The notes under the pieces: model-generated
What the model saw: only the letters and a program-made list of their open reading frames with translations
What the model was told of the DNA's origin: nothing
Database searches by the model: none
Shown: positions 1-64,000 of the stretch, piece by piece
Layout of the letters: each line of letters begins with the position of its first letter
Numbering within the stretch: the first letter of the stretch is position 1
NCBI GenBank assembly: GCA_903923905.1
Contig: CAIXZH010000014.1
Span: 1-64,000, forward strand
Direction: 5' to 3'
Source: an uncultured Bacteroidia bacterium
GTDB lineage: Bacteria > Bacteroidota > Bacteroidia > Bacteroidales > Prolixibacteraceae
DNA: 64,000 bases
Translations under genes and position numbers: made by a program

Positions 1-18
1 CAGCCTAATCCCCCTGGC

Positions 19-726
19 TCAGCCAACACGCGTGATATTCCGGGCCAGCAACTGGCTGATCAGTTGTTCGCGAAAGGCTTCCGAAACTATCACTTTATGT
101 TTACCAACAATTGCCATATTCCCGTCAATATGATCGATTTTTTGAAGGTTGATCAACACTGAACGATGAATCTTTTGAAAGGAAAAACCCTTTAGCTTCT
201 CCTCCCAGCTTTTGAGGGTTTCGTGGGTTATAAGTTTTTTATCGGTGCAGAATACCGAGGTGTAATCGCCGCATGACTCGATGTAAAGGAGTTCATCGAG
301 ATCAATCTGATAAATCATTTTGTCTGCCTTGACCGTAATTTTCTGGTTAATCAAGGTGGCTGATTTTGGAAGCATTCGATCTTTGGCCTTATTTACCGCT
401 TTGTAAAACCGCTCGAAGGAGAATGGTTTCAGCAGGAAATCAACGACTTCCAGATCAAAACCATCTACTGCATATTGGGGATAGGCCGTGGTGAAAATTA
501 CCAGAGGAGGTTTGATCAATGTACGTAGAAAGCTTACGCCTGACATCCCCGGAAGATTGATATCCAAAAAAATAAGATCAACAGCGTTTTGATCCAAAAA
601 TGTTTGGGCAGAAAATGGATCTTCATGTGAACCGAGCAATACTAAATCCGGACATTGCGAAATATAGCGATGCATGATCTCTCTGGCAGCAGGTTCATCT
701 TCAATTACCAAACATTTTAGGATCAT
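19..726 (-). CDS. LytTR-family response regulator
   Basis: Cytoplasmic two-component response regulator of the LytT/AlgR type, 235 aa. A CheY-like receiver covers residues 1-120, with acidic residues near the N-terminus (E9, D10, E11), a probable phosphoacceptor D55 in LIFLDINLPG, and conserved K100 in LLKPF. A LytTR DNA-binding domain covers about 130-232 (LLYIESCGDYTSVF and the RSVLINLQKID segment). It starts 5 nt after the stop of the LytS-like kinase gene, so the two are almost certainly cotranscribed and form a cognate pair. Target genes cannot be read from the window. The family assignment is firm; the stimulus is unknown. Confidence 0.93.
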   Translation of the reverse strand: MILKCLVIEDEPAAREIMHRYISQCPDLVLLGSHEDPFSAQTFLDQNAVDLIFLDINLPGMSGVSFLRTLIKPPLVIFTTAYPQYAVDGFDLEVVDFLLKPFSFERFYKAVNKAKDRMLPKSATLINQKITVKADKMIYQIDLDELLYIESCGDYTSVFCTDKKLITHETLKSWEEKLKGFSFQKIHRSVLINLQKIDHIDGNMAIVGKHKVIVSEAFREQLISQLLARNITRVG

Positions 727-731
727 AATGT

Positions 732-1964
732 TTAATCTAAATCAATCGTCATTTCAACCATGAAAAGATCCCCATTTTTCTCGAATGTCAGTTGGTGTTT
801 GCCGGGATACAACAAATTTAATCTTTTTTCGACATTTAAAATTCCAATTCCACCTTGCTCGTGATTTAAGGGGTTTTCCCGCCGTTCGATCCTGTTTTTT
901 GTGGAGAAGTGAAGTTGGTGACTCACAAAGCTAATATTAATTCCAATGGTTCCTTTGTCGTTCCCGATTCCGTGTTTAAAACAGTTTTCAGCCAATGGCA
1001 ACAGAAGAAGAGGTGCAATTTGAATACCTGTGAAATCGCCTTGAATGTTTAAGATAACCTCTGTTGTGTTTTCGTTAATCCGTTCCTTTTGTAAGCCGAC
1101 ATAGGTTTTGATGATTTCTATCTCTTTCTCCAACCCGATTTTTTCGCTGGAGGTATCATAAAGAACATATCTCAGAAAATCTGATAGTTGAAGAATCAAG
1201 TCCTTCGTCCTATGATCCCCTTTCTCTGCCAGGGCATAAATGGTGTTCAGGTTATTGAACAGAAAATGGGGATTGATCTGAGCTTTCAGCGCTGACAGTT
1301 CATGTATCGCCTTTTCGCGGTTCTCAATTAACATTTTCCCATATTGCCAAAGCAGAAAAACGATGGTTGTAATTGATATATAACCAATCATGATCAGAAT
1401 AAGCTCCCATATTTTAAACCAGGAGATAAAGTAGAACTGAGGGAATAGCTTATCGATGATCAGATCAAACAGGGCATAATTCATGATTCCTGCAACAACG
1501 GCAAGACCAACCGCACTCATCAGGTAAAGCCCAAATCTTCCGTGGATTAAATACTTTACAATCATTATTTTAGTATTCAAATAAACCGCAGCGATGATCG
1601 TGATATGAAATATGAGCACATAAAGGAAATTGTCAATTGAGTAGGCCAGAATAAATGGAAGGATTAAGAATTCTTTGTCAAGCACAGGTATTCCTACACA
1701 TAGAAGAATTGGTAGAAATGCTGTTACAACCCATTTTATCCATGGTTTTAATTCCTTAAATAACCAGATGAATGGGCCGGCAACGAAGATTATGATGATA
1801 TTGCTGAATAACAGGATATTCCAGATGCTCAGATTGAAATCTTCCAGAACATAACCCGTTTCTACACCGCGACTGAAAAAAGCATTAAAAATATTGAGGG
1901 AGACGATCCAGAAGAGCAGATGGAATACGGTAATGATATATCGGTTGAATGTAAGTGATTTCAT
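732..1964 (-). CDS. LytS/YehU-like sensor histidine kinase
   Basis: Membrane sensor kinase, 410 aa. About six hydrophobic segments occupy residues 10-215. They are followed by the His_kinase domain with the characteristic ALKAQINPHFLFNNLNTIY motif (phospho-His inside NPHFLFN) and a HATPase_c domain (PLAENCFKHGIG as N-box, GGIGILNVEKRL as G-box). This layout is typical of Bacteroidota kinases paired with LytTR regulators. It lies between a lipoprotein gene (7 nt upstream gap) and the regulator (5 nt downstream gap) in one operon. No extracellular ligand domain is evident, so the signal is probably sensed in the membrane region. That last point is inference. Confidence 0.92.
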   Translation of the reverse strand: MKSLTFNRYIITVFHLLFWIVSLNIFNAFFSRGVETGYVLEDFNLSIWNILLFSNIIIIFVAGPFIWLFKELKPWIKWVVTAFLPILLCVGIPVLDKEFLILPFILAYSIDNFLYVLIFHITIIAAVYLNTKIMIVKYLIHGRFGLYLMSAVGLAVVAGIMNYALFDLIIDKLFPQFYFISWFKIWELILIMIGYISITTIVFLLWQYGKMLIENREKAIHELSALKAQINPHFLFNNLNTIYALAEKGDHRTKDLILQLSDFLRYVLYDTSSEKIGLEKEIEIIKTYVGLQKERINENTTEVILNIQGDFTGIQIAPLLLLPLAENCFKHGIGNDKGTIGINISFVSHQLHFSTKNRIERRENPLNHEQGGIGILNVEKRLNLLYPGKHQLTFEKNGDLFMVEMTIDLD

Positions 1965-1971
1965 GGCTGGG

Positions 1972-2685
1972 CTAATTTATACGTGAGAGATTCATTCTTG
2001 CTTGTTGAGTATCCCAATTGATAAAACGTGTCTGATCGGCGTAGTGATCAATCATTTCGGTCAGGTCTCGGGAGGAGGCGGTGAGCAGGAATCTGCCGGT
2101 TTCCTTCACCCACTGATAATTTACGCGCACCCTCTTCTTCTCAATCATCTCCTTGACACAGTCTGCACCTAGCCACGAGAGATCGGCATGGTTTTGGATC
2201 ATCCCCAGACGGGCCAGAGTATGAACCTCGAAGAAACTGTTCGAAGCAAGTTTACTCTTCATCAGGCTCTCTTTATCGTTTGGGATAAAGTCGGCATATG
2301 TACTTTTATTCACGGTGAAGAGGACGACCTTAAATTCATAGGTTACTGAATCTGCCGGTCTTTTTAACTTTGCAATGTAATAGTTCTCCGGTTTATAGAC
2401 TGTCGAGTCCTGCCCCTTTTTGGTCTTGATGACCTGTTTGGAAATAAAACGCTTAACCGACCATGTTGAAGTGGTGTCAGCTAGAGCCCAGATTCGGGAG
2501 TTGCCTGAATTGGTCGAATCCTTTGAAGACTTCACCGGTTTGGCGAACCACGAACCTTCGATTGCCAGGTTAAGAATTATGTTTTTTTCGACATAATAGG
2601 GGTTCAGCGAGCAGATCATATAAAAATTGTCGCAGCCGAAAAAGAGGAGCAACAATCCTGTTAAAAGCCATAATTTTCGCTTCAT
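1972..2685 (-). CDS. Putative lipoprotein, first gene of the LytTR operon
   Basis: A 237-aa protein of unknown family. The N-terminus is a lipoprotein signal (MKRK, then a leucine-rich core) with a lipobox-like LFFGC, placing the lipidated cysteine at residue 18. The mature part is hydrophilic, with several lysine-rich stretches and no membrane segment. I do not recognise a domain. It is the first gene of a tight three-gene operon with the LytS-like kinase and LytTR regulator, so an accessory or output role of that system in the cell envelope is plausible but unproven. Confidence 0.75.
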   Translation of the reverse strand: MKRKLWLLTGLLLLFFGCDNFYMICSLNPYYVEKNIILNLAIEGSWFAKPVKSSKDSTNSGNSRIWALADTTSTWSVKRFISKQVIKTKKGQDSTVYKPENYYIAKLKRPADSVTYEFKVVLFTVNKSTYADFIPNDKESLMKSKLASNSFFEVHTLARLGMIQNHADLSWLGADCVKEMIEKKRVRVNYQWVKETGRFLLTASSRDLTEMIDHYADQTRFINWDTQQARMNLSRIN

Positions 2686-3120
2686 AATATTTGATTTTTA
2701 TTGATTTACGAAACGAAGTTAAGTTGTTTTTATTCAGCTGCTAAATTATTTCGACGGGATGCCGTTTATTTTCGATGAGATGGGATTTGGCAGGTATTTT
2801 AATAATATGTTTCGTGCCGACGGCACTCCGGGTGCATAGGTTCATTGATATCCGCTAATGCCGGAATAAATTCCGGCGTTATAAAATTAGTCATCCCTGA
2901 CGGGATTTAAGAGATTTACAATCACCGCATTAATTGCTTGAACAAAATTAAATCCTTGATGCAGATCTTTAAGGTGCGCTTGCTTGGGATTGATTTCAGA
3001 GCTTTAGAGCCGTAGGGTCGTGTTATCTTTTAGGGATGGAATTTATTCCATCCAATTTATATGGAATTCATTCAATCCACAACATTTTATTTGGTTAGAT
3101 TTCATTATTCGTTCAATAAA
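2686..3120. repeat. Intergenic region with palindromic REP-like repeats
   Basis: No gene is supported here. Two short palindromes of the same design stand out: 2860-2877 (8-bp arms, GCCGGAAT and complement, AA centre) and 3034-3053 (9-bp arms, GGATGGAAT and complement, TT centre). Both have the form of an arm ending GGAAT followed by ATTCC. They sit within wording such as TGACGGGATTT. I infer decayed interspersed palindromic repeats of the kind common between Bacteroidota genes. A genome-wide count of the arm sequences would test this. Confidence 0.45.
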
Positions 3121-3123
3121 ACA

Positions 3124-3158
3124 CAAAAAAAGCCGGCCCATAAGAGCCGGCTTTTAAA
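3124..3158 (-). terminator. Intrinsic terminator of leuS
   Basis: Arms AAAAGCCGGC (3128-3137) and GCCGGCTTTT (3146-3155) surround an 8-nt loop. Read on the minus strand the stem is followed by a T run (3124-3130). It lies 20 nt beyond the leuS stop. T runs on both sides would also allow it to work in the other direction. Confidence 0.9.
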
Positions 3159-3175
3159 TATTGAATCATAACCCG

Positions 3176-5836
3176 TTATTTTACAACAACATTGACAATC
3201 TTATTCGTTACAATAATGATCTTTGCAATCGATTTTCCTTCAATCCATTTATTGGTATGATCATGCGTTAAAACTGCCTGCTCAATTGCTTCAGTTGGCA
3301 TATCGACCGGCAAGGCAATCTTAAATCTAACCTTCCCGTTAAACGAAACCGGGTATTCGAAGGTCTCTTCAGTCAGAAAAGCCTCATTGAAAACCGGCCA
3401 GGAATGAAAACTAAGGTCTGATGTTTTCCCATAAAGTTGCCAGAGTTCCTCGGCCACATGAGGAGCAAAGGGGGCAAGAAGCTGGAAGAATGTTGCGGCA
3501 GTTTCTTTAGTTACCTTACCCGCTTTGTAACAATGGTTTGTAAAGACCATCATCGACGAAACCGCGGTATTAAATTTCATATCCCGGATATCATCACTCA
3601 CTTTGCGAATCGTCTGGTGCAGAATCTTCAGAGTATCTTTCGACTCTTCCCCTTCGGCAATGTTGCTGAGTTCCCCAAAAAAGGCGACGACCCTGCGGAG
3701 AAAGTTATAAACTCCCTTCACGCCATTTTCGGTCCACGGTTTGGTTGCATCAAGCGGTCCGATAAACATCTCGAAGAGACGCAGGGAATCGGCTCCGTAA
3801 TTGGTGACAACATCGTCGGGGTTAACCACATTTTTCAGTGATTTCGACATTTTTGCCACAATCTGGTGCAGTTCTTCTCCCGTAACGGTGCCGGAGTATT
3901 TTCCGTCATGCTCTTCAACCTGATCGGAAGGGACCTTTGAACCTGAAGCTGTTTCGTAAGCAAATGCGAGAATCATCCCCTGGTTGAACAATTTTTGGAA
4001 TGGTTCATTGGTTGAAACGATACCCAGATCGAAAAGGACCTTGTGCCAGAACCGGCTGTAGAGCAGATGCAACACGGCATGTTCGGCTCCGCCTACATAC
4101 AGGTCGACAGGCATCCAGTAATTCTCGGCAACCTTACTGAAAGGTTCCTCATTGTTTGTGGGATCGGTAAACCGCAGGTAATACCAACATGAGCCGGCCC
4201 ACTGAGGCATCGTATTGGTTTCGCGACGCCCTTTTCGCCCGTTTTTATCCGTCACGATTAGCCAGTCGCCCGCATTTGAAAGTGGTGATTCCCCCGTCTC
4301 TCCGGGCATATATTTTTCAACTTCGGGTAATGGAAGTGGCAATTCGCTGTCATCAAGCACACTTACTTCTCCGTCTTCCCAATGGATTACCGGGAAGGGC
4401 TCCCCCCAGTAGCGCTGACGACTGAATAACCAATCGCGCAACTTGTAGTTGACCGTCGCTTTCCCAAGACCATTTGAGTCAAGCCAATTGGTTACTGTGG
4501 CAATTCCCTCCTCTTTTGAAAGGCCGTTGATATCAATCCCAACCTCTTTATTGGATGAGTTGATATATGCCCCGTCTTCGGTCCAGCATGCTTCACCGTT
4601 AAGTACTTGATTACGTACTTCCTCAGGTGCATTTTTAGGATCGAGGATGCAGATGATTGGAATATCGAATGTCTGGGCGAATTCAAAGTCGCGGGTATCA
4701 TGTGCAGGTACTGCCATGATAGCGCCTGTCCCATAACCCATTAATACATAGTCAGCTACCCAGATCTGGATTTTGGTTCCGTTGATCGGGTTTATCGCAT
4801 ATCTTCCTGTAAAAACACCGCTTTTCCCCTTAGCAAGATCGGTTCTGTCAAGATCGCTTTTTAATGCTGCTCCAAGAACATAGGCCTTCACAGCGTTGTG
4901 CTGATCGGGTGTAGTAATCTCATTGACCAGTTCGTGTTCAGGTGCAACGACCATATAGGTAGCCCCGAATAAGGTGTCCGGGCGGGTGGTATAAACGCGC
5001 AGTTTTTTGTCGAGTCCGTCAATTTTAAAATCGACTTCGGCACCGGTAGACCGACCAATCCAGTTGCGTTGCATATCCTTGACCCCCTCCGGCCAATCGA
5101 GTTGGTCTAATCCGTCAAGCAAACGTTCAGCATAATGAGGAATCCGTAGCATCCACTGTTTCAGATACCTGCGCTCTACCTCCTTTGTTCCGCATTTTTC
5201 ATGTGAACCATCGTTCAGTACCTCTTCGTTGGCACATACGGTTTTGCAATTCCGGCAATACCAAACCTGTGCATTATCGTAATAGGCGAGTCGTTTACTG
5301 CCGATATAACTCTGAACAGCAGCACTTCCCTGAGCTTTAACAGTTTCAGGAATTGGCAGTTCACTGATATGTCTACCCTGGTTTTGTTCAGCATCAAACC
5401 AGGTGTTGAACAACCGGATAAAGATCCATTGGGTCCATTTAAAGTAATTCGGATCAGTTGTATTAATTTCGCGATCCCAGTCATAGCTCAGTCCTAATGA
5501 TTGGATCTGACGACGAAAGGTATCACAGTTTTTCAGCGTAGTAATGGCAGGATGTGTCCCGGTTTGAATGGCATACTGCTCTGCAGGTAATCCGAAAGCG
5601 TCCCATCCCATCGGGTGAAGCACGTTAAATCCATTAGCTCTTTTGAACCTGCATATAATATCGGTTGCTGTATATCCTTCCGGATGACCTACATGCAGGC
5701 CTGCCCCGGAAGGGTAAGGGAACATATCAAGACAATAGAATTTCGGCTTTGAATGATCTATCTCTGTTTTAAAAGTATGATTATCGGCCCAGAATTGCTG
5801 CCATTTTTTTTCAATCTCTTTGAAATTGTAATCCAT
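3176..5836 (-). CDS. leuS: Leucyl-tRNA synthetase
   Basis: Class I aminoacyl-tRNA synthetase that charges tRNA-Leu in the cytoplasm; 886 aa, a normal bacterial length. The ATP-binding HIGH motif is HVGH at 48-51 (GAGLHVGHPEG) and the KMSKS loop is residues 662-666 (AKMSKSLKNVVNPDD). The CP1 editing domain lies between them, with the threonine-rich TRPDTLFGATY segment and MAVPAHDTRD. A zinc-ribbon-like cysteine set (CRNCKTVC, later C) is also present. An anticodon-binding C-terminal half follows. It is monocistronic, with a clear terminator downstream. Confidence 0.98.
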   Translation of the reverse strand: MDYNFKEIEKKWQQFWADNHTFKTEIDHSKPKFYCLDMFPYPSGAGLHVGHPEGYTATDIICRFKRANGFNVLHPMGWDAFGLPAEQYAIQTGTHPAITTLKNCDTFRRQIQSLGLSYDWDREINTTDPNYFKWTQWIFIRLFNTWFDAEQNQGRHISELPIPETVKAQGSAAVQSYIGSKRLAYYDNAQVWYCRNCKTVCANEEVLNDGSHEKCGTKEVERRYLKQWMLRIPHYAERLLDGLDQLDWPEGVKDMQRNWIGRSTGAEVDFKIDGLDKKLRVYTTRPDTLFGATYMVVAPEHELVNEITTPDQHNAVKAYVLGAALKSDLDRTDLAKGKSGVFTGRYAINPINGTKIQIWVADYVLMGYGTGAIMAVPAHDTRDFEFAQTFDIPIICILDPKNAPEEVRNQVLNGEACWTEDGAYINSSNKEVGIDINGLSKEEGIATVTNWLDSNGLGKATVNYKLRDWLFSRQRYWGEPFPVIHWEDGEVSVLDDSELPLPLPEVEKYMPGETGESPLSNAGDWLIVTDKNGRKGRRETNTMPQWAGSCWYYLRFTDPTNNEEPFSKVAENYWMPVDLYVGGAEHAVLHLLYSRFWHKVLFDLGIVSTNEPFQKLFNQGMILAFAYETASGSKVPSDQVEEHDGKYSGTVTGEELHQIVAKMSKSLKNVVNPDDVVTNYGADSLRLFEMFIGPLDATKPWTENGVKGVYNFLRRVVAFFGELSNIAEGEESKDTLKILHQTIRKVSDDIRDMKFNTAVSSMMVFTNHCYKAGKVTKETAATFFQLLAPFAPHVAEELWQLYGKTSDLSFHSWPVFNEAFLTEETFEYPVSFNGKVRFKIALPVDMPTEAIEQAVLTHDHTNKWIEGKSIAKIIIVTNKIVNVVVK

Positions 5837-6254
5837 CTGTATAAGTGCTATTCGTTCATTTCCAATTAAGGGGCGAAATTAACGCTTTATTCGCACCCAT
5901 CCCCGGTCGGACGAAAGATTTGTTCAAAAAAATAGTTCTCAATGGGTTGATTCTTGGCCAAATCGGCTCAAAACAAATTCCACCGACGAGTCGTTTTGGT
6001 TTCCGTCTGTTCGCTTTTAACAACCTGTTTTAAGCGCTGCCAATTCTGATATATATCATGAATTTAAAAAACATGACAGAAAACACTATTTTAATTCCCA
6101 TAAGTTAAAGAAATATAGATGAATAGCGAATTATTGATTTAAATCCTTTTTGACTGGCATGCCAAAGAAAACTGTAAATTTGAATGTATTTAGTCAACAC
6201 ATCGATTAACCTAAAGATGTGTTGGTTGGATCAGAAACTTAAACAAAATTAACG
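5837..6254. other. Divergent intergenic region leuS/gdhA
   Basis: A 418-bp non-coding stretch between the divergent leuS and gdhA starts. Apart from the gdhA promoter candidate at 6149-6182 I see no gene or strong structure. A short open frame from 5845 has no coding signs. Confidence 0.6.
6149..6182 (+). promoter_or_regulatory. Candidate gdhA promoter
   Basis: TTTG at 6149-6152 and TAAATTTG at 6175-6182 match the Bacteroidetes housekeeping promoter pattern (TTTG, TAnnTTTG). The 22-nt spacer is slightly longer than usual. It implies a leader of about 65 nt before the gdhA ATG. Confidence 0.55.
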
Positions 6255-7592
6255 ATGAATGCCGGAATAGATCTTTTTATGGAGGGGCTTAAAGCCCGTA
6301 CGCCTGGTGAGACTGAGTTTCATCAGGCCGTTTTGGAAGTTGTGGAATCGGTTTGGGATGTATACGATGCTAATCCCCGGTATAAACAGGCAAAGATTCT
6401 CGAACGGATGGTTGAGCCGGAACGGACAATCATGTTCAGAGTTCCCTGGAGTAATGATAAGGGTGAGGTTGAAATTAATCGCGGATATCGTGTTGAATTT
6501 AATAGTGCCCTTGGGCCATACAAGGGCGGTTTGAGGTTCCACAGAAGCGTTACTTTAAGCATCTTGAAATTTCTGGGTTTTGAGCAAACATTCAAAAACA
6601 GCCTCACTACACTTCCTATGGGAGGTGGCAAAGGAGGTTCTGATTTCAGTGCCAAAGGGCGCAGCGACAACGAAATTATGCGTTTCTGTCAGTCTTTTAT
6701 GACTGAGTTGTTTCGTCATATCGGTCCGAATACGGATGTTCCTGCAGGAGATATCGGGGTAGGCGGTCGCGAGATCGGGTACCTGTTCGGTCAGTACAAA
6801 CGGATCAGGAATGAGTTTACGGGCGTTTTGACCGGCAAAGGGCTTGGCTGGGGCGGATCGTTGATACGACCTGAAGCAACCGGATATGGCGCAGTTTACT
6901 TTGTTCAGCATATGTTGAAGGAGATGGGCAAAGAGGTTAATGGATTAACTTTTAGCGTTTCCGGATTTGGGAACGTGGCCTGGGGAGCAATCTCCAAAAT
7001 CAACGAATTGGGTGGCAAGGTTGTGACTGTTTCAGGACCTGATGGGTATATTTACGACCCTGCAGGGATCACAGGAGCTAAAGTTGATTATCTCCTTGAA
7101 CTGCGTGAAAGCAATAATGATATTGTAGCACCTTATGCTGAGGAGTTTGGAGTGGAATTCTTTCCGGATGCCAAACCCTGGGAAGCTAAAGTTGATATCG
7201 CCTTACCTTGCGCTACTCAAAATGAACTTGACGAAGCTGATGCCCTGAAATTGATGAAGAATGGTTGTATCCTCGTAGCAGAGGTATCGAACATGGGATG
7301 TACTTCGGGTGCCGTAAATTGCTTTATAAACAATAAGTTCACGTTTGCTCCCGGGAAAGCAGTCAATGCAGGTGGAGTAGCCGTTTCGGGTTTGGAGATG
7401 TCACAAAACAGTATGCGGTATAACTGGACCAATGAAGAGGTTGACAAACGGCTCCACCTGATTATGCAGGATATTCACGATACCTGCACCAGGCATGGAA
7501 AATCCGACGGCTATATAAACTATGTAAAAGGTGCCAATGTTGGCGGTTTCGTCAAAGTGGCAGAAGCGATGCTGGCGCAGGGATTGGTGTAA
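6255..7592 (+). CDS. gdhA: NADP-type glutamate dehydrogenase
   Basis: Hexameric glutamate dehydrogenase, 445 aa, which interconverts 2-oxoglutarate plus ammonium and glutamate in the cytoplasm. Seen directly: substrate-binding segment LGPYKGGLRFH with K90, catalytic lysine K126 in PMGGGKGGSDF, catalytic aspartate D166 in DVPAGDIGVGGRE, and a Rossmann nucleotide-binding motif GFGNVA at 237-242. Length and motifs match the hexameric small-subunit class, which in Bacteroidota is usually the NADP-linked ammonium-assimilating form. Cofactor choice is inferred from family. It is monocistronic. Confidence 0.96.
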   Translation: MNAGIDLFMEGLKARTPGETEFHQAVLEVVESVWDVYDANPRYKQAKILERMVEPERTIMFRVPWSNDKGEVEINRGYRVEFNSALGPYKGGLRFHRSVTLSILKFLGFEQTFKNSLTTLPMGGGKGGSDFSAKGRSDNEIMRFCQSFMTELFRHIGPNTDVPAGDIGVGGREIGYLFGQYKRIRNEFTGVLTGKGLGWGGSLIRPEATGYGAVYFVQHMLKEMGKEVNGLTFSVSGFGNVAWGAISKINELGGKVVTVSGPDGYIYDPAGITGAKVDYLLELRESNNDIVAPYAEEFGVEFFPDAKPWEAKVDIALPCATQNELDEADALKLMKNGCILVAEVSNMGCTSGAVNCFINNKFTFAPGKAVNAGGVAVSGLEMSQNSMRYNWTNEEVDKRLHLIMQDIHDTCTRHGKSDGYINYVKGANVGGFVKVAEAMLAQGLV

Positions 7593-7626
7593 AAGGTTGC
7601 AATTTATTGCTAATTGTAGAAATGTG

Positions 7627-7666
7627 AATTTTGTAGAGACGCGATTAATCGCGTCTCTACAAAATT
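7627..7666. repeat. 40-bp perfect palindrome
   Basis: A perfect palindrome centred between 7646 and 7647, with arms of 20 bp built on GTAGAGACGCGATT. A shorter related piece (GCGTCGCTAC) follows at 7667-7676. The core resembles interspersed palindromes seen in many bacterial genomes, so I read it as a REP-like repeat rather than a gene-specific operator. Confidence 0.7.
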
Positions 7667-7693
7667 GCGTCGCTACATCATATCATCGGAAAT

Positions 7694-7737
7694 ATCATAA
7701 AAAAATCCCGGGCAAATGTCTGGGATTTTTTTATGAT
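7694..7737. terminator. Bidirectional terminator between gdhA and the rprY-like gene
   Basis: Perfect 16-bp arms (7694-7709 and 7722-7737) contain A7/T7 tracts next to a short GC core (TCCC/GGGA). The symmetry gives a U run in either direction, which fits the convergent genes on both sides. Confidence 0.85.
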
Positions 7738-7750
7738 TTGTTGTATGAAA

Positions 7751-8437
7751 TCAGATGATCAATTTATATCCTTTGCCATGGACATTGATAATCTCGATCC
7801 CTTCTTCAGATTTCAATAGTTTCCGGAGCTTGGTAATATAAACATCCATACTCCTGGCGTTAAAATAATTATCGTCTACCCATATTGTTTTAAGTGCAAA
7901 GTTTCTTTCCAGAATCTTATTGGCATTCACGCAAAGTAACTTTAGCAGATCGGCCTCCTTGGTGGTCAATTTGGTATTATCGTTCGCATCCGAAAGGGTC
8001 TGCTTACGGGCATCAAAGATGAATCGACCCAGTTTAAATACGGTCTGAGAGTTATCCCCTTCACCGCTGGTCCGCCGCAAAATAGCCTCAATCCGGAATA
8101 AAAGTTCCTCCATGCTGAATGGTTTGGTCATGTAATCGTCAGCCCCAATTTTGAAGCCTTCAATTACATCGTCCTTCATGCTTTTGGCAGTCAGAAAGAT
8201 AATCGGGATTTCGGCATTCAGCATTCTGATCTCCTTGGCCAGGGTGAATCCATCTTTTTTGGGCATCATAACATCGAAGATACACAGATCATATTGGTTT
8301 TTCTGAAATCCTTTATACGCGACTTCTCCATCCGGATATAAGTCAGTATCGTAACCTTTTGCAATAAGGTATTCTCTAAGCAGCAACCCTAGATTTTCAT
8401 CATCTTCTGCAAGAATCACTTTAGTTCTCTTTTCCAT
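7751..8437 (-). CDS. OmpR-family response regulator, RprY-like
   Basis: Response regulator of 228 aa. The receiver domain (1-120) has an acidic pocket (E11, D12, D13), phosphoacceptor D55 in CIFDVMMPKKDG, and conserved K in MTKPFSMEE. A Trans_reg_C winged helix follows (about 130-228), with LTTKEADLLKLL and a C-terminal ITKLRKLL...VHGKGYKL signature. It overlaps the start region of its kinase partner by 17 nt, so the pair is translationally coupled. RprY of Bacteroides has the same arrangement, but I cannot prove orthology from sequence alone. Confidence 0.92.
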   Translation of the reverse strand: MEKRTKVILAEDDENLGLLLREYLIAKGYDTDLYPDGEVAYKGFQKNQYDLCIFDVMMPKKDGFTLAKEIRMLNAEIPIIFLTAKSMKDDVIEGFKIGADDYMTKPFSMEELLFRIEAILRRTSGEGDNSQTVFKLGRFIFDARKQTLSDANDNTKLTTKEADLLKLLCVNANKILERNFALKTIWVDDNYFNARSMDVYITKLRKLLKSEEGIEIINVHGKGYKLII

Positions 8438-9959
8438 AATTCTGAGTATGTGTTAATGGGAAATACAATCTGAAACGCGTACCTTTCCCTAAGGTACTAT
8501 CTACTTTTATTTTACCGTTATGAACATCAATAATCCGCTTTACATACGATAGACCGAGTCCAAATCCTTTTACGTTGTGAATATTGCCTGTCGGAACCCT
8601 GTAAAAACGTTCGAAAATTTGGGACTGATGCTCCTTGGGGATTCCAATCCCATTATCTTTTATCTGGACAATGGCCCAGCCATTCCTGTTTTCGGTCGAA
8701 AGTTCAATCAAAGGATTTGTTTTACTGTATTTTACCGCATTATCGAGTAAATTGAAAATGACATTGGTGATATGCACTTCATCTCCCCTGATGAACGGAT
8801 TTTCAGCGAGTAAATCGGTCTTCAGTTCTCCATTTTCATTGGTTACCCTGATCTCAAAGTTTGAGGCAACTGTTTCTGCCAATTTATTCAGATCAATCTG
8901 TGAGAACTTCATTTTCAAACGCCCTTCATTGAATACGGCCATTTGCAACACTTTCTCAACCTGATTACTTAACCGTTTACTCTCATCAAAAATCACGCCG
9001 GAAATGTGATCGACCGTTGAATGGGATAACGAAACGGATGAATCCCTGAGCATTTGTGACGCGAGCGAAATCGTTGAAATAGGTGTTTTCAGCTCATGCG
9101 TCATATTGTTGATGAAATCATTTTTGATTTGCGATATTTTCTTTTGACGCAGGATGATCTGAAGCGTCACAATAAAAATACCGATAATCATCAACGTGAG
9201 AATCAAAGATGGAAAGACAAGAAACGATGTAGACTTAAAGAAGTTGTTATTCTGATCGGGGAAGTAGACACAAAGGTAATCGGGTTTGATAGGCTCATCG
9301 TCAGCTAAAAGTAGTCTTTTGTACTGATGGGTCCTTTTCAATGGTTTGTAATCCTTACTCCCCATGATATAGGCATTTTTGCCGTCGATCTGAGTTAATA
9401 TGGCATATTTATATTCAAGGAGAATATCATTACGCTTAAGCGCAGTGTCCAATGCCTGGGCCAGAATATCAGGAGGAAAGCGTAACGAAAGGGGCAATTC
9501 AGACCGCTCCTTCATAAATATCTGATACCTAAGCTTTTGTGCGTCCTGGGCGCTTTTTCGGTTATACCCGTGCTGAAAACTTTGAACCTGAATTTGTGAA
9601 AAGAAGTTCGATTGTTCGGTGATACCCCCTTTCCCATTGTTCCCTGAAAACTTTCGGTAGACCGATATTTCACCACTTTTTTCAAGGGTACTTAAAGGTA
9701 AAACCGGGTCTGAGTTGGGGAAGATCCCGGAAGAATTCGATGGCCATTCATTTTGCTCGGCATCGAGTGAGTAAAACTGATTGATCTCAAGAATATCAAT
9801 ATATTCAGTCACATCCTGAAGCGCCTTATAAGCCTGTGTGCTGAAATTTTTCTCCTGAAGTTCTGCAGTATGCTTAATGGTCATCATCTGCACAATAATC
9901 AGAAATGCAGCGGCGATTGCCATTGCCACACTTAACGTATATATCATTCGTTTGCTCAT
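8421..9959 (-). CDS. Sensor histidine kinase, RprX-like
   Basis: Inner-membrane kinase, 512 aa. Two transmembrane segments (about residues 7-26 and 245-268) bracket a roughly 215-residue periplasmic sensor region without a recognised domain. HisKA follows, with phospho-acceptor H288 in NNMTHELKTPIS, then HATPase_c with N box VIFNLLDNAVKYS, G1 IKDNGIGIP, F box FERFYRV and G2 GFGLGLSYVK. All catalytic boxes are intact. It lies immediately upstream of, and overlaps, the RprY-like regulator gene. Confidence 0.93.
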   Translation of the reverse strand: MSKRMIYTLSVAMAIAAAFLIIVQMMTIKHTAELQEKNFSTQAYKALQDVTEYIDILEINQFYSLDAEQNEWPSNSSGIFPNSDPVLPLSTLEKSGEISVYRKFSGNNGKGGITEQSNFFSQIQVQSFQHGYNRKSAQDAQKLRYQIFMKERSELPLSLRFPPDILAQALDTALKRNDILLEYKYAILTQIDGKNAYIMGSKDYKPLKRTHQYKRLLLADDEPIKPDYLCVYFPDQNNNFFKSTSFLVFPSLILTLMIIGIFIVTLQIILRQKKISQIKNDFINNMTHELKTPISTISLASQMLRDSSVSLSHSTVDHISGVIFDESKRLSNQVEKVLQMAVFNEGRLKMKFSQIDLNKLAETVASNFEIRVTNENGELKTDLLAENPFIRGDEVHITNVIFNLLDNAVKYSKTNPLIELSTENRNGWAIVQIKDNGIGIPKEHQSQIFERFYRVPTGNIHNVKGFGLGLSYVKRIIDVHNGKIKVDSTLGKGTRFRLYFPLTHTQNYGKEN

Positions 9960-10363
9960 CGAAACAAAGATAAACCTATTAATGGATCAGGGGAGTTCTC
10001 CTTAACATTATTTAACTTAGGAACTTAAAAGGTTAAATAATATCAGAATAAGAATATTATATTTAATAATTATCCTGATTTTGAAAATATCCATTTCTGC
10101 TGCAACAAGAGATTTCGCATTTTTAATTGTATATGTTGCTATTTATCAGCCATCCCGATTAGGTTTAAAGTATATTTTAAAAAGAGAACCAATAATATAT
10201 TTGAAAGGTCTCGAACATACAGAGGAGGAAGAAAAAATGTCAACTGTTTTTGATTATTTTTATTCTGCATTTTTGATCTTTACCTCTTTATTTTTTAACG
10301 TTTTTTACTTTTGGGATAAGCTATAAAGTCTCCCCCTCGAACTCCCTTTCTTTAATTAGTCAT
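9960..10363. other. Intergenic stretch without a supported gene
   Basis: About 400 bp of AT-rich sequence between the kinase and the ABC-peptidase gene. One frame at 10081-10326 stays open from a TTG codon and would encode 81 aa, but it has no recognised features. No clear hairpin or terminator was seen. Confidence 0.5.
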
Positions 10364-13300
10364 CTACTCTTCAACTACCCCTTTTAAATTATCGTCAGGA
10401 ATCCTGTCAACCAAATAATTGTAGGGGTCAATGCCGGCCTGGAATGGTTTTTCGGTCGTTCTGAACGTGAAAACATTTTCTTTTTCAGTGATTTTCACCC
10501 GTTTCATGATTAAAGGTTTGCCCAGATTTTTTTTACTTACAGGCTCAGCGAAAATACCGATATCCATATAGTCCGACAAGGCCACATTTTTTTCTTTACC
10601 AAGGGTATCGGCTCTGAATTTTTCGGAAGTCGTTTTTAGGGTGACTTCATATTCATTACCTAGTTTTTTACACTTGGCTTCAATGGTCCGATTCGAAAAG
10701 AGGGTGATGTTTTCAAACAGATCATCCATTAAATACTGCAAACTATCCGGTGTCACCTTTCTGAAAGCCCGGATGGCAGAAAGTGATGTCGGGTAAGGCG
10801 GGTTTTTATAAGCAAATGAATCGAGCAGGCAGTGCAAAGCTTCATTCACCTTGTTTTCACCAATCATCTCTTTCAGATAATACATCACCACACTCGCTTT
10901 CTGGTAATGGATGTAACCCTGATGTTCCGTTTTCATCAGGGGGCGTTCTGCCTCAAATTCAGTACTTCTGCCCCGTAAATAGCCATCCATTTCGTACTTC
11001 AGAAACTTTTTCATCTTGTCTTTCCCATACTCCTTTTCCATCACCATCAGTGCCGAATACTGGGCAAAACTCTCACTCATCATTTCGCTCCCCTGCATGT
11101 TGGCGCTGCAAATCTGGTGTGCCCAGTACTGATGACCCATCTCGTGAGCTACCACATAAAATACCTGATCAATATCTTCTTTGGTAACCTTTCGAAGATC
11201 AATAATGAATCCGATTCCTTCGCTGTAGGGCATGGTTCCCGGGAATGCCTGGGCAAAACCAGCATATCGCGGAAACTCTATGATCCGGCATTGTTTGTGG
11301 TAGTATTTTCCAAAATTGGTGGTGTAATAATCCAACGATTTCTCCAGACTATTCAGCATATTCGGAACATTGAATTCATGCGCTTTGATGTAATAGACTT
11401 CCAGATCAATCCCATTCCATTTTTTCCGTTCCACCTCATATTTTGCCGAAATGAACGAATAAAAATCAAGCGATTTCTGGTCAAGCCGGTAGTTGAAATA
11501 CTTTCTCCCATTTGCCTCCCACGATTTGATTAAACTTCCCGGGGCAATGGCAATCTGGTCAGGGGAAGTGCTGATGGTTGTATTCACCTCCACCCAGTCT
11601 GCATCATTGCTGATATAGGTATTTGCCCTTGTTTCGAGATCACTTTCATTCAATTTGGGCATACGCAGCCGTTTGGGCAATTTCAATTTGATCCTTTTGT
11701 TTTTATCGCTGATTTCAAAGCCATTGCTATACCCGAAAATTGGCATAAAATCAAGGTTATTGAAGAATGTCCCATTTTGCGTAAGTTGAGTAAATGAAAC
11801 TTCATTCTCAAATCCTTTGGTAATTCGGGCTACGTCAAATCTGATCAATACCGAATCTTTAGGTAACAATGGGGCAGCTAACGAATAAATGCGATAGTGT
11901 AACCTCTTGTCATTCAGTTTTATTTTACTCCCGGTAATAGTAATGTTTACCGTGTCGGGAATCTGAGGCATTGAAAAATGCAATTCGCTGACAGGTTGGT
12001 TTGAACTGTTTCGGGCCCAGGCATCAACAGAGGCTTTCATACTGCGGCTTGAAGGCATCAGGTCGATGTTGTAGTCGTATTTGTAAAAGCGCGGCTGAAT
12101 CAGATGCTCATATTGCTTGTACGCTTTTTCGTAGTCGATTTGTTTGTTTTCCTGTTCTTTGTCCGAGTCGTATTTGTTCAGAACCTTGGTATTGTAATAC
12201 ACAAAGCTGGTGCACAGTATAAATGTAAATGCAAATACTCCAATTGCCCATTTCTTTTTTAACAACAGGGTTTTGGCATCATTCAATCTTTTCCCAAATC
12301 CTGTTTCCTGTCCTCGGATATAAAATGCGAAGATCACAAAACCTATGAGCACGGAGAATATAAGCCAATACAAGTTAAACCAGATTGCTGAAGGGATGAA
12401 GGGACCATACCCATTCATATCTGAATAGGTAACCGATGGTGTTGAACCAAATTTTAACATGTTGGTATTAATCCTGAATAGGCTCCAAATAAACGAATTC
12501 AGAATCACAAAGGTTACGAAGGCAAAGTAGGCAATGTAACGGTTGTTGACCAGGTAATGAAACAACAAGGCGAGGAAAACAAGGAATGTGAAGGACAGCA
12601 AATCCATTACCAGGAGCGATTTAAAGTAAACATCCAATTGATACCGGTGATAGCCACATGCAGTTTGAGCTATAACTCCGATGATGATGGTACAAATCAG
12701 AACCAGTGCAATTGAAGCAACCATGGCCACTAATTTTGAAACGAACAACAACGAAGTCTGGATTGGCGTGGCATCCTGCATCTCGTTGAATTTTGAATCG
12801 CGCTCTTTCCAGACCAATACCCCGGTGTAGAAAGTGATAATGGCAATCAAAAATAAATAGAAGGAACCCTGGATCCTGCTTATTACATCGTAGGTAACCG
12901 GATATTGGTCTGTGCCATATCTGCCGGTAAAGCTGGTAAGTGAGGCCACAAGGTTAATCATTCCAATCAGGACAATAATGATAAAAGTGGGATTTTTGAT
13001 AACCGCTTTAGTTTCGAAGCGAATCAAATACCACAATGTGGAAAATGAAAATTTTCCGGCAGATTCAACGAAAGATACGGGTGGGGCTGTAATAAATGGA
13101 ATTGATTCCGATTCCTCTTTCTTCTCTTTTTTTGCCTTTTCATTTTTTGCACTGAATGAAAATTTGAAATAGCCGCCTACCAATATAATCAAGCTCATTC
13201 CCAGCCAGATCAAACGATTGAATAAAAACGGACCGACGAGTGACACACCGTGCATATTTTTTTCATCGACTGTCATGTATTTGGCAATAATATTTTCCGG

Positions 13301-13939
13301 ACGGAACCCAAAGGGATCCAAAATATTAGCCAGCCATTCTTTTTCGAGATCACGTGTAAAGCCTGATGAAACAACATAAAAAACTAAAATCAGCATTGCA
13401 CCTACGAACGAGACGGTATTGTTCCTGAAAATAATGGCCAGTACATATAAAAATACAGCGGCAATGATGGTATTTGGAATTCCAAAACTGATGATCCCCT
13501 GCAGATGTCCGTTCCATAGAATATCGCCATACCGTTCAGGTTGAGCCCAGGGCATCAAGGGTCCGATTAAAGCCCCGATTGAAACTCCCAGTAATGGCAG
13601 TACCGCGATGGTAGTTGCGCCTATGAATTTGCCAAAATAGTAATCCCGTTTTCTGATGGGTGATGAAAAGACAAACTGATACATTCCCTGAGCATAGTCA
13701 CGGTTGGCGGAGGCATTCATAAAGGCGGTTGTCATCAGAAGGCATATCAGTGACATCACCCCGTAATACGACTGCACCACGTAGGGGGCATTCTTATGGA
13801 CGCTACCTAAACCACCACCAATGGTGACATATTCAGATGAAACAGCTCCCATCACCAACATCGTGTTGACGAATAAAAATATCCAGGTCATTGGCGAACT
13901 AAGCCATAACTTCCATTCGTGTTTAATAAATTTCCACAT
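10364..13939 (-). CDS. ABC-2 permease fused to M1-type metallopeptidase
   Basis: A 1191-aa membrane protein. Residues 1-620 hold two ABC-2-type permease halves with about 12 hydrophobic segments (TAFMNASANRDYAQGMYQFVFSS-type linker region split between them). The C-terminal 500 residues are a gluzincin peptidase domain of the M1 type, with zinc motif HEMGH at 932-936 and a third ligand E956 in SESFAQY, 19 residues further on. Family members pair with an ABC ATPase, which is present 11 nt upstream. The substrate is unknown. The peptidase domain is predicted to be extracytoplasmic. The fusion is an established Bacteroidota architecture, so I do not regard it as an assembly artefact. Confidence 0.9.
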   Translation of the reverse strand: MWKFIKHEWKLWLSSPMTWIFLFVNTMLVMGAVSSEYVTIGGGLGSVHKNAPYVVQSYYGVMSLICLLMTTAFMNASANRDYAQGMYQFVFSSPIRKRDYYFGKFIGATTIAVLPLLGVSIGALIGPLMPWAQPERYGDILWNGHLQGIISFGIPNTIIAAVFLYVLAIIFRNNTVSFVGAMLILVFYVVSSGFTRDLEKEWLANILDPFGFRPENIIAKYMTVDEKNMHGVSLVGPFLFNRLIWLGMSLIILVGGYFKFSFSAKNEKAKKEKKEESESIPFITAPPVSFVESAGKFSFSTLWYLIRFETKAVIKNPTFIIIVLIGMINLVASLTSFTGRYGTDQYPVTYDVISRIQGSFYLFLIAIITFYTGVLVWKERDSKFNEMQDATPIQTSLLFVSKLVAMVASIALVLICTIIIGVIAQTACGYHRYQLDVYFKSLLVMDLLSFTFLVFLALLFHYLVNNRYIAYFAFVTFVILNSFIWSLFRINTNMLKFGSTPSVTYSDMNGYGPFIPSAIWFNLYWLIFSVLIGFVIFAFYIRGQETGFGKRLNDAKTLLLKKKWAIGVFAFTFILCTSFVYYNTKVLNKYDSDKEQENKQIDYEKAYKQYEHLIQPRFYKYDYNIDLMPSSRSMKASVDAWARNSSNQPVSELHFSMPQIPDTVNITITGSKIKLNDKRLHYRIYSLAAPLLPKDSVLIRFDVARITKGFENEVSFTQLTQNGTFFNNLDFMPIFGYSNGFEISDKNKRIKLKLPKRLRMPKLNESDLETRANTYISNDADWVEVNTTISTSPDQIAIAPGSLIKSWEANGRKYFNYRLDQKSLDFYSFISAKYEVERKKWNGIDLEVYYIKAHEFNVPNMLNSLEKSLDYYTTNFGKYYHKQCRIIEFPRYAGFAQAFPGTMPYSEGIGFIIDLRKVTKEDIDQVFYVVAHEMGHQYWAHQICSANMQGSEMMSESFAQYSALMVMEKEYGKDKMKKFLKYEMDGYLRGRSTEFEAERPLMKTEHQGYIHYQKASVVMYYLKEMIGENKVNEALHCLLDSFAYKNPPYPTSLSAIRAFRKVTPDSLQYLMDDLFENITLFSNRTIEAKCKKLGNEYEVTLKTTSEKFRADTLGKEKNVALSDYMDIGIFAEPVSKKNLGKPLIMKRVKITEKENVFTFRTTEKPFQAGIDPYNYLVDRIPDDNLKGVVEE

Positions 13940-13950
13940 AATGTTTCCGG

Positions 13951-14823
13951 TTAGGCTAATTCATTCAATTTGACGAAAAATACATCTTCCAGATTTTCTT
14001 CTGCTTTTGTAAAACCATTGTTCAGATCTTTATCCGAAAAGGCATGAATCAACGGCTTCCCACCCACCAGTTTACTCGAAATAATCTTGTATTCATTTTG
14101 GAAATGTGAAAGCTCTGCTTTATCAACTTTTCGTTCCCAGACTTTCCCTTTAATTTGTTGCAAGGCATCATCTGTATTGCCGCTGAACAATACCTTTCCT
14201 TTGTCAAGTATCGCCATCTGTGTGCATAATTCCCTCACATCCTGTACAATATGTGTAGAGAGAATAACAATGATATTTTCACCTATTTCGCTAAGAATGT
14301 TGTAAAAACGGTTCCGCTCGCCCGGATCCAATCCTGCTGTAGGTTCATCGACGATGACCAGTTTTGGGTTGCCGATTAAACATTGTGCAATGCCGAATCG
14401 CTGACGCATCCCACCGCTGTAACTGCCCACCGCTTTTTTACGGATTTCAAATAAATTCACTTTATTCAGCAAATAATTCACCATCTCTTTGCGTTCTTTG
14501 GTATTTCCAAATCCTTTGAGCAAAGCCAGATGATCGAGCAGATCAATGGCAGAAGTTCGGGGGTACACCCCAAATTCCTGAGGCAAATAACCCAATACCT
14601 TCCTTACTTCATCTTTATTATTTAATACATCGGTACCACCCAGGATGGCTGACCCACTATCGGCATCTTGCAGGGTTGCAAGTATCCGCATTAAGGTTGA
14701 TTTGCCTGCACCGTTTGGTCCCAATAAACCAAACATTCCTTTATCAATGGTAAGAGATACATCAGTTAAGGCACGTACGCCATTGCTGTACTGTTTGCTT
14801 AAGTTATTGATTTCTAATTTCAT
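13951..14823 (-). CDS. ABC transporter ATP-binding protein
   Basis: Cytoplasmic ATPase subunit of an ABC-2 exporter, about 290 aa. Visible motifs: Walker A GPNGAGKST, Q loop GYLPQEFG, signature SYSGGMRQR, Walker B LVIVDEPTAGLD and switch histidine in LSTHIVQD. A start at MKLEINNLSKQY (14823) fits the family N-terminus; an in-frame ATG at 14847 would add eight residues. The gene is 11 nt upstream of the permease-peptidase fusion and forms an operon with it. Confidence 0.94.
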   Translation of the reverse strand: MKLEINNLSKQYSNGVRALTDVSLTIDKGMFGLLGPNGAGKSTLMRILATLQDADSGSAILGGTDVLNNKDEVRKVLGYLPQEFGVYPRTSAIDLLDHLALLKGFGNTKERKEMVNYLLNKVNLFEIRKKAVGSYSGGMRQRFGIAQCLIGNPKLVIVDEPTAGLDPGERNRFYNILSEIGENIIVILSTHIVQDVRELCTQMAILDKGKVLFSGNTDDALQQIKGKVWERKVDKAELSHFQNEYKIISSKLVGGKPLIHAFSDKDLNNGFTKAEENLEDVFFVKLNELA

Positions 14824-14847
14824 TTCTTTCTGCGTTTTATCAATCAT

Positions 14848-15234
14848 GGCTAATATAGGCTAAATATTCAGTTTTAAATCCAGGTCTTCCCGGATGGAAT
14901 CCTCCCCGGGTTGTATCTGGTATTACGTGTAAATTGTTAAAGATAAATATAAGGAAAAATTATTGAAACTTGTTAAAAAATTTCCAGCAGGGAAAATCTG
15001 TCGGTAGGAATAAGAATTTACAACCGACCTGCCTATTTTTAATTTTTCTATCCGTCGGTTGACGGATTCCTAACTGAACCTGGAAACAAAATTTAAACAG
15101 ATTCTCATGTTTTTTTAATTTATTAATAATCATGGGTTTTCTTTGTTTTGCAGAAGTTAGGCTCCAGTCCGGAAAAGCTGATCAGCTTCTACAAAAAGGC
15201 AAAATTAGGATTGGAAGTTAAAACAACCCGGAAA
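14848..15234. other. Intergenic region with nested inverted repeat
   Basis: No gene seen. A two-tier inverted repeat lies at 15005-15072: outer 7-bp arms (TAGGAAT, 15005-15011, with 15066-15072) and inner 8-bp arms (CAACCGAC, 15021-15028, with 15054-15061). A small 5-bp hairpin (CCGTC/GACGG) competes with the inner stem. It may be an interspersed repeat or an RNA structure. Confidence 0.45.
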
Positions 15235-17334
15235 TTAAAATGATTCGCATAAAACCAGTCTTAATTCCCATTCCCCAACCTCAGGAATCACAAATCTCTG
15301 GTAAGGGCCATCATTCCCGGAGGAGGTTATCGTAGTTTCCTTACAAGCCATATCGAAAATCTTAACCGACTTGTTTTCAGTCTTTAACATGAGGATTACA
15401 TTTTTAGCCGGATCGAATGAGGCGTTTGTAAGAGCGAGGGCTATTTTTCCGCTTTGTGGCTCATGGATCCAAAGGTTAATCCTGTGAAATGAAGCAATAT
15501 ACCCCGGGAGTGTCTCTTTGGAGAGCCAGCGGAAAACCGATTTCATCTGAGAACTCTTGGAGCGGTTCTCCATAAAAGTCCAGGGGTAATAGCCTGCAAT
15601 GCATATTCTTCCGCCCAGTTTATTCTCAAATATTCCGGATGTACAGGAAGAAACATCCTTCCCGGAGTAGTCAATCAGTGAACTTAAAGGCTTTGCATTT
15701 TCATTAACAGGCCGAAGTGTGTAGGCGGCCGATTTCCAGAACGACTGCCGGTTGTCGCGCTGACTGTTTGCAAATTCACCGTTCAGCGGGTGATTTGTGA
15801 ACTTTTCAATCCGGTCGACATTCTCAGAACGTACCACATCAAAGCCGGTCAGTTCGCTAAAACCCATCCTGTTTAGTTGGTTTAATGCCTCGGCATCCAT
15901 ATAAACTGCACCGGAAAGGAGCGTTTTGATTTCCTCTTTTGACAGTGCCAGAACATTATCTTTCCCTAGGATAGTAACCTTTGCGGTTTTATTTGAATAG
16001 CCGGTGGGAAGACCGATGTTGTATAGGTCGTGACTCACCAGCGGGTTTCCGGAATGGAGCCAGTTTCCGTCATCAATATTTCCGGTGGCAAAACTGTTTT
16101 TATTCCAGAAAGTCTGGATACCGGCAAGCTCAGATCTGCCCAACAACCGGACCATCAGGTCAAAAAATGGTCTTGCTTCGTGTAACCGGGCCATAAGTGG
16201 TTCGTATTCATCAAGTGGTTCGTCATAAAAGGAGAGGACGTTAAAGGCGGCACCGGTACACCCTGCTGCGATATGTGAACACGCTTCCAGCGCCACGATA
16301 TTAGCCGCTTTTTTCAAACGCTGGTAAGGGAAATTTTCAATCTCAGATTGGATAGAAACCACCTCCTGCGGCAGCATAGAAGCCTGTCTTCCAACATCAT
16401 GTGATTTTCCGACTAAATCACTTGTAGTAATATCGCTATAGAAGCCGCCACCCGGCCGCCACATTACCGGGGCATGATTGGGCCCGGCAAGAATCCTGGA
16501 CCAGTTGTCAAAATCATACCCTTCATAAAACCGGTCACCCGTCATGAAGCCGAGAGGTAATGCTGGCGTAATTGCATGAACAGTTTTCTCAATTAGGACG
16601 AAAAGCCGCGAAATGGTATTCCGGTTATGCTGAAGCCATGCCTCTCGGAGTTTCAGCTTTTCATCAGCAGGACCTTCATTCAATGCTTTCTTCAGGCTTT
16701 GGCGGGTGTACCAGATTCCCGATTCCTTTTCAAAAATATTCAGGCAATTGTCGCAAAAACATCCAAGACCGATAGGCATATGTCCGAACCGAATGTCGTC
16801 ATCAATCCAGATATAATCGGGATTTGCCTGTGTAGCTAACTGATAAATATTTTTAACATATTGTCTCATCCCTTCGTCATTCGGACAAAAGGAGCCGTTA
16901 CAAATCTCCCCGTCGATATTGGTTATCCGTGTATAATCTTCCCTGAGTGAGTGATCCAGGTTTTCGTTGTGATGACCGATGGTAGCGAGAATGTTGATTC
17001 CTGCTTTGTAGCCCCTTTTCCGGGCTTCAGCCATTCGAAACTTTAATATGGCAACCCGTTCCTGGAAAACATCAAGGGGAAGCGGGGGATGGGTCGTCGA
17101 TGTAAAGAAGGTAATCTCATCGGTAACCCCTTTGTACTTGTCAAACAGGTCTAAAAGTTCTGAATATCTCTTTTCGGAAGACCACAATGGTACGCCAATG
17201 CGGAATGAGATAAAGGCCTTATCGATCTTTGCTCCCTGGGTACCACCAGATTTAGCAATTCCCTCCCCCATTCCGGGTGTCTGGTTGCAACCGATCAGAT
17301 GAAATAAAATAATGAAACCGATAAATTTATTCAT
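15235..17334 (-). CDS. Putative glycosidase lipoprotein
   Basis: A 699-aa predicted lipoprotein with a lipobox (HLIGC, lipidated C16) and a large exported domain. The N-terminal half looks like a TIM-barrel glycosidase of the GH42-like type. It has an ordered INILATIGHHNENLD strand, DYIWIDDDIRFG with clustered acidic residues, and a CFCDNC cysteine cluster often seen in such proteins. The C-terminal half resembles beta-sandwich/trimerisation-like modules. I cannot assign a specific family or substrate. The neighbouring esterase and glycosidase-like genes on the same strand support a role in carbohydrate degradation. Confidence 0.65.
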   Translation of the reverse strand: MNKFIGFIILFHLIGCNQTPGMGEGIAKSGGTQGAKIDKAFISFRIGVPLWSSEKRYSELLDLFDKYKGVTDEITFFTSTTHPPLPLDVFQERVAILKFRMAEARKRGYKAGINILATIGHHNENLDHSLREDYTRITNIDGEICNGSFCPNDEGMRQYVKNIYQLATQANPDYIWIDDDIRFGHMPIGLGCFCDNCLNIFEKESGIWYTRQSLKKALNEGPADEKLKLREAWLQHNRNTISRLFVLIEKTVHAITPALPLGFMTGDRFYEGYDFDNWSRILAGPNHAPVMWRPGGGFYSDITTSDLVGKSHDVGRQASMLPQEVVSIQSEIENFPYQRLKKAANIVALEACSHIAAGCTGAAFNVLSFYDEPLDEYEPLMARLHEARPFFDLMVRLLGRSELAGIQTFWNKNSFATGNIDDGNWLHSGNPLVSHDLYNIGLPTGYSNKTAKVTILGKDNVLALSKEEIKTLLSGAVYMDAEALNQLNRMGFSELTGFDVVRSENVDRIEKFTNHPLNGEFANSQRDNRQSFWKSAAYTLRPVNENAKPLSSLIDYSGKDVSSCTSGIFENKLGGRICIAGYYPWTFMENRSKSSQMKSVFRWLSKETLPGYIASFHRINLWIHEPQSGKIALALTNASFDPAKNVILMLKTENKSVKIFDMACKETTITSSGNDGPYQRFVIPEVGEWELRLVLCESF

Positions 17335-17440
17335 ATTAATAGAGTTGATTTTTTTCTCTCACCAAGTCGCGAAGCCGCTATGTATCTCATTCTATGATTT
17401 ATGGACTCCTATATTGCAGTTTTCTTTTTATATTCTCTAA

Positions 17441-17641
17441 TTAGTCTTGTTTTTCAAGCTGAAAAATTGATTCAACAGTTACCCCGAAAACTTCTGCCAT
17501 CTTTAAAGCTAAAACTGTAGAAGGTATAAACTTTCCTGTTTCAATAGAGTTGATAGATTGTCTCGAAATTCCGATTTGCCTGGCAAGATCTTCCTGAGTC
17601 CAATTTTTCTTAGCACGTTCAACCTTTATTGTGTTTTTCAT
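17441..17641 (-). CDS. Small XRE-family transcriptional regulator
   Basis: A 66-aa Cro/CI-type DNA-binding protein consisting of a single helix-turn-helix domain (WTQEDLARQIGISRQSINSIE), then the typical YIPS-like FIPSTVLALKMAEVFGVTVE tail. I place the start at MKNTIKVERAK (17641), which overlaps the stop of the upstream membrane gene by 3 nt in an ATGA junction. The longer in-frame extension would read through the partner gene and is unlikely. The regulator probably controls its own operon. Confidence 0.88.
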   Translation of the reverse strand: MKNTIKVERAKKNWTQEDLARQIGISRQSINSIETGKFIPSTVLALKMAEVFGVTVESIFQLEKQD

Positions 17642-18033
17642 ATGCCATATTTTTTTTTCGAAATGAACCATCCAACAAAATAAAAGAGCCAGCAATAGCC
17701 TAACAGGTTCGCATAGCCAAACCAGCCTGGGTTCGATATATCACACAAGCTAAGTAAAAACAGGATCATCACCAACATTGCTGTCAATGAAAAACCGATA
17801 ACAACGGCTTCAAGTTGCACGCGTTGCTTCACTTCGTCCATTACCGAAAAGGCTTTGATTAATTTAAGAATAAAAATGGAGAAGGCAATAATCGGCACTA
17901 TAGCAATAATTATTGAAATGGGTTGCCCAAATACACGATGCTTTAACAGCCATACTGCCGGCAAATAGGTGGCTCCGTAGATGAGAGCGAAAATAATCGA
18001 GTTTCGATTGGCGATTTTTTTAGATTGTTCCAT
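17638..18033 (-). CDS. Small membrane protein paired with XRE regulator
   Basis: A 131-aa protein with four predicted transmembrane segments (about residues 12-30, 38-56, 75-96 and 104-124) separated by short charged loops. A charged motif, MDEVKQRVQLEA, lies between segments 2 and 3. No enzyme motif is seen. It forms a two-gene operon with the overlapping XRE regulator. Pairs of a small XRE regulator and a 4-TM protein are common in Bacteroidota, but their job is not established. Confidence 0.75.
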   Translation of the reverse strand: MEQSKKIANRNSIIFALIYGATYLPAVWLLKHRVFGQPISIIIAIVPIIAFSIFILKLIKAFSVMDEVKQRVQLEAVVIGFSLTAMLVMILFLLSLCDISNPGWFGYANLLGYCWLFYFVGWFISKKKYGI

Positions 18034-18056
18034 TGCTCCTATTTTTTAGTTATTCG

Positions 18057-18092
18057 CAAAGATAAGTAAACATTTCAAAATAACAAGTAAAC
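18057..18092 (-). promoter_or_regulatory. Promoter and candidate operators of the membrane protein/XRE operon
   Basis: On the minus strand the -7 box is TATCTTTG (18057-18064). TTG at 18084-18086 sits 19 nt upstream as the -33 element, giving a leader of under 25 nt. On the plus strand AAGTAAAC occurs twice, at 18064-18071 and 18085-18092, exactly 21 bp apart (two helical turns), overlapping both promoter boxes. This arrangement fits autoregulation by the XRE protein. Confidence 0.6.
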
Positions 18093-18392
18093 TTTACAAA
18101 AAGAATATAGTATTTGACATATTTTGAAAATTAGTTTGTCATAATAGCTGTTTCAGGAGTTCTATGATTTCTCTATATCGTCCTTAAGATGGCCGTTAAC
18201 TCCCGATTACTGCAATCAAAAAAAGGAAATTTGTTCAAATTGACTTCCCTTTAAAACGTTTAAGTAATAAGCCTGTAGAAGAAGTGTTCGACCCTGCCAG
18301 TCACGCATATTCTTTTGTTTTAACCCTTTTCCATAAACATGCTATCCCTCCGGGTTAACTCTTTGGATTTAATTTAAGTTTAAGAAAACACA
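18093..18392. other. Intergenic, nothing clear
   Basis: About 300 bp between the sialate esterase stop and the XRE-operon promoter. It is AT-rich, with a loose TGACA/TGTCA inverted pair near 18116-18141, but no gene and no convincing terminator. Confidence 0.4.
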
Positions 18393-20345
18393 TCACTCCG
18401 TAACCCCTTTCCACTTGTCGGTCCGGAATGATGAGGCAGGAAGATCGACGCTGTTGTAAAGGTTGGCATCATCAGGATTATTGCCCCATGCATATCGGAC
18501 GGCCACAGGATTCTGAACTTCAGGGGAAGTAACTTCCAGTGTATTTGGTCCGGTCAGCTGAACCGTTGCCCAAAAGAATTTATGATCTTCACCCGCCACG
18601 GCAAAACCTTTGATATAGCCGTATTTATCTCTGATCTTCATTCCGCTTCCTACCTGGTCAAAGAAAAGTGCAACCTTGTTTCCGTTAATTTTCATCTCTG
18701 TATAAACCGGTCCTGAATAAATAATATCCTGGTTGTAAGCAGCTTTAAGAGCCGAAATCGCCAGCCGTTTACCCACCGTCTGTTTATCTTTGGGATGAAT
18801 ATCCAGTGCCTCTCCAACATCGGTTATGACGGCCATCCCGGTATTTGGTAAAGCGAGTGCCATGCTTTGGGCTTCCCTAAGTTCAGCCCAGGCACTCTCC
18901 TGAGGCAAGGAATCGGTTTTCATAAAGTTGGCAAGCTGAACAAACAGGAACGGGAAATCTCCCTGATTCCAATGGTTTCTCCAATCTTTAATCAAATCCG
19001 GAAATACCCGTTGGTATTGTTTTGCCCTTCCGGCATTCCCCTCACCCTGGTACCAAATAGTGCCCCGGATTCCGTAATGGACCAGCGGTTGGATCATCCC
19101 GTTATAAAGCAAGGTAGGGTAGGAGTTAGGGCTTAAAACGGTATTGAATTTTACAAGACCAACCTTGTATTTCCAGCTGCCTACCAGCGAAATAATTTTT
19201 TCGCCACATTGCAGGTATAAGGTAGCAGGATTGCCATAGATCCCCCCCATTCCTCCAATATCTTCCATTTGAACAGTCAGGATATTTTTGCCCGGTTTCA
19301 AAATACCTGCCTGTATCGGATAAACTCTCGATTTTTCTGCCTGTAATTTGGTTACCCCGACCAAGGTACCGTTGATGAATGTATTGTCTGAGTCGTTAAC
19401 TTTGGCGAGGTAAAGCGTCGAATTTTGATTTGCTTCGGCAGGAGTAAGGTAAATCTCTTTGCGAAACCAGATGATTCCGTCGACCCCTTGAAGCCCGTTC
19501 GATTCAATGTATCCCGGGAGCTGCATCGTTTTCCAGGAAGTATCATTAAATTCAGGTGCTGCCCATATCGGCTGATCGCCATTCATTCCCATGTCAACGG
19601 TTGATGTTTCACCGACTCTGTCTCTTACCTCTTTTTCAATCGATTTGGCATAATCGTCCAGGTTGACTTTCTTCAGTTGTTCAAGCTGATTGGTAAAATC
19701 GGGATTCTGTGCAATCATCTGGTCGCTGGTCCAGGTTTCGGCAATCGTTCCGCCCCATGATGTATTGATCAGTCCGATCGGCACATGCAATTTCTGATTG
19801 AGCTCCCTGCCAAAGAAATAGGCTATGGCAGAAAAATGAGGTGAAGTAGCAGGCGAACACTTCAACCATTCCCCATCTTCAAGTTGATCCTGAGGATTCT
19901 GAGAAATGCGTTTTTTAACCGTAAAGAGGCGGATGTCTGGGTAATCAGAAGCGGCTATCTCTGCTTCTCCATTTTTAGCCGTAATCAGGTGGAACTCCAT
20001 ATTTGATTGTCCTGAACAGACCCATACTTCGCCAATCATAATATTCTCAAAGGTTACCGTATTCTTTCCTGTTACAGTCATCTTATGGGGTCCGCCATAC
20101 TCCATTGCAGGGAATTTCAGGCTCCATTTGCCATCTTTGGTAGTTTTTGCCGAGGCAACAGTCTTGTCAATGGTCACCGTTATTTTCTCCCCGGGAGAGG
20201 CCCATCCCCAGACGGGGATTTCAATCCCTTGCTGCAACACCATATTGTTGCTGAAGAGAAGGGGAAGTTTCACCTGAGCTGAGAGGCCGCTTGCAATAAA
20301 AAAAAGCAGCAATAATGTCCATTTTTTAGTTTTTAAAATTGCCAT
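18393..20345 (-). CDS. Sialate O-acetylesterase family protein
   Basis: Secreted SGNH/SASA-family carbohydrate esterase, about 650 aa. The signal peptide is the first 24 residues from MAILKTKKW to SGLSAQ; this internal ATG is preferred over 20369 because it gives a canonical signal. The nucleophile Ser lies in VWVCSGQSNMEF (GQSNM), the conserved oxyanion block is in GTIWYQGEGNAG, and the catalytic DxH pair is in DIHPKDKQ. A central beta-sandwich insertion (about residues 270-390) matches the family. It is predicted to remove O-acetyl groups from sialic acid or plant polysaccharide. Neighbouring glycosidase-like genes favour polysaccharide processing. Confidence 0.88.
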   Translation of the reverse strand: MAILKTKKWTLLLLFFIASGLSAQVKLPLLFSNNMVLQQGIEIPVWGWASPGEKITVTIDKTVASAKTTKDGKWSLKFPAMEYGGPHKMTVTGKNTVTFENIMIGEVWVCSGQSNMEFHLITAKNGEAEIAASDYPDIRLFTVKKRISQNPQDQLEDGEWLKCSPATSPHFSAIAYFFGRELNQKLHVPIGLINTSWGGTIAETWTSDQMIAQNPDFTNQLEQLKKVNLDDYAKSIEKEVRDRVGETSTVDMGMNGDQPIWAAPEFNDTSWKTMQLPGYIESNGLQGVDGIIWFRKEIYLTPAEANQNSTLYLAKVNDSDNTFINGTLVGVTKLQAEKSRVYPIQAGILKPGKNILTVQMEDIGGMGGIYGNPATLYLQCGEKIISLVGSWKYKVGLVKFNTVLSPNSYPTLLYNGMIQPLVHYGIRGTIWYQGEGNAGRAKQYQRVFPDLIKDWRNHWNQGDFPFLFVQLANFMKTDSLPQESAWAELREAQSMALALPNTGMAVITDVGEALDIHPKDKQTVGKRLAISALKAAYNQDIIYSGPVYTEMKINGNKVALFFDQVGSGMKIRDKYGYIKGFAVAGEDHKFFWATVQLTGPNTLEVTSPEVQNPVAVRYAWGNNPDDANLYNSVDLPASSFRTDKWKGVTE

Positions 20346-20424
20346 GATTATTTTTAGTTTAATTGTCAATCAGTTTTTCTAATGTGTCCTATTGTGTCTA
20401 ATAAGGTTAGTCTATTTTTCAAAG

Positions 20425-23121
20425 TTAATACATCCTTGGAATTCCAAGCCGGGTCTTTCCGGAAGAGTGATATTTAACCTTTTCATTGGCCAAAGGATTT
20501 TCAGAGATGATCGACCATGACTGCAGATTTTTTCCTTCTGGGAGGATCATAATCACTTCATTTGCTTTTGTTTTGATCTCCGCAAAATCTCTGCTAATTT
20601 TTTGGTTGGTTTTCTGCAGATTGGATTGTACCACTCCCTTTTCCCATGGCAATACCAATTTACAAAGATTTCCCAATAAGCTTTTAATGCTGATCCACTG
20701 AACCACTCCTGCGCTGATTTCGGATGAAACGATAAACCCACCCCTGGCATGGAGTGTAAACCTGCCTGTTTTATTATCCGGAAAGGCGGGGAAGACCCTG
20801 ATTTTGCCATCGTAACTCTGAAGCAGCGACTCGTTCATTGCAGTTGCCAGGACAGACATCGATTCCATCGACATGTGGCGGAATGGCCACATCGGTAATG
20901 GAAAATTCTCATCTTTAACTTTTGAAGCGACATCAATGACCTTATTGGTCCTGAAGAACCATTCGGCATCTTTATTTACCTCATCTTCCAAACCCCAGTG
21001 TCCCCAGCCATTGCAATAAATTTGCCACCTTCCAGGAAACCTTTCGAGATCAATTGCGAGCTCTTTTGCCATTCCCAGGCGTGCCATCACGACCGGTACC
21101 GGATCCCAGCCTGTAACTTCCGATCCATAAAGAAGGGTTGTGGCAGTAGCCAACTTAAAGATAGTGTCATCCTTTTGAGCCAATCCTATTACACCCGAAG
21201 GGAATACGGGTGAGGAAGGGACTGAAGGGAAAATGCCATCCAATAGTTTCAAGCCATTGTTTGGATAGAAACGGCTCCTAATGGTGTCACTTTTGCCAAT
21301 CGGATCATAAACGACCAGCATTTTTTGCTCTTTGATCCCCCAACCGGCTGCAAGAATTTCGTTGGTTGGGGAGGCTTCTCCCTTAAAAAATCCGCGGTTC
21401 ATTTTATACCCGAATTCAACCTTAGAAATCGTTTCATCACCGTTTTTAAGAACCGGCAAGGGAGCAAGGTGTTCAAGGATATCCTGCCACTTACCTGCAT
21501 CGGACAAACTGGTCCCTGCCACTTTCAGGGCTTCCAGCGAAGCGGAAAACAATGCTTTTGCGTAAACCAGTTCGGTGAGCCCATCCTTCAGTTTAATCCA
21601 CCCTTCATAGCCGCTACCCTCTTTGGCATGATACAATCCATCGGATTCCCTGACCAAAATAGATTCATAAAAAAGTGCAGCCTCGATCATGAATGGAAGC
21701 GCCTTTTCGTGAAGAAAATTTTTGTCACCGGTGTATTGATATTGCCTCCAGAAATCGAGTGCGATCTCTGCAATTGGGGTGTGGTTGATTTTTTCTCCAG
21801 ACGAGTTATAACCCCTCCGTTCAGTTACATCAGAGATAAACGCGCCGTCGGAATTAAATAGTTCTTTGGCATCTTTTTTGGCCTGGGACAGTGAATTGAA
21901 CCTGAAATCGAGATATGGTCTGACCAGTTCAGGAAACCCTGCGGCATTCAATGGCCAGCTGATCTGCTGCTGGTTCCAGTGGAAATAGAAATTCCAGTTC
22001 TGGACATCCCGACTCCAGCCCCAGATTCCATTGTTAAAACGCCCCGGATATTTGCCTCCCTGTGAAGCATTGGCATAAAACATCGTCAGGTACCAGAGGT
22101 TATTCAGGTAATCGTCCCCATAATCCATTAAGGAGCGGTTCCAGATTGATCTCCACGATTCGGCATTGGCGCTATTAAATGATTCCAATCCTTTGGCTTT
22201 TATTGCCGACAGGTTATTCTTCAATTCACTAACCGGGTTACCTGTGATTGGAGAGGTCACCGAAAAAGCGAGTTGGGCTTCTTTTAGTCGGCTGCCCGAA
22301 AGCTTAATGACCGAACTTCGTGAGTGCTCGCGCAAATAGTCGACCTTCAATCCATTATTGCGGATCACAGATCCTCCGGCGGCGAATGTGCCGGTTGACA
22401 GTTTTTGGGTGATATAGGCCCCATCAGTATCTGCAACAGCTTCTGTTCCAGATACTCCAATGGAAGCATCACGGTTGATCTGATGGTACCAGTGTGAAAA
22501 AGTACGCGAGCCAAACCGTTCAACCGCGATATCAACCGGGATATTTTCGTTCAGATCACTGGTTAACTCATAAAAAAGGTTGCCCGATTGATGATCGATG
22601 AATGCCTTTAATCCAACTTTTCCAAAGGGGCTTGAACCTTCAAGACTTAATGATGCGTCGGCAAGATTCAATTTTGCCTTAAATTCTGAAAGGTAAAGGG
22701 GATTAAAAACCGGAAGTTTAAAATCGATTACAATGCGGCAGGCATGGCGCTGGGTAGTGCTGTAATCTTCTTCTTTTCCATCCCAGTTGTGGAACGGGCC
22801 AAAGGGTGCATCATCCCAAAGATCACTTTTATTCACGACCGCAATTATCTTTGAGTCCTCGCACCAGAACAAAACCCCAACTTCACCGTTTCCCAGCGGG
22901 ATTCCCTGCATCGGATCGACGGGAGGACTTAAATAGACTAAGTCGTATTGAGAAATCCGGCCGGGCCAGGAGATGTTCCAGGTTGCTGTTTTTGGATCAA
23001 AGGCCGATTGGATAGTTTTAAGGGGTTCAGGTTCTTTGGCGGAAGCGGATTGTCCGGAAAAAAAGCAAAATGCAGGGCTTAAAATCAAAAGTCTGATGAA
23101 GGGGATAAGCTTGGTTTTCAT
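20425..23121 (-). CDS. DUF5703/GH95-like secreted glycoside hydrolase
   Basis: An 898-aa exported protein with a signal peptide (MKTKLIPFIRLL to SASAKE). The N-terminal beta-sandwich carries the PLGNGEVGVLFW-type motif seen in DUF5703 and GH95-related proteins. The middle region is an (alpha/alpha)-barrel: WGWSRDVQNWNFYFHWNQQQ and GYEGWIKLKDG. A C-terminal beta domain follows. In GH95-like families the barrel carries the active site; I cannot name the catalytic residues with certainty. It lies 56 nt upstream of the sialate esterase start region on the same strand, so cotranscription and joint action on one glycan are likely. Confidence 0.75.
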   Translation of the reverse strand: MKTKLIPFIRLLILSPAFCFFSGQSASAKEPEPLKTIQSAFDPKTATWNISWPGRISQYDLVYLSPPVDPMQGIPLGNGEVGVLFWCEDSKIIAVVNKSDLWDDAPFGPFHNWDGKEEDYSTTQRHACRIVIDFKLPVFNPLYLSEFKAKLNLADASLSLEGSSPFGKVGLKAFIDHQSGNLFYELTSDLNENIPVDIAVERFGSRTFSHWYHQINRDASIGVSGTEAVADTDGAYITQKLSTGTFAAGGSVIRNNGLKVDYLREHSRSSVIKLSGSRLKEAQLAFSVTSPITGNPVSELKNNLSAIKAKGLESFNSANAESWRSIWNRSLMDYGDDYLNNLWYLTMFYANASQGGKYPGRFNNGIWGWSRDVQNWNFYFHWNQQQISWPLNAAGFPELVRPYLDFRFNSLSQAKKDAKELFNSDGAFISDVTERRGYNSSGEKINHTPIAEIALDFWRQYQYTGDKNFLHEKALPFMIEAALFYESILVRESDGLYHAKEGSGYEGWIKLKDGLTELVYAKALFSASLEALKVAGTSLSDAGKWQDILEHLAPLPVLKNGDETISKVEFGYKMNRGFFKGEASPTNEILAAGWGIKEQKMLVVYDPIGKSDTIRSRFYPNNGLKLLDGIFPSVPSSPVFPSGVIGLAQKDDTIFKLATATTLLYGSEVTGWDPVPVVMARLGMAKELAIDLERFPGRWQIYCNGWGHWGLEDEVNKDAEWFFRTNKVIDVASKVKDENFPLPMWPFRHMSMESMSVLATAMNESLLQSYDGKIRVFPAFPDNKTGRFTLHARGGFIVSSEISAGVVQWISIKSLLGNLCKLVLPWEKGVVQSNLQKTNQKISRDFAEIKTKANEVIMILPEGKNLQSWSIISENPLANEKVKYHSSGKTRLGIPRMY

Positions 23122-23444
23122 AATTTTTAGACTATATATTATGCCGTTGATTATAAATATTCAACCCTTTCCGGGTTATAATCTATTTCTTTTGTTTTCC
23201 GCGGGTTGCACCCATGGTCATTAATATTTAACCTTTTCAGGGTTGCAATTGGAATTCAATTTAACCTCGGGTCATTATTATATCGCCTCGGGGTTTCACA
23301 TCTTTATTGTCCAATCCCGGGAATCGGGGATGAATATTTATGACCTCCGGTGGCAACCGAAGGCAAGTGAACAATACCAACAGGAACCCCGGAGTGGGTT
23401 CAATAATTTTTAATGTCATATGATTATCATCAAATTATTCAACC
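23122..23444. repeat. Intergenic tract of degenerate GGGTT repeats
   Basis: No gene. The 323 bp are a string of imperfect units built on CC(T/C)TTTC-GGGTTATAAT or GGGTTGCA (for example around 23163-23180, 23198-23212 and 23229-23250), then CCTCGGG and CCCGGGAATCGGGG pieces and GGTGGCAACCGAAGG near 23350. The sense and antisense fragments look like a decayed family of interspersed repeats. Similar wording appears singly near 14900 and 18345. Confidence 0.5.
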
Positions 23445-24410
23445 TTATTTAATCTCCGCAGTTGTTTTTGTAAATGAAATATTCTTTGGAAAATGATTTT
23501 CAAAAAATGCTTTTTCTGGTCCGTTGAACATGGCAACCCGGACGGTCCCCCAGGTTTCCTGGTCACCAGTGGCATAATAAAGATAAGTTTTTCCCTGATA
23601 CTCAATGAGATCGACATCTGAATTGTTAATACCTTCTCCCTCACCAGCTTCCAGAATCGGATTAAAAGGGGAAAGCTCCCATTCAATCAGATTTTTTGAA
23701 CGGGTTAGGTAGGAGATATACCCCTTATGTCCGGCCATCTTATCGTGCAGGTAGATTACATAATAATAAGGTTTGAAGTACCGGATTACAGGACATGCTG
23801 AATATTCGTGATTTTCACCGGTAAATGCAAGATGAGGTACTTTCTCCCATTTTGAGAGATCATTGGATCTGGCAAACTTGAAGCAAAACTGAACTGGCTT
23901 ATCTGATTCATAGGCCATCAGGTAACCTTTATCATCTTTACACACCGAAGAATTAAAAAGATGCTCATTGCCGTCGGGAAGGATCACCTTTTCGGTTTTC
24001 CAGGTTTTCAGATCGGTTGAGGTCAGCCTGTCAATTCCGGAGGATTTCATAATCCTTCCAAAATCGGTAAACTCAAGGGCAAAAACATTCAGCTCTTTAC
24101 CATTAACATAAGCTGAAACAAACGAATGTCCCTGGCCAAAACGGGCAACTTCCTTACCAGTCTGCAAATCATCGATATACACATAAGCATCTTTCCCTTT
24201 GGCATCGGCTCCTCCGGGGCGGTTATTGGAGACGAGCAGCAGGCGCGAATTGAAAAGTACCGGAGTATTTTCCATTGGAGTTCTCCCGATATCAGAAAAG
24301 GCAAAGGGGAGTTTGGTTAGTATGGGTTTTTGAGAATTTTGAGCAATTGCAATGGTACTACACCAACTAAGTAAAAAGGGAATAAAGAAATAAACAGATA
24401 TATTTTTCAT
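23445..24410 (-). CDS. Five-bladed propeller glycosidase-like protein
   Basis: A 321-aa secreted protein with a signal peptide (MKNISVYFFIPF to STIAIAQ). The rest has repeated beta-propeller elements typical of GH43/GH32/GH130-like folds. These include TDFGRIMKSSGIDRLTSTDL, FNSSVCKDDKGYLMAYE, WEKVPHLAFTGENHEYSACP and NNSDVDLIEYQGKTYLYYA, the last with an acidic pair in a position common for propeller glycosidases. Exact family and substrate are not identifiable by eye. It is the last gene before the prophage and is transcribed away from it. Confidence 0.7.
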   Translation of the reverse strand: MKNISVYFFIPFLLSWCSTIAIAQNSQKPILTKLPFAFSDIGRTPMENTPVLFNSRLLLVSNNRPGGADAKGKDAYVYIDDLQTGKEVARFGQGHSFVSAYVNGKELNVFALEFTDFGRIMKSSGIDRLTSTDLKTWKTEKVILPDGNEHLFNSSVCKDDKGYLMAYESDKPVQFCFKFARSNDLSKWEKVPHLAFTGENHEYSACPVIRYFKPYYYVIYLHDKMAGHKGYISYLTRSKNLIEWELSPFNPILEAGEGEGINNSDVDLIEYQGKTYLYYATGDQETWGTVRVAMFNGPEKAFFENHFPKNISFTKTTAEIK

Positions 24411-24549
24411 GAGTTATTGATCGTATGAATAATGTAATTAAACATCAGGTTATAAAAATAACAATATAAGGGCCTGAAAAGGAATTGTACTTAAAAGATA
24501 GATGATTAGCTACTGTAAATCAAGGAAATACCCCCGGGGCGCAAAAAAA

Positions 24550-24562
24550 CAATTTGTACACA
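24550..24562. other. Prophage left junction
   Basis: Host CAATT (24550-24554) is followed by the phage tip TGTACACA (24555-24562), which matches the inverted right tip. The host side is the AT-rich gap after the propeller gene (24411-24554), which holds nothing else clear. Confidence 0.8.
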
Positions 24563-25051
24563 TCTTGATATTTACTTTAAAACATATTGAAGATATAGAG
24601 GGCAAAATAGGCCCATAAAGACCGGCGCTTTAATAACTGTTCAAAAATAGTATAAATACTGATTAAATAAGGCTTAAACGGCAACATTATGCCAAGATAA
24701 AACCAATTATTAAGCTCCATCCCAAGGGCTTTTTTTATGGTGATGACCTAACGTCGAATAATCCTAAAAAAACACAATGGGCATACAGTTGCCCATACAG
24801 TTGCACATACAAAACAGGGTTAAAAAACGCTCTTAAACATTGGTATAATGTCAAAAATAGGGCGTTTAAGTAGCTATTTTAATACATTCAGGGGGGTTTA
24901 ATACATAAATAAACGCCGGAAATACAGCAAAATAAACCTTCCAAGCCATTGAAATATAGATATATATATCAAATTCATGAAAGGATCACAATTCAGAAAG
25001 TGCGCGTGGGTGGTTTTATATGTATTTTTTGTAATAAAATACCTGGGAACC
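24563..25051. repeat. Prophage left-end control region with repeats
   Basis: About 490 bp without a supported gene. Three 12-bp units start CATACA at 24782, 24794 and 24806 (two share CATACAGTTGC). CTTAAAC occurs at 24673 and 24832 and inverted at 24864-24870. An 8-bp inverted pair GGCGTTTA (24861-24868) and its complement (24910-24917) follows. The first repeat is also part of a TGGGCA/TGCCCA hairpin (24778-24795). In Mu the equivalent region holds transposase end-binding sites; which of these repeats plays that role here is inference. Confidence 0.55.
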
Positions 25052-25450
25052 TTATTTGGTCCGGATCTGTTCCTCCAGGTGGCCAATTAGTTTTGAAAGG
25101 GTTTCAATTTGTCTATCCTGGCTATCGATTAGCTTGTCTTTGACCTTACAAAGCTCACAGCTATTAGTGTCACCGGTAGTCTTATTTGTAAGATATTTTT
25201 GATAAGTCCCCAGGGCATTTTCATTATGGATCTCAGCGCGCATACTCCCTTCCCCGGTCAAGAGCCATCTTGCATCATATTGTGGATACCTTTCGATAAT
25301 TTTCGACAGCCATTTGCCACTTATTTCGGACCCACTACTCATCGATTTCGACAAAACCCCATTAGAACAGCCTATTTGACTCTCTAACGACCGAACGCTA
25401 ACGCCTTCATTATTAACTAATATAATAAGTCTGTCGGAAATTTTACTCAT
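25052..25450 (-). CDS. Phage repressor (CI-like)
   Basis: A 132-aa regulator. The N-terminal helix-turn-helix (residues 1-60) resembles Bacteroidota phage repressors: ISDRLIILVNNEGVSVRSLE, SNGVLSKS and the W-containing YPQYDARWLLTGEGSM ending. A linker and a C-terminal coiled coil with CELC follow; the coil probably dimerises the protein. There is no LexA-type peptidase domain, so induction would not be by self-cleavage. It is the only leftward gene at the left end and diverges from the early operon, the classic position of a lysogeny repressor. Confidence 0.85.
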   Translation of the reverse strand: MSKISDRLIILVNNEGVSVRSLESQIGCSNGVLSKSMSSGSEISGKWLSKIIERYPQYDARWLLTGEGSMRAEIHNENALGTYQKYLTNKTTGDTNSCELCKVKDKLIDSQDRQIETLSKLIGHLEEQIRTK

Positions 25451-25452
25451 TA

Positions 25453-25506
25453 TGTAGAAATATATCTATTTTTATTTGGTTGTGTAGAAAATAACCTTCA
25501 TCTTTG
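25453..25506 (+). promoter_or_regulatory. Early promoter with candidate operators
   Basis: TTTG (25475-25478), a 20-nt spacer and CATCTTTG (25499-25506) form a near-consensus rightward promoter for the early operon. TGTAGAAA occurs at 25453-25460 and 25483-25490, 30 bp apart (about three turns). One copy is inside the promoter spacer and one just before the repressor start. These are good candidates for repressor operators. No clear leftward promoter box was found. Confidence 0.6.
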
Positions 25507-25548
25507 TAACGCAATAACGTAACGAATATACTACAAAAACAACCACGA

Positions 25549-25779
25549 ATGCAAATAATTGGCCAAAATAAAAATATCACTGCGGAACAAGTCACCGAAT
25601 TGCGTAAAAAGCTCAGACGCGGCGATGCTGAACTTATTGCCGAAATGCTTGACGGACTTTACTTACCAATAACAATAAGCCACATGATCCGTGGCCATCG
25701 CAAAATGAAACCTATTGTATTCGAGGCCGCCAACCGGCTGATTGAAACTATTGAAAATCTAAAAAACGAATTGAAATGA
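25549..25779 (+). CDS. Cro/Ner-like early regulator
   Basis: A 76-aa basic protein at the head of the rightward early operon, opposite the repressor. Sequence such as ADQVTEL-like AEQVTELRKKLRRGD and GLYLPITISHMIRGHRKMKP fits a compact helical DNA-binding domain, with ITISHMIRGHRKM as a possible recognition segment. In Mu the corresponding position is occupied by ner. Function is inferred from position and size; the fold is not certain. The stop overlaps the next start (ATGA). Confidence 0.65.
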   Translation: MQIIGQNKNITAEQVTELRKKLRRGDAELIAEMLDGLYLPITISHMIRGHRKMKPIVFEAANRLIETIENLKNELK

Positions 25780-25907
25780 TCCTCCACTCTAACGAAATTA
25801 TTCTTTATCAGGCTGAATGGTTTAGCTTATACTGTTTGGCTGTGGCTGCACTGACAATAATAGTTTACAAACTCATTGTATTCATTGACCCTAAATTAAA
25901 AAAATGA
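25776..25907 (+). CDS. Small single-pass membrane protein (43 aa)
   Basis: A 43-aa frame starting at the ATGA overlap with the previous gene and ending in an ATGA overlap with the next. Residues 12-37 are hydrophobic (WFSLYCLAVAALTIIVYKLI), predicting one transmembrane helix, and the C-terminus is lysine-rich. The two coupling junctions are the main evidence that it is real. The position, in the first genes expressed after infection, would suit a superinfection exclusion or host-takeover role, but nothing more can be said. Confidence 0.6.
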   Translation: MILHSNEIILYQAEWFSLYCLAVAALTIIVYKLIVFIDPKLKK

Positions 25908-26080
25908 AAACATCATCAAAAATTTTCGCTGTTCTGTTTTTTGTCCTCGGACTTACTGCCGCCGGTGCTGCACTATACGGCGCATCTCATCAATGGTTTA
26001 TGGCCGGTATCTGCGCGCTGGCAGATATCGTTTTGCTGGACGATATTTTGAAAGAAACCGAATCGAACAAGAATGTTTAA
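25904..26080 (+). CDS. Small membrane protein (58 aa)
   Basis: A 58-aa frame coupled to the preceding gene by ATGA. Two hydrophobic stretches (about 7-24, IFAVLFFVLGLTAAGAALYG, and 31-45) suggest a two-helix membrane hairpin, ending in an acidic tail (DDILKETESNK). Family unknown. Likely role: same early membrane-active unit as the 43-aa protein. Confidence 0.6.
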   Translation: MKTSSKIFAVLFFVLGLTAAGAALYGASHQWFMAGICALADIVLLDDILKETESNKNV

Positions 26081-26098
26081 CCTCTAAAAAATTAGGTC

Positions 26099-26575
26099 AT
26101 GGAAAACACAGAAAAAATCAATTTAGTTGCGGATCCGAATCAGAGGATAGAATGTCAAATAAAATATTATCAGGAACATAAAGGTTTACTTCACCAGATT
26201 TATGGACCACCACGCATGGATAATCTAATTGAAAACAATAATCTTTTGGGAAAAGAAACGCAGAAAGTAATTTGTGAAGCTGATAAAACACAACTACCCC
26301 GGTTGACCATAAAAATGATTTGTCAAACATGCAAGAAATTATCTTCCGAAGGTCTTTGGCCAATATTAGCGTCGAGACGGTTGAGCGAAGGTAAATTAAA
26401 TCTGTCATGCTGCTGTCTGGTGATTGACCGTCTAAATCGTTTAAGGAAAAACCTGGGTGGTCCACGGATATCGAATACTCAAGTTTATGAAGCCATGAAA
26501 GATGTTTTAAAATGTCCAGTAAAGGTGGTCGAAAGTGGGTGGGATCTATTCCCTCCTTTTTACGCTTTTTCATAA
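26099..26575 (+). CDS. Hypothetical early protein
   Basis: A 158-aa frame in the early operon between the small membrane genes and the transposase. It contains a possible zinc-binding set (ICQTCKK and later CCC) and a C-terminal aromatic tail (WDLFPPFYAF). No known family recognised. A frame of similar length is open on the opposite strand, so coding is not certain; strand and spacing favour this one. Confidence 0.5.
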   Translation: MENTEKINLVADPNQRIECQIKYYQEHKGLLHQIYGPPRMDNLIENNNLLGKETQKVICEADKTQLPRLTIKMICQTCKKLSSEGLWPILASRRLSEGKLNLSCCCLVIDRLNRLRKNLGGPRISNTQVYEAMKDVLKCPVKVVESGWDLFPPFYAFS

Positions 26576-26628
26576 CGTTTAGTTTTTAGTTAATACCCCG
26601 AAAGTAGCAAAGATTAAATCCAAATCAA

Positions 26629-28620
26629 ATGGAATATTTCAATAACACATTATGCGTTCAGGCCGGGTGGCTAGTCAATGAAACGGGTATTCTATCAACG
26701 ACGAACTATGATGCTCTAGTGCAGCGCAAACAGATCAACGTTCTTCGCCGTGGTTGCCTGAACACTCCTGCCCTGGTTGCTTACGACAGTATTCCGGAGC
26801 GCTTCCGTAAACTGATTGCTGAAAAATACGGCGATCCCCGAAAAGCCATCACCATTAATCTTCTCCAGGATAAAATCGAAGCCGACCCAAAGGCAAATGA
26901 ATACTTCTCAGAATACATGTTACCCAACAAACATCACCTTCCCGCCAAAGTTCAGATCGAATATTATACCAACGCCATACTCCTCAATGCTTGCCAGCGG
27001 ATGATCTCCGACCGGAAAGCTTTCCGCAGATCAAGGGGAGGAAATGCGCCCCGCATGTGGGATGAACTTGCCAGGCTAATTGAAGATCTTACTTCCGCGA
27101 CTTACCCTCATACACTACCCACGCATCCGCGCAGGTTGGAAGATCGTTACAAGCGCTACCAGGCAGAAGGATACCAAAGCCTCATTCACAAAAACTTCTG
27201 CAACAAGTCAGCCGCCAAAGTGAATGATGACATCAAAGAGAGCATGTTGACTGAGCTTATCGGGGATCCGCGCAACCTAGACAATGAACAGATCAGATCT
27301 TTATACAATATAATAGCCACGAAGATGGACTGGAAGCAGATTACCGCTTCTGCCGTTGGCGTTTGGCGCGATAAGCTGGATATTGTTACGCATCCAGGGC
27401 GCAGAGGCGGCACTGACTTTATGAATAATAAAGCGATGCAGGTGAAGCGTTCTAAGCCAACCTCCCCACTATTCTACTGGACCATGGACGGCTGGGACGC
27501 TGAGTTGCTTTTCCAGAAAAACGAAAATGGTAGGACTACGTATCACAACCGGCTCACCGTCGTGGTGGTCCTTGATCCTTGCGTGAATTATCCTGTAGGC
27601 TTTGCCATCGGTACCCACGAAACGCCGGAGCTCATAAAGGCAGCACTCCGCAATGCAGTAAATCATACCGCAGAATTATTCGGACAACGTTACCGGACCC
27701 ACCAGTTACAGAGTGACCATTATGCCATCAAGGCGTTGACCCCTCTTTATGAAGGAATGGCGGAGAAAGTAACCCCCGCACGTGTTAAGAACGCCAAAAC
27801 AAAGGTTGTTGAACCTTACTTTCATCGCATCAATAAGAAGTACTGCCAGTTAATGCCCAACTGGTCTGGCTTTGGAATTACCTCCAAGAAAGAGAGCCAG
27901 CCGAATGTTGACTTCCTAAATAAGTACCGGCATAATTTCCCGACCCAGGAAGAATGCACAGATCAGATTGCCCGCATCATTGAATTGGAGCGCCAGGAAA
28001 AACTGAACAGGTATATGGAGCTCTGGGCAAACACTTCCGACGAGCATAAACTGCCATTATCCTGGTCGCAATACCTTCTACATTTTGGCGCTGAAACCGG
28101 ATACCTCAATATGCTACAGGGAAACGGTTTACTCATGACCATCGAAGGGATTAAACACGATTACGACTGCTACGACCCACGTTTCCGGGATTATGCCTCC
28201 ACCCGCTGGGCAGTTAAGTACGATCCCACAGATACCCGCAAAGTATTAGCGATTAATGAGGACGGAACCCTGCGTTTCGAATTGGAGGAAAAGTATATCC
28301 AACCCATGGCTTTACAAGACCGAAAGCCAGGCGACTATAAGCAGCTAGAGCGGGTGCGCGACTTTAACAACGTGCTGGTTGAGTCAATCACCGAGAAGCG
28401 CAAAGCAACAGCCACCGCCATTGGCGAACTATTCGAGAACAATATGGCCCTTAATGACACCTTAACCAAATTGATTCTGGTTGACAGCAAGGGGCAACAT
28501 AAGAATGAGCGTAACGCTAACCGTTTGGGAGAGGCTGCTGTCACCACCAGAAAGAAAATTGCCTCTCACCGATTTGAAGACCAGGAAGATGAGGAAATCG
28601 ATTTATATGGAATGCTTTAA
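26629..28620 (+). CDS. MuA-like DDE transposase
   Basis: Phage transposase/integrase of 663 aa, the MuA size. It has an N-terminal winged-helix DNA-binding region (about 1-80, with a Mu-type VLRRGCLNTPALVAYDSIP segment) and a further DNA-binding region (about 110-230). The RNase-H-like catalytic core has D287 (in FYWTMDGWD), D363 (LQSDHYAIK) and E422 (SKKESQPN); the 59-residue step from D363 to E422 resembles MuA. A C-terminal domain (about 490-663) is expected to contact the MuB-like ATPase. It mediates integration and replicative transposition of the element. Confidence 0.93.
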   Translation: MEYFNNTLCVQAGWLVNETGILSTTNYDALVQRKQINVLRRGCLNTPALVAYDSIPERFRKLIAEKYGDPRKAITINLLQDKIEADPKANEYFSEYMLPNKHHLPAKVQIEYYTNAILLNACQRMISDRKAFRRSRGGNAPRMWDELARLIEDLTSATYPHTLPTHPRRLEDRYKRYQAEGYQSLIHKNFCNKSAAKVNDDIKESMLTELIGDPRNLDNEQIRSLYNIIATKMDWKQITASAVGVWRDKLDIVTHPGRRGGTDFMNNKAMQVKRSKPTSPLFYWTMDGWDAELLFQKNENGRTTYHNRLTVVVVLDPCVNYPVGFAIGTHETPELIKAALRNAVNHTAELFGQRYRTHQLQSDHYAIKALTPLYEGMAEKVTPARVKNAKTKVVEPYFHRINKKYCQLMPNWSGFGITSKKESQPNVDFLNKYRHNFPTQEECTDQIARIIELERQEKLNRYMELWANTSDEHKLPLSWSQYLLHFGAETGYLNMLQGNGLLMTIEGIKHDYDCYDPRFRDYASTRWAVKYDPTDTRKVLAINEDGTLRFELEEKYIQPMALQDRKPGDYKQLERVRDFNNVLVESITEKRKATATAIGELFENNMALNDTLTKLILVDSKGQHKNERNANRLGEAAVTTRKKIASHRFEDQEDEEIDLYGML

Positions 28621-28639
28621 AAACTAAAAATTGAACAAA

Positions 28640-29485
28640 ATGGAAAGCACAAAGAAAGATCAGATCGTTGAAAAGCTGAAAGAGTACATTACCCGATTTG
28701 AAAGCCAGAACAAAGCCGCCAATTCTCTTAAGGGAGTCAGCTCGGCCACTATCTCACAGATGGTAAATCAGAACTGGGATCTCATTAAAGATGAGATGTG
28801 GCGCAACGTTGCAGCGCAAATCGGATACGCCGAAAGTGAATGGGTTACCGTTGAAACTCGCGATTTTAAGATCCTGACAACCCTTTTACAGGATGCTCAG
28901 CTTAACAGTAATGTTTATGCGATCACGGGAGCTGCAGGAACGGGAAAAAGTTTTGCAATACGCCAGTTTGCCGCCGATAACCGCCGGGTTCACCTTCTGA
29001 AATGTGCTGAATATTGGAATAAGAAGATGTTTATGCAGGAACTCTTATCCGCAATGGGCCGCGATTATGCCGGTTACACTATTGGAGAGATGATGCATGA
29101 GATTGTATCCGAGCTTAAGCGTCAACAGAATCCGCTAATTATACTTGACGAAGCCGATAAACTGACGGACCAGGTCCTTTATTTCTTCATTACCCTCTAC
29201 AATCAGCTTGAGGATCAGGCCGGAATAATCCTTTGCGCTACGAACTATCTGGAAAAAAGAATCAAACGGGGTGTAAAGCTCAATAAAAAGGGGTATAACG
29301 AGATATACAGTCGAATCGGGCGCAAGTGCATTGAGCTAAAAGGACTTTCGGCCACAGATATCTCAGCAGTTTGCCAGGCCAACGGAATTACCGACCGCAC
29401 AAACCTACAGAACATCATTGGCGACTGTGAGGGAGACCTGAGAAGAGTTAAAAGGAAGATCCACGCGCTAAAGAATATCGCGTAA
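28640..29485 (+). CDS. MuB-like transposition ATPase
   Basis: AAA+ ATPase, 281 aa from the ATG at 28640 (a TTG nine bases upstream is also in frame). An N-terminal helix-turn-helix (SLKGVSSATISQMVNQNW) resembles the MuB N-terminal domain. Walker A is GAAGTGKS, Walker B is LIILDEADKL, and sensor 1 is LCATNYLEKR. In Mu the partner protein selects target DNA, activates the transposase and gives target immunity. It directly follows the transposase gene. The C-terminal lysine/arginine-rich end fits non-specific DNA binding. Confidence 0.9.
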   Translation: MESTKKDQIVEKLKEYITRFESQNKAANSLKGVSSATISQMVNQNWDLIKDEMWRNVAAQIGYAESEWVTVETRDFKILTTLLQDAQLNSNVYAITGAAGTGKSFAIRQFAADNRRVHLLKCAEYWNKKMFMQELLSAMGRDYAGYTIGEMMHEIVSELKRQQNPLIILDEADKLTDQVLYFFITLYNQLEDQAGIILCATNYLEKRIKRGVKLNKKGYNEIYSRIGRKCIELKGLSATDISAVCQANGITDRTNLQNIIGDCEGDLRRVKRKIHALKNIA

Positions 29486-29494
29486 ATGGGAATG

Positions 29495-29522
29495 ATATAG
29501 ACGCATAGCTATGCGTCTATAT
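29495..29522. repeat. 28-bp perfect palindrome after the MuB-like gene
   Basis: A perfect palindrome centred at 29508/29509 (arms contain ATAGACGCATAGC). It lies 9 nt after the MuB-like stop and 22 nt before the next ATG. No T run follows, so it is not a standard terminator. It may be a protein-binding site or an mRNA hairpin. Confidence 0.75.
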
Positions 29523-29544
29523 ACCAACCCAAACCGTTCTATGA

Positions 29545-30174
29545 ATGACTGAAAAAACGATAAACCGAGCCAGAACCTATACTGACCTCATGCGTCAGAA
29601 GGTTAATGAACTCGATTTTGAAGGCGACTGGCTGAAGAGTTTTGGAAAGCCTGAGATCACCGGAACATGGTTGATCTGGGGCAATCCCGGAAACGGAAAA
29701 ACCCGCTTTGCCCTCCAGCTTTGCAGATACTTCGCCTCATTTGTCAGAGTGGCTTATAATTCGCTCGAGGAAGGAGATAGTAAGAGCATTCGCCAGGCAA
29801 TAATAGAGGTGGGGATGAACGACGTAAAAAACAACTTCATGCTACTCGACTCGGAACCAATTGAGGAGCTAAAAGTGAGATTACGACGTCGCAAAAGTCC
29901 CGAGGTGATCTTTATCGACAGCTGGCAATATACGGGGTTAAACTATGCTGAGTATAAAAAGCTAAGGGCAGAGTTCAAACATAAGCTCTTTATCCTGATA
30001 AGCCATGCAGAGGGAAAGAATCCTGAAGGACGCACAGCCAAATCAATACGATACGACAGTTTCGTTAAAGTTTGGGTAGAAGGATATAAGGCGTTTCCCG
30101 CGAGCAGATACGGAGGCAATGAGACCTATACGATCTGGGATAAGGGAGCACAAGAATTTTGGGGGAATACATAG
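29545..30174 (+). CDS. Second P-loop ATPase (RecA-like)
   Basis: A 209-aa ATPase. Walker A is WGNPGNGKTRFA and Walker B is EVIFIDSWQ, with a RecA/KaiC-like order (YNSLEEGDS after strand 2, ILISHAEGKNPEG after Walker B). No C-terminal DNA-binding domain is obvious. It follows the MuB-like gene in the early operon. Mu lacks a direct equivalent. It may aid replication or transposition in place of host factors. Fold is clear; role is inferred. Confidence 0.8.
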   Translation: MTEKTINRARTYTDLMRQKVNELDFEGDWLKSFGKPEITGTWLIWGNPGNGKTRFALQLCRYFASFVRVAYNSLEEGDSKSIRQAIIEVGMNDVKNNFMLLDSEPIEELKVRLRRRKSPEVIFIDSWQYTGLNYAEYKKLRAEFKHKLFILISHAEGKNPEGRTAKSIRYDSFVKVWVEGYKAFPASRYGGNETYTIWDKGAQEFWGNT

Positions 30175-30265
30175 AACTAATGGAATATTAATTGGGATCC
30201 AGGAATGTGAACCCGGTACCGGAGCAGCTTTAAGATAATATTCTATTATAGTTCGAATTAGGTAA
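30175..30265. other. Short gap with CCGGTACCGG palindrome
   Basis: A 91-bp gap between early genes. It holds a 10-bp palindrome at 30213-30222 and an AT-rich dyad near 30235-30250. A weak internal control site is possible; no gene seen. Confidence 0.35.
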
Positions 30266-30733
30266 ATGAAAATTAACAGGGGTAATATGAAAACAACAAC
30301 AGACCGTCAGCAGGGTTCACTGTTGAAAAAGTTTCACACGTTAAGCACAAAGGCTGGTTTAACGAATGATGAAAAGCATTTGATGGTTGCCTCATTTGGC
30401 CATGAAAGCAGCCGCGAAATGAGTATTCAGGAGCTATTAAGAGCCTGTGATCTGCTTGATGAAAAGCTTAATCCGCAGTTGGCTGAAATTGACTTATGGC
30501 GCAAACGCGTAATGGCCTCCATAGGCGGATGGCTTAGGGTAATGAGTGTTGAGAGCAATGCAAATAAAGTTAAAGCCATTGCCTGCAGGGCATCGGCCTA
30601 TGACAACTTCAACGATATTCCCAGGGAGCGCTTGATTAACCTGTATTATGCCTTTTTGAAAAAGCAAAAGGATTTTAAGCGGGTGAATACGATCGTTAAG
30701 GCGCAAATTGACGAATTAATCTATCAGAACTAA
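30266..30733 (+). CDS. GemA/gp16-like early protein (DUF1018 type)
   Basis: A 155-aa protein (148 if it starts at 30287, where AGGGG precedes the ATG). The pattern of an N-terminal helical region (LLKKFHTLSTKAGLTNDEK), MSIQELLRACDLLDE, a central basic/Trp segment and a C-terminal LYYAFLKKQKDFKRV resembles Mu gp16/GemA relatives, which sit in the same part of the early operon. The match is by layout, not by a decisive motif. GemA affects host gene expression and gyrase in Mu. Confidence 0.5.
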   Translation: MKINRGNMKTTTDRQQGSLLKKFHTLSTKAGLTNDEKHLMVASFGHESSREMSIQELLRACDLLDEKLNPQLAEIDLWRKRVMASIGGWLRVMSVESNANKVKAIACRASAYDNFNDIPRERLINLYYAFLKKQKDFKRVNTIVKAQIDELIYQN

Positions 30734-30945
30734 TGGAAACAAAATCAACCAAGTCACTAATTTATGTTTGTCCCACATGTGGTGGTGACGGTATAAAAAT
30801 TTATGAAACAATGCCTCCAAGGCATGGGTCAGACTATGGCTCTTTTACGAGTGATATCTGCCCTACTTGTAAAGGTGAGCGCCTAATTGAAATTATAGAA
30901 ACCACTTCAATAAATATAAAACCTTATAAATCAAAAAAAATCTAA
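30733..30945 (+). CDS. Small DnaJ-type zinc-finger protein
   Basis: A 70-aa protein with two CxxCxG-like knuckles (CPTCGGDG and CPTCKGER) that can form a treble-clef/DnaJ-type zinc site. It starts on the last base of the previous stop. Similar small zinc proteins are common in phage early regions. Its partner and function are unknown. Confidence 0.7.
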   Translation: METKSTKSLIYVCPTCGGDGIKIYETMPPRHGSDYGSFTSDICPTCKGERLIEIIETTSINIKPYKSKKI

Positions 30946-30946
30946 A

Positions 30947-31144
30947 ATGGACCAACAATCACACCTCAAAGTAATGGAGCAGGGATTTATTATCCTTCGG
31001 AGCGATGATCAGCCTTCTCCTCGCATTAAGTACATCGCAAAAGGTCAGCACAACTGGGCCACGCTCGAGAGATTTGAAACAAAGGCGGCCCGCGATAGAA
31101 AGCTTAAGGATCTACTCCAATTGTCTCACTATTTATTTGACTAA
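30947..31144 (+). CDS. Hypothetical small early protein (65 aa)
   Basis: A 65-aa frame 1 nt after the zinc-finger gene stop and 2 nt before the next. Aromatic and charged residues alternate in a pattern suggesting a beta hairpin then a helix (GFIILRSDDQPSPRIKYIA, then ERFETKAARDRKLKDLL). No family recognised. Tight spacing supports coding. Confidence 0.65.
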   Translation: MDQQSHLKVMEQGFIILRSDDQPSPRIKYIAKGQHNWATLERFETKAARDRKLKDLLQLSHYLFD

Positions 31145-31146
31145 TC

Positions 31147-31416
31147 ATGAGTGATAACAACCTTTATCAACCACAGGGATCGCGCGATCGTTTTGTCGCT
31201 GCAATCATGGTAGACATTCGAAAAGAGATGTCAACCCGAATATTGGAACTACAGAAAGAGCAAACGCGATTAACGATCGCTCTAAGCGAAAAGTTCAATA
31301 CCGACGATTACCGAAAACTCAACATCGTGAATCAGCATATACAGGTTGCCTGTTCGAGGCGCAGGGGAGATTGGGTTCGTGGTGATTATCCCTCATATGC
31401 TACAATTGCAAAGTAA
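31147..31416 (+). CDS. Hypothetical early protein (89 aa)
   Basis: An 89-aa protein. The N-terminal half is helical and charged (DIRKEMSTRILELQKEQTRL), perhaps a short coiled coil, and the C-terminal half is basic (ACSRRRGDWVRGDYP). No known family. It lies in a compact early operon. Confidence 0.65.
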   Translation: MSDNNLYQPQGSRDRFVAAIMVDIRKEMSTRILELQKEQTRLTIALSEKFNTDDYRKLNIVNQHIQVACSRRRGDWVRGDYPSYATIAK

Positions 31417-31456
31417 TTATAAATAAGTGATTAATCAACAGTTAAACAGTTTTAAA

Positions 31457-32128
31457 ATGGCAAATTTAGAATCTAACGAAATTACGGTAAGGTATGAGGA
31501 TCTTTCGATCGAACAAATGGCGGAAATCTTTGAGCAAAAAAAGAGGGAGCAAAAGGAGCTCAAGATGAATAAGCGTGCGGCCTATGAGGGAATCCGCGCT
31601 GACCTGGTCTTTAAAATCGAAAATGCGGTGCGCAGGGTAGCTGATGACGTACAGCAGCTGTTCAATTTTGTATGCGAAGAAACAGAGGCCTTCAGGGCCA
31701 TTATGGGGGAGTATGGGCAACTCAGAAGGGAAAACCAAATGAGTTATCAACTCGAAGAGGGGAACTTCCGGATTGAGGTTAAAACCAACAAGGTTAAAAA
31801 GTTTGACGAGCGTGCCGATCTTGCTGCAACCCGTTTGATTGAATTTTTGACCCTCTGGATTTCGGAGAGCGACAAGGGGCAGAGTGATCCCATGTATCAG
31901 CTTGCCATGACACTCCTTGAGCGGAATAAATACGGTGACCTGGACTATAAGTCGATCAGCAAGCTTTATGAACTCGAGGAAGATTTCAACAGCGAGGAAT
32001 ATTCGGCCATCATGGTCCTTTTCCGCGAGTCGAATGTAGTGGAGGGCACAGCTACAAACTTTTACTTCTGGGAGCGCAATAATATGGGCGTATGGAAAAA
32101 AGTTGAACCATCATTTAACCGGCTATAA
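31457..32128 (+). CDS. DUF3164 family phage protein
   Basis: A 223-aa protein, starting at MANLESNE (31457); a GTG 30 nt upstream is less likely. The sequence fits the Mu-type early DUF3164 family: a helical N-terminal part (ADLVFKIENAVRRVADDVQQ), a beta element LEEGNFRIEVKTNKVKKFDER, then DLDYKSISKLYELEEDF and an NFYFWERN-like end. Members occur in Mu-like phages between the transposition genes and the late region, with unknown function. It overlaps the next start by one base. Confidence 0.78.
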   Translation: MANLESNEITVRYEDLSIEQMAEIFEQKKREQKELKMNKRAAYEGIRADLVFKIENAVRRVADDVQQLFNFVCEETEAFRAIMGEYGQLRRENQMSYQLEEGNFRIEVKTNKVKKFDERADLAATRLIEFLTLWISESDKGQSDPMYQLAMTLLERNKYGDLDYKSISKLYELEEDFNSEEYSAIMVLFRESNVVEGTATNFYFWERNNMGVWKKVEPSFNRL

Positions 32129-32301
32129 TGAATGCCAAGGAATTCAGGGAGGCTGTAGCAACGATGCGCAGCCTCCAGAAAGAGTACTTTAAGAATCGGG
32201 ACCACCTTATCCTGCAACGGGCTAAGGCGATGGAGAAGGCAGTCGATGATTACATCAAAGAGGGGGAAAAAGAGTTAAACGAGCAAAAATCACTTTTCTA
32301 A
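32128..32301 (+). CDS. Hypothetical small helical protein (57 aa)
   Basis: A 57-aa frame whose ATG shares a base with the DUF3164 stop and whose stop shares a base with the next ATG. It is rich in lysine, glutamate and arginine, entirely helical in appearance (FREAVATMRSLQKEYFKNRD). Too short to assign; the coupled junctions are the evidence. Confidence 0.6.
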   Translation: MNAKEFREAVATMRSLQKEYFKNRDHLILQRAKAMEKAVDDYIKEGEKELNEQKSLF

Positions 32302-32477
32302 TGGATGAAAAAATTTACTACGATATTTTAGAGCTTCAAAAGCTCCCGCTCAGCGACATCTATAATATTGCGCTTTGGTTTAAGGTTGATACCTTGAATA
32401 AAAAGAAGCAACAAATCATTTACGAAATACTTGATGCTCAGCAGCAACTTAAACCTAACGGTGATGGCAAGCAATAA
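32301..32477 (+). CDS. Rho_N-like small protein (58 aa)
   Basis: A 58-aa protein whose central part (LELQKLPLSDIYNIALWF, then VDTLNKKKQQIIYEILDAQ) has the order of a Rho N-terminal helix-extended-loop-helix domain: leucine-rich helix, hydrophobic turn, K-K-Q-x-x-I-Y-x-I-L. The same 47-residue module begins Rho and occurs alone in some mobile-element proteins. It overlaps the DUF4406 gene start and is coupled to the 57-aa gene. Confidence 0.6.
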   Translation: MDEKIYYDILELQKLPLSDIYNIALWFKVDTLNKKKQQIIYEILDAQQQLKPNGDGKQ

Positions 32478-32769
32478 GCGGGTCTACATCATTGCGAAAG
32501 TAACAGGGCTGTCTCAGCTTGAGGTATCGATGAAATACCAAAATGCCAAAGTTTTAGTACAAAGTTTTGGTTATGAGCCGATATCTCCGGTCGATTACAT
32601 CCCGGTTAATACCGATTGGCACTCCGCAATGCGGATCTGCATCCCGTTGCTTCTTAATTGCGATGCCTATATCGTTGTTGATGCCTTGCACACTACCCCT
32701 GGCGGATTGATCGAAGATACCATTGCCGGTTGGGTGGGATTACCCAGAATTTATCTATCTAAATTATAA
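32464..32769 (+). CDS. DUF4406 family protein (nucleoside 2-deoxyribosyltransferase-like)
   Basis: A 101-aa protein from MASNKRVYIIAKVTG. Features of the DUF4406 fold: N-terminal YIIAKVTGLS strand-loop, a helix with FGYEPISPVDYIPVN, then WHSAMRICIPLLLNCDAYIVVDA and PGGLIEDTIAGWVGLP. The fold is related to nucleoside 2-deoxyribosyltransferases; a nucleotide-modifying role is possible but unproven. It is common in Bacteroidota phages. The N-terminus overlaps the Rho_N-like gene by 14 nt. Confidence 0.8.
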   Translation: MASNKRVYIIAKVTGLSQLEVSMKYQNAKVLVQSFGYEPISPVDYIPVNTDWHSAMRICIPLLLNCDAYIVVDALHTTPGGLIEDTIAGWVGLPRIYLSKL

Positions 32770-32773
32770 TCTT

Positions 32774-32974
32774 ATGAACCACGTTGACAACCCGACTCAC
32801 TTTATTGCCCTCGGCATAATTATCCTGATATCGTTTATAATGGCCTTCCTTTTTGCGGGAATAGTACTTTTTGAAACGGTCAATGAAGAAGGTGAAATTC
32901 CGGAGTTTGAAGCCGGAGAAATTGACCTAAACCCTTATCCGGAGGAGGACGAAGTAATATTCCCAAAATACTGA
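32774..32974 (+). CDS. Small membrane protein (66 aa)
   Basis: A 66-aa protein with one strong transmembrane helix (residues 10-31, FIALGIIILISFIMAFLFAG) and a very acidic C-terminal tail of about 35 residues (EEGEIPEFEAGEIDLN). Family unknown. The start is placed at 32774, just after the DUF4406 stop. Confidence 0.6.
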   Translation: MNHVDNPTHFIALGIIILISFIMAFLFAGIVLFETVNEEGEIPEFEAGEIDLNPYPEEDEVIFPKY

Positions 32975-32977
32975 TGC

Positions 32978-33256
32978 ATGGAAAGACGCTTTTTAGGCTA
33001 CCGAATCGCAAGCACTAATGCTATTAGTCGTGAACAACGTAATGAACTTTTGATCGCACGATACTACTATATGAGTGAGTTAAAGAGGCTTCGTTTTGAT
33101 GATGTGATATTTAGGCTATCCTCCACTTTTTTTATTTCGGACATTTATGTGATGAGGCTATTAAGCGCCTTGTCGGAGCAGTTTGATTTAATGAAGGCGG
33201 AACGTCCAACGCGCGAAAGCTTACGTGCAAAATGGCCAGAATGGGATTGGAATTAA
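32978..33256 (+). CDS. Hypothetical protein (92 aa)
   Basis: A 92-aa protein, 3 nt after the previous stop. It begins with a basic segment (MERRFLGYRIAS), followed by two helical regions (YYYMSELKRLRFDDVIFRLS and MRLLSALSEQFDLMK). Ends WPEWDWN. It could be a small DNA-interacting protein; no family recognised. Confidence 0.6.
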   Translation: MERRFLGYRIASTNAISREQRNELLIARYYYMSELKRLRFDDVIFRLSSTFFISDIYVMRLLSALSEQFDLMKAERPTRESLRAKWPEWDWN

Positions 33257-33285
33257 AACGTATGATACAAAAAAAAATAATCAAA

Positions 33286-33591
33286 ATGAAAAAATTCAAA
33301 ACATTTCGTGAGATTATCCAGGATCCCCAGTGTTCGAAATTTATCGTTGCTGAAATACAAAGCTATTGGGAGCAGCAAAATGAGGTTCTGGCACAATTGC
33401 CGGCAGGATCAAAGCTCAAGATGACTGCCTATTTTACCCTTGATCGTAAAGGGAAAATGAATCCTGAGGATTTGTTGAAGGAGCTGGAGCTAATAGATCA
33501 GAAAAAAAGTGACCTGTCCTCACTTGAGCGGCGACTGGTCAAGCAGATAGTTTGGAATGCCATGGCTGAAACAATTAAATTTTACAAATAA
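33286..33591 (+). CDS. Hypothetical protein (101 aa)
   Basis: A 101-aa protein from MKKFKTFREIIQ; the longer reading from 33232 would overlap the previous gene. Mixed alpha/beta appearance with a basic beta strand (LKMTAYFTLDRKGKMN) and a terminal helix. No family recognised. Same operon. Confidence 0.6.
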   Translation: MKKFKTFREIIQDPQCSKFIVAEIQSYWEQQNEVLAQLPAGSKLKMTAYFTLDRKGKMNPEDLLKELELIDQKKSDLSSLERRLVKQIVWNAMAETIKFYK

Positions 33592-33614
33592 CTTTTACAC
33601 TTAAAATCGGAGGT

Positions 33615-34007
33615 ATGAAATTTAACATTTACAATTCAGAGAACAGTAAGAATGCCTTTACGGGAAAATCAATGATTCGGATCTCACGTAAGGCCGGATT
33701 ATTCACCTTTAGTAAAACAGCCGGAGAGCGGATTGGGCTGAAGGAAGGCGACCGCGTAATAATTGTTCAGGATGCAGACAGCCCTGACAATTTCTATGTA
33801 CACAAAACAGCCAATCCCTCTGGTTTCAGTTTGCGGTTTAAGACAGCTAATTATGGGGCATCGTTCAATTGTGCCAAGCTGGCCGCGGTAATCCTTGACT
33901 CTACCCCTTATAAATCGGTAAGTTATATCCTTGGCAATGCCCAGGATATTGATGGCATGGCCTATCACTTGATCCAAACTTCGAAACCATTGGCCGAGAT
34001 GCTGTGA
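33615..34007 (+). CDS. Hypothetical protein with AbrB-like segment
   Basis: A 130-aa protein. Residues 22-55 read ISRKAGLFTFSKTAGERIGL followed by KEGDRVIIVQD, a swapped-hairpin-like pattern seen in SpoVT/AbrB DNA-binding proteins; the match is weak. The rest is unassigned. Its stop shares a base with the next ATG (TGATG). Confidence 0.55.
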   Translation: MKFNIYNSENSKNAFTGKSMIRISRKAGLFTFSKTAGERIGLKEGDRVIIVQDADSPDNFYVHKTANPSGFSLRFKTANYGASFNCAKLAAVILDSTPYKSVSYILGNAQDIDGMAYHLIQTSKPLAEML

Positions 34008-34231
34008 TGAAACAACAAGCATCTCGCACCAGGCGACTTGATCTAATCAATAGTATGAAGCATGGAGAGCAAAAGCGGATTGCCGCAATCTGTGGATGCT
34101 CAAGAAGCTATGTTTCCAGCGTGCTGAACGGATACCGAAATCAATCGAATGAGCTCGGCACGAATATTATACGGCTTGCGGAACGAGCAGCTGCAGACGC
34201 TTATTTTTTAAAACGCAAACAACGCTTTTGA
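34007..34231 (+). CDS. Small helix-turn-helix protein
   Basis: A 74-aa DNA-binding protein. A clear helix-turn-helix lies at about residues 17-42 (GEQKRIAAICGCSRSYVSSV, followed by LNGYRNQ), with a basic ending (FLKRKQRF). It is one of the last genes of the early operon, where Mu places its activator of middle/late transcription; this makes it my best candidate for a late-gene activator, by position only. Confidence 0.7.
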   Translation: MKQQASRTRRLDLINSMKHGEQKRIAAICGCSRSYVSSVLNGYRNQSNELGTNIIRLAERAAADAYFLKRKQRF

Positions 34232-34234
34232 ACA

Positions 34235-34513
34235 ATGATCGGTAGGAAATTAAGCCCAATACTTGAGGGAATAGAGGCCACGCTTTGGGAATTTGAGATA
34301 GAGCGTGGCCTTTTGCCAGAATTTACTGAATCGGGGTTTAGGTCTGCAACAAAGATTTTCATGACTACTCTAATGGAGAAGATGTGGGAGCTCCAATGCC
34401 TTGAGCATATTGCGATGCCCGAACGCGCGGCAATGGCGCAAAAGGCTGGCGAAGACTTGCGCAAATTGGTTAAAACTTACACCAATATCGACACGTTTGA
34501 TTTTTATAAATAA
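34235..34513 (+). CDS. Hypothetical protein (92 aa)
   Basis: A 92-aa protein 3 nt after the helix-turn-helix gene. Mostly helical (MEKMWELQCLEHIAMPERA, then KAGEDLRKLVKTY). No known family. Likely cotranscribed with its upstream neighbour. Confidence 0.6.
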   Translation: MIGRKLSPILEGIEATLWEFEIERGLLPEFTESGFRSATKIFMTTLMEKMWELQCLEHIAMPERAAMAQKAGEDLRKLVKTYTNIDTFDFYK

Positions 34514-34558
34514 GTACCTTTACAGCACTAATTTAAAAACCGTTTAAAAATCTTTAAA

Positions 34559-35185
34559 ATGAAAACAATTCTTGTTTTACTATTTACTTTAAGTGCAGTA
34601 TCTCTTATGGGGCAAATTGATAAAAAACCCTTTACCGAGGTCGATGAAGAGGAACCCGTAAACTCCTCACCCTTCAAGATTCACCCTAAAGGAATTAAAC
34701 TATTTGGGGATATCTATTTTGGAATGAGTAAACAAGATTTCAGGAAACTTATATCAGAGGATAAGGATAAACAAGCATTTGAAGTATTAGGCTATAAAAT
34801 TAAAGCACATCCAGGACTTTCACGTTACAATGACAATGGGTTGTATGAACTTCATATGTCTAATTCTGGGTTTAATAACCCTGGAATGGGGGAAAACGAA
34901 TGCAAAATGGTACTTATTGCTACAGATTCAATTATGGCAGGTCTTGGAGCCGAGGTTGAATTTAAAAATAATTATTGGCCCAACCCTTTAGCTATGAGTG
35001 GTAGGACTGCTGCGACTTATTTTTTGAAAGGTAAAATAATTGAGATTTGGAGTAATGATAATTCATACGGTTTAGTTTATACTTTTAATATGGACATTAC
35101 GACAGAGATATGGCGAGATAAATTAAGATCGGAAGAAAAAAAGGAAATTAAATCAAATCTAAACACCGCCAAACAAAAATTTTAA
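34559..35185 (+). CDS. Secreted hypothetical protein
   Basis: A 208-aa protein with a Sec signal peptide (MKTILVLLFTLSAVSLMGQ, cleavage likely near residue 19). The mature part begins with an acidic stretch (DEEEP), followed by a compact alpha/beta domain (KGIKLFGDIYFGMSKQDF). No family recognised. It is less GC-rich than neighbours and lies at the end of the early strand next to a strong terminator, so it may be a lysogenic-conversion gene. Confidence 0.6.
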   Translation: MKTILVLLFTLSAVSLMGQIDKKPFTEVDEEEPVNSSPFKIHPKGIKLFGDIYFGMSKQDFRKLISEDKDKQAFEVLGYKIKAHPGLSRYNDNGLYELHMSNSGFNNPGMGENECKMVLIATDSIMAGLGAEVEFKNNYWPNPLAMSGRTAATYFLKGKIIEIWSNDNSYGLVYTFNMDITTEIWRDKLRSEEKKEIKSNLNTAKQKF

Positions 35186-35207
35186 TTAGCCCTTAATGTT
35201 ATAATCT

Positions 35208-35241
35208 AAAAAAAGCCCGGTCAATTGACCGGGCTTTTTTT
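35208..35241 (+). terminator. Terminator of the early operon
   Basis: A perfect 34-bp palindrome: A7, GCCCGGTCA and complement, T7. It has a GC core and T tract in both directions, 22 nt after the secreted protein gene stop. Confidence 0.92.
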
Positions 35242-35297
35242 ATGCAGTTTATAATCAATAAGTGGGAAAATACAAGGTTATTCGTAAAACATTTTTT

Positions 35298-35305
35298 TAC
35301 ATTTG
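35298..35305 (+). promoter_or_regulatory. Candidate -7 box of moron-like cassette
   Basis: TACATTTG matches TAnnTTTG. The expected start point, about 5 nt downstream, coincides with the first base (35310) of the long stem. No good -33 element was found, so this remains tentative. Confidence 0.45.
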
Positions 35306-35309
35306 TCAC

Positions 35310-35434
35310 GACTGTTACTTTAATAATACGAATCTACGATCAGAGCTTAAAATTCTTCGGCTGAATAAGCCGATGGAGGGTCAATTCCGCAAGGGTTGGC
35401 GGCTTTCGTAGCCTCGGTTATTAAAGTGACAGTC
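35310..35434 (+). ncRNA. Candidate structured leader RNA
   Basis: Four nested helices are visible. P1 has 17 pairs (35310-35326 with 35418-35434, all Watson-Crick except one G-U). P2 has 6 pairs (35334-35339 with 35406-35411). P3 has 6 pairs (35357-35362 with 35368-35373, 5-nt loop). P4 has 4 pairs (35387-35390 with 35399-35402). P3 and P4 branch inside P2, giving a three-way junction. Just downstream a weak CACC/GGTG hairpin (35434-35447) is followed by a T-rich stretch. The element lies between the early terminator and a small gene with an unusually good Shine-Dalgarno. I do not recognise an Rfam-like class. A MITE is the main alternative. Confidence 0.55.
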
Positions 35435-35557
35435 ACCTCCATTGGTGTTATTTATTTACTTAAATCATTTCCTTATGCCTTTCCAATTCAATTCGTCCTG
35501 TGCCCAAAAAAGATCACATTTTAAAACCTTACCCCCTAACCGGAAAGGAGCTCCAAG

Positions 35558-35761
35558 ATGGTAAAATTTCACCCCGATAAATTTGTTATTGAAGTCGCCA
35601 CAGCTGTCGACCCTGTTGAAAGCTGGCTCGAGACACAAAATGAAATGCTTGATGTGTTGCAATCGGAAGATATTGAGCTGATGAGTAAGCGGCCTCATTA
35701 CCTGGCGTTGCTCCGGAATATGCTTCCGGATCTTGATACGGCCAAGAAGATGACTAAATAA
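35558..35761 (+). CDS. Small acidic protein of moron-like cassette
   Basis: A 67-aa protein, helical, with no known family (VESWLETQNEMLDVLQSED then HYLALLRNMLPDLDTAKK). It has an AAAGGAG (35544-35550) 7 nt before the ATG, a strong Shine-Dalgarno that is unusual among its A-rich neighbours. It is isolated by a terminator upstream (35208-35241) and one right after its stop. A long structured RNA precedes it. That gives an autonomous unit: promoter candidate, leader, gene, terminator. Expression in the lysogen is inferred. Confidence 0.7.
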   Translation: MVKFHPDKFVIEVATAVDPVESWLETQNEMLDVLQSEDIELMSKRPHYLALLRNMLPDLDTAKKMTK

Positions 35762-35792
35762 AAATGCCCGGACAGATTTGTCCGGGCATTTT
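35761..35792. terminator. Bidirectional terminator at the convergence point
   Basis: 13-bp arms (35761-35773 and 35780-35792), with core TGCCCGGAC, 6-nt loop, and A and T tracts on both sides. It stops the cassette on the plus strand and the packaging operon on the minus strand, whose last stop lies at 35818. Confidence 0.92.
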
Positions 35793-35817
35793 TATTTAGA
35801 CGGGTTTAAATCCCTCT

Positions 35818-36267
35818 TTACAATGTTTCGCTAACGGAAACCATCCACGTGGTTTGATATACGATTAATCCATCTGATCGTTTTTCGCGGTGTGTGGATA
35901 CACGTTCCAAACGTCCATGCACTCCAACTAAGGCGGGTGCATTAGCAATTGCACTCTCTACCATGCTCCTGTTTTTTAATGCGGTCAGGGAGGCGTTAAA
36001 AAGATCAGCTCCTGTCAGGTTACTCTGGTCAGTTGTTTTTCGATAGGCAAACCGCGTTATAATGGTAGCCTGACCCGACTGCGTAATAAGATCTCCTGCG
36101 TCCCACTGGACGCTCTGTGCGTCGATGAGCACACATGGCAATAATGCTACCGGTTTAAATTGACCGTCCTGATCAATGTTCTCGAGCTGCCCCTCTTCTG
36201 CGCTGATCTGTTTGATCCAGGTTAATGATTTGAGGGCTGTAAAAATTGTTCTGAATATTTCTTCCAT
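35818..36267 (-). CDS. gp37/DUF1834-like tail or head completion protein
   Basis: A 149-aa protein, last of the minus-strand packaging operon. An N-terminal helix (EEIFRTIFTALKSLTWIKQI) is followed by beta-rich sequence (ALLPCVLIDAQSVQW, ATIITRFAYRK, QTTWMVSVSETL) as in small Mu gp37-type proteins. The assignment is positional plus fold-like; no decisive motif. Confidence 0.5.
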   Translation of the reverse strand: MEEIFRTIFTALKSLTWIKQISAEEGQLENIDQDGQFKPVALLPCVLIDAQSVQWDAGDLITQSGQATIITRFAYRKTTDQSNLTGADLFNASLTALKNRSMVESAIANAPALVGVHGRLERVSTHREKRSDGLIVYQTTWMVSVSETL

Positions 36268-36272
36268 AAGAG

Positions 36273-36806
36273 CTATTTATTATTAAGTGATTTCATTTCG
36301 CGAGCTACAATCGCCTGTAAATTGGTGGTCAATACCTTCGATGTTCCCAGGAACTTGCGTTGTGGTATGCGAATAGGATGCGCCTTGGTCCGTGGCAGTT
36401 TGTGGCCAGCTGTGGCCAAATTAGCAGCTACCTTATTGCTCACATAGGCCAACTTACCATCTTTCGGGAAAAAGGCCGTTCCGCCGGGATGGTTAATTGT
36501 TCCTCCCTCATTATGGATGCGGGCATAAGGTAGCGTGGTACCCACAACAACCATATTATCGGTCTGGCTCAAAATTCGTATATCTTTAAAAAGATGCCCA
36601 GACCCTTTACCGATAAGAACCCCGCGCCCCGGATCCGAATCGTTTTTGCGCTTTTCCCAGGGCTCCATTCCACCGTCAAACCCACCCCGTTGAAAATTTT
36701 CTTTAGTCTGACGCACAGCCTCGGCTCCCAGAAGCGGGGGCAACCGGCTGATTGCCGATTTGGCCTGACGCTTGAGATTATCGAGCGAAACCCTATTGCA
36801 GGACAT
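36273..36806 (-). CDS. gpG-like virion morphogenesis protein
   Basis: A 177-aa protein of the Mu gpG/phage virion morphogenesis (tail completion) family. Typical features are an N-terminal helix (NLKRQAKSAISRL), the NFQRGGFDGGMEPWEKRK block, GKGSGHLFKDIRI and VVGTTLPYARIHNEGGTI, then IPQRKFLGTS near the end. The preferred ATG at 36806 lies immediately after the portal-MuF stop; a second ATG at 36815 would overlap it. It is expected to help join head and tail. Confidence 0.85.
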   Translation of the reverse strand: MSCNRVSLDNLKRQAKSAISRLPPLLGAEAVRQTKENFQRGGFDGGMEPWEKRKNDSDPGRGVLIGKGSGHLFKDIRILSQTDNMVVVGTTLPYARIHNEGGTINHPGGTAFFPKDGKLAYVSNKVAANLATAGHKLPRTKAHPIRIPQRKFLGTSKVLTTNLQAIVAREMKSLNNK

Positions 36807-36807
36807 A

Positions 36808-38997
36808 TTAATCATCCAGGTCGTCGATATATTGTTTTGACAAATTAAGACCAAACGACAAAGCGGAATCTGAGGCGGCTTTCATCGTTGGGTTATCATC
36901 ATTGAATACCTTACCCGTCTTTCCTGAGTTATTGGCAAATTGTGCGTCAATGGACGGAAGATTCATCTCTGAAACATCGGTAGGTTTAGCGTTCGGATTG
37001 GTAACCTGGATCACATCGCAACGGCAACCCCAATCGAGCGGTGGGTAATACGTGTCCCAGAACTCATCATCCACCGGACGGATAACTCCGTTAAGCTCCG
37101 CATGTTCCTCACGGACTCGATCATCGCCAGCGGTTATAAATTCCAGGTAAGGCATTACGTCGGCATCGTCCACATAGCCTTGCCATTTGTCGGCCATCAT
37201 ACCTGAACTGGTGGAGGTGTTCCATTCCGTCTGCATCCAATTTTTATTATACTGGATATTCAAGGAGTCGACCACCTTTTTGAAGCTGGCGAACGAAAGC
37301 GGGTTCCCATCACCATCGAGCATCATGGCTTTCATGTCGTGCTGGAAATTATCGACCTTGGCCGCGCTGAACTGGTAAGCGTTTTGGATGAGTTTTTCAC
37401 CCAATGAACGCCGGTTGCTTCCAAATTCGTAATCGCCAATGGTACCATATCCCTCCTGGATGGCTTGAACCAGGCCGTCTGCTATGAGTTGCACCAAATC
37501 CTCGTCAACCACATATCCGTCCGGAAGGTTATTATCATAGATCATTTTTGCAATCCTATGGGCCTCTGTTTGAGCCTGGGATGCAAAAGCATCGATTGGA
37601 TTCTTTTTTCCTTTGAGGGTTGAAAATAAACCGGAAAGTAATGCCCCGATCTTCCCTGAAGGTTTGGCCGGGGTTGTATCTTTCTTTTTGGTTTTCGCAG
37701 GTTTATCAGGCGTTGCCACATTTGGCTCTTTGAGCGCCTGGTCGGCATTGGGTTCCAACCCGTTGTTAACTGCCTCGGCCTGATCGCCTGCCGCAAGAGC
37801 CACGGCTGCTTTGCTTGCCTCAAGTGCATCAACTGCGGCTTTTTGGTCGGCCTTAAGCTGGTCGTAATTCTCAGGCTTAGGAATATCAAACGTTTCGTAA
37901 ATGTAGTCGTCCGAAACAGGCACGCTAAGATCCATTTTAATGATCTTAATCATGTCGAGTTGAACCTTTCGGCTTAACTCCTCGGTATCCTGGTAAAAGA
38001 ATTCGCCACCGGCAACGGGGTAACCATGGAGCTCGAGCAGTTTGAAAAAGTCGTTATTCAAAACCGACATCACGTCCATGCAGTCTTCATTAAAGACGTC
38101 CTGTTCGCCGCGTTCGTGGATTTCGCCCAGCGCCCTGGCGCCCTTTGTTCCGGAGTCGGTGGTTAACACGGACCCGATAAAGATTTTAGAGATTTCGTCG
38201 TTACAGGCCGATTTTAGTGTGCTGTAAATATCGCCGGTAAGATTGCTCCCCCCTGCATCGACGGTTACGTCAGTGCCGTCGGGAAAGGCAATAAACGGAG
38301 CTCCGCCGAGATTCTCGAGCATGGTTAACAAGGCCGCTTTCCCCTGCTCATCGCTCGGGTTGTATTTTCCCTTGCGCATGGGGCGGCCAAACAATTCACC
38401 CAGCTCGGACCAGTCGCCAATGCAACCCCGTTTCCAGATCACATACTGGCCGGCAGACATGAGCAGACCAAGGTCGCGCTCACCTCCTGCCTCGATGATA
38501 TATGCCGATTCGGGAGCGCTCCGGTAATCGATCCCGGTGGTGTCGCCCTGGTTAATGGTTACTATACCAAATTCAGGAACCACATGCTTGCGCGGAATCA
38601 ACTTATAGGTTAACTTTTCGCCGGTAAAGTCAATCTGGATTAACGAGTGGCCATAGAACTTATGGTCATTGATGTCGGAGAGCATCTGCCGGAAAGCCGA
38701 AGTATTCAAAAAGTTAGTAATCTCCGGGACCTCTTCCCCGTCTTTTAAAAAGGAGATTGGCATTGCCCTGACTGCCCTTCGCCGCTTGTCGATTACAGAA
38801 TGGAGGTGCCCGTCGAGCATCAACTCTTCATAGAGATCATAAAGAATACGCCTGCGGGGTGCAATAATGCTTTCGGCAGCCATGATCGCCGTTCGCCAGG
38901 AGGCTATATCGACATTTGTCCTGAAGGTTTGCTTCAGGACCAGTTCTGTCACTTTGATGGTTCCGGGCTTTCCCGGTTTGCGGGTAATATTGGTCAT
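36808..38997 (-). CDS. Portal protein (DUF935/gp29-like) fused to MuF domain
   Basis: A 729-aa protein combining two Mu-type head proteins that are separate in Mu. Residues 1-430 are DUF935/gp29 portal: RRRILYDLYEELMLDGHLHS, HKFYGHSLIQIDF, GAPFIAFPDGTDVTV and IFIGSVLTTDSGTKGARALG. An alanine/lysine-rich linker (about 430-500) follows. Residues 500-729 are the MuF/gpF head-morphogenesis domain ending DDRVREEHAELNGV and YPPLDWGCRCDV. No frameshift or stop separates them. The fusion would supply portal and minor head protein in equal amounts. Confidence 0.9.
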   Translation of the reverse strand: MTNITRKPGKPGTIKVTELVLKQTFRTNVDIASWRTAIMAAESIIAPRRRILYDLYEELMLDGHLHSVIDKRRRAVRAMPISFLKDGEEVPEITNFLNTSAFRQMLSDINDHKFYGHSLIQIDFTGEKLTYKLIPRKHVVPEFGIVTINQGDTTGIDYRSAPESAYIIEAGGERDLGLLMSAGQYVIWKRGCIGDWSELGELFGRPMRKGKYNPSDEQGKAALLTMLENLGGAPFIAFPDGTDVTVDAGGSNLTGDIYSTLKSACNDEISKIFIGSVLTTDSGTKGARALGEIHERGEQDVFNEDCMDVMSVLNNDFFKLLELHGYPVAGGEFFYQDTEELSRKVQLDMIKIIKMDLSVPVSDDYIYETFDIPKPENYDQLKADQKAAVDALEASKAAVALAAGDQAEAVNNGLEPNADQALKEPNVATPDKPAKTKKKDTTPAKPSGKIGALLSGLFSTLKGKKNPIDAFASQAQTEAHRIAKMIYDNNLPDGYVVDEDLVQLIADGLVQAIQEGYGTIGDYEFGSNRRSLGEKLIQNAYQFSAAKVDNFQHDMKAMMLDGDGNPLSFASFKKVVDSLNIQYNKNWMQTEWNTSTSSGMMADKWQGYVDDADVMPYLEFITAGDDRVREEHAELNGVIRPVDDEFWDTYYPPLDWGCRCDVIQVTNPNAKPTDVSEMNLPSIDAQFANNSGKTGKVFNDDNPTMKAASDSALSFGLNLSKQYIDDLDD

Positions 38998-39031
38998 ATC
39001 TTTGGAATGAAAGAATTAATGAATGAACGGA

Positions 39032-39439
39032 TTAATAATGAGATACACGTTTGTCGTTCGATCCCCCCGCGATTGGAGAATAGGTCGTAGTGGCCGGACC
39101 AATGTTTAAGGAGGCTGTGCCGAGCTGAGCCGCTTTTAAAAAGTCCATGGCTGCCGTATATCTTGCAACGCGGGCATGAGGAATGCTGGCAGGATCGACA
39201 TAGGTCCAGATATGATAAATTGCCAAATCGCGTGCAATCATCAGGACCAAATCGTCCCTTCCTGTTGTTTTGGCGAGCTCGTCTGTAATGTTGTATTTAT
39301 CCTGAAGATAGGACCAGAGTTGACTAATAGCCTGGGCACAGGCGGTGGTGATGACACTGTCATCACTCGAGAAGTCGAGCGCCTCAAGGAGGGCTTGCTC
39401 GATGCTTGTTTCAAGATCTGTTTTTGTAATGTAGGACAT
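39032..39439 (-). CDS. gp36/DUF1320 head-tail connector protein
   Basis: A 135-aa protein of the Mu gp36 (DUF1320) type, expected at the neck. Recognisable are MSYITKTDLET, a helical ACAQAISQLWSYLQDKY, and RDDLVLMIARDLAIYHIWTY with IPHARVARYTAAMDFL. The same leader sequence precedes this gene and the portal gene (see findings). It lies between terminase and portal, as in this phage group. Confidence 0.82.
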   Translation of the reverse strand: MSYITKTDLETSIEQALLEALDFSSDDSVITTACAQAISQLWSYLQDKYNITDELAKTTGRDDLVLMIARDLAIYHIWTYVDPASIPHARVARYTAAMDFLKAAQLGTASLNIGPATTTYSPIAGGSNDKRVSHY

Positions 39440-39457
39440 ATCTTTGGAATTAAAGAA

Positions 39458-40975
39458 TTAATATTTTCGTGATCCTCCTTTGCGGGCACCAAGGATGACC
39501 GGCTCGGCTGAGATGGTTTTTTGATTCAGGATATAGACCCCACCCTCCACTGCATCGGGGCCGTCGATATGGCTCGTGGTGTTAGCTGCAAAGTTCCGGA
39601 ACTGATCCTCGAGACGGAGCATATGTGGATTCGATTTTTCGGCCTCGTTGAAGATGAGCCTACCCTGACGGTTTAACGGCTCAAGGTTACCCTCGATGCG
39701 TGCGAACTTATCAGGTTTTTTCCTGACATCGGGAGTGATGTGGACATAGTGGCCCCTGACTCTTCCGAAGGTGAAGAACAAAGGTTGAAAGACCTGTTCG
39801 TAAAAAGGATCCTGAAGGGAATTGTTCTCAATGTAATTAAACACCTGCGAGCGCCCTTCGACGTATTGCTCGATATCGTAATACCACTCCACAAACCGGG
39901 AATTCTTAACCTGCTCCAGGAACCCGGTCAGGATATAGAACTTCCCTTCCAGCTGGCCAACAAGGATTAATGCTTTGTAGCAATTATCCTTATTCTCTTT
40001 GTTCGAGGGTGCGGGGTCGCCGTAAGCTGCCAGAAACCTGAATTCTGAAAGTTTAGGGCATTTCCCCCACGTTACCTCCTTAAAGACTGTGCCCTGGATA
40101 ATCGGGTTATTGTAATATTCCTTTTGAACGGAGTTGTATGAAATCTTTGAGAGGAGCCAATCAATATGCTCCTCCGTGTTTTTATCGCGCCAGGTGGATT
40201 TGCCATTTTTGTCACGTATGTTAACGGTATCGACGTGGTCAGCCTTTTCGCTTGAGCGGGCTATGATGCTATTTTTTGATATCAGGTTTCCCTGGAAGAT
40301 GATCCTTACATTTCCGGAAACGGAAACGGTGGGGATGAGTGCCTGTTCGACCCAGTCCCATGTATCTGACACCCGCTTTTCATTTCGGCACCGCTCGTCC
40401 GTATCTATATCGTCAATTCGGATCACATCCGGACGGACGGCTTCGTTTCGCGTTCCACGCGGACTTTGACCTGCACCTATTGCGCGGAAGCTACAGGATT
40501 GACGTGTAACAAAATCGCCCATTTCCCACTGGCGGAAACCTCGCTGGAGACCGTAATCACTAATCAGCCTGGCATTGCTCTCCAGGTTAATCATGTAGGG
40601 CATTAATAGTTCCTCCGCGTTGTCATAAGTATGTGATACCAGGAGAAAGTTACGGGCCCGATTAGTCATAGCCATATAAAGATCCTCCATCATCCCCCGG
40701 GTAGACTTAGCGAGTTCACGACTCCAGCGCCGTACTTCATACCAGCGGCTATTTTTTAAAAGCCGGTCGGTAGCTTTGCGATGAAAGGGTGCAGAAGGGC
40801 TTGAGTAATATGCCGGGAAATAATAGGCAAACCAACTCTCGGAGTTTTTCTCAAGTTTGGCAATGCGAGCCCGGCGGGTAATTTCGTCCTCCAAGGGCAG
40901 CGGAGTACTGCGCATCAAGTTATCGCGGTAGGCTTCCCAACGTTCGATCTGATCTTTGGTGGATTTTACTGCCAT
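39458..40975 (-). CDS. Large terminase subunit (gp28-like)
   Basis: DNA-packaging ATPase/nuclease, 505 aa. The N-terminal ATPase has an atypical P-loop region (WSRELAKSTRGMMEDLY) and Walker B-like DVIRIDDIDTDERC. The C-terminal nuclease domain has an acidic first element FLAAYGDPAPS and later ITGFLEQV and LIFNEAEKSNPHML. The pattern matches Mu gp28/Terminase_6 proteins. In Mu-type phages, packaging is of headful type from integrated copies. It is 11 nt downstream of the small subunit gene. Confidence 0.88.
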   Translation of the reverse strand: MAVKSTKDQIERWEAYRDNLMRSTPLPLEDEITRRARIAKLEKNSESWFAYYFPAYYSSPSAPFHRKATDRLLKNSRWYEVRRWSRELAKSTRGMMEDLYMAMTNRARNFLLVSHTYDNAEELLMPYMINLESNARLISDYGLQRGFRQWEMGDFVTRQSCSFRAIGAGQSPRGTRNEAVRPDVIRIDDIDTDERCRNEKRVSDTWDWVEQALIPTVSVSGNVRIIFQGNLISKNSIIARSSEKADHVDTVNIRDKNGKSTWRDKNTEEHIDWLLSKISYNSVQKEYYNNPIIQGTVFKEVTWGKCPKLSEFRFLAAYGDPAPSNKENKDNCYKALILVGQLEGKFYILTGFLEQVKNSRFVEWYYDIEQYVEGRSQVFNYIENNSLQDPFYEQVFQPLFFTFGRVRGHYVHITPDVRKKPDKFARIEGNLEPLNRQGRLIFNEAEKSNPHMLRLEDQFRNFAANTTSHIDGPDAVEGGVYILNQKTISAEPVILGARKGGSRKY

Positions 40976-40986
40976 TTTAAACCTGT

Positions 40987-41457
40987 TTAAATGTTCCTTA
41001 ATTGCTCTTTAATGAAGGCATCCTGCAGCTCTACCATTTTCTTAGAGAGGCTAAAATCAGCGTCCCTAAGCCAATTGCCGAACTTGATAAACACATCGAT
41101 ATAGATCGAGATTGATAGCTCCGTTTCCAGGGCTTTAGCAGTAGCAGCAAGTTTTGAAAGAGTGTCTGCCTCTTTGGATTGGATCAGGCGAACTACATGC
41201 GTACCTTCAAGATCGTTACCCTCTAGGGAGTCGAATATTTGGTTGATTTGCGCATAGGTTCTACTGAGTGTCTCCTGGCGGCTGATTACGAAATTTGCCT
41301 TTAAACTCTCCCAATTGCCGTCGGCCTTCCATTTGGTAATTGTCTGCGCTGAGGTACCTACACGGGACGCAATTTCGGCCTGTGAAAGGTTGTCCTTGAG
41401 ATATAACATGCGCGCATAATCTTTACGCATGGTCATGGTCGTTTCGCTCTTTGCCAT
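40987..41457 (-). CDS. Small terminase subunit-like (gp27/DUF1804)
   Basis: A 156-aa protein heading the minus-strand packaging operon. A helix-turn-helix lies at about residues 18-45 (NLSQAEIASRVGTSAQTITK followed by WKADGNW), then a helical oligomerisation region (LSKLAATAKALETELSISIY). This fits the DUF1804/small-terminase family of Mu-like phages, which recognise DNA for packaging. Confidence 0.78.
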   Translation of the reverse strand: MAKSETTMTMRKDYARMLYLKDNLSQAEIASRVGTSAQTITKWKADGNWESLKANFVISRQETLSRTYAQINQIFDSLEGNDLEGTHVVRLIQSKEADTLSKLAATAKALETELSISIYIDVFIKFGNWLRDADFSLSKKMVELQDAFIKEQLRNI

Positions 41458-41479
41458 CGCTGGTGGTTTTAATGTATCA

Positions 41480-41510
41480 CAAACTTACACCTTACCCCTT
41501 TGAGTGACAA
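41480..41510 (-). promoter_or_regulatory. Leftward late promoter (packaging operon)
   Basis: Read on the minus strand: TTG at 41508-41510, 20-nt spacer, TAAGTTTG at 41480-41487, matching the Bacteroidetes consensus in both boxes. Predicted start is about 41474, 17 nt before the small terminase ATG. Confidence 0.68.
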
Positions 41511-41525
41511 TTCGAATTTTTCTGT

Positions 41526-41582
41526 TGTGCGCGACCCGGTAAAATTATCCTGTACGCTGCGAATTTTACCGTGTAGCGCACA
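41526..41582. promoter_or_regulatory. Composite dyad between divergent late promoters
   Basis: A two-part inverted repeat: TGTGCGC (41526-41532) with GCGCACA (41576-41582), and GTAAAATT (41539-41546) with AATTTTAC (41562-41569). Gaps are 6 nt on both sides, so the two pairs share one centre at 41554. The element lies 15-16 bp from the -33 boxes of both divergent promoters. This position suits an activator-binding site controlling both late arms. Confidence 0.7.
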
Positions 41583-41596
41583 CCAGTATTATCTGA

Positions 41597-41628
41597 TTTG
41601 CAGAGCGCATGAATAAGTTGAAAATTTG
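41597..41628 (+). promoter_or_regulatory. Rightward late promoter (capsid/tail operon)
   Basis: TTTG (41597-41600), a 20-nt spacer, and AAAATTTG (41621-41628), one mismatch from TAnnTTTG. The weaker -7 box would fit dependence on an activator. Predicted start is about 41635, a leader of about 32 nt. Confidence 0.6.
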
Positions 41629-41666
41629 CATGAACGTAATCGCAGACACTCTTAATTACTTTAACT

Positions 41667-42776
41667 ATGTGGGGAGACATCTACATTTATAAGCCGATCG
41701 GACCACGCGACGGTGACGATGATAACGATGATCAGGTGATCACCGCTGGAGACATACAAAGCCAATTAGACTGGTGCGACGGGGATACCGTAACCGTACA
41801 CGTTAATTGTCCGGGAGGATCCTACTTTGAAGGGCTCGCCATCTTCCAGGCACTGAATACCTGTGAGAAAAAAGTTATTGTCAAAGTTGAAGGGATTGCC
41901 GCGAGCATGGCCAGCATCATCATACTTGCTGCGGATGAAATTGTGTTGTCGCCCTTTGCGCGGATTATGACTCACTGCATTCAGGGTACCAGTAACGGAA
42001 ATGCTTCGCAATTGCGCGCTGATGCTACCGAAATGGAAAATTTTGAAGGGTCGATGCTCGCCATCTATTCTGCTCGAACCGGACTCACCACGGAGGAATG
42101 CAGGGTGAAATTTATGAGCGATACCGACACTTGGTTCACTGCCGAGGAGGCTATTGCCGCCAAATTGGCCGATCGCATCGAAATGGGGAAATTGACCGCC
42201 AATATAGGCCGGGCGAATGATAACTTACCCCTGCGAGCCATCGCCCTATACCAATCCATGGCCGCATTATTAATTGTACCCAATCAATCAAAAGATATGG
42301 ATTTTCTGAAAATTAAAAACCAATTCCAACTCAGCGACGATGTTACTGAGGATGCCTTCCTTGCCCAGGTCGAGGGATGGCGGACAAAAGCCACCGAAGT
42401 GGAGCAGCTTACCGCTCAGCTCGACGGCTTTAAAACTGCTGCTGCACTAGCCGAGACCGCCCGCGTTGATGGGCTGATTGCTCAGGCTGTGAATGAAAAA
42501 CGGATTGTCGCATCACAAAAGGAGATGTGGAAATCGCTCTTTGCTGCCAATGCCGAGAATGCCGAAAAGGCGTTGATGGGTATTGCACCTGCTAAGGACC
42601 TTTCGAATATTAGTTCGACTTCGCTCAGTGGCAAGCTCAGCGAGAGGGATGAACTGACAAAACTGAGCTTCGACCAGATGGATCGCGGGAATAAGCTCGA
42701 GCATGTCCGCGCCCAATATTATGACTTGTACGAGGCCAAATTCGAAGAGAAATTCGGAAAGAAACCGGCGAAATAA
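41667..42776 (+). CDS. ClpP-like head maturation protease with scaffold domain
   Basis: A 369-aa protein. The N-terminal S14/ClpP-type protease has Ser80 in VEGIAASMAS, His103 in FARIMTHCIQ, and an aspartate near D154 (SDTDTWFTAEEA); the oxyanion element is VNCPGGSYFEGL. From about residue 210 a helical scaffold-like region follows (FLKIKNQFQLSDDVTEDAFL, VEQLTAQLDGFKTAAALAE). Protease and scaffold are thus in one chain, as in many tailed phages. It is expected to cleave the scaffold during head assembly. First gene of the rightward late operon. Confidence 0.9.
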   Translation: MWGDIYIYKPIGPRDGDDDNDDQVITAGDIQSQLDWCDGDTVTVHVNCPGGSYFEGLAIFQALNTCEKKVIVKVEGIAASMASIIILAADEIVLSPFARIMTHCIQGTSNGNASQLRADATEMENFEGSMLAIYSARTGLTTEECRVKFMSDTDTWFTAEEAIAAKLADRIEMGKLTANIGRANDNLPLRAIALYQSMAALLIVPNQSKDMDFLKIKNQFQLSDDVTEDAFLAQVEGWRTKATEVEQLTAQLDGFKTAAALAETARVDGLIAQAVNEKRIVASQKEMWKSLFAANAENAEKALMGIAPAKDLSNISSTSLSGKLSERDELTKLSFDQMDRGNKLEHVRAQYYDLYEAKFEEKFGKKPAK

Positions 42777-42805
42777 AAATTTAAAATTCTAATTCATTTT
42801 ATATC

Positions 42806-43870
42806 ATGAAAAAAATTGCATCCCTTTTAGTAGCCATTTTGTTTATAGCCATTTCAGCCACGGTTCTTGGCGCCGTGACGGGCATTGCCCCTGTTTACCT
42901 ATTTGCGGGTTTAACCGCATCATCCTTTATTCCTATGCCATCCGGAATATCGCTAATGGCTATTCAAAAGGAAATCTGGATTAACGACATTGTCGCCAAC
43001 CTTTTCAAGGCGAATCCCCACCTGAGTCACGCAGTGAATGCAGACGCCTTTGTCTATAATGGCAAAGTAGTTCACATTCCCAATGCGGGAACCAAGCCGC
43101 TTGTTACGAAGAATAGATCCTCATTCCCTGCAACTGTAATTACACGGACAGATAATGATATCACCTTTTCGCTGGATGAGTTCTCCTCAGATCCTATCAA
43201 GATCGCCAACGCTGATAAATATGAATTATCGTATGACAAGCGCGCAAGTGTAATGGGAGAGCAAAGCGCCGCAATTGCCGAGACAGTTGGCGATTGGTTT
43301 TACTATTACTGGTCGCCTTCTGCCGCCGGATCGTTATTGCGCACCACAGGTGCTAATGTTACCGCCCATATTGGTACGGGTAATCGGATGCTGATCCAGC
43401 TTGCCGACGTGAAACAAATGGCGAAGGCCATGGACCGGCTAAGCATTCCTCAGGACGGACGTTATGCCGCCTTGGATGCAGATATGTATGCTCAGTTTAC
43501 CGATATTTTGTCGGCGACCCAATACCGCGATTTTTCGGCTGCGTTTAATCCCGAAACAGGAGTTGTAGGCAAACTCTTTGGATTCACCTTCCTGGCTCCA
43601 AGGGCAAACGTATTGTGCTACAATAATGCAACGACACCTGTTGTTTATGATCCGTCCCAAACTCCAACAGCCGCCACCGCAATGGCAGCGGGCTTATTCT
43701 GGCATCAGGATTCCGTAATCAGAGCATTGGGTCAAAACGACTTCTTCGAGCACATTGCTTCCCCGTTGTATTATGGAGATATCTATTCGGTACTCGTTCG
43801 TGCAGGTGGACGTATCCGCAGAAATGATGCAGCCGGCGTGATTGCCCTAGTACAAGCTTTAGGCGTTTAA
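42806..43870 (+). CDS. Major capsid protein with hydrophobic N-terminal extension
   Basis: Major capsid protein of 354 aa, HK97-like in position and look (after the protease; NADAFVYNGKVVHIPNAG, PIKIANADKYELSYDKRASV, ALDADMYAQFTDILSATQYR). The N-terminal 50 residues are very hydrophobic (MKKIASLLVAILFIAISATV, then GAVTGIAPVYLFAGL), like a signal peptide plus membrane segment. A canonical-looking capsid start, MAIQKEIWINDIV, occurs at residue 51 (ATG at 42956). Either the extension is removed or embedded during assembly, or an internal start is used. Confidence 0.85.
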   Translation: MKKIASLLVAILFIAISATVLGAVTGIAPVYLFAGLTASSFIPMPSGISLMAIQKEIWINDIVANLFKANPHLSHAVNADAFVYNGKVVHIPNAGTKPLVTKNRSSFPATVITRTDNDITFSLDEFSSDPIKIANADKYELSYDKRASVMGEQSAAIAETVGDWFYYYWSPSAAGSLLRTTGANVTAHIGTGNRMLIQLADVKQMAKAMDRLSIPQDGRYAALDADMYAQFTDILSATQYRDFSAAFNPETGVVGKLFGFTFLAPRANVLCYNNATTPVVYDPSQTPTAATAMAAGLFWHQDSVIRALGQNDFFEHIASPLYYGDIYSVLVRAGGRIRRNDAAGVIALVQALGV

Positions 43871-43885
43871 TTTATAAACCATCCC

Positions 43886-43944
43886 CCGATAGGGGCACAA
43901 AAAGGCCGGCCCTATGTGACCGCCCCAATGTGCCCCACCATCGG
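43886..43944 (+). repeat. Hairpin between capsid and tail tube genes
   Basis: CCGAT (43886-43890) pairs with ATCGG (43940-43944) and GGGGCACA (43892-43899) with TGTGCCCC (43929-43936). Inside lies GGCCGGCC. A competing local hairpin CCCC-GATA-GGGG is also possible (43884-43895). There is no T run, so this is not a standard terminator. mRNA stabilisation, processing or partial attenuation are possible. Confidence 0.6.
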
Positions 43945-43963
43945 AGCTAACATATAAACTATT

Positions 43964-44371
43964 ATGGGATATCAATTAGGATCACAGGTGGCCATCAAAT
44001 GGAACGCTCACCTGCTTCTCGGAAAATTAACCGCAGGGTTTACAGGATCGACAGCCGTTGTTGACGTTACCAACGATACTTCGGCGGGCAACAAAGAGTC
44101 GCTCCCCGGCGATATCAGTGGGAGTGTATCATTCTCGGCAGTTTATGACCCGGCTGCCACCGCTGGCCAGGGGTGTGAAGATCTCCGTGCCGACTGGCTG
44201 TCAAAAGCTATACATCCGTTAATTTTTGGCGGAATAACTACTGGTGATCACATTACCACGGTGAGCGCCTACATCACCAAGTTTACCGACACCGGCAAAC
44301 ACGGTGACAAACGGACCTGTGACGTAACCTGGGAAATAACCGGCGCCATCGTTAGCGGAACCGCAGTATAA
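43964..44371 (+). CDS. Major tail (tube) protein
   Basis: A 135-aa beta-rich protein of the TP901-1 major tail protein type. Features: GYQLGSQVAIKWNAHLLLG start, GFTGSTAVVDVTNDTSAGN, GDISGSVSFSAVYDPAA, TVSAYITKFTDTGKHGDKRT and WEITGAIVSGTA. These fit tube proteins of non-contractile tails. No sheath gene accompanies it, supporting a siphovirus tail. Confidence 0.82.
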   Translation: MGYQLGSQVAIKWNAHLLLGKLTAGFTGSTAVVDVTNDTSAGNKESLPGDISGSVSFSAVYDPAATAGQGCEDLRADWLSKAIHPLIFGGITTGDHITTVSAYITKFTDTGKHGDKRTCDVTWEITGAIVSGTAV

Positions 44372-44382
44372 TCTAATCATCA

Positions 44383-44423
44383 AATAAAACCCCCGGGACC
44401 GAACAGGCGCCCGGAGGTTTATT
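44383..44423 (+). repeat. Hairpin between tail tube and chaperone genes
   Basis: Arms AATAAA-(A)-CC-CCGGG (44383-44397) and CCCGG-A-GGTTTATT (44410-44423) form a stem of about 13 pairs with one mismatch and a bulge. No T run follows on the plus strand. It mirrors the hairpin after the capsid gene. Confidence 0.55.
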
Positions 44424-44443
44424 GAAAAAATCAAATCGGGAAA

Positions 44444-44836
44444 ATGGTAAACGAATCAATCAAACTGGAATTTAAAGGACGCATCAGGGATCTCCGTTTC
44501 GGGATAGGACCCACACGCATACTCTGCGAAGATAGAGGTATCAATGTATCTGAAATGCAAAACATCGATCTTAATGAACTCATCCAGGACCTTATTGTTG
44601 CCTCGCTCAAATTTGAATGCCTGGTGTCGGGATCGGAGGTTGACTTCAATAAATGGGAGGTATACAACTTGATCACCGACATGGAGCAGGAGACCTTTCA
44701 GCAAATCTTCGATATCTTTATTAAGACGCGAACGGTGGGGAGGTCGATCTATGACACCTACCTTAAAAATCTGGAAAAAGGGAAAGATGCCGGAGTAAAG
44801 GCGGAGGTAAAAAAAAACAGACGTGGGACGACCTAG
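44444..44836 (+). CDS. Tail assembly chaperone, upstream frame (G-like)
   Basis: A 130-aa protein between the tube and tape measure genes, the position of gpG. It has an N-terminal beta segment (IKLEFKGRIRDLRFGIG), then helices (LNELIQDLIVASLKFECLV, FQQIFDIFIKTR) and a lysine-rich tail (AEVKKNRRGTT). Translation in frame stops at 44836. Just before, the codons AAA AAA AAC give the heptamer A AAA AAC, where a -1 shift would join it to the next frame. Confidence 0.85.
   Translation: MVNESIKLEFKGRIRDLRFGIGPTRILCEDRGINVSEMQNIDLNELIQDLIVASLKFECLVSGSEVDFNKWEVYNLITDMEQETFQQIFDIFIKTRTVGRSIYDTYLKNLEKGKDAGVKAEVKKNRRGTT
44812..44818 (+). promoter_or_regulatory. Programmed -1 frameshift site
   Basis: A AAA AAC in the zero frame (first A 44812, codons AAA 44813-44815 and AAC 44816-44818), within a run of nine As. 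After a -1 slip, reading resumes at CAG 44818 and continues open to 45141. A GGGATATCCC palindrome at about 44857-44866 could form a small downstream structure. Confidence 0.8.
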
Positions 44837-45141
44837 ATGAGCTTGCGGCAGAGATAGGGATATCCCCTGATCGTTTTGAGCGAATGACCTGGTGGGAGTT
44901 TGATTTGACGGTCAGGGGATATTTTTTGCGATACAACCGACAAAAGTGGATGATGCGCGAAATCATCTGGAATATCTGGGCGGCTAATTCAATGTCTGAG
45001 AATTTCAACCTAAGCCGGCAAGACCTGATGCTGCTCCCCTGGGACGAACCAGAACCCGAAATGATAGAACCCACTCCGGAGGAGCTGGAGGAGATTAACA
45101 GGAGGTTTGACGAGGCGCTAATTAGAAAGTTGGACAATTAG
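44818..45141 (+). CDS. Tail assembly chaperone, frameshift extension (T-like)
   Basis: The -1 frame after the slippery site adds 107 residues (QTWDDLDELAAEIGISPDRF then ERMTWWEFDLTVRGYFL) to the first 125 of the upstream frame, a fusion of 232 aa. An ATG occurs only at 44884, inside a conserved-looking block, so independent translation is less likely. The T domain ends in an acidic linker (WDEPEPEMIEPTPEELEEIN). The G/GT ratio normally governs tape measure chaperoning in lambda-like tails. Confidence 0.82.
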   Translation, partial: QTWDDLDELAAEIGISPDRFERMTWWEFDLTVRGYFLRYNRQKWMMREIIWNIWAANSMSENFNLSRQDLMLLPWDEPEPEMIEPTPEELEEINRRFDEALIRKLDN

Positions 45142-45153
45142 ACAATTAAGAGG

Positions 45154-47049
45154 ATGGCAGATATAAGTGACTTATATATACGGATTTTTGCAGACGGCAC
45201 GCAACTCGAGCAGGGGCTGAATAACGCCCAGGGAAAAGTTGACATCTTTAGCGAGGGGATGAATAAGCTCGGCAAACAGATGATGGAGGTTTTCTCGGTC
45301 GTGGCCATTGAAGAGTTTGTCCGGAACTGTGTTGATGCCGCCGATGAAGCGGCACGCGCAACAGCCAAGGTTGCTCAGGCTTTAAAGAATACCGGGGATG
45401 CCTCAGGACAATCGCTCGACAGCCTTAAAGCAGCGGCTATGGAACTCCAGGATACCACACTCTTTAGGGGAGACACCATACTAAACGATGTAACAGCCCA
45501 ACTACTTGCATTTTCGAACGTAGGTGTAGACTCATTTAAGCGTGCCCAGGCAGCAGCCTTGGATATGGCTACTGCCTTGGGTGATGGTGAGGGGTTGCAG
45601 GGGATGGCAAGGTTATTAGGCAAAGCATTACAGGATCCGATTGGGGGCCTAAATTTACTTCAACGCCAGCTTAGAATATTTACCCCTGATCAGCGCGAAC
45701 TGATTAAGAACTTTATGGAGGTCAACGACATTGCGGGGGCTCAGAATGTAATCCTGAGTGTTGTTGAAGGTCGGTATGGGGCGCAGGCGAAAGCGGCAGC
45801 AGACGCAAGTAATGGTCTTAAACAGTTTAGCAATGCGATGCATGAGGTTAATGCGGAAATTGGAACGGCTCTTACCCAGGGAAACGGTTTCAAAGACTTT
45901 TTAGCTGGCGCCGCCGGGGTCTTAGCTATGATGCTGGACAAAAACATCCCTGGATCAGTTTCTTATTTATTTACATCGCACAACGAATATTCGAAACCAA
46001 AAGTTATCGGAGGAGATACCCAGGAGCAAACTTCAACGGATGCAACATCAAAGCCGGAAACTACCTACGCAGATTTAACGGCTAAACTCAAAACTTACCA
46101 GGAAGAATTTAATGATTCAACTATTGAAACTCGAGCAGGAATAGCCGAGAAGATTACAGCTCTAAAGGCGGAGATTAAAGAGTGGGAGGACGCGGGGAAA
46201 GCCGTTGTAGATTATACAGGAACAATAAAAGGGCTTGAAAATGAGTTATCAGCGATGCAGACTGCAAAAGATGCAATGCCAACGGATAACCCGATGGGGA
46301 TTGCCGTTCAAAATGACGCTATCAAACAAAAAGAGGATGAAATAAACGTTTTAAAAAACGCTTCGGTTGCCTGGGTGACATATGGTGATTCGTTAAACAC
46401 AACAATTAATGGAAGAGTTGTTTCTGGTATTGATCTTATGTGCTCGTCGTGGGACAGATTCAAAGATACAACTATCAATACCCTTATGGATGTTTCAGCC
46501 AGCGAAAAAGTGATTATGGATAAAATGGCAGACGAAGAAAAAGACGCGGCAAAAAAAAGACAAATACAAATTGACGGACTCAATAAAATATTAGACACCG
46601 ACATGAGGACGAGTATAGGTAAAATGGCGAACTTAATTGGTGTGGCTATTGGCGATATTATATCAGGTCAGGAAAGTTTGGTAAATGCTTTTGGAAATAT
46701 GCTTGGCGGCTTACTAAAAACAGTTGGGGATGCTGCCATAACCCTTGGATCTACTTATTTGGCGATTGATGCCCTTGCGGATAACCCACTTGATCCGGCA
46801 GCTGCATTGGCCGTGATTGGAGTTGGAATTGCAGCTGTTGCACTTGGAGAAATTCTGACGAATGCAAGTAAGTCCTCCTCCTCATCTAGTGGTAGTAGTT
46901 CGAGTTCCGGATCGGCAAGTAATACGTTTGACACCCGAACACAGCAAGCCTCGCTTTTTCAAAATCAAACCGTTGAATTGACATTAAAGGGTCGGGATTT
47001 GGGTACCACAATCAAGCTTAATCAACTCTATTATAATCGTCAGGGGTAA
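45154..47049 (+). CDS. Tail tape measure protein
   Basis: A 631-aa protein. N-terminal helical region with a tail-tape-measure pattern (DLYIRIFADGTQLEQGLNNA, ATAKVAQALKNTGDASGQSL and TILNDVTAQLLAFSNVGVDS). Long coiled coils lie at about 300-480. A hydrophobic segment near 545-585 could be membrane-active (DPAAALAVIGVGIAAVALGE). A serine-rich stretch (SSSSSSGSSSSSGS) precedes a beta end. Length would predict a tail of roughly 90-100 nm if the usual residue-to-length rule holds. Confidence 0.85.
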   Translation: MADISDLYIRIFADGTQLEQGLNNAQGKVDIFSEGMNKLGKQMMEVFSVVAIEEFVRNCVDAADEAARATAKVAQALKNTGDASGQSLDSLKAAAMELQDTTLFRGDTILNDVTAQLLAFSNVGVDSFKRAQAAALDMATALGDGEGLQGMARLLGKALQDPIGGLNLLQRQLRIFTPDQRELIKNFMEVNDIAGAQNVILSVVEGRYGAQAKAAADASNGLKQFSNAMHEVNAEIGTALTQGNGFKDFLAGAAGVLAMMLDKNIPGSVSYLFTSHNEYSKPKVIGGDTQEQTSTDATSKPETTYADLTAKLKTYQEEFNDSTIETRAGIAEKITALKAEIKEWEDAGKAVVDYTGTIKGLENELSAMQTAKDAMPTDNPMGIAVQNDAIKQKEDEINVLKNASVAWVTYGDSLNTTINGRVVSGIDLMCSSWDRFKDTTINTLMDVSASEKVIMDKMADEEKDAAKKRQIQIDGLNKILDTDMRTSIGKMANLIGVAIGDIISGQESLVNAFGNMLGGLLKTVGDAAITLGSTYLAIDALADNPLDPAAALAVIGVGIAAVALGEILTNASKSSSSSSGSSSSSGSASNTFDTRTQQASLFQNQTVELTLKGRDLGTTIKLNQLYYNRQG

Positions 47050-47051
47050 AG

Positions 47052-49247
47052 ATGGCATACGCAACTAAATATCACTTTTCGATTACTGACGTCCTGGGGA
47101 TTACAACGCTGGTCAATCTAAAGCTAAATGGCTTTACCGGTACAGATAATGCGCTGGCTCAAGGTGGGATTACGTTCGAATTTGGGCAGACTCAGGCGAC
47201 CAGTGTGGTAAGAGGCGCATCAGCAAAGATCGGTCTTTGGTCACTTACTCAAGGCCAATTTGCTGAGTTTAGGGATATCACCGACCGCAGTTGGATGGTG
47301 GAAGTGATAAAAGGTGGTACCCCGTTTTGGTATGGTTGGCTTACGCCCGAAATATTTTCGGAACCGTTTAAATGCTCCATCCCATACCGTATTGAGCTTG
47401 TAGCCGTGGATGGATTAGGAGACCTGAGTAATATTGCTTACCCGGTGGACTTTTCTGCGGGAAGCGTCCTTCGGGTTAACTTTAGAACGATCATTAATCA
47501 GTGTTTAATCAATACCGGATTGGCACTTAACGTTTGCTTCTGTGCCAGTATCCGGCCTATAGTTACTTCGGGAGATGTATTCGATCTCGCTTATTATTCT
47601 CCCTATATGTTTGTAGATACGAATAATGTACCCTTTATGTGTAGCGACGTTATCGAGAACTTTCTTCCCCTCGGAATAACCGTTAAGCAATGCCGTGGGA
47701 AGTGGTATGTGATTCGAACTGAGGATTTAACTGGCCATGTGCTTTATTATGAGTATGACTCAACGGGAGCTTATGTGGCTGATTATTATTTGGACCTTAA
47801 CGAGACAATCGACGATACATCAACACCGGGCGCCATCAATTTACCGCTTAATCAAAGTGGGATCATGAGCCAGGTGGCCGCCTATAAAGAAGCCAGTATA
47901 CATGTGGATTATGGTAAAAAAACATCCATGCTTGACAACCCCGACTTTATTAACGCAGGTGATAACTGGACTGGACCGACGGGGATGTCATCAACGCCGG
48001 CACTTACTTTACCATCGCTGGTATACGGCGTAGTTAATGATGTTTATTGTGCGTTTATGGGCTATTACGATCGCTATAATGCCGGACTCAATATTAAGCA
48101 GTCTATCGCGGTTGCAGCTTCACCGAGCGAAGACTTTTGTTTCTCGCTTAAATATGCTTGCTGGTCGAATAGCTCAGATCCCCCTGGTAAGGTCACCGCC
48201 CTTAATGTGCAGTTCCAGGTGAGTCTGCACGCGCTTTTTGGAGGCACTACCTATTATCTTAACACAGCGACAGGATGGAGCACTACGCCTAATCTGATCA
48301 CGCTCCACAATGTGCCGTGCACGGATAATGAGACTTTATATTACTTAAACTTTGACCAATGGAGTGATTTTAAATGCACAACCAAACCACTACCCATTGG
48401 CGGCATATTGACGGTTACCTTATTCTGGTTACCGCAGACTCAGCCGGCGCCATTTACCTCACGAACGCCCTGTGGCTTGGCCTTTACCAATATCCTGGCT
48501 TATCATCCGGGTAATGATTATATATCGACACAGGATCTCAAGGGGGTTAATAATTCGGCTTGTAATTACATACCCAGTACACCGACGCTGATCATTAATG
48601 ATGCTCCAAATTTGCCTAATGCGTTTTTGATGTATCGTAATTATATCAGCAATTTGAGCGGTATCCCTACTACTTTGTGGGCCGCGGATGGCATAACCGG
48701 TAACTTCCCATTGTCGGAGCTTTATCTTCGCCACGACATTTCTGCACACCGACGTCCGCTGAAGATAATCACAATGACGTACCGGGGAAATCTCGAATTT
48801 GCGGGTACAATGACAGACCGGGACGGAAATTATTATGAGGTGGTATCGGCAATTCTTGATAGCCGTTCGGCACAGTGGAACGTACAGTTACGCGAGATTC
48901 TTGAGTTTCAGGATTTAAGTCCGGTAATATCGGTAATCGCAACGACCACCAGTTCTGCGGGGGGAAGCGGTACGGCTATTGCCTCGTCCTCCACACTGGC
49001 ACCGGTGATTGTTTACCTGGCCATCATATCCTTTATCGGTGTTTCCAACCCCACCATAAGCGGGTATAACGCCACTTATTCGGCAACGCACGGGCAATAT
49101 CCCACACTGAGGCTGATCACCATCGACTCCACGGGGAATCGCCTTGAAAGGACTGAAAAACCTAAATATATGATGGTCGGAGGTCTTATTGACTCAATAG
49201 TGTATGATTTAGCTATACCCGAAACGGGATTTATTTTATTGTCATGA
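47052..49247 (+). CDS. Baseplate/distal tail protein with C-terminal adaptor domain
   Basis: A 731-aa protein just after the tape measure. The N-terminal part (TKYHFSITDVLGITTLVNLK, FEFGQTQATSVVRGASAKI, IKGGTPFWYGWLTPE, YRIELVAVDGLGDLSNIAYP) is of the kind found in Bacteroidota siphophage tail-tip proteins. A central beta-rich jelly-roll-like part (about 300-520) could bind carbohydrate. The last 60 residues are duplicated in a separate small protein at 54622. The stop overlaps the next ATG (TCATGA). Confidence 0.75.
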   Translation: MAYATKYHFSITDVLGITTLVNLKLNGFTGTDNALAQGGITFEFGQTQATSVVRGASAKIGLWSLTQGQFAEFRDITDRSWMVEVIKGGTPFWYGWLTPEIFSEPFKCSIPYRIELVAVDGLGDLSNIAYPVDFSAGSVLRVNFRTIINQCLINTGLALNVCFCASIRPIVTSGDVFDLAYYSPYMFVDTNNVPFMCSDVIENFLPLGITVKQCRGKWYVIRTEDLTGHVLYYEYDSTGAYVADYYLDLNETIDDTSTPGAINLPLNQSGIMSQVAAYKEASIHVDYGKKTSMLDNPDFINAGDNWTGPTGMSSTPALTLPSLVYGVVNDVYCAFMGYYDRYNAGLNIKQSIAVAASPSEDFCFSLKYACWSNSSDPPGKVTALNVQFQVSLHALFGGTTYYLNTATGWSTTPNLITLHNVPCTDNETLYYLNFDQWSDFKCTTKPLPIGGILTVTLFWLPQTQPAPFTSRTPCGLAFTNILAYHPGNDYISTQDLKGVNNSACNYIPSTPTLIINDAPNLPNAFLMYRNYISNLSGIPTTLWAADGITGNFPLSELYLRHDISAHRRPLKIITMTYRGNLEFAGTMTDRDGNYYEVVSAILDSRSAQWNVQLREILEFQDLSPVISVIATTTSSAGGSGTAIASSSTLAPVIVYLAIISFIGVSNPTISGYNATYSATHGQYPTLRLITIDSTGNRLERTEKPKYMMVGGLIDSIVYDLAIPETGFILLS

Positions 49248-52075
49248 AACAACTAATAACACTTCTTTTAATTTTCCTAGGTTATTCGGCTTTCGCCCAA
49301 TATGCCCCACCCGATACCTCGGCACGCAGGATTAATAGCCCATCGTTTTATTATACTCAGGGTGATTCAACCCTTAGAATATATAAAGGTTCGGCTTATC
49401 AATGGACGAAACTTGCAACAAAGAGGGACATCGACTCGATCTATAAATATCGCCATAAAATTGACACGGTTAAACTTAAGGTGCCCGTAAATTCGAGATT
49501 AACAATTGTAGGATCGCCAATAACTGATAATTCCGGAATGTTTTTTTTGAATGTGGCGAGCGGGTATATTATTCCCTCTATTGCAGACTCCATAAGCTGG
49601 ACTTCCAAGGAACCCGCCATAGCCACCGGAAGCATCAGTCAATTCTGGAGGGGAGATAAAAGCTGGCAGGCATTAAATCCTTCTTATGTTGGTCTTTCCA
49701 ACGTTACTAATGATTCACAGGTTAAACGTTCCGAAATGGGGGTTTCAGCTGGCGTGGCTACTCTTGACGGATCGGGTAAGGTGCCATTGGCCCAAATGCC
49801 CATAACCGGCGGCGCAACCTATCAGGGCACGTGGAATGCCTCGACCAATTCGCCAACTCTGCCCAGCACTCCTACAACTACTGGTCAATATTGGATCGTT
49901 AATGCGGCCGGTACAACTTCAATGGGAGGGATAAGCAGCTGGGCTTTGGGTGACTGGATTATTGCCAATGGGTCAGTATGGGGAAAGGTTACGAATAGCG
50001 TCAATATCAATTCAGTTAATGGATATACCGGTACTGTAAATCTTACAACGTCGGATATAGCCGAAGGTTCAAGATTGTACTATACTGATGCAAGGGTGAG
50101 TGCTAATTCCACGGTTACAGGTAAGCAGAATCAACTTAGTGGAACCGGCTTTGTTAAGGCTTCGGGGACATTGATAAGCTATGATAATTCAAATTATGTG
50201 ACCGGTACTCCATGGACAAGCATGAATTATCTGATTTCTGGGGGGAACTTAGGAACTCCTTCCTCCGGAGTTGCAACCAACATAACCGGGTTACCTTTAT
50301 CAACCGGAGTGACAGGAATATTGTCTATCGGGAATGGAGGTACAGGAACGACATCATCAATCGGAAGTGGTTCTTTGGTCTTTAATAATGGCCCTAATTT
50401 TATTGCTCCCCTACTTGGTACTCCGGTTTCAGGAAATCTTGTTAACTGTACTTTTCCAACGCTTAACCAAAATACCACCGGGACAGCCAATATTGCGGGA
50501 GGAACTTTGGGAGCTATTCCCTATCAATTAGCCGCAAATAATACTGGGACAGTTGCTGCCTCCACAACTGCAAATCATATGTTACTCTCCGGAGCTAGCG
50601 CAATACCTACCTGGTCCACTTCGACAATACCGACAAGTGCAGGGGGAACAGCCGGTAAAATCCTTGTTTCCGACGGAACAAACTATGTCTTATCAACTCC
50701 TACCTTTCCTAGTGCCAACGTGACTGCAAGAAAGGTAATTGTTTCGGATGGTACAAACTGGGTGGCATCGACCGAAACATATGCAGTACCTGGATCGGCG
50801 GGCAATATCATACAAAGTAATGGAACAAATTGGGCATCTGTTGCCGTTCCAACATGGAATCAGAACACTACAGGCAGTGCCGCGACCCTGACCACTTCCC
50901 GAACCATAGCGGGGATATCTTTTAATGGCTCCGCAAATATTAATCTGGCAAATAAGTTTATCGTTCAGGGAACTACTGATGCTGGACTTTCAGGACCTCA
51001 ATTTCTTGGAGCACTCACCACTGGAATAGTTAAAAATACAACCTCTACCGGGGTGTTAAGTATCGCAACGAATTCAGATCTTCCAGTTATGTCTGCCACG
51101 GTAGGTGGGGCAGTTCCTACACCTCCGAATAATACAACAACCTTTCTGAGAGGCGACGGAACCTTTGCTGTTCCCCCGACGGGCACAACCCTTTCTGGCG
51201 GGTCGGTCAATTACCTACCTGTTTGGGCCACATCTTCCACCTTAGGAAACAGCCCAGTATATACAAGCGGAACAAGCGGTCTTTTAGTATCAACTTATAA
51301 GGGGGCCAATTGTGATGGTAATAATATCTATATAGGGGGTGGTGGCCAGTCTTCTTTGGGCGCAACTGGATTGACATATGAAGGGTCCATGAATGTTTTT
51401 TTAGGATTAACCGGAAATTATCTCACTTATGGATATTATGATACCGGAGTAGGAAATGAAGCACTACAATATGTTAATACAGGTTATAATGATACTGCTT
51501 TAGGTACTTATGCTGTGTCCCAGGCTACATCAGGACACGATCTAACCGGTGTAGGTTATGGGGCATTGGCAAATATTAGCACAGGTAATACAGACACGGG
51601 ATTAGGCGTTAATGCAGGACTTTATTACGGTACAACAAGTTTAAATCAAACAGCAACTAACTCTGTTTATTTGGGTGATAATACCAAGGCAAGCGCGGCG
51701 GGAAATACGAATGAGGTTGTTATTGGCTCAACCGCTGTTGGTAATGGTTCCAACACGGTAACCATTGGCAATGTAAATATTCAGAGGACTTATATATCTG
51801 GATTGACTGTTGATTATACCGCCAAAACATCAAGTTACTCGATATTAACTACTGACGATGTGATTGATTGTATATCTGGCACATTTACAGTTACATTACC
51901 TACTTCAGTAGGTGTCACCGGGCGGATTTATCGCATAAAAAATAGCGGTACCGGAGTGATCACCATTACAACAACCTCGTCGCAAACAATTGATGGAGCA
52001 ACAACGAGCTCCCTGGCAACTCAATGGACTAAATTAACTGTGATTAGTAACGGATCAAACTGGATAACCTTTTAA
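49244..52075 (+). CDS. Tail fibre with signal peptide and YadA-like repeats
   Basis: A 943-aa fibre. Residues 1-19 look like a Sec signal peptide (MKQLITLLLIFLGYSAFAQ). A 35-residue head (SPSFYYTQGDSTLRIYKGSA...) follows, then a glycine/threonine/serine-rich fibre region with motifs such as GTPSSGVATNITGLP and SIGNGGTGTTSS. YadA-like beta-roll repeats lie at about 690-850 (GYNDTALGTYAVSQ, GYGALANISTGNTDTG, GNTNEVVIGSTAVGNGS). A C-terminal beta tip ends ISNGSNWITF. Probably trimeric. The signal peptide is unusual for a virion protein. Confidence 0.8.
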   Translation: MKQLITLLLIFLGYSAFAQYAPPDTSARRINSPSFYYTQGDSTLRIYKGSAYQWTKLATKRDIDSIYKYRHKIDTVKLKVPVNSRLTIVGSPITDNSGMFFLNVASGYIIPSIADSISWTSKEPAIATGSISQFWRGDKSWQALNPSYVGLSNVTNDSQVKRSEMGVSAGVATLDGSGKVPLAQMPITGGATYQGTWNASTNSPTLPSTPTTTGQYWIVNAAGTTSMGGISSWALGDWIIANGSVWGKVTNSVNINSVNGYTGTVNLTTSDIAEGSRLYYTDARVSANSTVTGKQNQLSGTGFVKASGTLISYDNSNYVTGTPWTSMNYLISGGNLGTPSSGVATNITGLPLSTGVTGILSIGNGGTGTTSSIGSGSLVFNNGPNFIAPLLGTPVSGNLVNCTFPTLNQNTTGTANIAGGTLGAIPYQLAANNTGTVAASTTANHMLLSGASAIPTWSTSTIPTSAGGTAGKILVSDGTNYVLSTPTFPSANVTARKVIVSDGTNWVASTETYAVPGSAGNIIQSNGTNWASVAVPTWNQNTTGSAATLTTSRTIAGISFNGSANINLANKFIVQGTTDAGLSGPQFLGALTTGIVKNTTSTGVLSIATNSDLPVMSATVGGAVPTPPNNTTTFLRGDGTFAVPPTGTTLSGGSVNYLPVWATSSTLGNSPVYTSGTSGLLVSTYKGANCDGNNIYIGGGGQSSLGATGLTYEGSMNVFLGLTGNYLTYGYYDTGVGNEALQYVNTGYNDTALGTYAVSQATSGHDLTGVGYGALANISTGNTDTGLGVNAGLYYGTTSLNQTATNSVYLGDNTKASAAGNTNEVVIGSTAVGNGSNTVTIGNVNIQRTYISGLTVDYTAKTSSYSILTTDDVIDCISGTFTVTLPTSVGVTGRIYRIKNSGTGVITITTTSSQTIDGATTSSLATQWTKLTVISNGSNWITF

Positions 52076-52085
52076 AAAACATATT

Positions 52086-52334
52086 ATGAAATTCTCAAAT
52101 TTTTTATCGCTCAATGTGCATGACCTCATGAAAGGTGCAATCATGGCCGCCGGTGGTGCTGCCTTTGGAATTGTTGAAGGTACGCTTAATGCAGGGAGCT
52201 TTCAAGTTGATTGGTCAAATGTTTGGCATATGGCTGCCTGTGCGGCCTTAGTTTACCTTGGGAAAAACTTCCTAACCCCGGCGCCTACATCGGTCATTAT
52301 TGACCCAGCCGTTACCCAGGTAATTGAAAAGTAA
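52086..52334 (+). CDS. Holin candidate (82 aa)
   Basis: An 82-aa protein with two short hydrophobic segments (about 14-32, MKGAIMAAGGAAFGIVEG, and 46-60, WHMAACAALVYLGKNFL). Size and its place two genes before the endolysin fit a two-segment holin. The C-terminal 20 residues are hydrophilic. No family is certain. Confidence 0.6.
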   Translation: MKFSNFLSLNVHDLMKGAIMAAGGAAFGIVEGTLNAGSFQVDWSNVWHMAACAALVYLGKNFLTPAPTSVIIDPAVTQVIEK

Positions 52335-52654
52335 TGGGGACGCTTACAACCTTCGGCGAAGTGGTAATGGGTGTTGTTATCTCAGCAGTTCTGGCGGGGA
52401 TAGGGACCATTGGATGGTCGCAATTTCATACGAACCGAAATTTTAATTCCTTTATTCTTAATCTGGATAAGCGACTTGATGTATTCATCACACTTGTTAA
52501 TGAGCGGGACAAAAATCAACAGGTTCTTTGTGATATTCATCAGGATGAGACATGCGAATTAAAAAAAACTGTAAACGTTGCGATCTCAAAATTAAATGTG
52601 AAAATCGATTACAATCAAAGGGAGATACAAATTTTGAAAACTAAAGTGAAATGA
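52334..52654 (+). CDS. Membrane-anchored coiled-coil protein, lysis cassette
   Basis: A 106-aa protein with an N-terminal transmembrane helix (residues 8-27, GEVVMGVVISAVLAGIGTIG) and a long helical tail (FILNLDKRLDVFITLVNERD; LKKTVNVAISKLNVKIDYNQ). It shares a base with the preceding stop (TAATG) and overlaps the endolysin start. It could be a second holin/antiholin or a membrane-tethered regulator. Confidence 0.6.
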   Translation: MGTLTTFGEVVMGVVISAVLAGIGTIGWSQFHTNRNFNSFILNLDKRLDVFITLVNERDKNQQVLCDIHQDETCELKKTVNVAISKLNVKIDYNQREIQILKTKVK

Positions 52655-53166
52655 TAACTAAAGAACTAATCCTGGGTATTATGCCCAATGCTCGAAATGT
52701 GGATATTTTATTGCCATTTATCCTCACCGGGTGTGATCGGTTTGAAATCAATACCTCAAAACGGGAAAACTGTTTTCTGGCACAGGTTGCGCTGGAAAGT
52801 GGTGAATTTCGTTATCTGAAAGAACTCGCTTCAGGCGAAGAGTATGAGGGCAGGCTTGATCTTGGTAATATCGAAGCCGGTGACGGTGTAAAATTCAAGG
52901 GACGCGGGTTGATCCAGCTGACCGGTCGTGCCAATTATGCCAAGATATCCGCTGATTTGGAGGTTGACTTTATCGATAATCCGGCCTTACTGGAAACGCC
53001 GGAATATGCCTCAATCAGCGCATGCTGGTTCTGGAATTCGCATAAGCTTAATGACCTTGCTGATCAGGATTTGTTTATCGCCATCACCAGGAGAATCAAT
53101 GGAGGCACAAATGGGCTCGTTCAGCGTCAGGCTTATTGGGCAAAGGCAAAACTTTTAAATCCTTAA
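52651..53166 (+). CDS. GH19-type endolysin
   Basis: A 171-aa cell-wall hydrolase of the chitinase class I/GH19 lysozyme type. Diagnostic segments: NCFLAQVALESGEFRYLKEL (catalytic Glu in ALESGEF), KFKGRGLIQLTGRANYAKIS, PALLETPEYASISACWFWNS and TRRINGGTNGLVQRQAYWA. It has no signal peptide, so it depends on the holin for release. Confidence 0.92.
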   Translation: MITKELILGIMPNARNVDILLPFILTGCDRFEINTSKRENCFLAQVALESGEFRYLKELASGEEYEGRLDLGNIEAGDGVKFKGRGLIQLTGRANYAKISADLEVDFIDNPALLETPEYASISACWFWNSHKLNDLADQDLFIAITRRINGGTNGLVQRQAYWAKAKLLNP

Positions 53167-53188
53167 TAATCACTTAAAAATAAAAATC

Positions 53189-53677
53189 ATGACAATTTTA
53201 GGAAAATTCTTTCATTGGGCAGCAGGAACTCCTGCTTGGATCACCAAGGTGCTTACATCTGCGGATGCTGAAGCGCAAGTGCTTATTCCGATTGCCATTA
53301 ATTTGGTAAATGGCCTCAAGAAGGTTATGGACGAACCAGCCACAGATATGGTTATTGCCATCGTGGAGGCAGGTCTGAATAATTCGGCAGATACCGTTTT
53401 AATCAATAAGGCTAAGGCGGCCCTCGATACCTGGCTGCCAATTATCCTGCTCAAGCTTCAGAAAGCAGAAGATATTACCAAGATCACTAATCTTCAGGAT
53501 CAACTGGTGGCAGCGTTGAACGAACTGAAATTCAGTTCTGATACTGCAAAAAACATGTTCTGGAATGATTTTGCCGGGGTTTTGCTTTCGGCACTAACAA
53601 CCGGGACGGTAACCGTCGAAGCCGGGAAGGTCCTTATTGAGACTTATTATCAAACCTATATTAAAAAAACAGCCTAA
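53189..53677 (+). CDS. Hypothetical phage protein (162 aa)
   Basis: A 162-aa mostly helical protein with an amphipathic N-terminus (MTILGKFFHWAAGTPAWITK). Further helices (LVNGLKKVMDEPATDMVIAI, WLPIILLKLQKAEDITKITN) and a hydrophobic end (GVLLSALTTGTVTVEAGKVL) follow. It lies between endolysin and a spanin-like gene, so a role in lysis or a structural role is possible. No family recognised. Confidence 0.6.
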   Translation: MTILGKFFHWAAGTPAWITKVLTSADAEAQVLIPIAINLVNGLKKVMDEPATDMVIAIVEAGLNNSADTVLINKAKAALDTWLPIILLKLQKAEDITKITNLQDQLVAALNELKFSSDTAKNMFWNDFAGVLLSALTTGTVTVEAGKVLIETYYQTYIKKTA

Positions 53678-54279
53678 TGAAACTATCGGGATTTTTAGGA
53701 ATTATTTTGCTGATCAGTGCCATTGCTCACGGATTGTCGGTCCGGGAGATCAAAAATCTTTATGACGCTAATGTGGTTCTGACCAGCCAAAATGAAAAGT
53801 TAGAGGCCGACACGAAGACTCTGGCGACCGTTAATTCGGCTACAATCACCGAGACCAGGGCAACCTATAGGGCACAGAATTCAGCACTCAAGTTAAAGCT
53901 TGACAGCCTTGAAATGGTGAATGAAATCAAGCCTGACGAGGTTGTACAGGCAACTGTTGTTGAAACATCGTTTGCCGATTCAACCGCTGTTCAGGCGGAT
54001 GTGGGTAAACCCGAAGTGCCGGCAGAACCGGGAGAGGTGTTAAAACTTCCTGTTTCATTTAATTCGGAATGCTGGAGTATGAAGGGGGTTATACAAACTA
54101 CCGATCCGGTTGCACAATTGCTAATCACTGATCGGAAAGCCAATAATTCAGTGCAACTTCTGGTTTTAAAGCCTAAAAAGTTCCTGGGCTTTTTATGGAG
54201 GACCAAGCAAGAGCAGTTTAAGATCTTCAGCGATTGCGGGGAAGCGACTATTTCGGGAGTAAATTTTATTGATCAATAA
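53677..54279 (+). CDS. Spanin-like membrane protein
   Basis: A 200-aa protein with one N-terminal membrane helix (MKLSGFLGIILLISAIAHGL) and a long helical periplasmic stretch (about 25-90). A proline-rich linker (GKPEVPAEPGEV) leads to a beta domain with paired cysteines (FNSECWSM, FSDCGEATIS). The helix-coil start recalls i-spanins (Rz), but the C-terminal domain is not typical. It overlaps the preceding stop by one base. Similar proteins occur in Bacteroidota phages near lysis genes. Confidence 0.55.
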   Translation: MKLSGFLGIILLISAIAHGLSVREIKNLYDANVVLTSQNEKLEADTKTLATVNSATITETRATYRAQNSALKLKLDSLEMVNEIKPDEVVQATVVETSFADSTAVQADVGKPEVPAEPGEVLKLPVSFNSECWSMKGVIQTTDPVAQLLITDRKANNSVQLLVLKPKKFLGFLWRTKQEQFKIFSDCGEATISGVNFIDQ

Positions 54280-54289
54280 ATCAACTAAG

Positions 54290-54619
54290 ATGCAAAATCA
54301 CGATCTGGTACCGGTAAAGCAGGGGACAACTTACCTTGGGGCAAACATAACTCTTCCGACCGGGGATGCCTATTTATTGCATGGGGCGCTGATAGAGATG
54401 AAAGTAAGGTTACAGCCCAACGCGACGGTAAAACTATATTTGTCGAGTGTAAATGAAGGACTACAAATTACCGGGGATTATACTTTTTGCATACCGGCCC
54501 AGGTTATTGAAATACCTTCCAACACCTATCAGTATGATATTAAAATTACCTTTTTAGATGGCAGGAAGAGTATTTATCTTGGCGGATCGTGGACGATTTT
54601 AAGCGTAATAACGGATTAA
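54290..54619 (+). CDS. BppU-like N-terminal domain protein
   Basis: A 109-aa beta-rich protein from MQNHDLVPVKQG. The order LVPVKQGTTYLGANITLPTG, LHGALIEMKVRLQ, YTFCIPAQVIEIPSNTYQYD and GRKSIYLGGSWTIL resembles the N-terminal domain of baseplate upper proteins that attach fibres. It opens the second tail-fibre cluster, after the lysis genes. Assignment is tentative. Confidence 0.55.
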   Translation: MQNHDLVPVKQGTTYLGANITLPTGDAYLLHGALIEMKVRLQPNATVKLYLSSVNEGLQITGDYTFCIPAQVIEIPSNTYQYDIKITFLDGRKSIYLGGSWTILSVITD

Positions 54620-54621
54620 TC

Positions 54622-55029
54622 ATGGATGAAATCAACATTACTACTTCAGAAAGCGTTGAGAATATCACGGTAGAAGTTGAAGAGGTTGCCGGACCAAGGG
54701 GGATATCAGTGTCCAATTTGTCTGCCAATAATTTAGGACATTTGATAATTACTTTATCGAATGGCGATATCATTGACGGCGGACTGCTTCCAACGCTGCC
54801 AAAGCTTTCAGTCCCCTTTGCGGCCACAAAAAGCATAACCATTCATTATGCGCGTGATTACGCGGCGACTTATGGGCAATATCCAGACGTGAAAATCTAT
54901 CAAACTGACTCAAATGGAAATGTCCATCGTTTACCTGATGAACCTGTTTTTTATATTTTGAGTGGGGTTATTTCAAAGATCGTTTATAATTTATCATTGC
55001 CTTATACCGGCTATATTGTTCTGTCATGA
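54622..55029 (+). CDS. Stand-alone fibre adaptor protein
   Basis: A 135-aa protein starting at MDEINITTSESVEN (54622), 2 nt after the previous stop. Residues 1-70 look like phage fibre-linker sequence (VSNLSANNLGHLIITLSNGD). The last 60 residues align without gaps to the C-terminus of the 731-aa baseplate protein, 25 of 60 identical by eye (ATYGQYPDVKIYQTDSNGN versus ATHGQYPTLRLITIDSTGN). The stop overlaps the downstream fibre ATG by TCATGA, exactly as in the first copy. Confidence 0.75.
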   Translation: MDEINITTSESVENITVEVEEVAGPRGISVSNLSANNLGHLIITLSNGDIIDGGLLPTLPKLSVPFAATKSITIHYARDYAATYGQYPDVKIYQTDSNGNVHRLPDEPVFYILSGVISKIVYNLSLPYTGYIVLS

Positions 55030-57263
55030 GAAAAATACTACTATTTATATTATTGTTTTGCTCGTTGTGTTCGCCTGGACAAAACCCGGCAAGTTTACAC
55101 TTGGTTTATAGTCCATCTTTTTATCGGGACCCGGCAACATCTTATCTTTGGATATACCAGGATACGACTTATCAATGGAGCATGCTTGCAACCAAAGTGA
55201 ACATTGATAGCCTGGGGGCAATAAGGGAACCATCAATTGCGGGGGGTTTAAGTACCCAATATTGGGATGGTACAAAAACGTGGCATTTATTCCCGACTTC
55301 ATTACCTGCCAGTGATGTTTATTCCTGGGCAAAGGTAAGTGTAAAACCAACCTATGTTTGGTCGGAAATCGGAAGTAAACCAACCAATTTAAGTTCGTTT
55401 ACGAATGATCTTGGTAATTATGGTGGCTGGGCAACAATCAATTCGCCAACATTTACCGGTACGGTCAGTGGAATTAGCCCCACAATGGTTGGTTTGGAAA
55501 ATGTCACTAATAATGCGCAATGGTATTCCGGGAATCATCCAACCACGCTTAGTGGATATGGCATTACCGATACTCCGTGGACTAGTATGGGATATCTAAC
55601 AGGTATAACAGGAATGCAAGTGACGGGAGCATTGGGCTTTACTCCTTATAATGCGACGAATCCAAATGGTTATATAAGTTCAATAACTTCTGGAAATGTA
55701 ACGACTGCCTTAGGTTATACTCCCTACAACTCAACCAACCCCTCGGGCTATATATCTTCCATCTCTGGGGCATTGCTCGCATCGGGAGCGACCATGGGTG
55801 CAACGAGCCAGTCCCAGGTATTCACAAATGGAGTGACGCTTTCTAATTTAACTGCCGGATCAATACCTTTTGCCGGAACATCTGGAGTTATTAACCAGGA
55901 TAATTTTAATTTGTTTTGGGATAATACAAATAAACGGCAAGGGATAGGCACTCTTTCCCCCATTTATAAACTTGATGTTAGAGGTTTAACATTTGCTGAT
56001 GGTATAAGGTCGGCCATGGGTTTCGATATTTATCAGGTTCCCGACCCAACTGTGCCAACAGGAGTAATAAGTTCGGGAGGTTCTGTTAATACCGGAGCGC
56101 ATTGGTATGGTATTACCTACACAACATCAACAGGCGAGACGCATATTGTTTATTCCGCCGCACAAATAACCACAACAAGTGGTAATAATTCAGTAACACT
56201 CACTATTCCTGTTTCAGCTGATCCGAGAGTAACCGGCAGGAAAATTTATAGGACAAAAGCAGGCACACAAAACTATACCGAATATTTATTGGCAACAATT
56301 GCTAATAATACTGCAACCTCCTATGTTGACATTATTGGAGATGATTCTTTGACTGGAGGGAGTGGAGTTGCGTATTTTAGAACAAACACAACATCCAATA
56401 ATATAACTATTAACGGAGTAAAATGCCTGACCCTGGATTTGCTATTTACGGGTATAGGATATAATGCAGGCGCCTCATTAACCACTGGAGGGAGAAATAC
56501 TCTTATAGGCACCAATGCAGGACTTGGCATAACAAGCTTTAGCGACAATACAACTGTAGGTTATTCTAGTGGGATTAGCATTACAGGACCTTCAAATACC
56601 GCAATGGGTTCCTATGCATTAAACGGTTCTGCCACTAATTATAATTCATGCTTAGGTGCCTTTTCTTTATTGGCCAATACAGGCTCGTCTAACAGTTCGT
56701 TCGGATATCATTCAGGCAGTGCATCCTCTTCTGGAAATGCTAATTTGTATTTTGGATTTTATGCAGGTCACTACGAAACCGGTTCAAATAAATTAATTAT
56801 TGACGCTATTGATCGTAATAATGAGTCATTAAGCCGTAGTTCTGCTTTAATCTATGGCGTCACAAATTCAACAATAGCCAATCAGACATTAAGCCTTGGA
56901 GGTGGAGGAATTGTTTCAATTAATGGATCACTTTCTAATTTAACCATGCTTCAGCAATCTCTTTCTTATTCAAGTTCGGTTACTATTAATTATACACTAG
57001 GATCTGATGCTAATATCTCGGCATTAACGGGCAATGTTGCCCTTGTCTTTTCAAATCTCATGTCGGGTGCACGGGGGGAGGTTGAATTAATCCAGGACGG
57101 ATCCGGATCAAGGCATTTAACGGGAATTTCAAGTTCAGGTTATACGGTCAAGTACAAAGGGGGTATTTCAACACTTTCAACAGCTCCGAATACAACAGAT
57201 TTAATCAAATATACCGTAAAGGGAACAGTTATTTTAATCGATTTAAATTTAAACTATCAATAA
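55026..57263 (+). CDS. Second tail fibre with signal peptide and YadA-like repeats
   Basis: A 745-aa fibre, paralogous to the one at 49244. Signal peptide-like N-terminus (MRKILLFILLFCSLCSPGQ), then a head with SPSFYRDPATSYLWIYQDTT (19 of 35 identical to the first fibre). A fibre region with repeated YGITDTPWTSMGYLTG and LGYTPYNSTNPSGYISSI motifs follows, then an Ig-like insert (about 350-460), YadA-like rolls (GIGYNAGASLTTGGRNTLIG and later) and a C-terminal beta domain. Probably an alternative host-range fibre. Confidence 0.8.
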   Translation: MRKILLFILLFCSLCSPGQNPASLHLVYSPSFYRDPATSYLWIYQDTTYQWSMLATKVNIDSLGAIREPSIAGGLSTQYWDGTKTWHLFPTSLPASDVYSWAKVSVKPTYVWSEIGSKPTNLSSFTNDLGNYGGWATINSPTFTGTVSGISPTMVGLENVTNNAQWYSGNHPTTLSGYGITDTPWTSMGYLTGITGMQVTGALGFTPYNATNPNGYISSITSGNVTTALGYTPYNSTNPSGYISSISGALLASGATMGATSQSQVFTNGVTLSNLTAGSIPFAGTSGVINQDNFNLFWDNTNKRQGIGTLSPIYKLDVRGLTFADGIRSAMGFDIYQVPDPTVPTGVISSGGSVNTGAHWYGITYTTSTGETHIVYSAAQITTTSGNNSVTLTIPVSADPRVTGRKIYRTKAGTQNYTEYLLATIANNTATSYVDIIGDDSLTGGSGVAYFRTNTTSNNITINGVKCLTLDLLFTGIGYNAGASLTTGGRNTLIGTNAGLGITSFSDNTTVGYSSGISITGPSNTAMGSYALNGSATNYNSCLGAFSLLANTGSSNSSFGYHSGSASSSGNANLYFGFYAGHYETGSNKLIIDAIDRNNESLSRSSALIYGVTNSTIANQTLSLGGGGIVSINGSLSNLTMLQQSLSYSSSVTINYTLGSDANISALTGNVALVFSNLMSGARGEVELIQDGSGSRHLTGISSSGYTVKYKGGISTLSTAPNTTDLIKYTVKGTVILIDLNLNYQ

Positions 57264-57265
57264 TT

Positions 57266-57643
57266 ATGGCAATCCTCATTACAAATCCAGCCTGCTATCT
57301 CCGTTTATCCGCAAAAGTCAATTTTGACAACAAGTCGGTCGAAGTTGGAGTACTTCCTTTTAATTCTAAAGCAGATTATCAATCCAATAATGTCGTCCCA
57401 TATTTAGGGCAGATGTTAAAGATTAATCCGACTTATACTTATCAGTATAATGAGGAAACGCCCGACATTTTACTGTTTGCGCACCGAAAGCTAATGGAAG
57501 ACCTGTCAACCGACCAGGTGCAGCCCAAGATGGTTAATACTGGAACAAATCTAATGCCTGTGATGACGCAGGACGGAACTGAAATCACCCGGCCAAAGAT
57601 TTGTGAACCATCCGCAATCAGTATTGATTTAGTTCAACCTTAG
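57266..57643 (+). CDS. Hypothetical phage protein (125 aa)
   Basis: A 125-aa beta-rich protein, 2 nt after the second fibre gene (YLRLSAKVNFDNKSVEVGVL, VVPYLGQMLKINPTYTYQYN). It might be a fibre chaperone or tip protein. No known family; tight spacing supports coding and a link to the fibre. Confidence 0.65.
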   Translation: MAILITNPACYLRLSAKVNFDNKSVEVGVLPFNSKADYQSNNVVPYLGQMLKINPTYTYQYNEETPDILLFAHRKLMEDLSTDQVQPKMVNTGTNLMPVMTQDGTEITRPKICEPSAISIDLVQP

Positions 57644-57652
57644 TTTTTCAAT

Positions 57653-58285
57653 ATGAAAAACTTTATTTTAATTGTTTGTATTTTAAGCTCATTAATGAGC
57701 TTTTCGCAGGAGAATGTAACAATCATTCACCAAAGTTACACAACCGCGTTCAGTCTGATAAAGCATTATCCTATTATGGTTGATTGGTGGCTTACAAAGG
57801 ACCGGTTAAACTGCAATCATTTAGCACGGGTTAATTCATTTGGTCCAGATCCTCTGTTGCCCCAAGATACGAATTTGAATAAGGATTATACTGGATCGGG
57901 TTATGATAGGGGTCATATGTGCGATGATGAGGATAACCAATGCCAGGGACCAGAGATTCAAAAAGAGTGTTTTTACTTTTCAAATATGGCTCCTCAGTTC
58001 CATGCTCTCAATGCGGGATCGTGGAAAACGCTCGAGGGGAATAGCCGGAAATTAGCACTCCTAAATGATTCAATACATATCTGGGCCGGGTCAATCGGAG
58101 AGATTAAGAAGATTGGGAGGGTAAGCGTGCCTGCGCAATGTTGGAAATTGTTATATATAAAGAAAACAGGCGAATATCATGCTTATATTTTCAACAATAC
58201 AAAGGATGACTCTGGGAATGGCTCACCTGAAACAACCGTGCAATATATTGAACAATTGACAGGATTGAGTTTTAAAATGAAATAG
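57653..58285 (+). CDS. Secreted DNA/RNA non-specific endonuclease
   Basis: A 210-aa nuclease of the beta-beta-alpha metal (NUC) family with a signal peptide (MKNFILIVCILSSLMSFSQ). The active site DRGHM is at residues 85-89 with H88 as general base. The metal-binding Asn is N120 in NMAPQFHALNAGSW, followed by E128. These residues are intact. It ends the phage late operon, after the fibres. It would act outside the cytoplasm, for example degrading free nucleic acid after lysis or competing phage or plasmid DNA; the purpose is inferred. Confidence 0.88.
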   Translation: MKNFILIVCILSSLMSFSQENVTIIHQSYTTAFSLIKHYPIMVDWWLTKDRLNCNHLARVNSFGPDPLLPQDTNLNKDYTGSGYDRGHMCDDEDNQCQGPEIQKECFYFSNMAPQFHALNAGSWKTLEGNSRKLALLNDSIHIWAGSIGEIKKIGRVSVPAQCWKLLYIKKTGEYHAYIFNNTKDDSGNGSPETTVQYIEQLTGLSFKMK

Positions 58286-58287
58286 AG

Positions 58288-58383
58288 ATGCAACGCAGCG
58301 CGGGAGGAGGCCGAAAAATCGAGGTAATTACGATAAACTATGAACCGCCCATAGACGAGTCAGAACTGGCACATGCAGCCTAA
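58288..58383 (+). CDS. Possible 31-aa peptide
   Basis: A 31-aa frame 2 nt after the nuclease stop (MQRSAGGGRKIEVITINYEP, ending in AHAA). It ends within the upstream arm region of the terminator. Position is suggestive but coding is uncertain. Confidence 0.35.
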   Translation: MQRSAGGGRKIEVITINYEPPIDESELAHAA

Positions 58384-58385
58384 AA

Positions 58386-58423
58386 AACAAAAAGAGCAAT
58401 CCAAACGGGTTGCTCTTTTTGTT
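58386..58423 (+). terminator. Terminator of the rightward late operon
   Basis: 17-bp arms (58386-58402 and 58407-58423) with one G-U pair, a 4-nt loop and a T5 tract inside the 3' arm. Core AGAGCAAT/TTGCTCT. Confidence 0.88.
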
Positions 58424-58428
58424 AAAGT

Positions 58429-58548
58429 GGCCAGGGGAACGCCAATTCACCAACCTTACAGCCGATGTGGACTTTCGCCCAACCCCTGGCCGTATCGAAA
58501 AGGACACGAACCATGAGAATGGGCTGTAAGTGGTATTGGCGAATTGGC
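58429..58548 (+). ncRNA. Candidate pseudoknotted RNA near phage right end
   Basis: Three interlocking helices can be drawn. P2: GCCAATTC (58441-58448) with 58541-58548, CCAA (58450-58453) with 58536-58539, and CTTACAGCC (58455-58463) with 58522-58530, 21 pairs in all. P3: 58467-58469 with 58505-58507, and 58472-58477 with 58496-58502 (one bulge); the gap between them is a tandem G-A/A-G mismatch. Pseudoknot: GGCCAGGGG (58429-58437) with CCCCTGGCC (58483-58491), which lies in the P3 apical loop. The element comes right after the late terminator. No known class recognised. A DNA-level role is the alternative. Confidence 0.55.
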
Positions 58549-58638
58549 ATTGCAAATGTAGATTTTTAAAGGGATTTTAAAAATGAGTATTTGTGCGTGT
58601 GTAGTTAATTATTGAACAATTCGTTTTAGATTTGTGTA
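58549..58638. repeat. Prophage right-end region
   Basis: 90 bp from the pseudoknot element to the right tip. An ATTTTTAAA inverted pair lies at 58562-58570 and 58576-58584, and ACAATTCG occurs twice (58616-58623 and 58638-58645), the second copy spanning the junction. No gene. Likely contains the right transposase-binding sites. Confidence 0.5.
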
Positions 58639-58643
58639 CAATT
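58634..58643. other. Prophage right junction
   Basis: The phage tip GTGTACA (58634-58640) is inverted relative to the left tip. CAATT (58639-58643) repeats the left flank, so the first two bases could be phage or host. Confidence 0.8.
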
Positions 58644-58894
58644 CGAATTCGCGATTATAAATATTAGCAGAAATGATATGATTTATTCAACTATTCCCCG
58701 GTTGAGCAGATAACTTTCCAAAATTTATCTACAGAGTAAAAATTGGTTCGATTAATATTCCATTGTTTTCAAAACCCGGGAAATCCAATGTTTGTAAACT
58801 GGAAGAGTGGTAAGTTAAATAAGGGTTTGTCTTTCAACTTGAAGTCGATATTAATTAATCCCCGATATTCAGGATTCGTCCTGATAGGACAGAA
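58644..58894. other. Host intergenic stretch right of the prophage
   Basis: About 250 bp of AT-rich host DNA down to the glycosyltransferase stop. No gene, no strong hairpin. The pre-insertion gap joined this to 24411-24554. Confidence 0.5.
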
Positions 58895-60433
58895 TTAGAA
58901 CCCGTAAACCTCTTTATTCTCACGAATTCTTTTTTTAAAAAATTGGTTTAAAAGTGGTTTTGGATGGTTGCACAGATAGACTTTTAAACCATTTTCACGA
59001 AAATAGATATCCTTTATTTCCCCAATTTCAATGTAATTATTGAAAAGTTCGGGAATATCCCCTAAATGGCCATCAGTTACAATGTAGTTGGTGGCGCTTA
59101 ATGAATCCGGAGCCCAAAAAATGTAACTGTCATTTATCGAAGTAGCGTGAGGAAGATTGTATTTTTTCCCGTAAAAATCAATTGCGCCAGCCTGACCATA
59201 ATTATTTGCATAAATGATGCAGTCCTTTTTTTGATTCATGTCTAGTTTGTTGTAGGCGACTGAAACTATTCCTGCCAGTTCCTTCCACCCTGACATATCC
59301 ATATAATCCTGAGGTATTGGAAAATAGTTGTTATTTTCACCGCGCATTGGCGCTGTTGTAACGTACTTTGAAAAAATAGCGCAATATTTCCCCAATTGTT
59401 CTTTCGGCAATACCTGCAAACCTAAAGGGAGATTAATCATACCGGTAAGAAGAGAAAATCCCACAATCAGGTAATTCACAATTCTTAGATTCCCAATTAA
59501 ATACTTTTCAACGAAGAATCCTCCAAAAGCAAACATTATAGCATAAACACCGAGGGTATAATACGACTTTCCATTTGTCACCAGAAACAAAAATACAACG
59601 ATCAATAATATATATCCAAACAGACGATATTTCTTTTCCGATTTATAAAAAAGAACCATTATCAATCCGGGAACCCAGATTAAAATTGCTGTAAAATTCA
59701 TCAACAGCTGGTCAACCAGAAAGGCTGTCTTTGAAACATAAACCAACTGGGTGCGATATAATTCATGCAAGTGGGTGATTACCGGGAAATTGTGATTTAT
59801 TTGCCAGATTACATTGGGAGAAACAATCAGCAAACTAATCAGAGCGGCATAAAGAACGTATTTCGAAAATATTAATTTTCTGTGTTCACTGATTAATAAG
59901 GCAATAGTTGTGGAAAAACCTAAAATCAGAATAGAATATTTGTTTAGAAAACCAATGCCCAAAATTATTCCAATCCAAATCCAGTATTTTGGATTTTGTC
60001 GGTTAATTAGTTTTAAAACAAAGAATAAGAAGAGAAACCAGAAAAAAAGTTCGAAAATTACAGGCATAAAAAGAGAACAGGTGCGAAGCATTGCTGTTGA
60101 GATCATAAAGGCAAAGCAACCTGTAAATACACCAAGACCTTTACCACCAATTTCTTTAATGAACAGGGCAATCAATACCAGAATGGAAGCACCAAATAGG
60201 GCAGGAAATAATTTGACGCAAAATTCCTGATAGCCAAAAATATTCTTTACAATAAATGCCAGAAAAGAGATAAAGGGCGGTGTAGATGCAAATCCCCAGG
60301 ATAAGTGGTTTCCCATTTCAAAATACAACATTTCATCCCGGTGCAATTCGTAATTGGTACTTGTTAGAAAGTGAATTGCAAGGTTGACCAAAACTAAGCC
60401 AAATGTCAAAATCCAGAATGATTTCCTATCCAT
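58895..60433 (-). CDS. GT39/ArnT-like membrane glycosyltransferase
   Basis: An integral membrane glycosyltransferase of the GT-C/GT39 type, 512 aa from MDRKSFWILTFG (60433; an upstream ATG at 60466 gives a less typical start). Twelve or so transmembrane helices. The acidic motif LHRDEMLYFEMGNHLSWGF lies in the first luminal loop and is the usual catalytic region; TPPFISFLAF follows. It would transfer sugar from a polyprenyl phosphate donor. The acceptor is unknown. Monocistronic. Confidence 0.85.
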   Translation of the reverse strand: MDRKSFWILTFGLVLVNLAIHFLTSTNYELHRDEMLYFEMGNHLSWGFASTPPFISFLAFIVKNIFGYQEFCVKLFPALFGASILVLIALFIKEIGGKGLGVFTGCFAFMISTAMLRTCSLFMPVIFELFFWFLFLFFVLKLINRQNPKYWIWIGIILGIGFLNKYSILILGFSTTIALLISEHRKLIFSKYVLYAALISLLIVSPNVIWQINHNFPVITHLHELYRTQLVYVSKTAFLVDQLLMNFTAILIWVPGLIMVLFYKSEKKYRLFGYILLIVVFLFLVTNGKSYYTLGVYAIMFAFGGFFVEKYLIGNLRIVNYLIVGFSLLTGMINLPLGLQVLPKEQLGKYCAIFSKYVTTAPMRGENNNYFPIPQDYMDMSGWKELAGIVSVAYNKLDMNQKKDCIIYANNYGQAGAIDFYGKKYNLPHATSINDSYIFWAPDSLSATNYIVTDGHLGDIPELFNNYIEIGEIKDIYFRENGLKVYLCNHPKPLLNQFFKKRIRENKEVYGF

Positions 60434-60569
60434 TTTATGCCTAATGATTTTTATTTCTATCAACAAACAACCCTGTCATCTATCTGCTACGAGGCAATAT
60501 GATTGATATTTAGAACTAAAAGATAAATTTATCCCGGATCAGTTCCGAAATGGATATCCCAGCGAGCGG

Positions 60570-61943
60570 TTAAATCGGGATCTGGAAAACAAAAATACCT
60601 AAAAGAAGAACAGCCACACCACAAACTACAATTAAAACAGCATTTAGCTTGCTGATTTCAATGGGATTAGGATTATCGCTCTCAGAAAAAGCTTCACGAA
60701 GCACATAAAAATAATAATAGATTCCGATTATGGCCATAACAATGGCGAAAATGGAGATGGCCAGATAACCGCGGCTAATCGACAAAATGAAAACTCGATA
60801 TTTAGCCAAAAAGCCGGCAGTTGGGGGAATGCCTGCTAGCGACATAAGAAGGATAGTCATAAAAACCGCCATCCACGGTTTCTGCTTATATAGTCCGCGA
60901 AAAATGGACAGTTCTTCAAGACCTTTGGACGCCCTCTTCATATGAATAAAAATGATGAAAAGGGGAACGGTGGCGAGTGAGTATACAAAGGTATAATAGA
61001 GTAGAACAGAGGCCGATGAATCATGCTGGGAAAGCATTGCCAGCATCATAAACCCAGTGTGTACAATTGCAGAATAGGCCAATAACCGTTTAAAATTAGA
61101 TTGATTTAATGCCGCAAGATTACCCACCAGCAGGGATAATCCGGTCATCACCCACAAGGTTTTTTCGAGAGGTGCCGGAAGGGGAAGCAATCCCATACCC
61201 AATAACCTGTAAAACGCAGCAAAACCGGCAGTTTTGACCACAGTGGCCATGAAGGCGGTGACCAGGGTGGGTGAACCTTCATAAACATCTGGACTCCAAA
61301 AATGGAAAGGAGCGACTGCAACTTTAAAGGCAACTCCAATTAAAATAAACAAGAGGCCCAGCATTACCATTGGAGGGAGATGACCGTTGAACTGGGCGAT
61401 ATATGTCTTGATCTCAGGGAGATAAAAAGTAGCTGAAGCGCCGTATACCAATGCAATTCCAAAAAGAAAAAAAGCTGTCGCGAAAGATCCGAGCAAAAAA
61501 TATTTAAACGAAGCTTCATTCGACCGGTAAGAGGTTTTCTTTCCTCCGGCAAGAATATATAATGGGATAGATAAAATTTCAATCCCCAGGAAAAGCATAA
61601 TCAGGTTCGAAAAAGAGGTCATCAGGAAGGCCCCGGTCAGGGCAAAAATCATCAGGGCATATTGCTCTGCCACATGATGCTCCATACGCCGGTAATAATT
61701 GATCCCAAAAAGAAAAATCAATATGGTAATAATGAGCATTGATACATTGAAAGCGATCGAGAAATTATCGATGATCATCATATCGTGAAAATACTTCGAT
61801 CCAAGACCCCAATCTTTCAGTGAAAGAATCATACTGATGACCAAACCTGTAATAGCAACGGGCGCCAGAAGTGCTTTGTTATTTGCAAAACCCAGATACA
61901 GGACGATAATCCCAAAAACTGTTAATAAAATTAATGCGCTCAT
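60570..61943 (-). CDS. nuoN: NADH-quinone oxidoreductase subunit N
   Basis: Membrane subunit of complex I, 457 aa, about 14 transmembrane helices, an antiporter-like proton channel. The conserved block FKVAVAPFHFWSPDVYEGSP carries the key lysine, and GIPPTAGFLAKYRVF is the discontinuous-helix region. Last gene of the nuoL-nuoM-nuoN block; 37 nt after nuoM. Confidence 0.95.
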   Translation of the reverse strand: MSALILLTVFGIIVLYLGFANNKALLAPVAITGLVISMILSLKDWGLGSKYFHDMMIIDNFSIAFNVSMLIITILIFLFGINYYRRMEHHVAEQYALMIFALTGAFLMTSFSNLIMLFLGIEILSIPLYILAGGKKTSYRSNEASFKYFLLGSFATAFFLFGIALVYGASATFYLPEIKTYIAQFNGHLPPMVMLGLLFILIGVAFKVAVAPFHFWSPDVYEGSPTLVTAFMATVVKTAGFAAFYRLLGMGLLPLPAPLEKTLWVMTGLSLLVGNLAALNQSNFKRLLAYSAIVHTGFMMLAMLSQHDSSASVLLYYTFVYSLATVPLFIIFIHMKRASKGLEELSIFRGLYKQKPWMAVFMTILLMSLAGIPPTAGFLAKYRVFILSISRGYLAISIFAIVMAIIGIYYYFYVLREAFSESDNPNPIEISKLNAVLIVVCGVAVLLLGIFVFQIPI

Positions 61944-61980
61944 TGGCTGACTAAATTCAAGTTGTTTCTAATAGATCTGA

Positions 61981-63447
61981 TTATCGCACAAATAAGGTAA
62001 CCACCTCATTGGCAGGAATCAAAAGCTTCTGCATGGAATTAACCGATACTTCAACTAAGTTCAAAATTGGTTGGGGAAATATCCCTAATATAATTATTAT
62101 TGCAATCAATGGAATCAGAATAAAGTAATCAAGTGTCCTGATATCCTTCACCTTTGCGAGAGCAGGATTCTTGTCGCCTAGCATGATTCGCTGATAGGCG
62201 TAGAGCATATACACTGCCCCTAAAATCATGGTTGTTCCACCGAAAACAGCAAACCAGATGGATAGCTTGGCAAGCCCCATGATGATTAAGAACTCTCCTA
62301 CAAAACCGGAAGTAAGCGGCAAAGCGATTGATCCTAAAACAATGATCAGTAAAAGGATAGCCATATTAGGGGCAGCAAGCTTTAACCCCCCCATATGGGG
62401 CAATTCAAGGGTCGATGTCCTTTCCTGGATAAGATGAACCATGTAAAAGAGAGCCACAATAGTAACTCCATGACTAATTACTTGAAAAAGAAGTCCTTGT
62501 GTAGAATAATAATTCAAAGTAAACATGGCTGCTGCCATCAGGGAGATGTGTGCCATGGATGAAAAGGCGATCAGCTTTTTAATATTCGTTTGACGGAAAG
62601 CAATTACCGAAGCGTAAACAACACCGATCAGACACATGATAATCACGGTATTTTGCCAGTAAATAACTCCCTGCGGGACAATCGGAAAGAGAAAACGCAA
62701 CGCTCCGTAAATACCCATCTTTGTAAGAACGCCCGCCAGAATCATAACTCCCTGCTTGGAAGCCATGGTATAGGTGGATGGTTGCCAGGTATGAAAAGGG
62801 AATACCGGCATTTTAATGGCAAATGCGATGAAAAGAACCCAGAAAAGCCAGGTTTGTGTGTGAGCCGCAATATGAAGCTGATTGAATGCCGAAAAATCGG
62901 TGGTATGCAAACCGGGTGTTAACTGAAAGAGAAAGATAATTCCGAATAACAGGAACAAGCTTCCGGTTAAGGTATAAATAAAGAATTTTAGGGTGATGGC
63001 TCTGCGGTTTTCACCTCCCCAAAGAAGCAGGATAAAATAGACCGGAATAAGCGTTAATTCCCAGAAGATATAAAACAGAAAAGCATTCTGGGCCAGGAAA
63101 ACGCCAATCAATGCGGATTGAGTAAACAAGATCAGAAAGTTGAGTACCGGAATCTGGACGTGGGAGCGGGTAAAGCCTGAAAGGATAATAAACGGGAAGA
63201 GCAAATTAGTCAACAACAACATAATAAGGCTGATACCATCAAAGCCCAGAGAAAATTGGGTCCCCATAAAATTATCCCAGTTTACGGAATATGAGGCAGA
63301 TGGAACAGAGATGATCAGCCCCAATGTGATCAGCAAATTTACAATAGCCGATGTCAGCGCAATTATTCGCACGGTAGCCGGATCTCGCAGAACCAGAAGA
63401 AACAGCCCGGTAATAATAGGTATTAAGAGTATAATCAGCAATATCAT
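61981..63447 (-). CDS. nuoM: NADH-quinone oxidoreductase subunit M
   Basis: Antiporter-like subunit of complex I, 488 aa. FYIFWELTLIPVYFILLLWG holds the conserved glutamate of helix 5, and FAIKMPVFPFHTWQPSTYTM the conserved lysine and histidine. GFVGEFLIIMGL completes the family signature. It starts 3 nt after the nuoL stop. Confidence 0.96.
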   Translation of the reverse strand: MILLIILLIPIITGLFLLVLRDPATVRIIALTSAIVNLLITLGLIISVPSASYSVNWDNFMGTQFSLGFDGISLIMLLLTNLLFPFIILSGFTRSHVQIPVLNFLILFTQSALIGVFLAQNAFLFYIFWELTLIPVYFILLLWGGENRRAITLKFFIYTLTGSLFLLFGIIFLFQLTPGLHTTDFSAFNQLHIAAHTQTWLFWVLFIAFAIKMPVFPFHTWQPSTYTMASKQGVMILAGVLTKMGIYGALRFLFPIVPQGVIYWQNTVIIMCLIGVVYASVIAFRQTNIKKLIAFSSMAHISLMAAAMFTLNYYSTQGLLFQVISHGVTIVALFYMVHLIQERTSTLELPHMGGLKLAAPNMAILLLIIVLGSIALPLTSGFVGEFLIIMGLAKLSIWFAVFGGTTMILGAVYMLYAYQRIMLGDKNPALAKVKDIRTLDYFILIPLIAIIIILGIFPQPILNLVEVSVNSMQKLLIPANEVVTLFVR

Positions 63448-63450
63448 AGG

Positions 63451-64000
63451 TCAGACAATTAAAATAAAGATGATGAAAAGTAGAATACCAGCTACCATGG
63501 CAAACAGATAAAAACTCATATTGCCTTGTTGCAATTTTCGCACCAGATTCCCGAGTTTGGAAGTAAGAATGCCAACTTCGTCAACTGCAGGATCAAGCAC
63601 TTTATTTTCAACTTTATTGAAAAAGAAATCGGAAAGAGAACCGAATGGTTTTTCAATGACGGCACTGTAGATCTCGTCAACATAAAATTTGTTCTCAATT
63701 GCTTTACTGAAAATATTGGTTGAAACACCATCAGCTACGGGTATATCCGCCTTCTTTACATAAATCCGGTAAGCATACAGAATGACCAGGCCCAGCAGAA
63801 TCAGCGAAGAAACAATTAATCCGATTTCAGTGGCACTGCCAAGTTCTTCCGTAATCCCGGAGATTATGCTCTTATTCAGAAATTCACCGAATCGCGAATC
63901 TCCACCAAACAGCGAAGGGATATTCAGAAATCCGCCAAACACTGACAAAATGCTCAAAATAATCAGTGGGAAAGTCATTACACGTGGTGATTCATGCGGA
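63451..64000 (-). CDS. nuoL: NADH-quinone oxidoreductase subunit L, C-terminal part
   Basis: Partial gene running off the window end. The in-frame upstream codons read PHESPRV before MTFPLIILSIL, the usual NuoL sequence, so the reading frame is open beyond 64000. Visible are the last membrane helices and the amphipathic helix HL region (NKFYVDEIYSAVIEKPFGSL), then a terminal helix (FAMVAGILLFIIFILIV). About 180 residues are in the window of an expected 600 or so. Confidence 0.93.
   Translation of the reverse strand, partial: PHESPRVMTFPLIILSILSVFGGFLNIPSLFGGDSRFGEFLNKSIISGITEELGSATEIGLIVSSLILLGLVILYAYRIYVKKADIPVADGVSTNIFSKAIENKFYVDEIYSAVIEKPFGSLSDFFFNKVENKVLDPAVDEVGILTSKLGNLVRKLQQGNMSFYLFAMVAGILLFIIFILIV

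Follow-up and report, generated by a model that had tools for sequence, protein, structure and literature searches.

The 64-kb window, meaning the whole stretch of DNA that was analyzed, contains a Mu-like prophage spanning about 24.5 to 58.7 kb, with genes for a transposase (phrog_310), MuB (phrog_296), a portal fused to an F-like protein, a terminase, a ClpP-type protease, and a capsid protein. Late genes leave a single intergenic gap in opposite directions, packaging genes reading leftward from 41457 and protease/capsid genes reading rightward from 41667. The first gene of the leftward arm, on the reverse strand, encodes a TerS-like, helix-turn-helix (HTH)-like DNA-binding protein (DUF1804; 40987 to 41457), and the same strand carries the terminase large subunit, TerL (39458 to 40975; phrog_38, E 2e-58), and a Mu-type portal fused to a Mu F-like protein (36808 to 38997; Portal_Mu, E 2e-66; Phage_Mu_F, E 4e-13). 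The rightward arm, on the forward strand, opens with a ClpP-type head maturation protease (41667 to 42776) and also carries the major capsid protein (42806 to 43870; phrog_267). Candidate prophage ends are marked by a 9-bp inverted match (24554, 58641), where inspection by eye revealed no clean target duplication. The whole gap had no match elsewhere in the host genome beyond the gap itself, and a protease scan of the genome contigs found no relative.

Promoters recognized by sigma-ABfr, the Bacteroidetes primary sigma factor, carry TAnnTTTG at −7 and TTTG near −33, according to the available text of PMC7366714. The initial annotation had named two outward-facing promoters of this type in the gap, and all of their boxes are present. 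On the leftward, reverse-strand side, the −7 box TAAGTTTG (41480 to 41487) fits TAnnTTTG and is paired with a −33 box TTG (41508 to 41510). On the rightward, forward-strand side, a −33 box TTTG (41597 to 41600) precedes the −7 box AAAATTTG (41621 to 41628), which reads AAnnTTTG, its first base being A rather than the T of the sigma-ABfr consensus. Both spacers measure 20 nt, which places a TTTG or TTG at about the expected 20 nt upstream on each side. A generic sigma-70 scan returned one site, at chance level, as expected for Bacteroidota promoters. Promoter type and phage relatives together point to a Bacteroidota host.

The dyad that had been reported between these promoters is also present at axis 41554. 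The proposed operator, which has no strand of its own, occupies 41522 to 41586 as two 25-bp arms paired at 22 of 25 positions around a 15-nt center, and its core (41526 to 41582) reads TGTGCGC-N5-GGTAAAATT-N15-AATTTTACC-N5-GCGCACA. Two measurements change slightly: the inner arm measures 9 bp, a single base pair longer than first given, and the distances from core edge to −33 box are 15 and 14 bp rather than 15 to 16 bp. TGTGCGC occurs in the window only at the dyad, and the composite half-site, with 3 mismatches allowed, occurs at two places in the 64 kb, both in the gap (0.75 expected). A quasi-palindrome running from −7 box to −7 box has 67-nt arms and a score of 23, versus a maximum of 14 in 2,000 dinucleotide shuffles, and the palindrome between the −33 boxes alone scored 19, versus a maximum of 12 in 2,000 shuffles. 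The gap palindrome is not due to chance. Because the dyad is upstream of both −33 boxes, it lies outside both predicted transcripts, and a role as attenuator or terminator is unlikely.

A TerS search matched 6 of 140 family genomes (the window's own included, three of them weak), and a class-wide TerL search at E 1e-120 matched 5 of 395, one of them new. Four distinct relatives that include the gap were found in IMG/VR: L016 (three contigs with agreeing gap letters), L019, L020, and L012, with TerS identities to the window of 94, 90, 75, and 77%, respectively. When this clade of five was aligned, the promoter boxes were conserved and the center was divergent. In the window, L016, L019, L020, and L012, the −33 boxes are separated by 89, 89, 90, 89, and 89 bp and the −7 boxes by 134, 134, 135, 134, and 134 bp. 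All five members keep the leftward −7 box TAAGTTTG, with CAAACTTA conserved there, and GATTTGCAG at the rightward −33 position, and all five have AAAATTTG or AAATTTTG as the rightward −7 box, with a first base that departs from TAnnTTTG. The flank of the leftward −33 box is CAATTCG in four members and CAATCCG in L012.

The outer TGTGCGC arms, by comparison, are absent from all four relatives. Identity between the two arms within each gap (same order of phages) is 0.69, 0.62, 0.57, 0.62, and 0.61, with P values for arm likeness of 0.0005, 0.008, 0.047, 0.14, and 0.02, or above chance in four of the five; an ungapped inverted repeat in L019 is not significant (P = 0.93). The left arm of the window is at most 0.56 identical to the left arm of any relative, and the window's two arms are closer to each other than its left arm is to theirs. 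The initial annotation had expected the dyad sequence to be kept while the flanks drift; the opposite was found, with boxes and distances kept and dyad letters changing. Loss of the dyad in close relatives, which it had listed as evidence against its reading, applies to the literal dyad, but arm-to-arm likeness on the same axis survives. Symmetric divergent promoters about one axis, the central part of the claim, are kept in these relatives with the same gene order and recur as an architecture in many distant phages. Geometry is conserved, letters are variable, and the two arms tend to stay alike.

For the wider survey, terminase searches matched 47 of the order's 393 genomes, the window's own included, as well as 54 phage records, hankyphages and Porphyromonas gingivalis phages among them. 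IMG/VR contributed 14 terminase loci in one search and, in another, the best 80 of at least 508; by an open reading frame (ORF) rule, the divergent TerS-gap-protease layout was present in 68 of 80 of these terminase-found IMG/VR loci. Together with 24 earlier gaps, this gave 92 gaps (TerS starts were re-chosen in seven), of which the 83 measuring 90 to 260 bp fell into 60 blastn clusters, the nine outside that range being left out of clustering. Using 500 shuffles each, an inverted repeat reached P < 0.05 in 26 of the 60 independent gaps (3 expected) and P < 0.01 in 16, with the reservation that related lineages in the set are not fully independent. Coding segments of the same loci gave 4 of 60 and 0 of 60 at these thresholds, and a small control of 14 divergent host gaps gave 1 and 0. 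Among 24 gaps with significant symmetry (200 shuffles), 21 had the axis between 0.4 and 0.6 of the gap length (null fraction, 0.38), a position that is trivial in gaps such as L031, in which the arms are the −7 boxes themselves.

A second pattern in these gaps was direct repetition at a set distance. Direct repeats at exactly 21 bp exceeded the 99th percentile in 13 of the 60 gaps, compared with a shuffle maximum of 6 over all distances; coding segments had such repeats in 0 of 60, their highest count at any other distance being 5 of 60 (at 57 bp), and host divergent gaps had them in 1 of 14. In the initial 19 distant gaps the 21-bp signal was marginal (sum of z, 16.6; shuffle 95th and 99th percentiles, 15.2 and 17.2), and 9 of the 13 positive gaps are among the 41 clusters outside that initial set. 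The motif AAGGGTT was present in 13 of 60 gaps, with 1.9 expected. A self-match at a distance of 28 equals the distance from the TTTG at −33 to the TTTG at −7, so it was read as promoter boxes rather than as an operator. The divergent layout, often with lineage-specific inverted repeats or repeats spaced by 21 or 22 bp, recurs in related phages; the observation made in the window is real and is part of a wider architecture than was visible from the window.

Promoter boxes could be followed across the same gaps. A leftward nAnnTTTG box was found in a fraction of 0.77 of the 60 gaps, versus 0.20 in shuffles, and an intact rightward nAnnTTTG in 0.45 versus 0.23, an excess of only twofold. When the outermost pair of boxes was taken in the 24 gaps with nAnnTTTG on both sides, −7 to −7 distances fell at 67 to 68 (2 gaps), 74 to 75 (4 gaps), 95 to 96 (3 gaps), 116 to 120 (12 gaps), and 134 to 137 bp (3 gaps). 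These distances are periodic at 21 to 22 bp, and none of 3,000 simulated sets was as strong over periods from 8 to 30.

Two small protein families were considered as possible readers of these repeats. The RYYY family (phrog_17154) is represented in the window by a 92-aa, predicted all-helical protein encoded on the forward strand at 32978 to 33256, and its gene is common to a hankyphage, where it lies at 7962 to 8231 of PV107406 and is annotated as a transposase, and to a P. gingivalis phage, where it is unannotated. An AlphaFold2 model of the protein was confident and all-helical (pLDDT, 84; pTM, 0.74), and a Foldseek search with that model returned nothing significant (best E, 1.7), though several DNA-binding domains were among the top rows. 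The AYN family (65 to 94 aa, with a helix motif near IS-x-x-T) was spotted in the middle genes of 20 phages, a set picked mainly for 21-bp or inverted repeats. Neither Pfam nor PHROGs supplied a name for RYYY or AYN beyond phrog_17154, "unknown function." Homology between the two families was unsupported by profile comparison (probability, 1.9%; E, 0.026), in which the alignment was confined to the helix motif.

An RYYY scan of IMG/VR kept 80 loci, and a simple rule recovered the ORF in 60, many of them close relatives. In 41 of the 60, the RYYY gene ended −22 to +46 bp from an opposite-strand ORF of at least 100 aa (the count disregards the identity of these neighbors), as expected for the last gene before a convergent late arm; 16 were farther from such an ORF and 3 had none. 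In the window, other genes intervene between the RYYY gene and the late arm.

The two families appear to exclude each other. RYYY was on the phage contig in 17 of the 54 records (18 match, with the G072 match on another contig) and AYN in 28 (30 match, with G151 and G456 on other contigs). Another 27 records added 5 with RYYY, using a broader profile (A5), and 11 with AYN, and none had both. Over all 81 records, 22 had RYYY, 39 had AYN, 20 had neither, and no phage contig had both (hypergeometric P, 1.4e-8; 0.054 in the second set alone), in a collection that includes some close relatives and some fragments and in which the profiles had been built from ten of the AYN records and three of the RYYY records.

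Family membership also tracked repeat spacing. At a 98th percentile cutoff (versus the 99th in the 60-gap count), 21-bp repeats were found in 12 of 23 AYN gaps and 0 of 14 RYYY gaps (Fisher, 9e-4), and 22-bp repeats were found in 4 of 14 RYYY gaps and 0 of 23 AYN gaps (0.015), for a link that was noticed before it was tested and part of which may reflect shared descent. This comparison left out L016, L138, L004, and L117 as redundant, and L147, L102, L111 (gap too short), and L148 (no gap) because none of them offered a usable gap. Only 5 of the 14 RYYY gaps had an inverted repeat at P < 0.05, and in two of the phages, L030 and L031, it is the −7 boxes themselves that pair as arms. The gap in the window has no 22-bp repeat, and the hankyphage gap has neither a significant inverted repeat nor a 20- to 23-bp repeat.

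The initial annotation had instead put forward, as the best candidate activator, a 75-aa HTH protein with weak HTH matches, encoded on the forward strand at 34004 to 34231. By distribution this candidate is weaker than RYYY: its family was found in 10 of the 54 related records at E ≤ 0.01, with six at E < 1e-6, three of which had supplied the profile. The six strong records fall in both regulator classes, RYYY and AYN, and one hankyphage record and one P. gingivalis phage record had no match. The one comparable close pair points the other way. In the L016 phage (contig L061) the HTH protein is 86% identical, with changes within the recognition segment that would suit the changed dyad, and between the window and L061 the RYYY helix segment hardly differs, despite their differing dyads. 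Judged by these sequences, the pair favors the 34004 HTH protein over RYYY. On balance, the 92-aa RYYY product is our preferred candidate for the late regulator of the window phage, a tentative choice held at slightly under even confidence, and the 34004 HTH protein is a second candidate of doubtful standing.

The gap is probably a bidirectional late control region, in which a shared operator for a small phage late regulator serves both arms. A small phage-encoded DNA-binding protein would be made from the middle operon and would occupy the central repeats in an array that is either symmetric or spaced by two turns. In the most economical reading, the regulator bound at the axis of symmetry could then act on RNA polymerase at both promoters simultaneously, so that packaging genes to the left and capsid/tail genes to the right would start together. 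We infer activation rather than repression on the grounds that late genes have to be switched on and by analogy with P2 and Mu, and the identity of the dyad-binding protein is likewise what we infer. As to the whole group, the chances seem evenly balanced that the Mu-like phages of Bacteroidota have in common, across the class, a bidirectional late switch conserved in geometry, not in sequence. Outward promoters would be spaced in two-turn increments (about 21 bp) on either side of a central array, and that array would be read by one or the other of two undescribed families of small HTH-like regulators that exclude each other, RYYY with 22-bp or dyad arrays and AYN with 21-bp arrays, often with an AAGGGTT core.

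Repression is the main rival to activation. The dyad could be the operator of a repressor, either the CI-like protein (25052 to 25450) or a late self-limiting one, that silences both late arms in the prophage. Symmetric operators are typical of CI-like repressors. In a hankyphage, silencing of the CI-like repressor raises most phage genes, according to the available part of PMC12135933. Yet a CI-type repressor should have operators at the repressor/early region, and the absence there of the composite half-site, which at 3 mismatches occurs only in the gap, speaks against it. Nor do the sites cover the −33 boxes, since they lie upstream of both, and we consider repression rather unlikely.

Less probable still is that the central symmetry arose as a mutational by-product with no protein reader, template switching perfecting quasi-palindromes and slippage making 21-bp repeats. 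Template switching would also make the arms of the window more alike than left arms are across relatives. This reading does not account for why the axis is central in 21 of 24 gaps, why 21 or 22 bp is preferred, why spacing goes with a regulator family, or why promoter distances come in steps; coding segments of the same loci have no repeat excess.

There is also a slim chance that the gap works as a central topological site equivalent to the strong gyrase site (SGS) of Mu, helping the prophage ends meet. It adjoins the protease gene, which we take to be the counterpart of Mu I, a gene boundary comparable to that in Mu; its axis is about 43 bp from the prophage center calculated from the tentative ends, and in a P. 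gingivalis phage record the gap comes about 49% of the way along. According to PMC10052514, the Mu SGS sits close to genes G and I in the middle of the genome, but it is described with one essential arm, not a symmetric dyad. Against a topological site, the TerL position in the 42.8-kb hankyphage record gives the gap an estimated place about 40% of the way along, and neither mirror promoters nor a 21-bp promoter spacing is predicted. Slimmer yet is the prospect that TerS, HTH-like and encoded by the adjoining first gene of the leftward arm, binds the gap for self-regulation or DNA packing, as the window and L016 versions of TerS are 94% identical though the dyads differ, Mu-type packaging starts at a phage end, and the link of AYN and RYYY to repeat spacing would be left unexplained.

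A bidirectional late control region has its closest parallel in P2, in which the PP and PO promoters diverge; the window shares the divergent terminase/portal and protease/capsid operons. In PMC3931495, PP and PO are Ogr-activated late promoters with dyad sites TGT-N12-ACA, driving the PQ and ONMLKRS operons. For Smp131, a P2-like phage, the paper lists putative PP′ and PO′ sites with identical coordinates on opposite strands, one dyad being proposed for both arms. Smp131 therefore provides a precedent for one dyad serving two divergent late promoters, a respect in which the window phage does not differ from P2-like phages. TGT-N12-ACA is absent from the window gap and is present in 4 of 60 gaps versus 3.3 expected, with no excess, and the Ogr motif CX2CX22CX4C has no six-frame match in 24501 to 58700. 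Unlike P2, the window phage and its relatives have a larger dyad or 21/22-bp arrays and promoters of the Bacteroidota type.

The likeness to Mu lies in the transposase, MuB, portal, and F proteins, and in a rightward promoter that precedes the protease, as PI does in the Mu gene order. The Mu late promoters lys, I, P, and mom are activated by C, as stated in the available part of PMC4461284. Unlike in Mu, the packaging arm of the window reads in the other direction, and the Mor/C Pfam family had no match among 26 window proteins, 17 from the middle region (E 0.001 or E 0.1). Mor/C-type control places the activator site just upstream of the −35 element; in the window the dyad core stops 15 bp from one −33 box and 14 bp from the other.

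The hankyphage and P. gingivalis transposable phages share with the window phage its divergent TerS/protease layout and, in one record of each, its RYYY gene; their gaps measure 163 and 95 bp, with central letters unlike those of the window. Late promoter mapping was not found in the available parts of the hankyphage (PMC12135933) and P. gingivalis phage (PMC10367356) papers, and neither these parts nor searches of an open-license library turned up any account of how transposable phages of Bacteroidota, hankyphages included, control their late genes. The geometry predicts where late promoters start and what sequence a regulator reads, and it offers two protein families to test, one of them, phrog_17154, without an assigned function. 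The hankyphage fails to complete assembly in the laboratory for reasons described as yet unknown in the consulted text of PMC12135933, and a named candidate late regulator makes one explanation of that failure testable. Divergent late promoters under shared control are already known; the novel part is the proposed reading of 21- and 22-bp arrays by two families.

The ends of the Mu-like prophage may correspond to a 9-bp inverted match, TTGTACACA, found at 24554 to 24562 and 58633 to 58641 of the window, where a search for a clean target duplication found none. If this match marks the true ends, the centre of the prophage lies about 43 bp from the dyad axis, the centre of symmetry of the proposed operator between the divergent late operons.

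Near-perfect, short-loop palindromes lie between the divergent late genes in the gaps of four related phage loci (L150, L098, L100, and L126), and the corresponding gap of a fifth, L026 (G305:C71), carries 21-bp units with CCAAGGGTTGAAT arranged head-to-tail.

In the early/middle operon of the window, a protein encoded at 30266 to 30733 has a weak match, below the cutoff, to the Mu GemA family. The small RYYY family (phrog_17154), a candidate family of late regulators, is represented in the hankyphage record (PV107406.1, 7962 to 8231) by a protein labelled “transposase” despite being 89 amino acids long and having its gene in the end position among the rightward middle genes. In a Porphyromonas gingivalis transposable phage (BK068095.1), the RYYY gene (10063 to 10302, plus strand) is unannotated, and a 93-bp opposite-strand gene (10116 to 10208) is annotated in its place.
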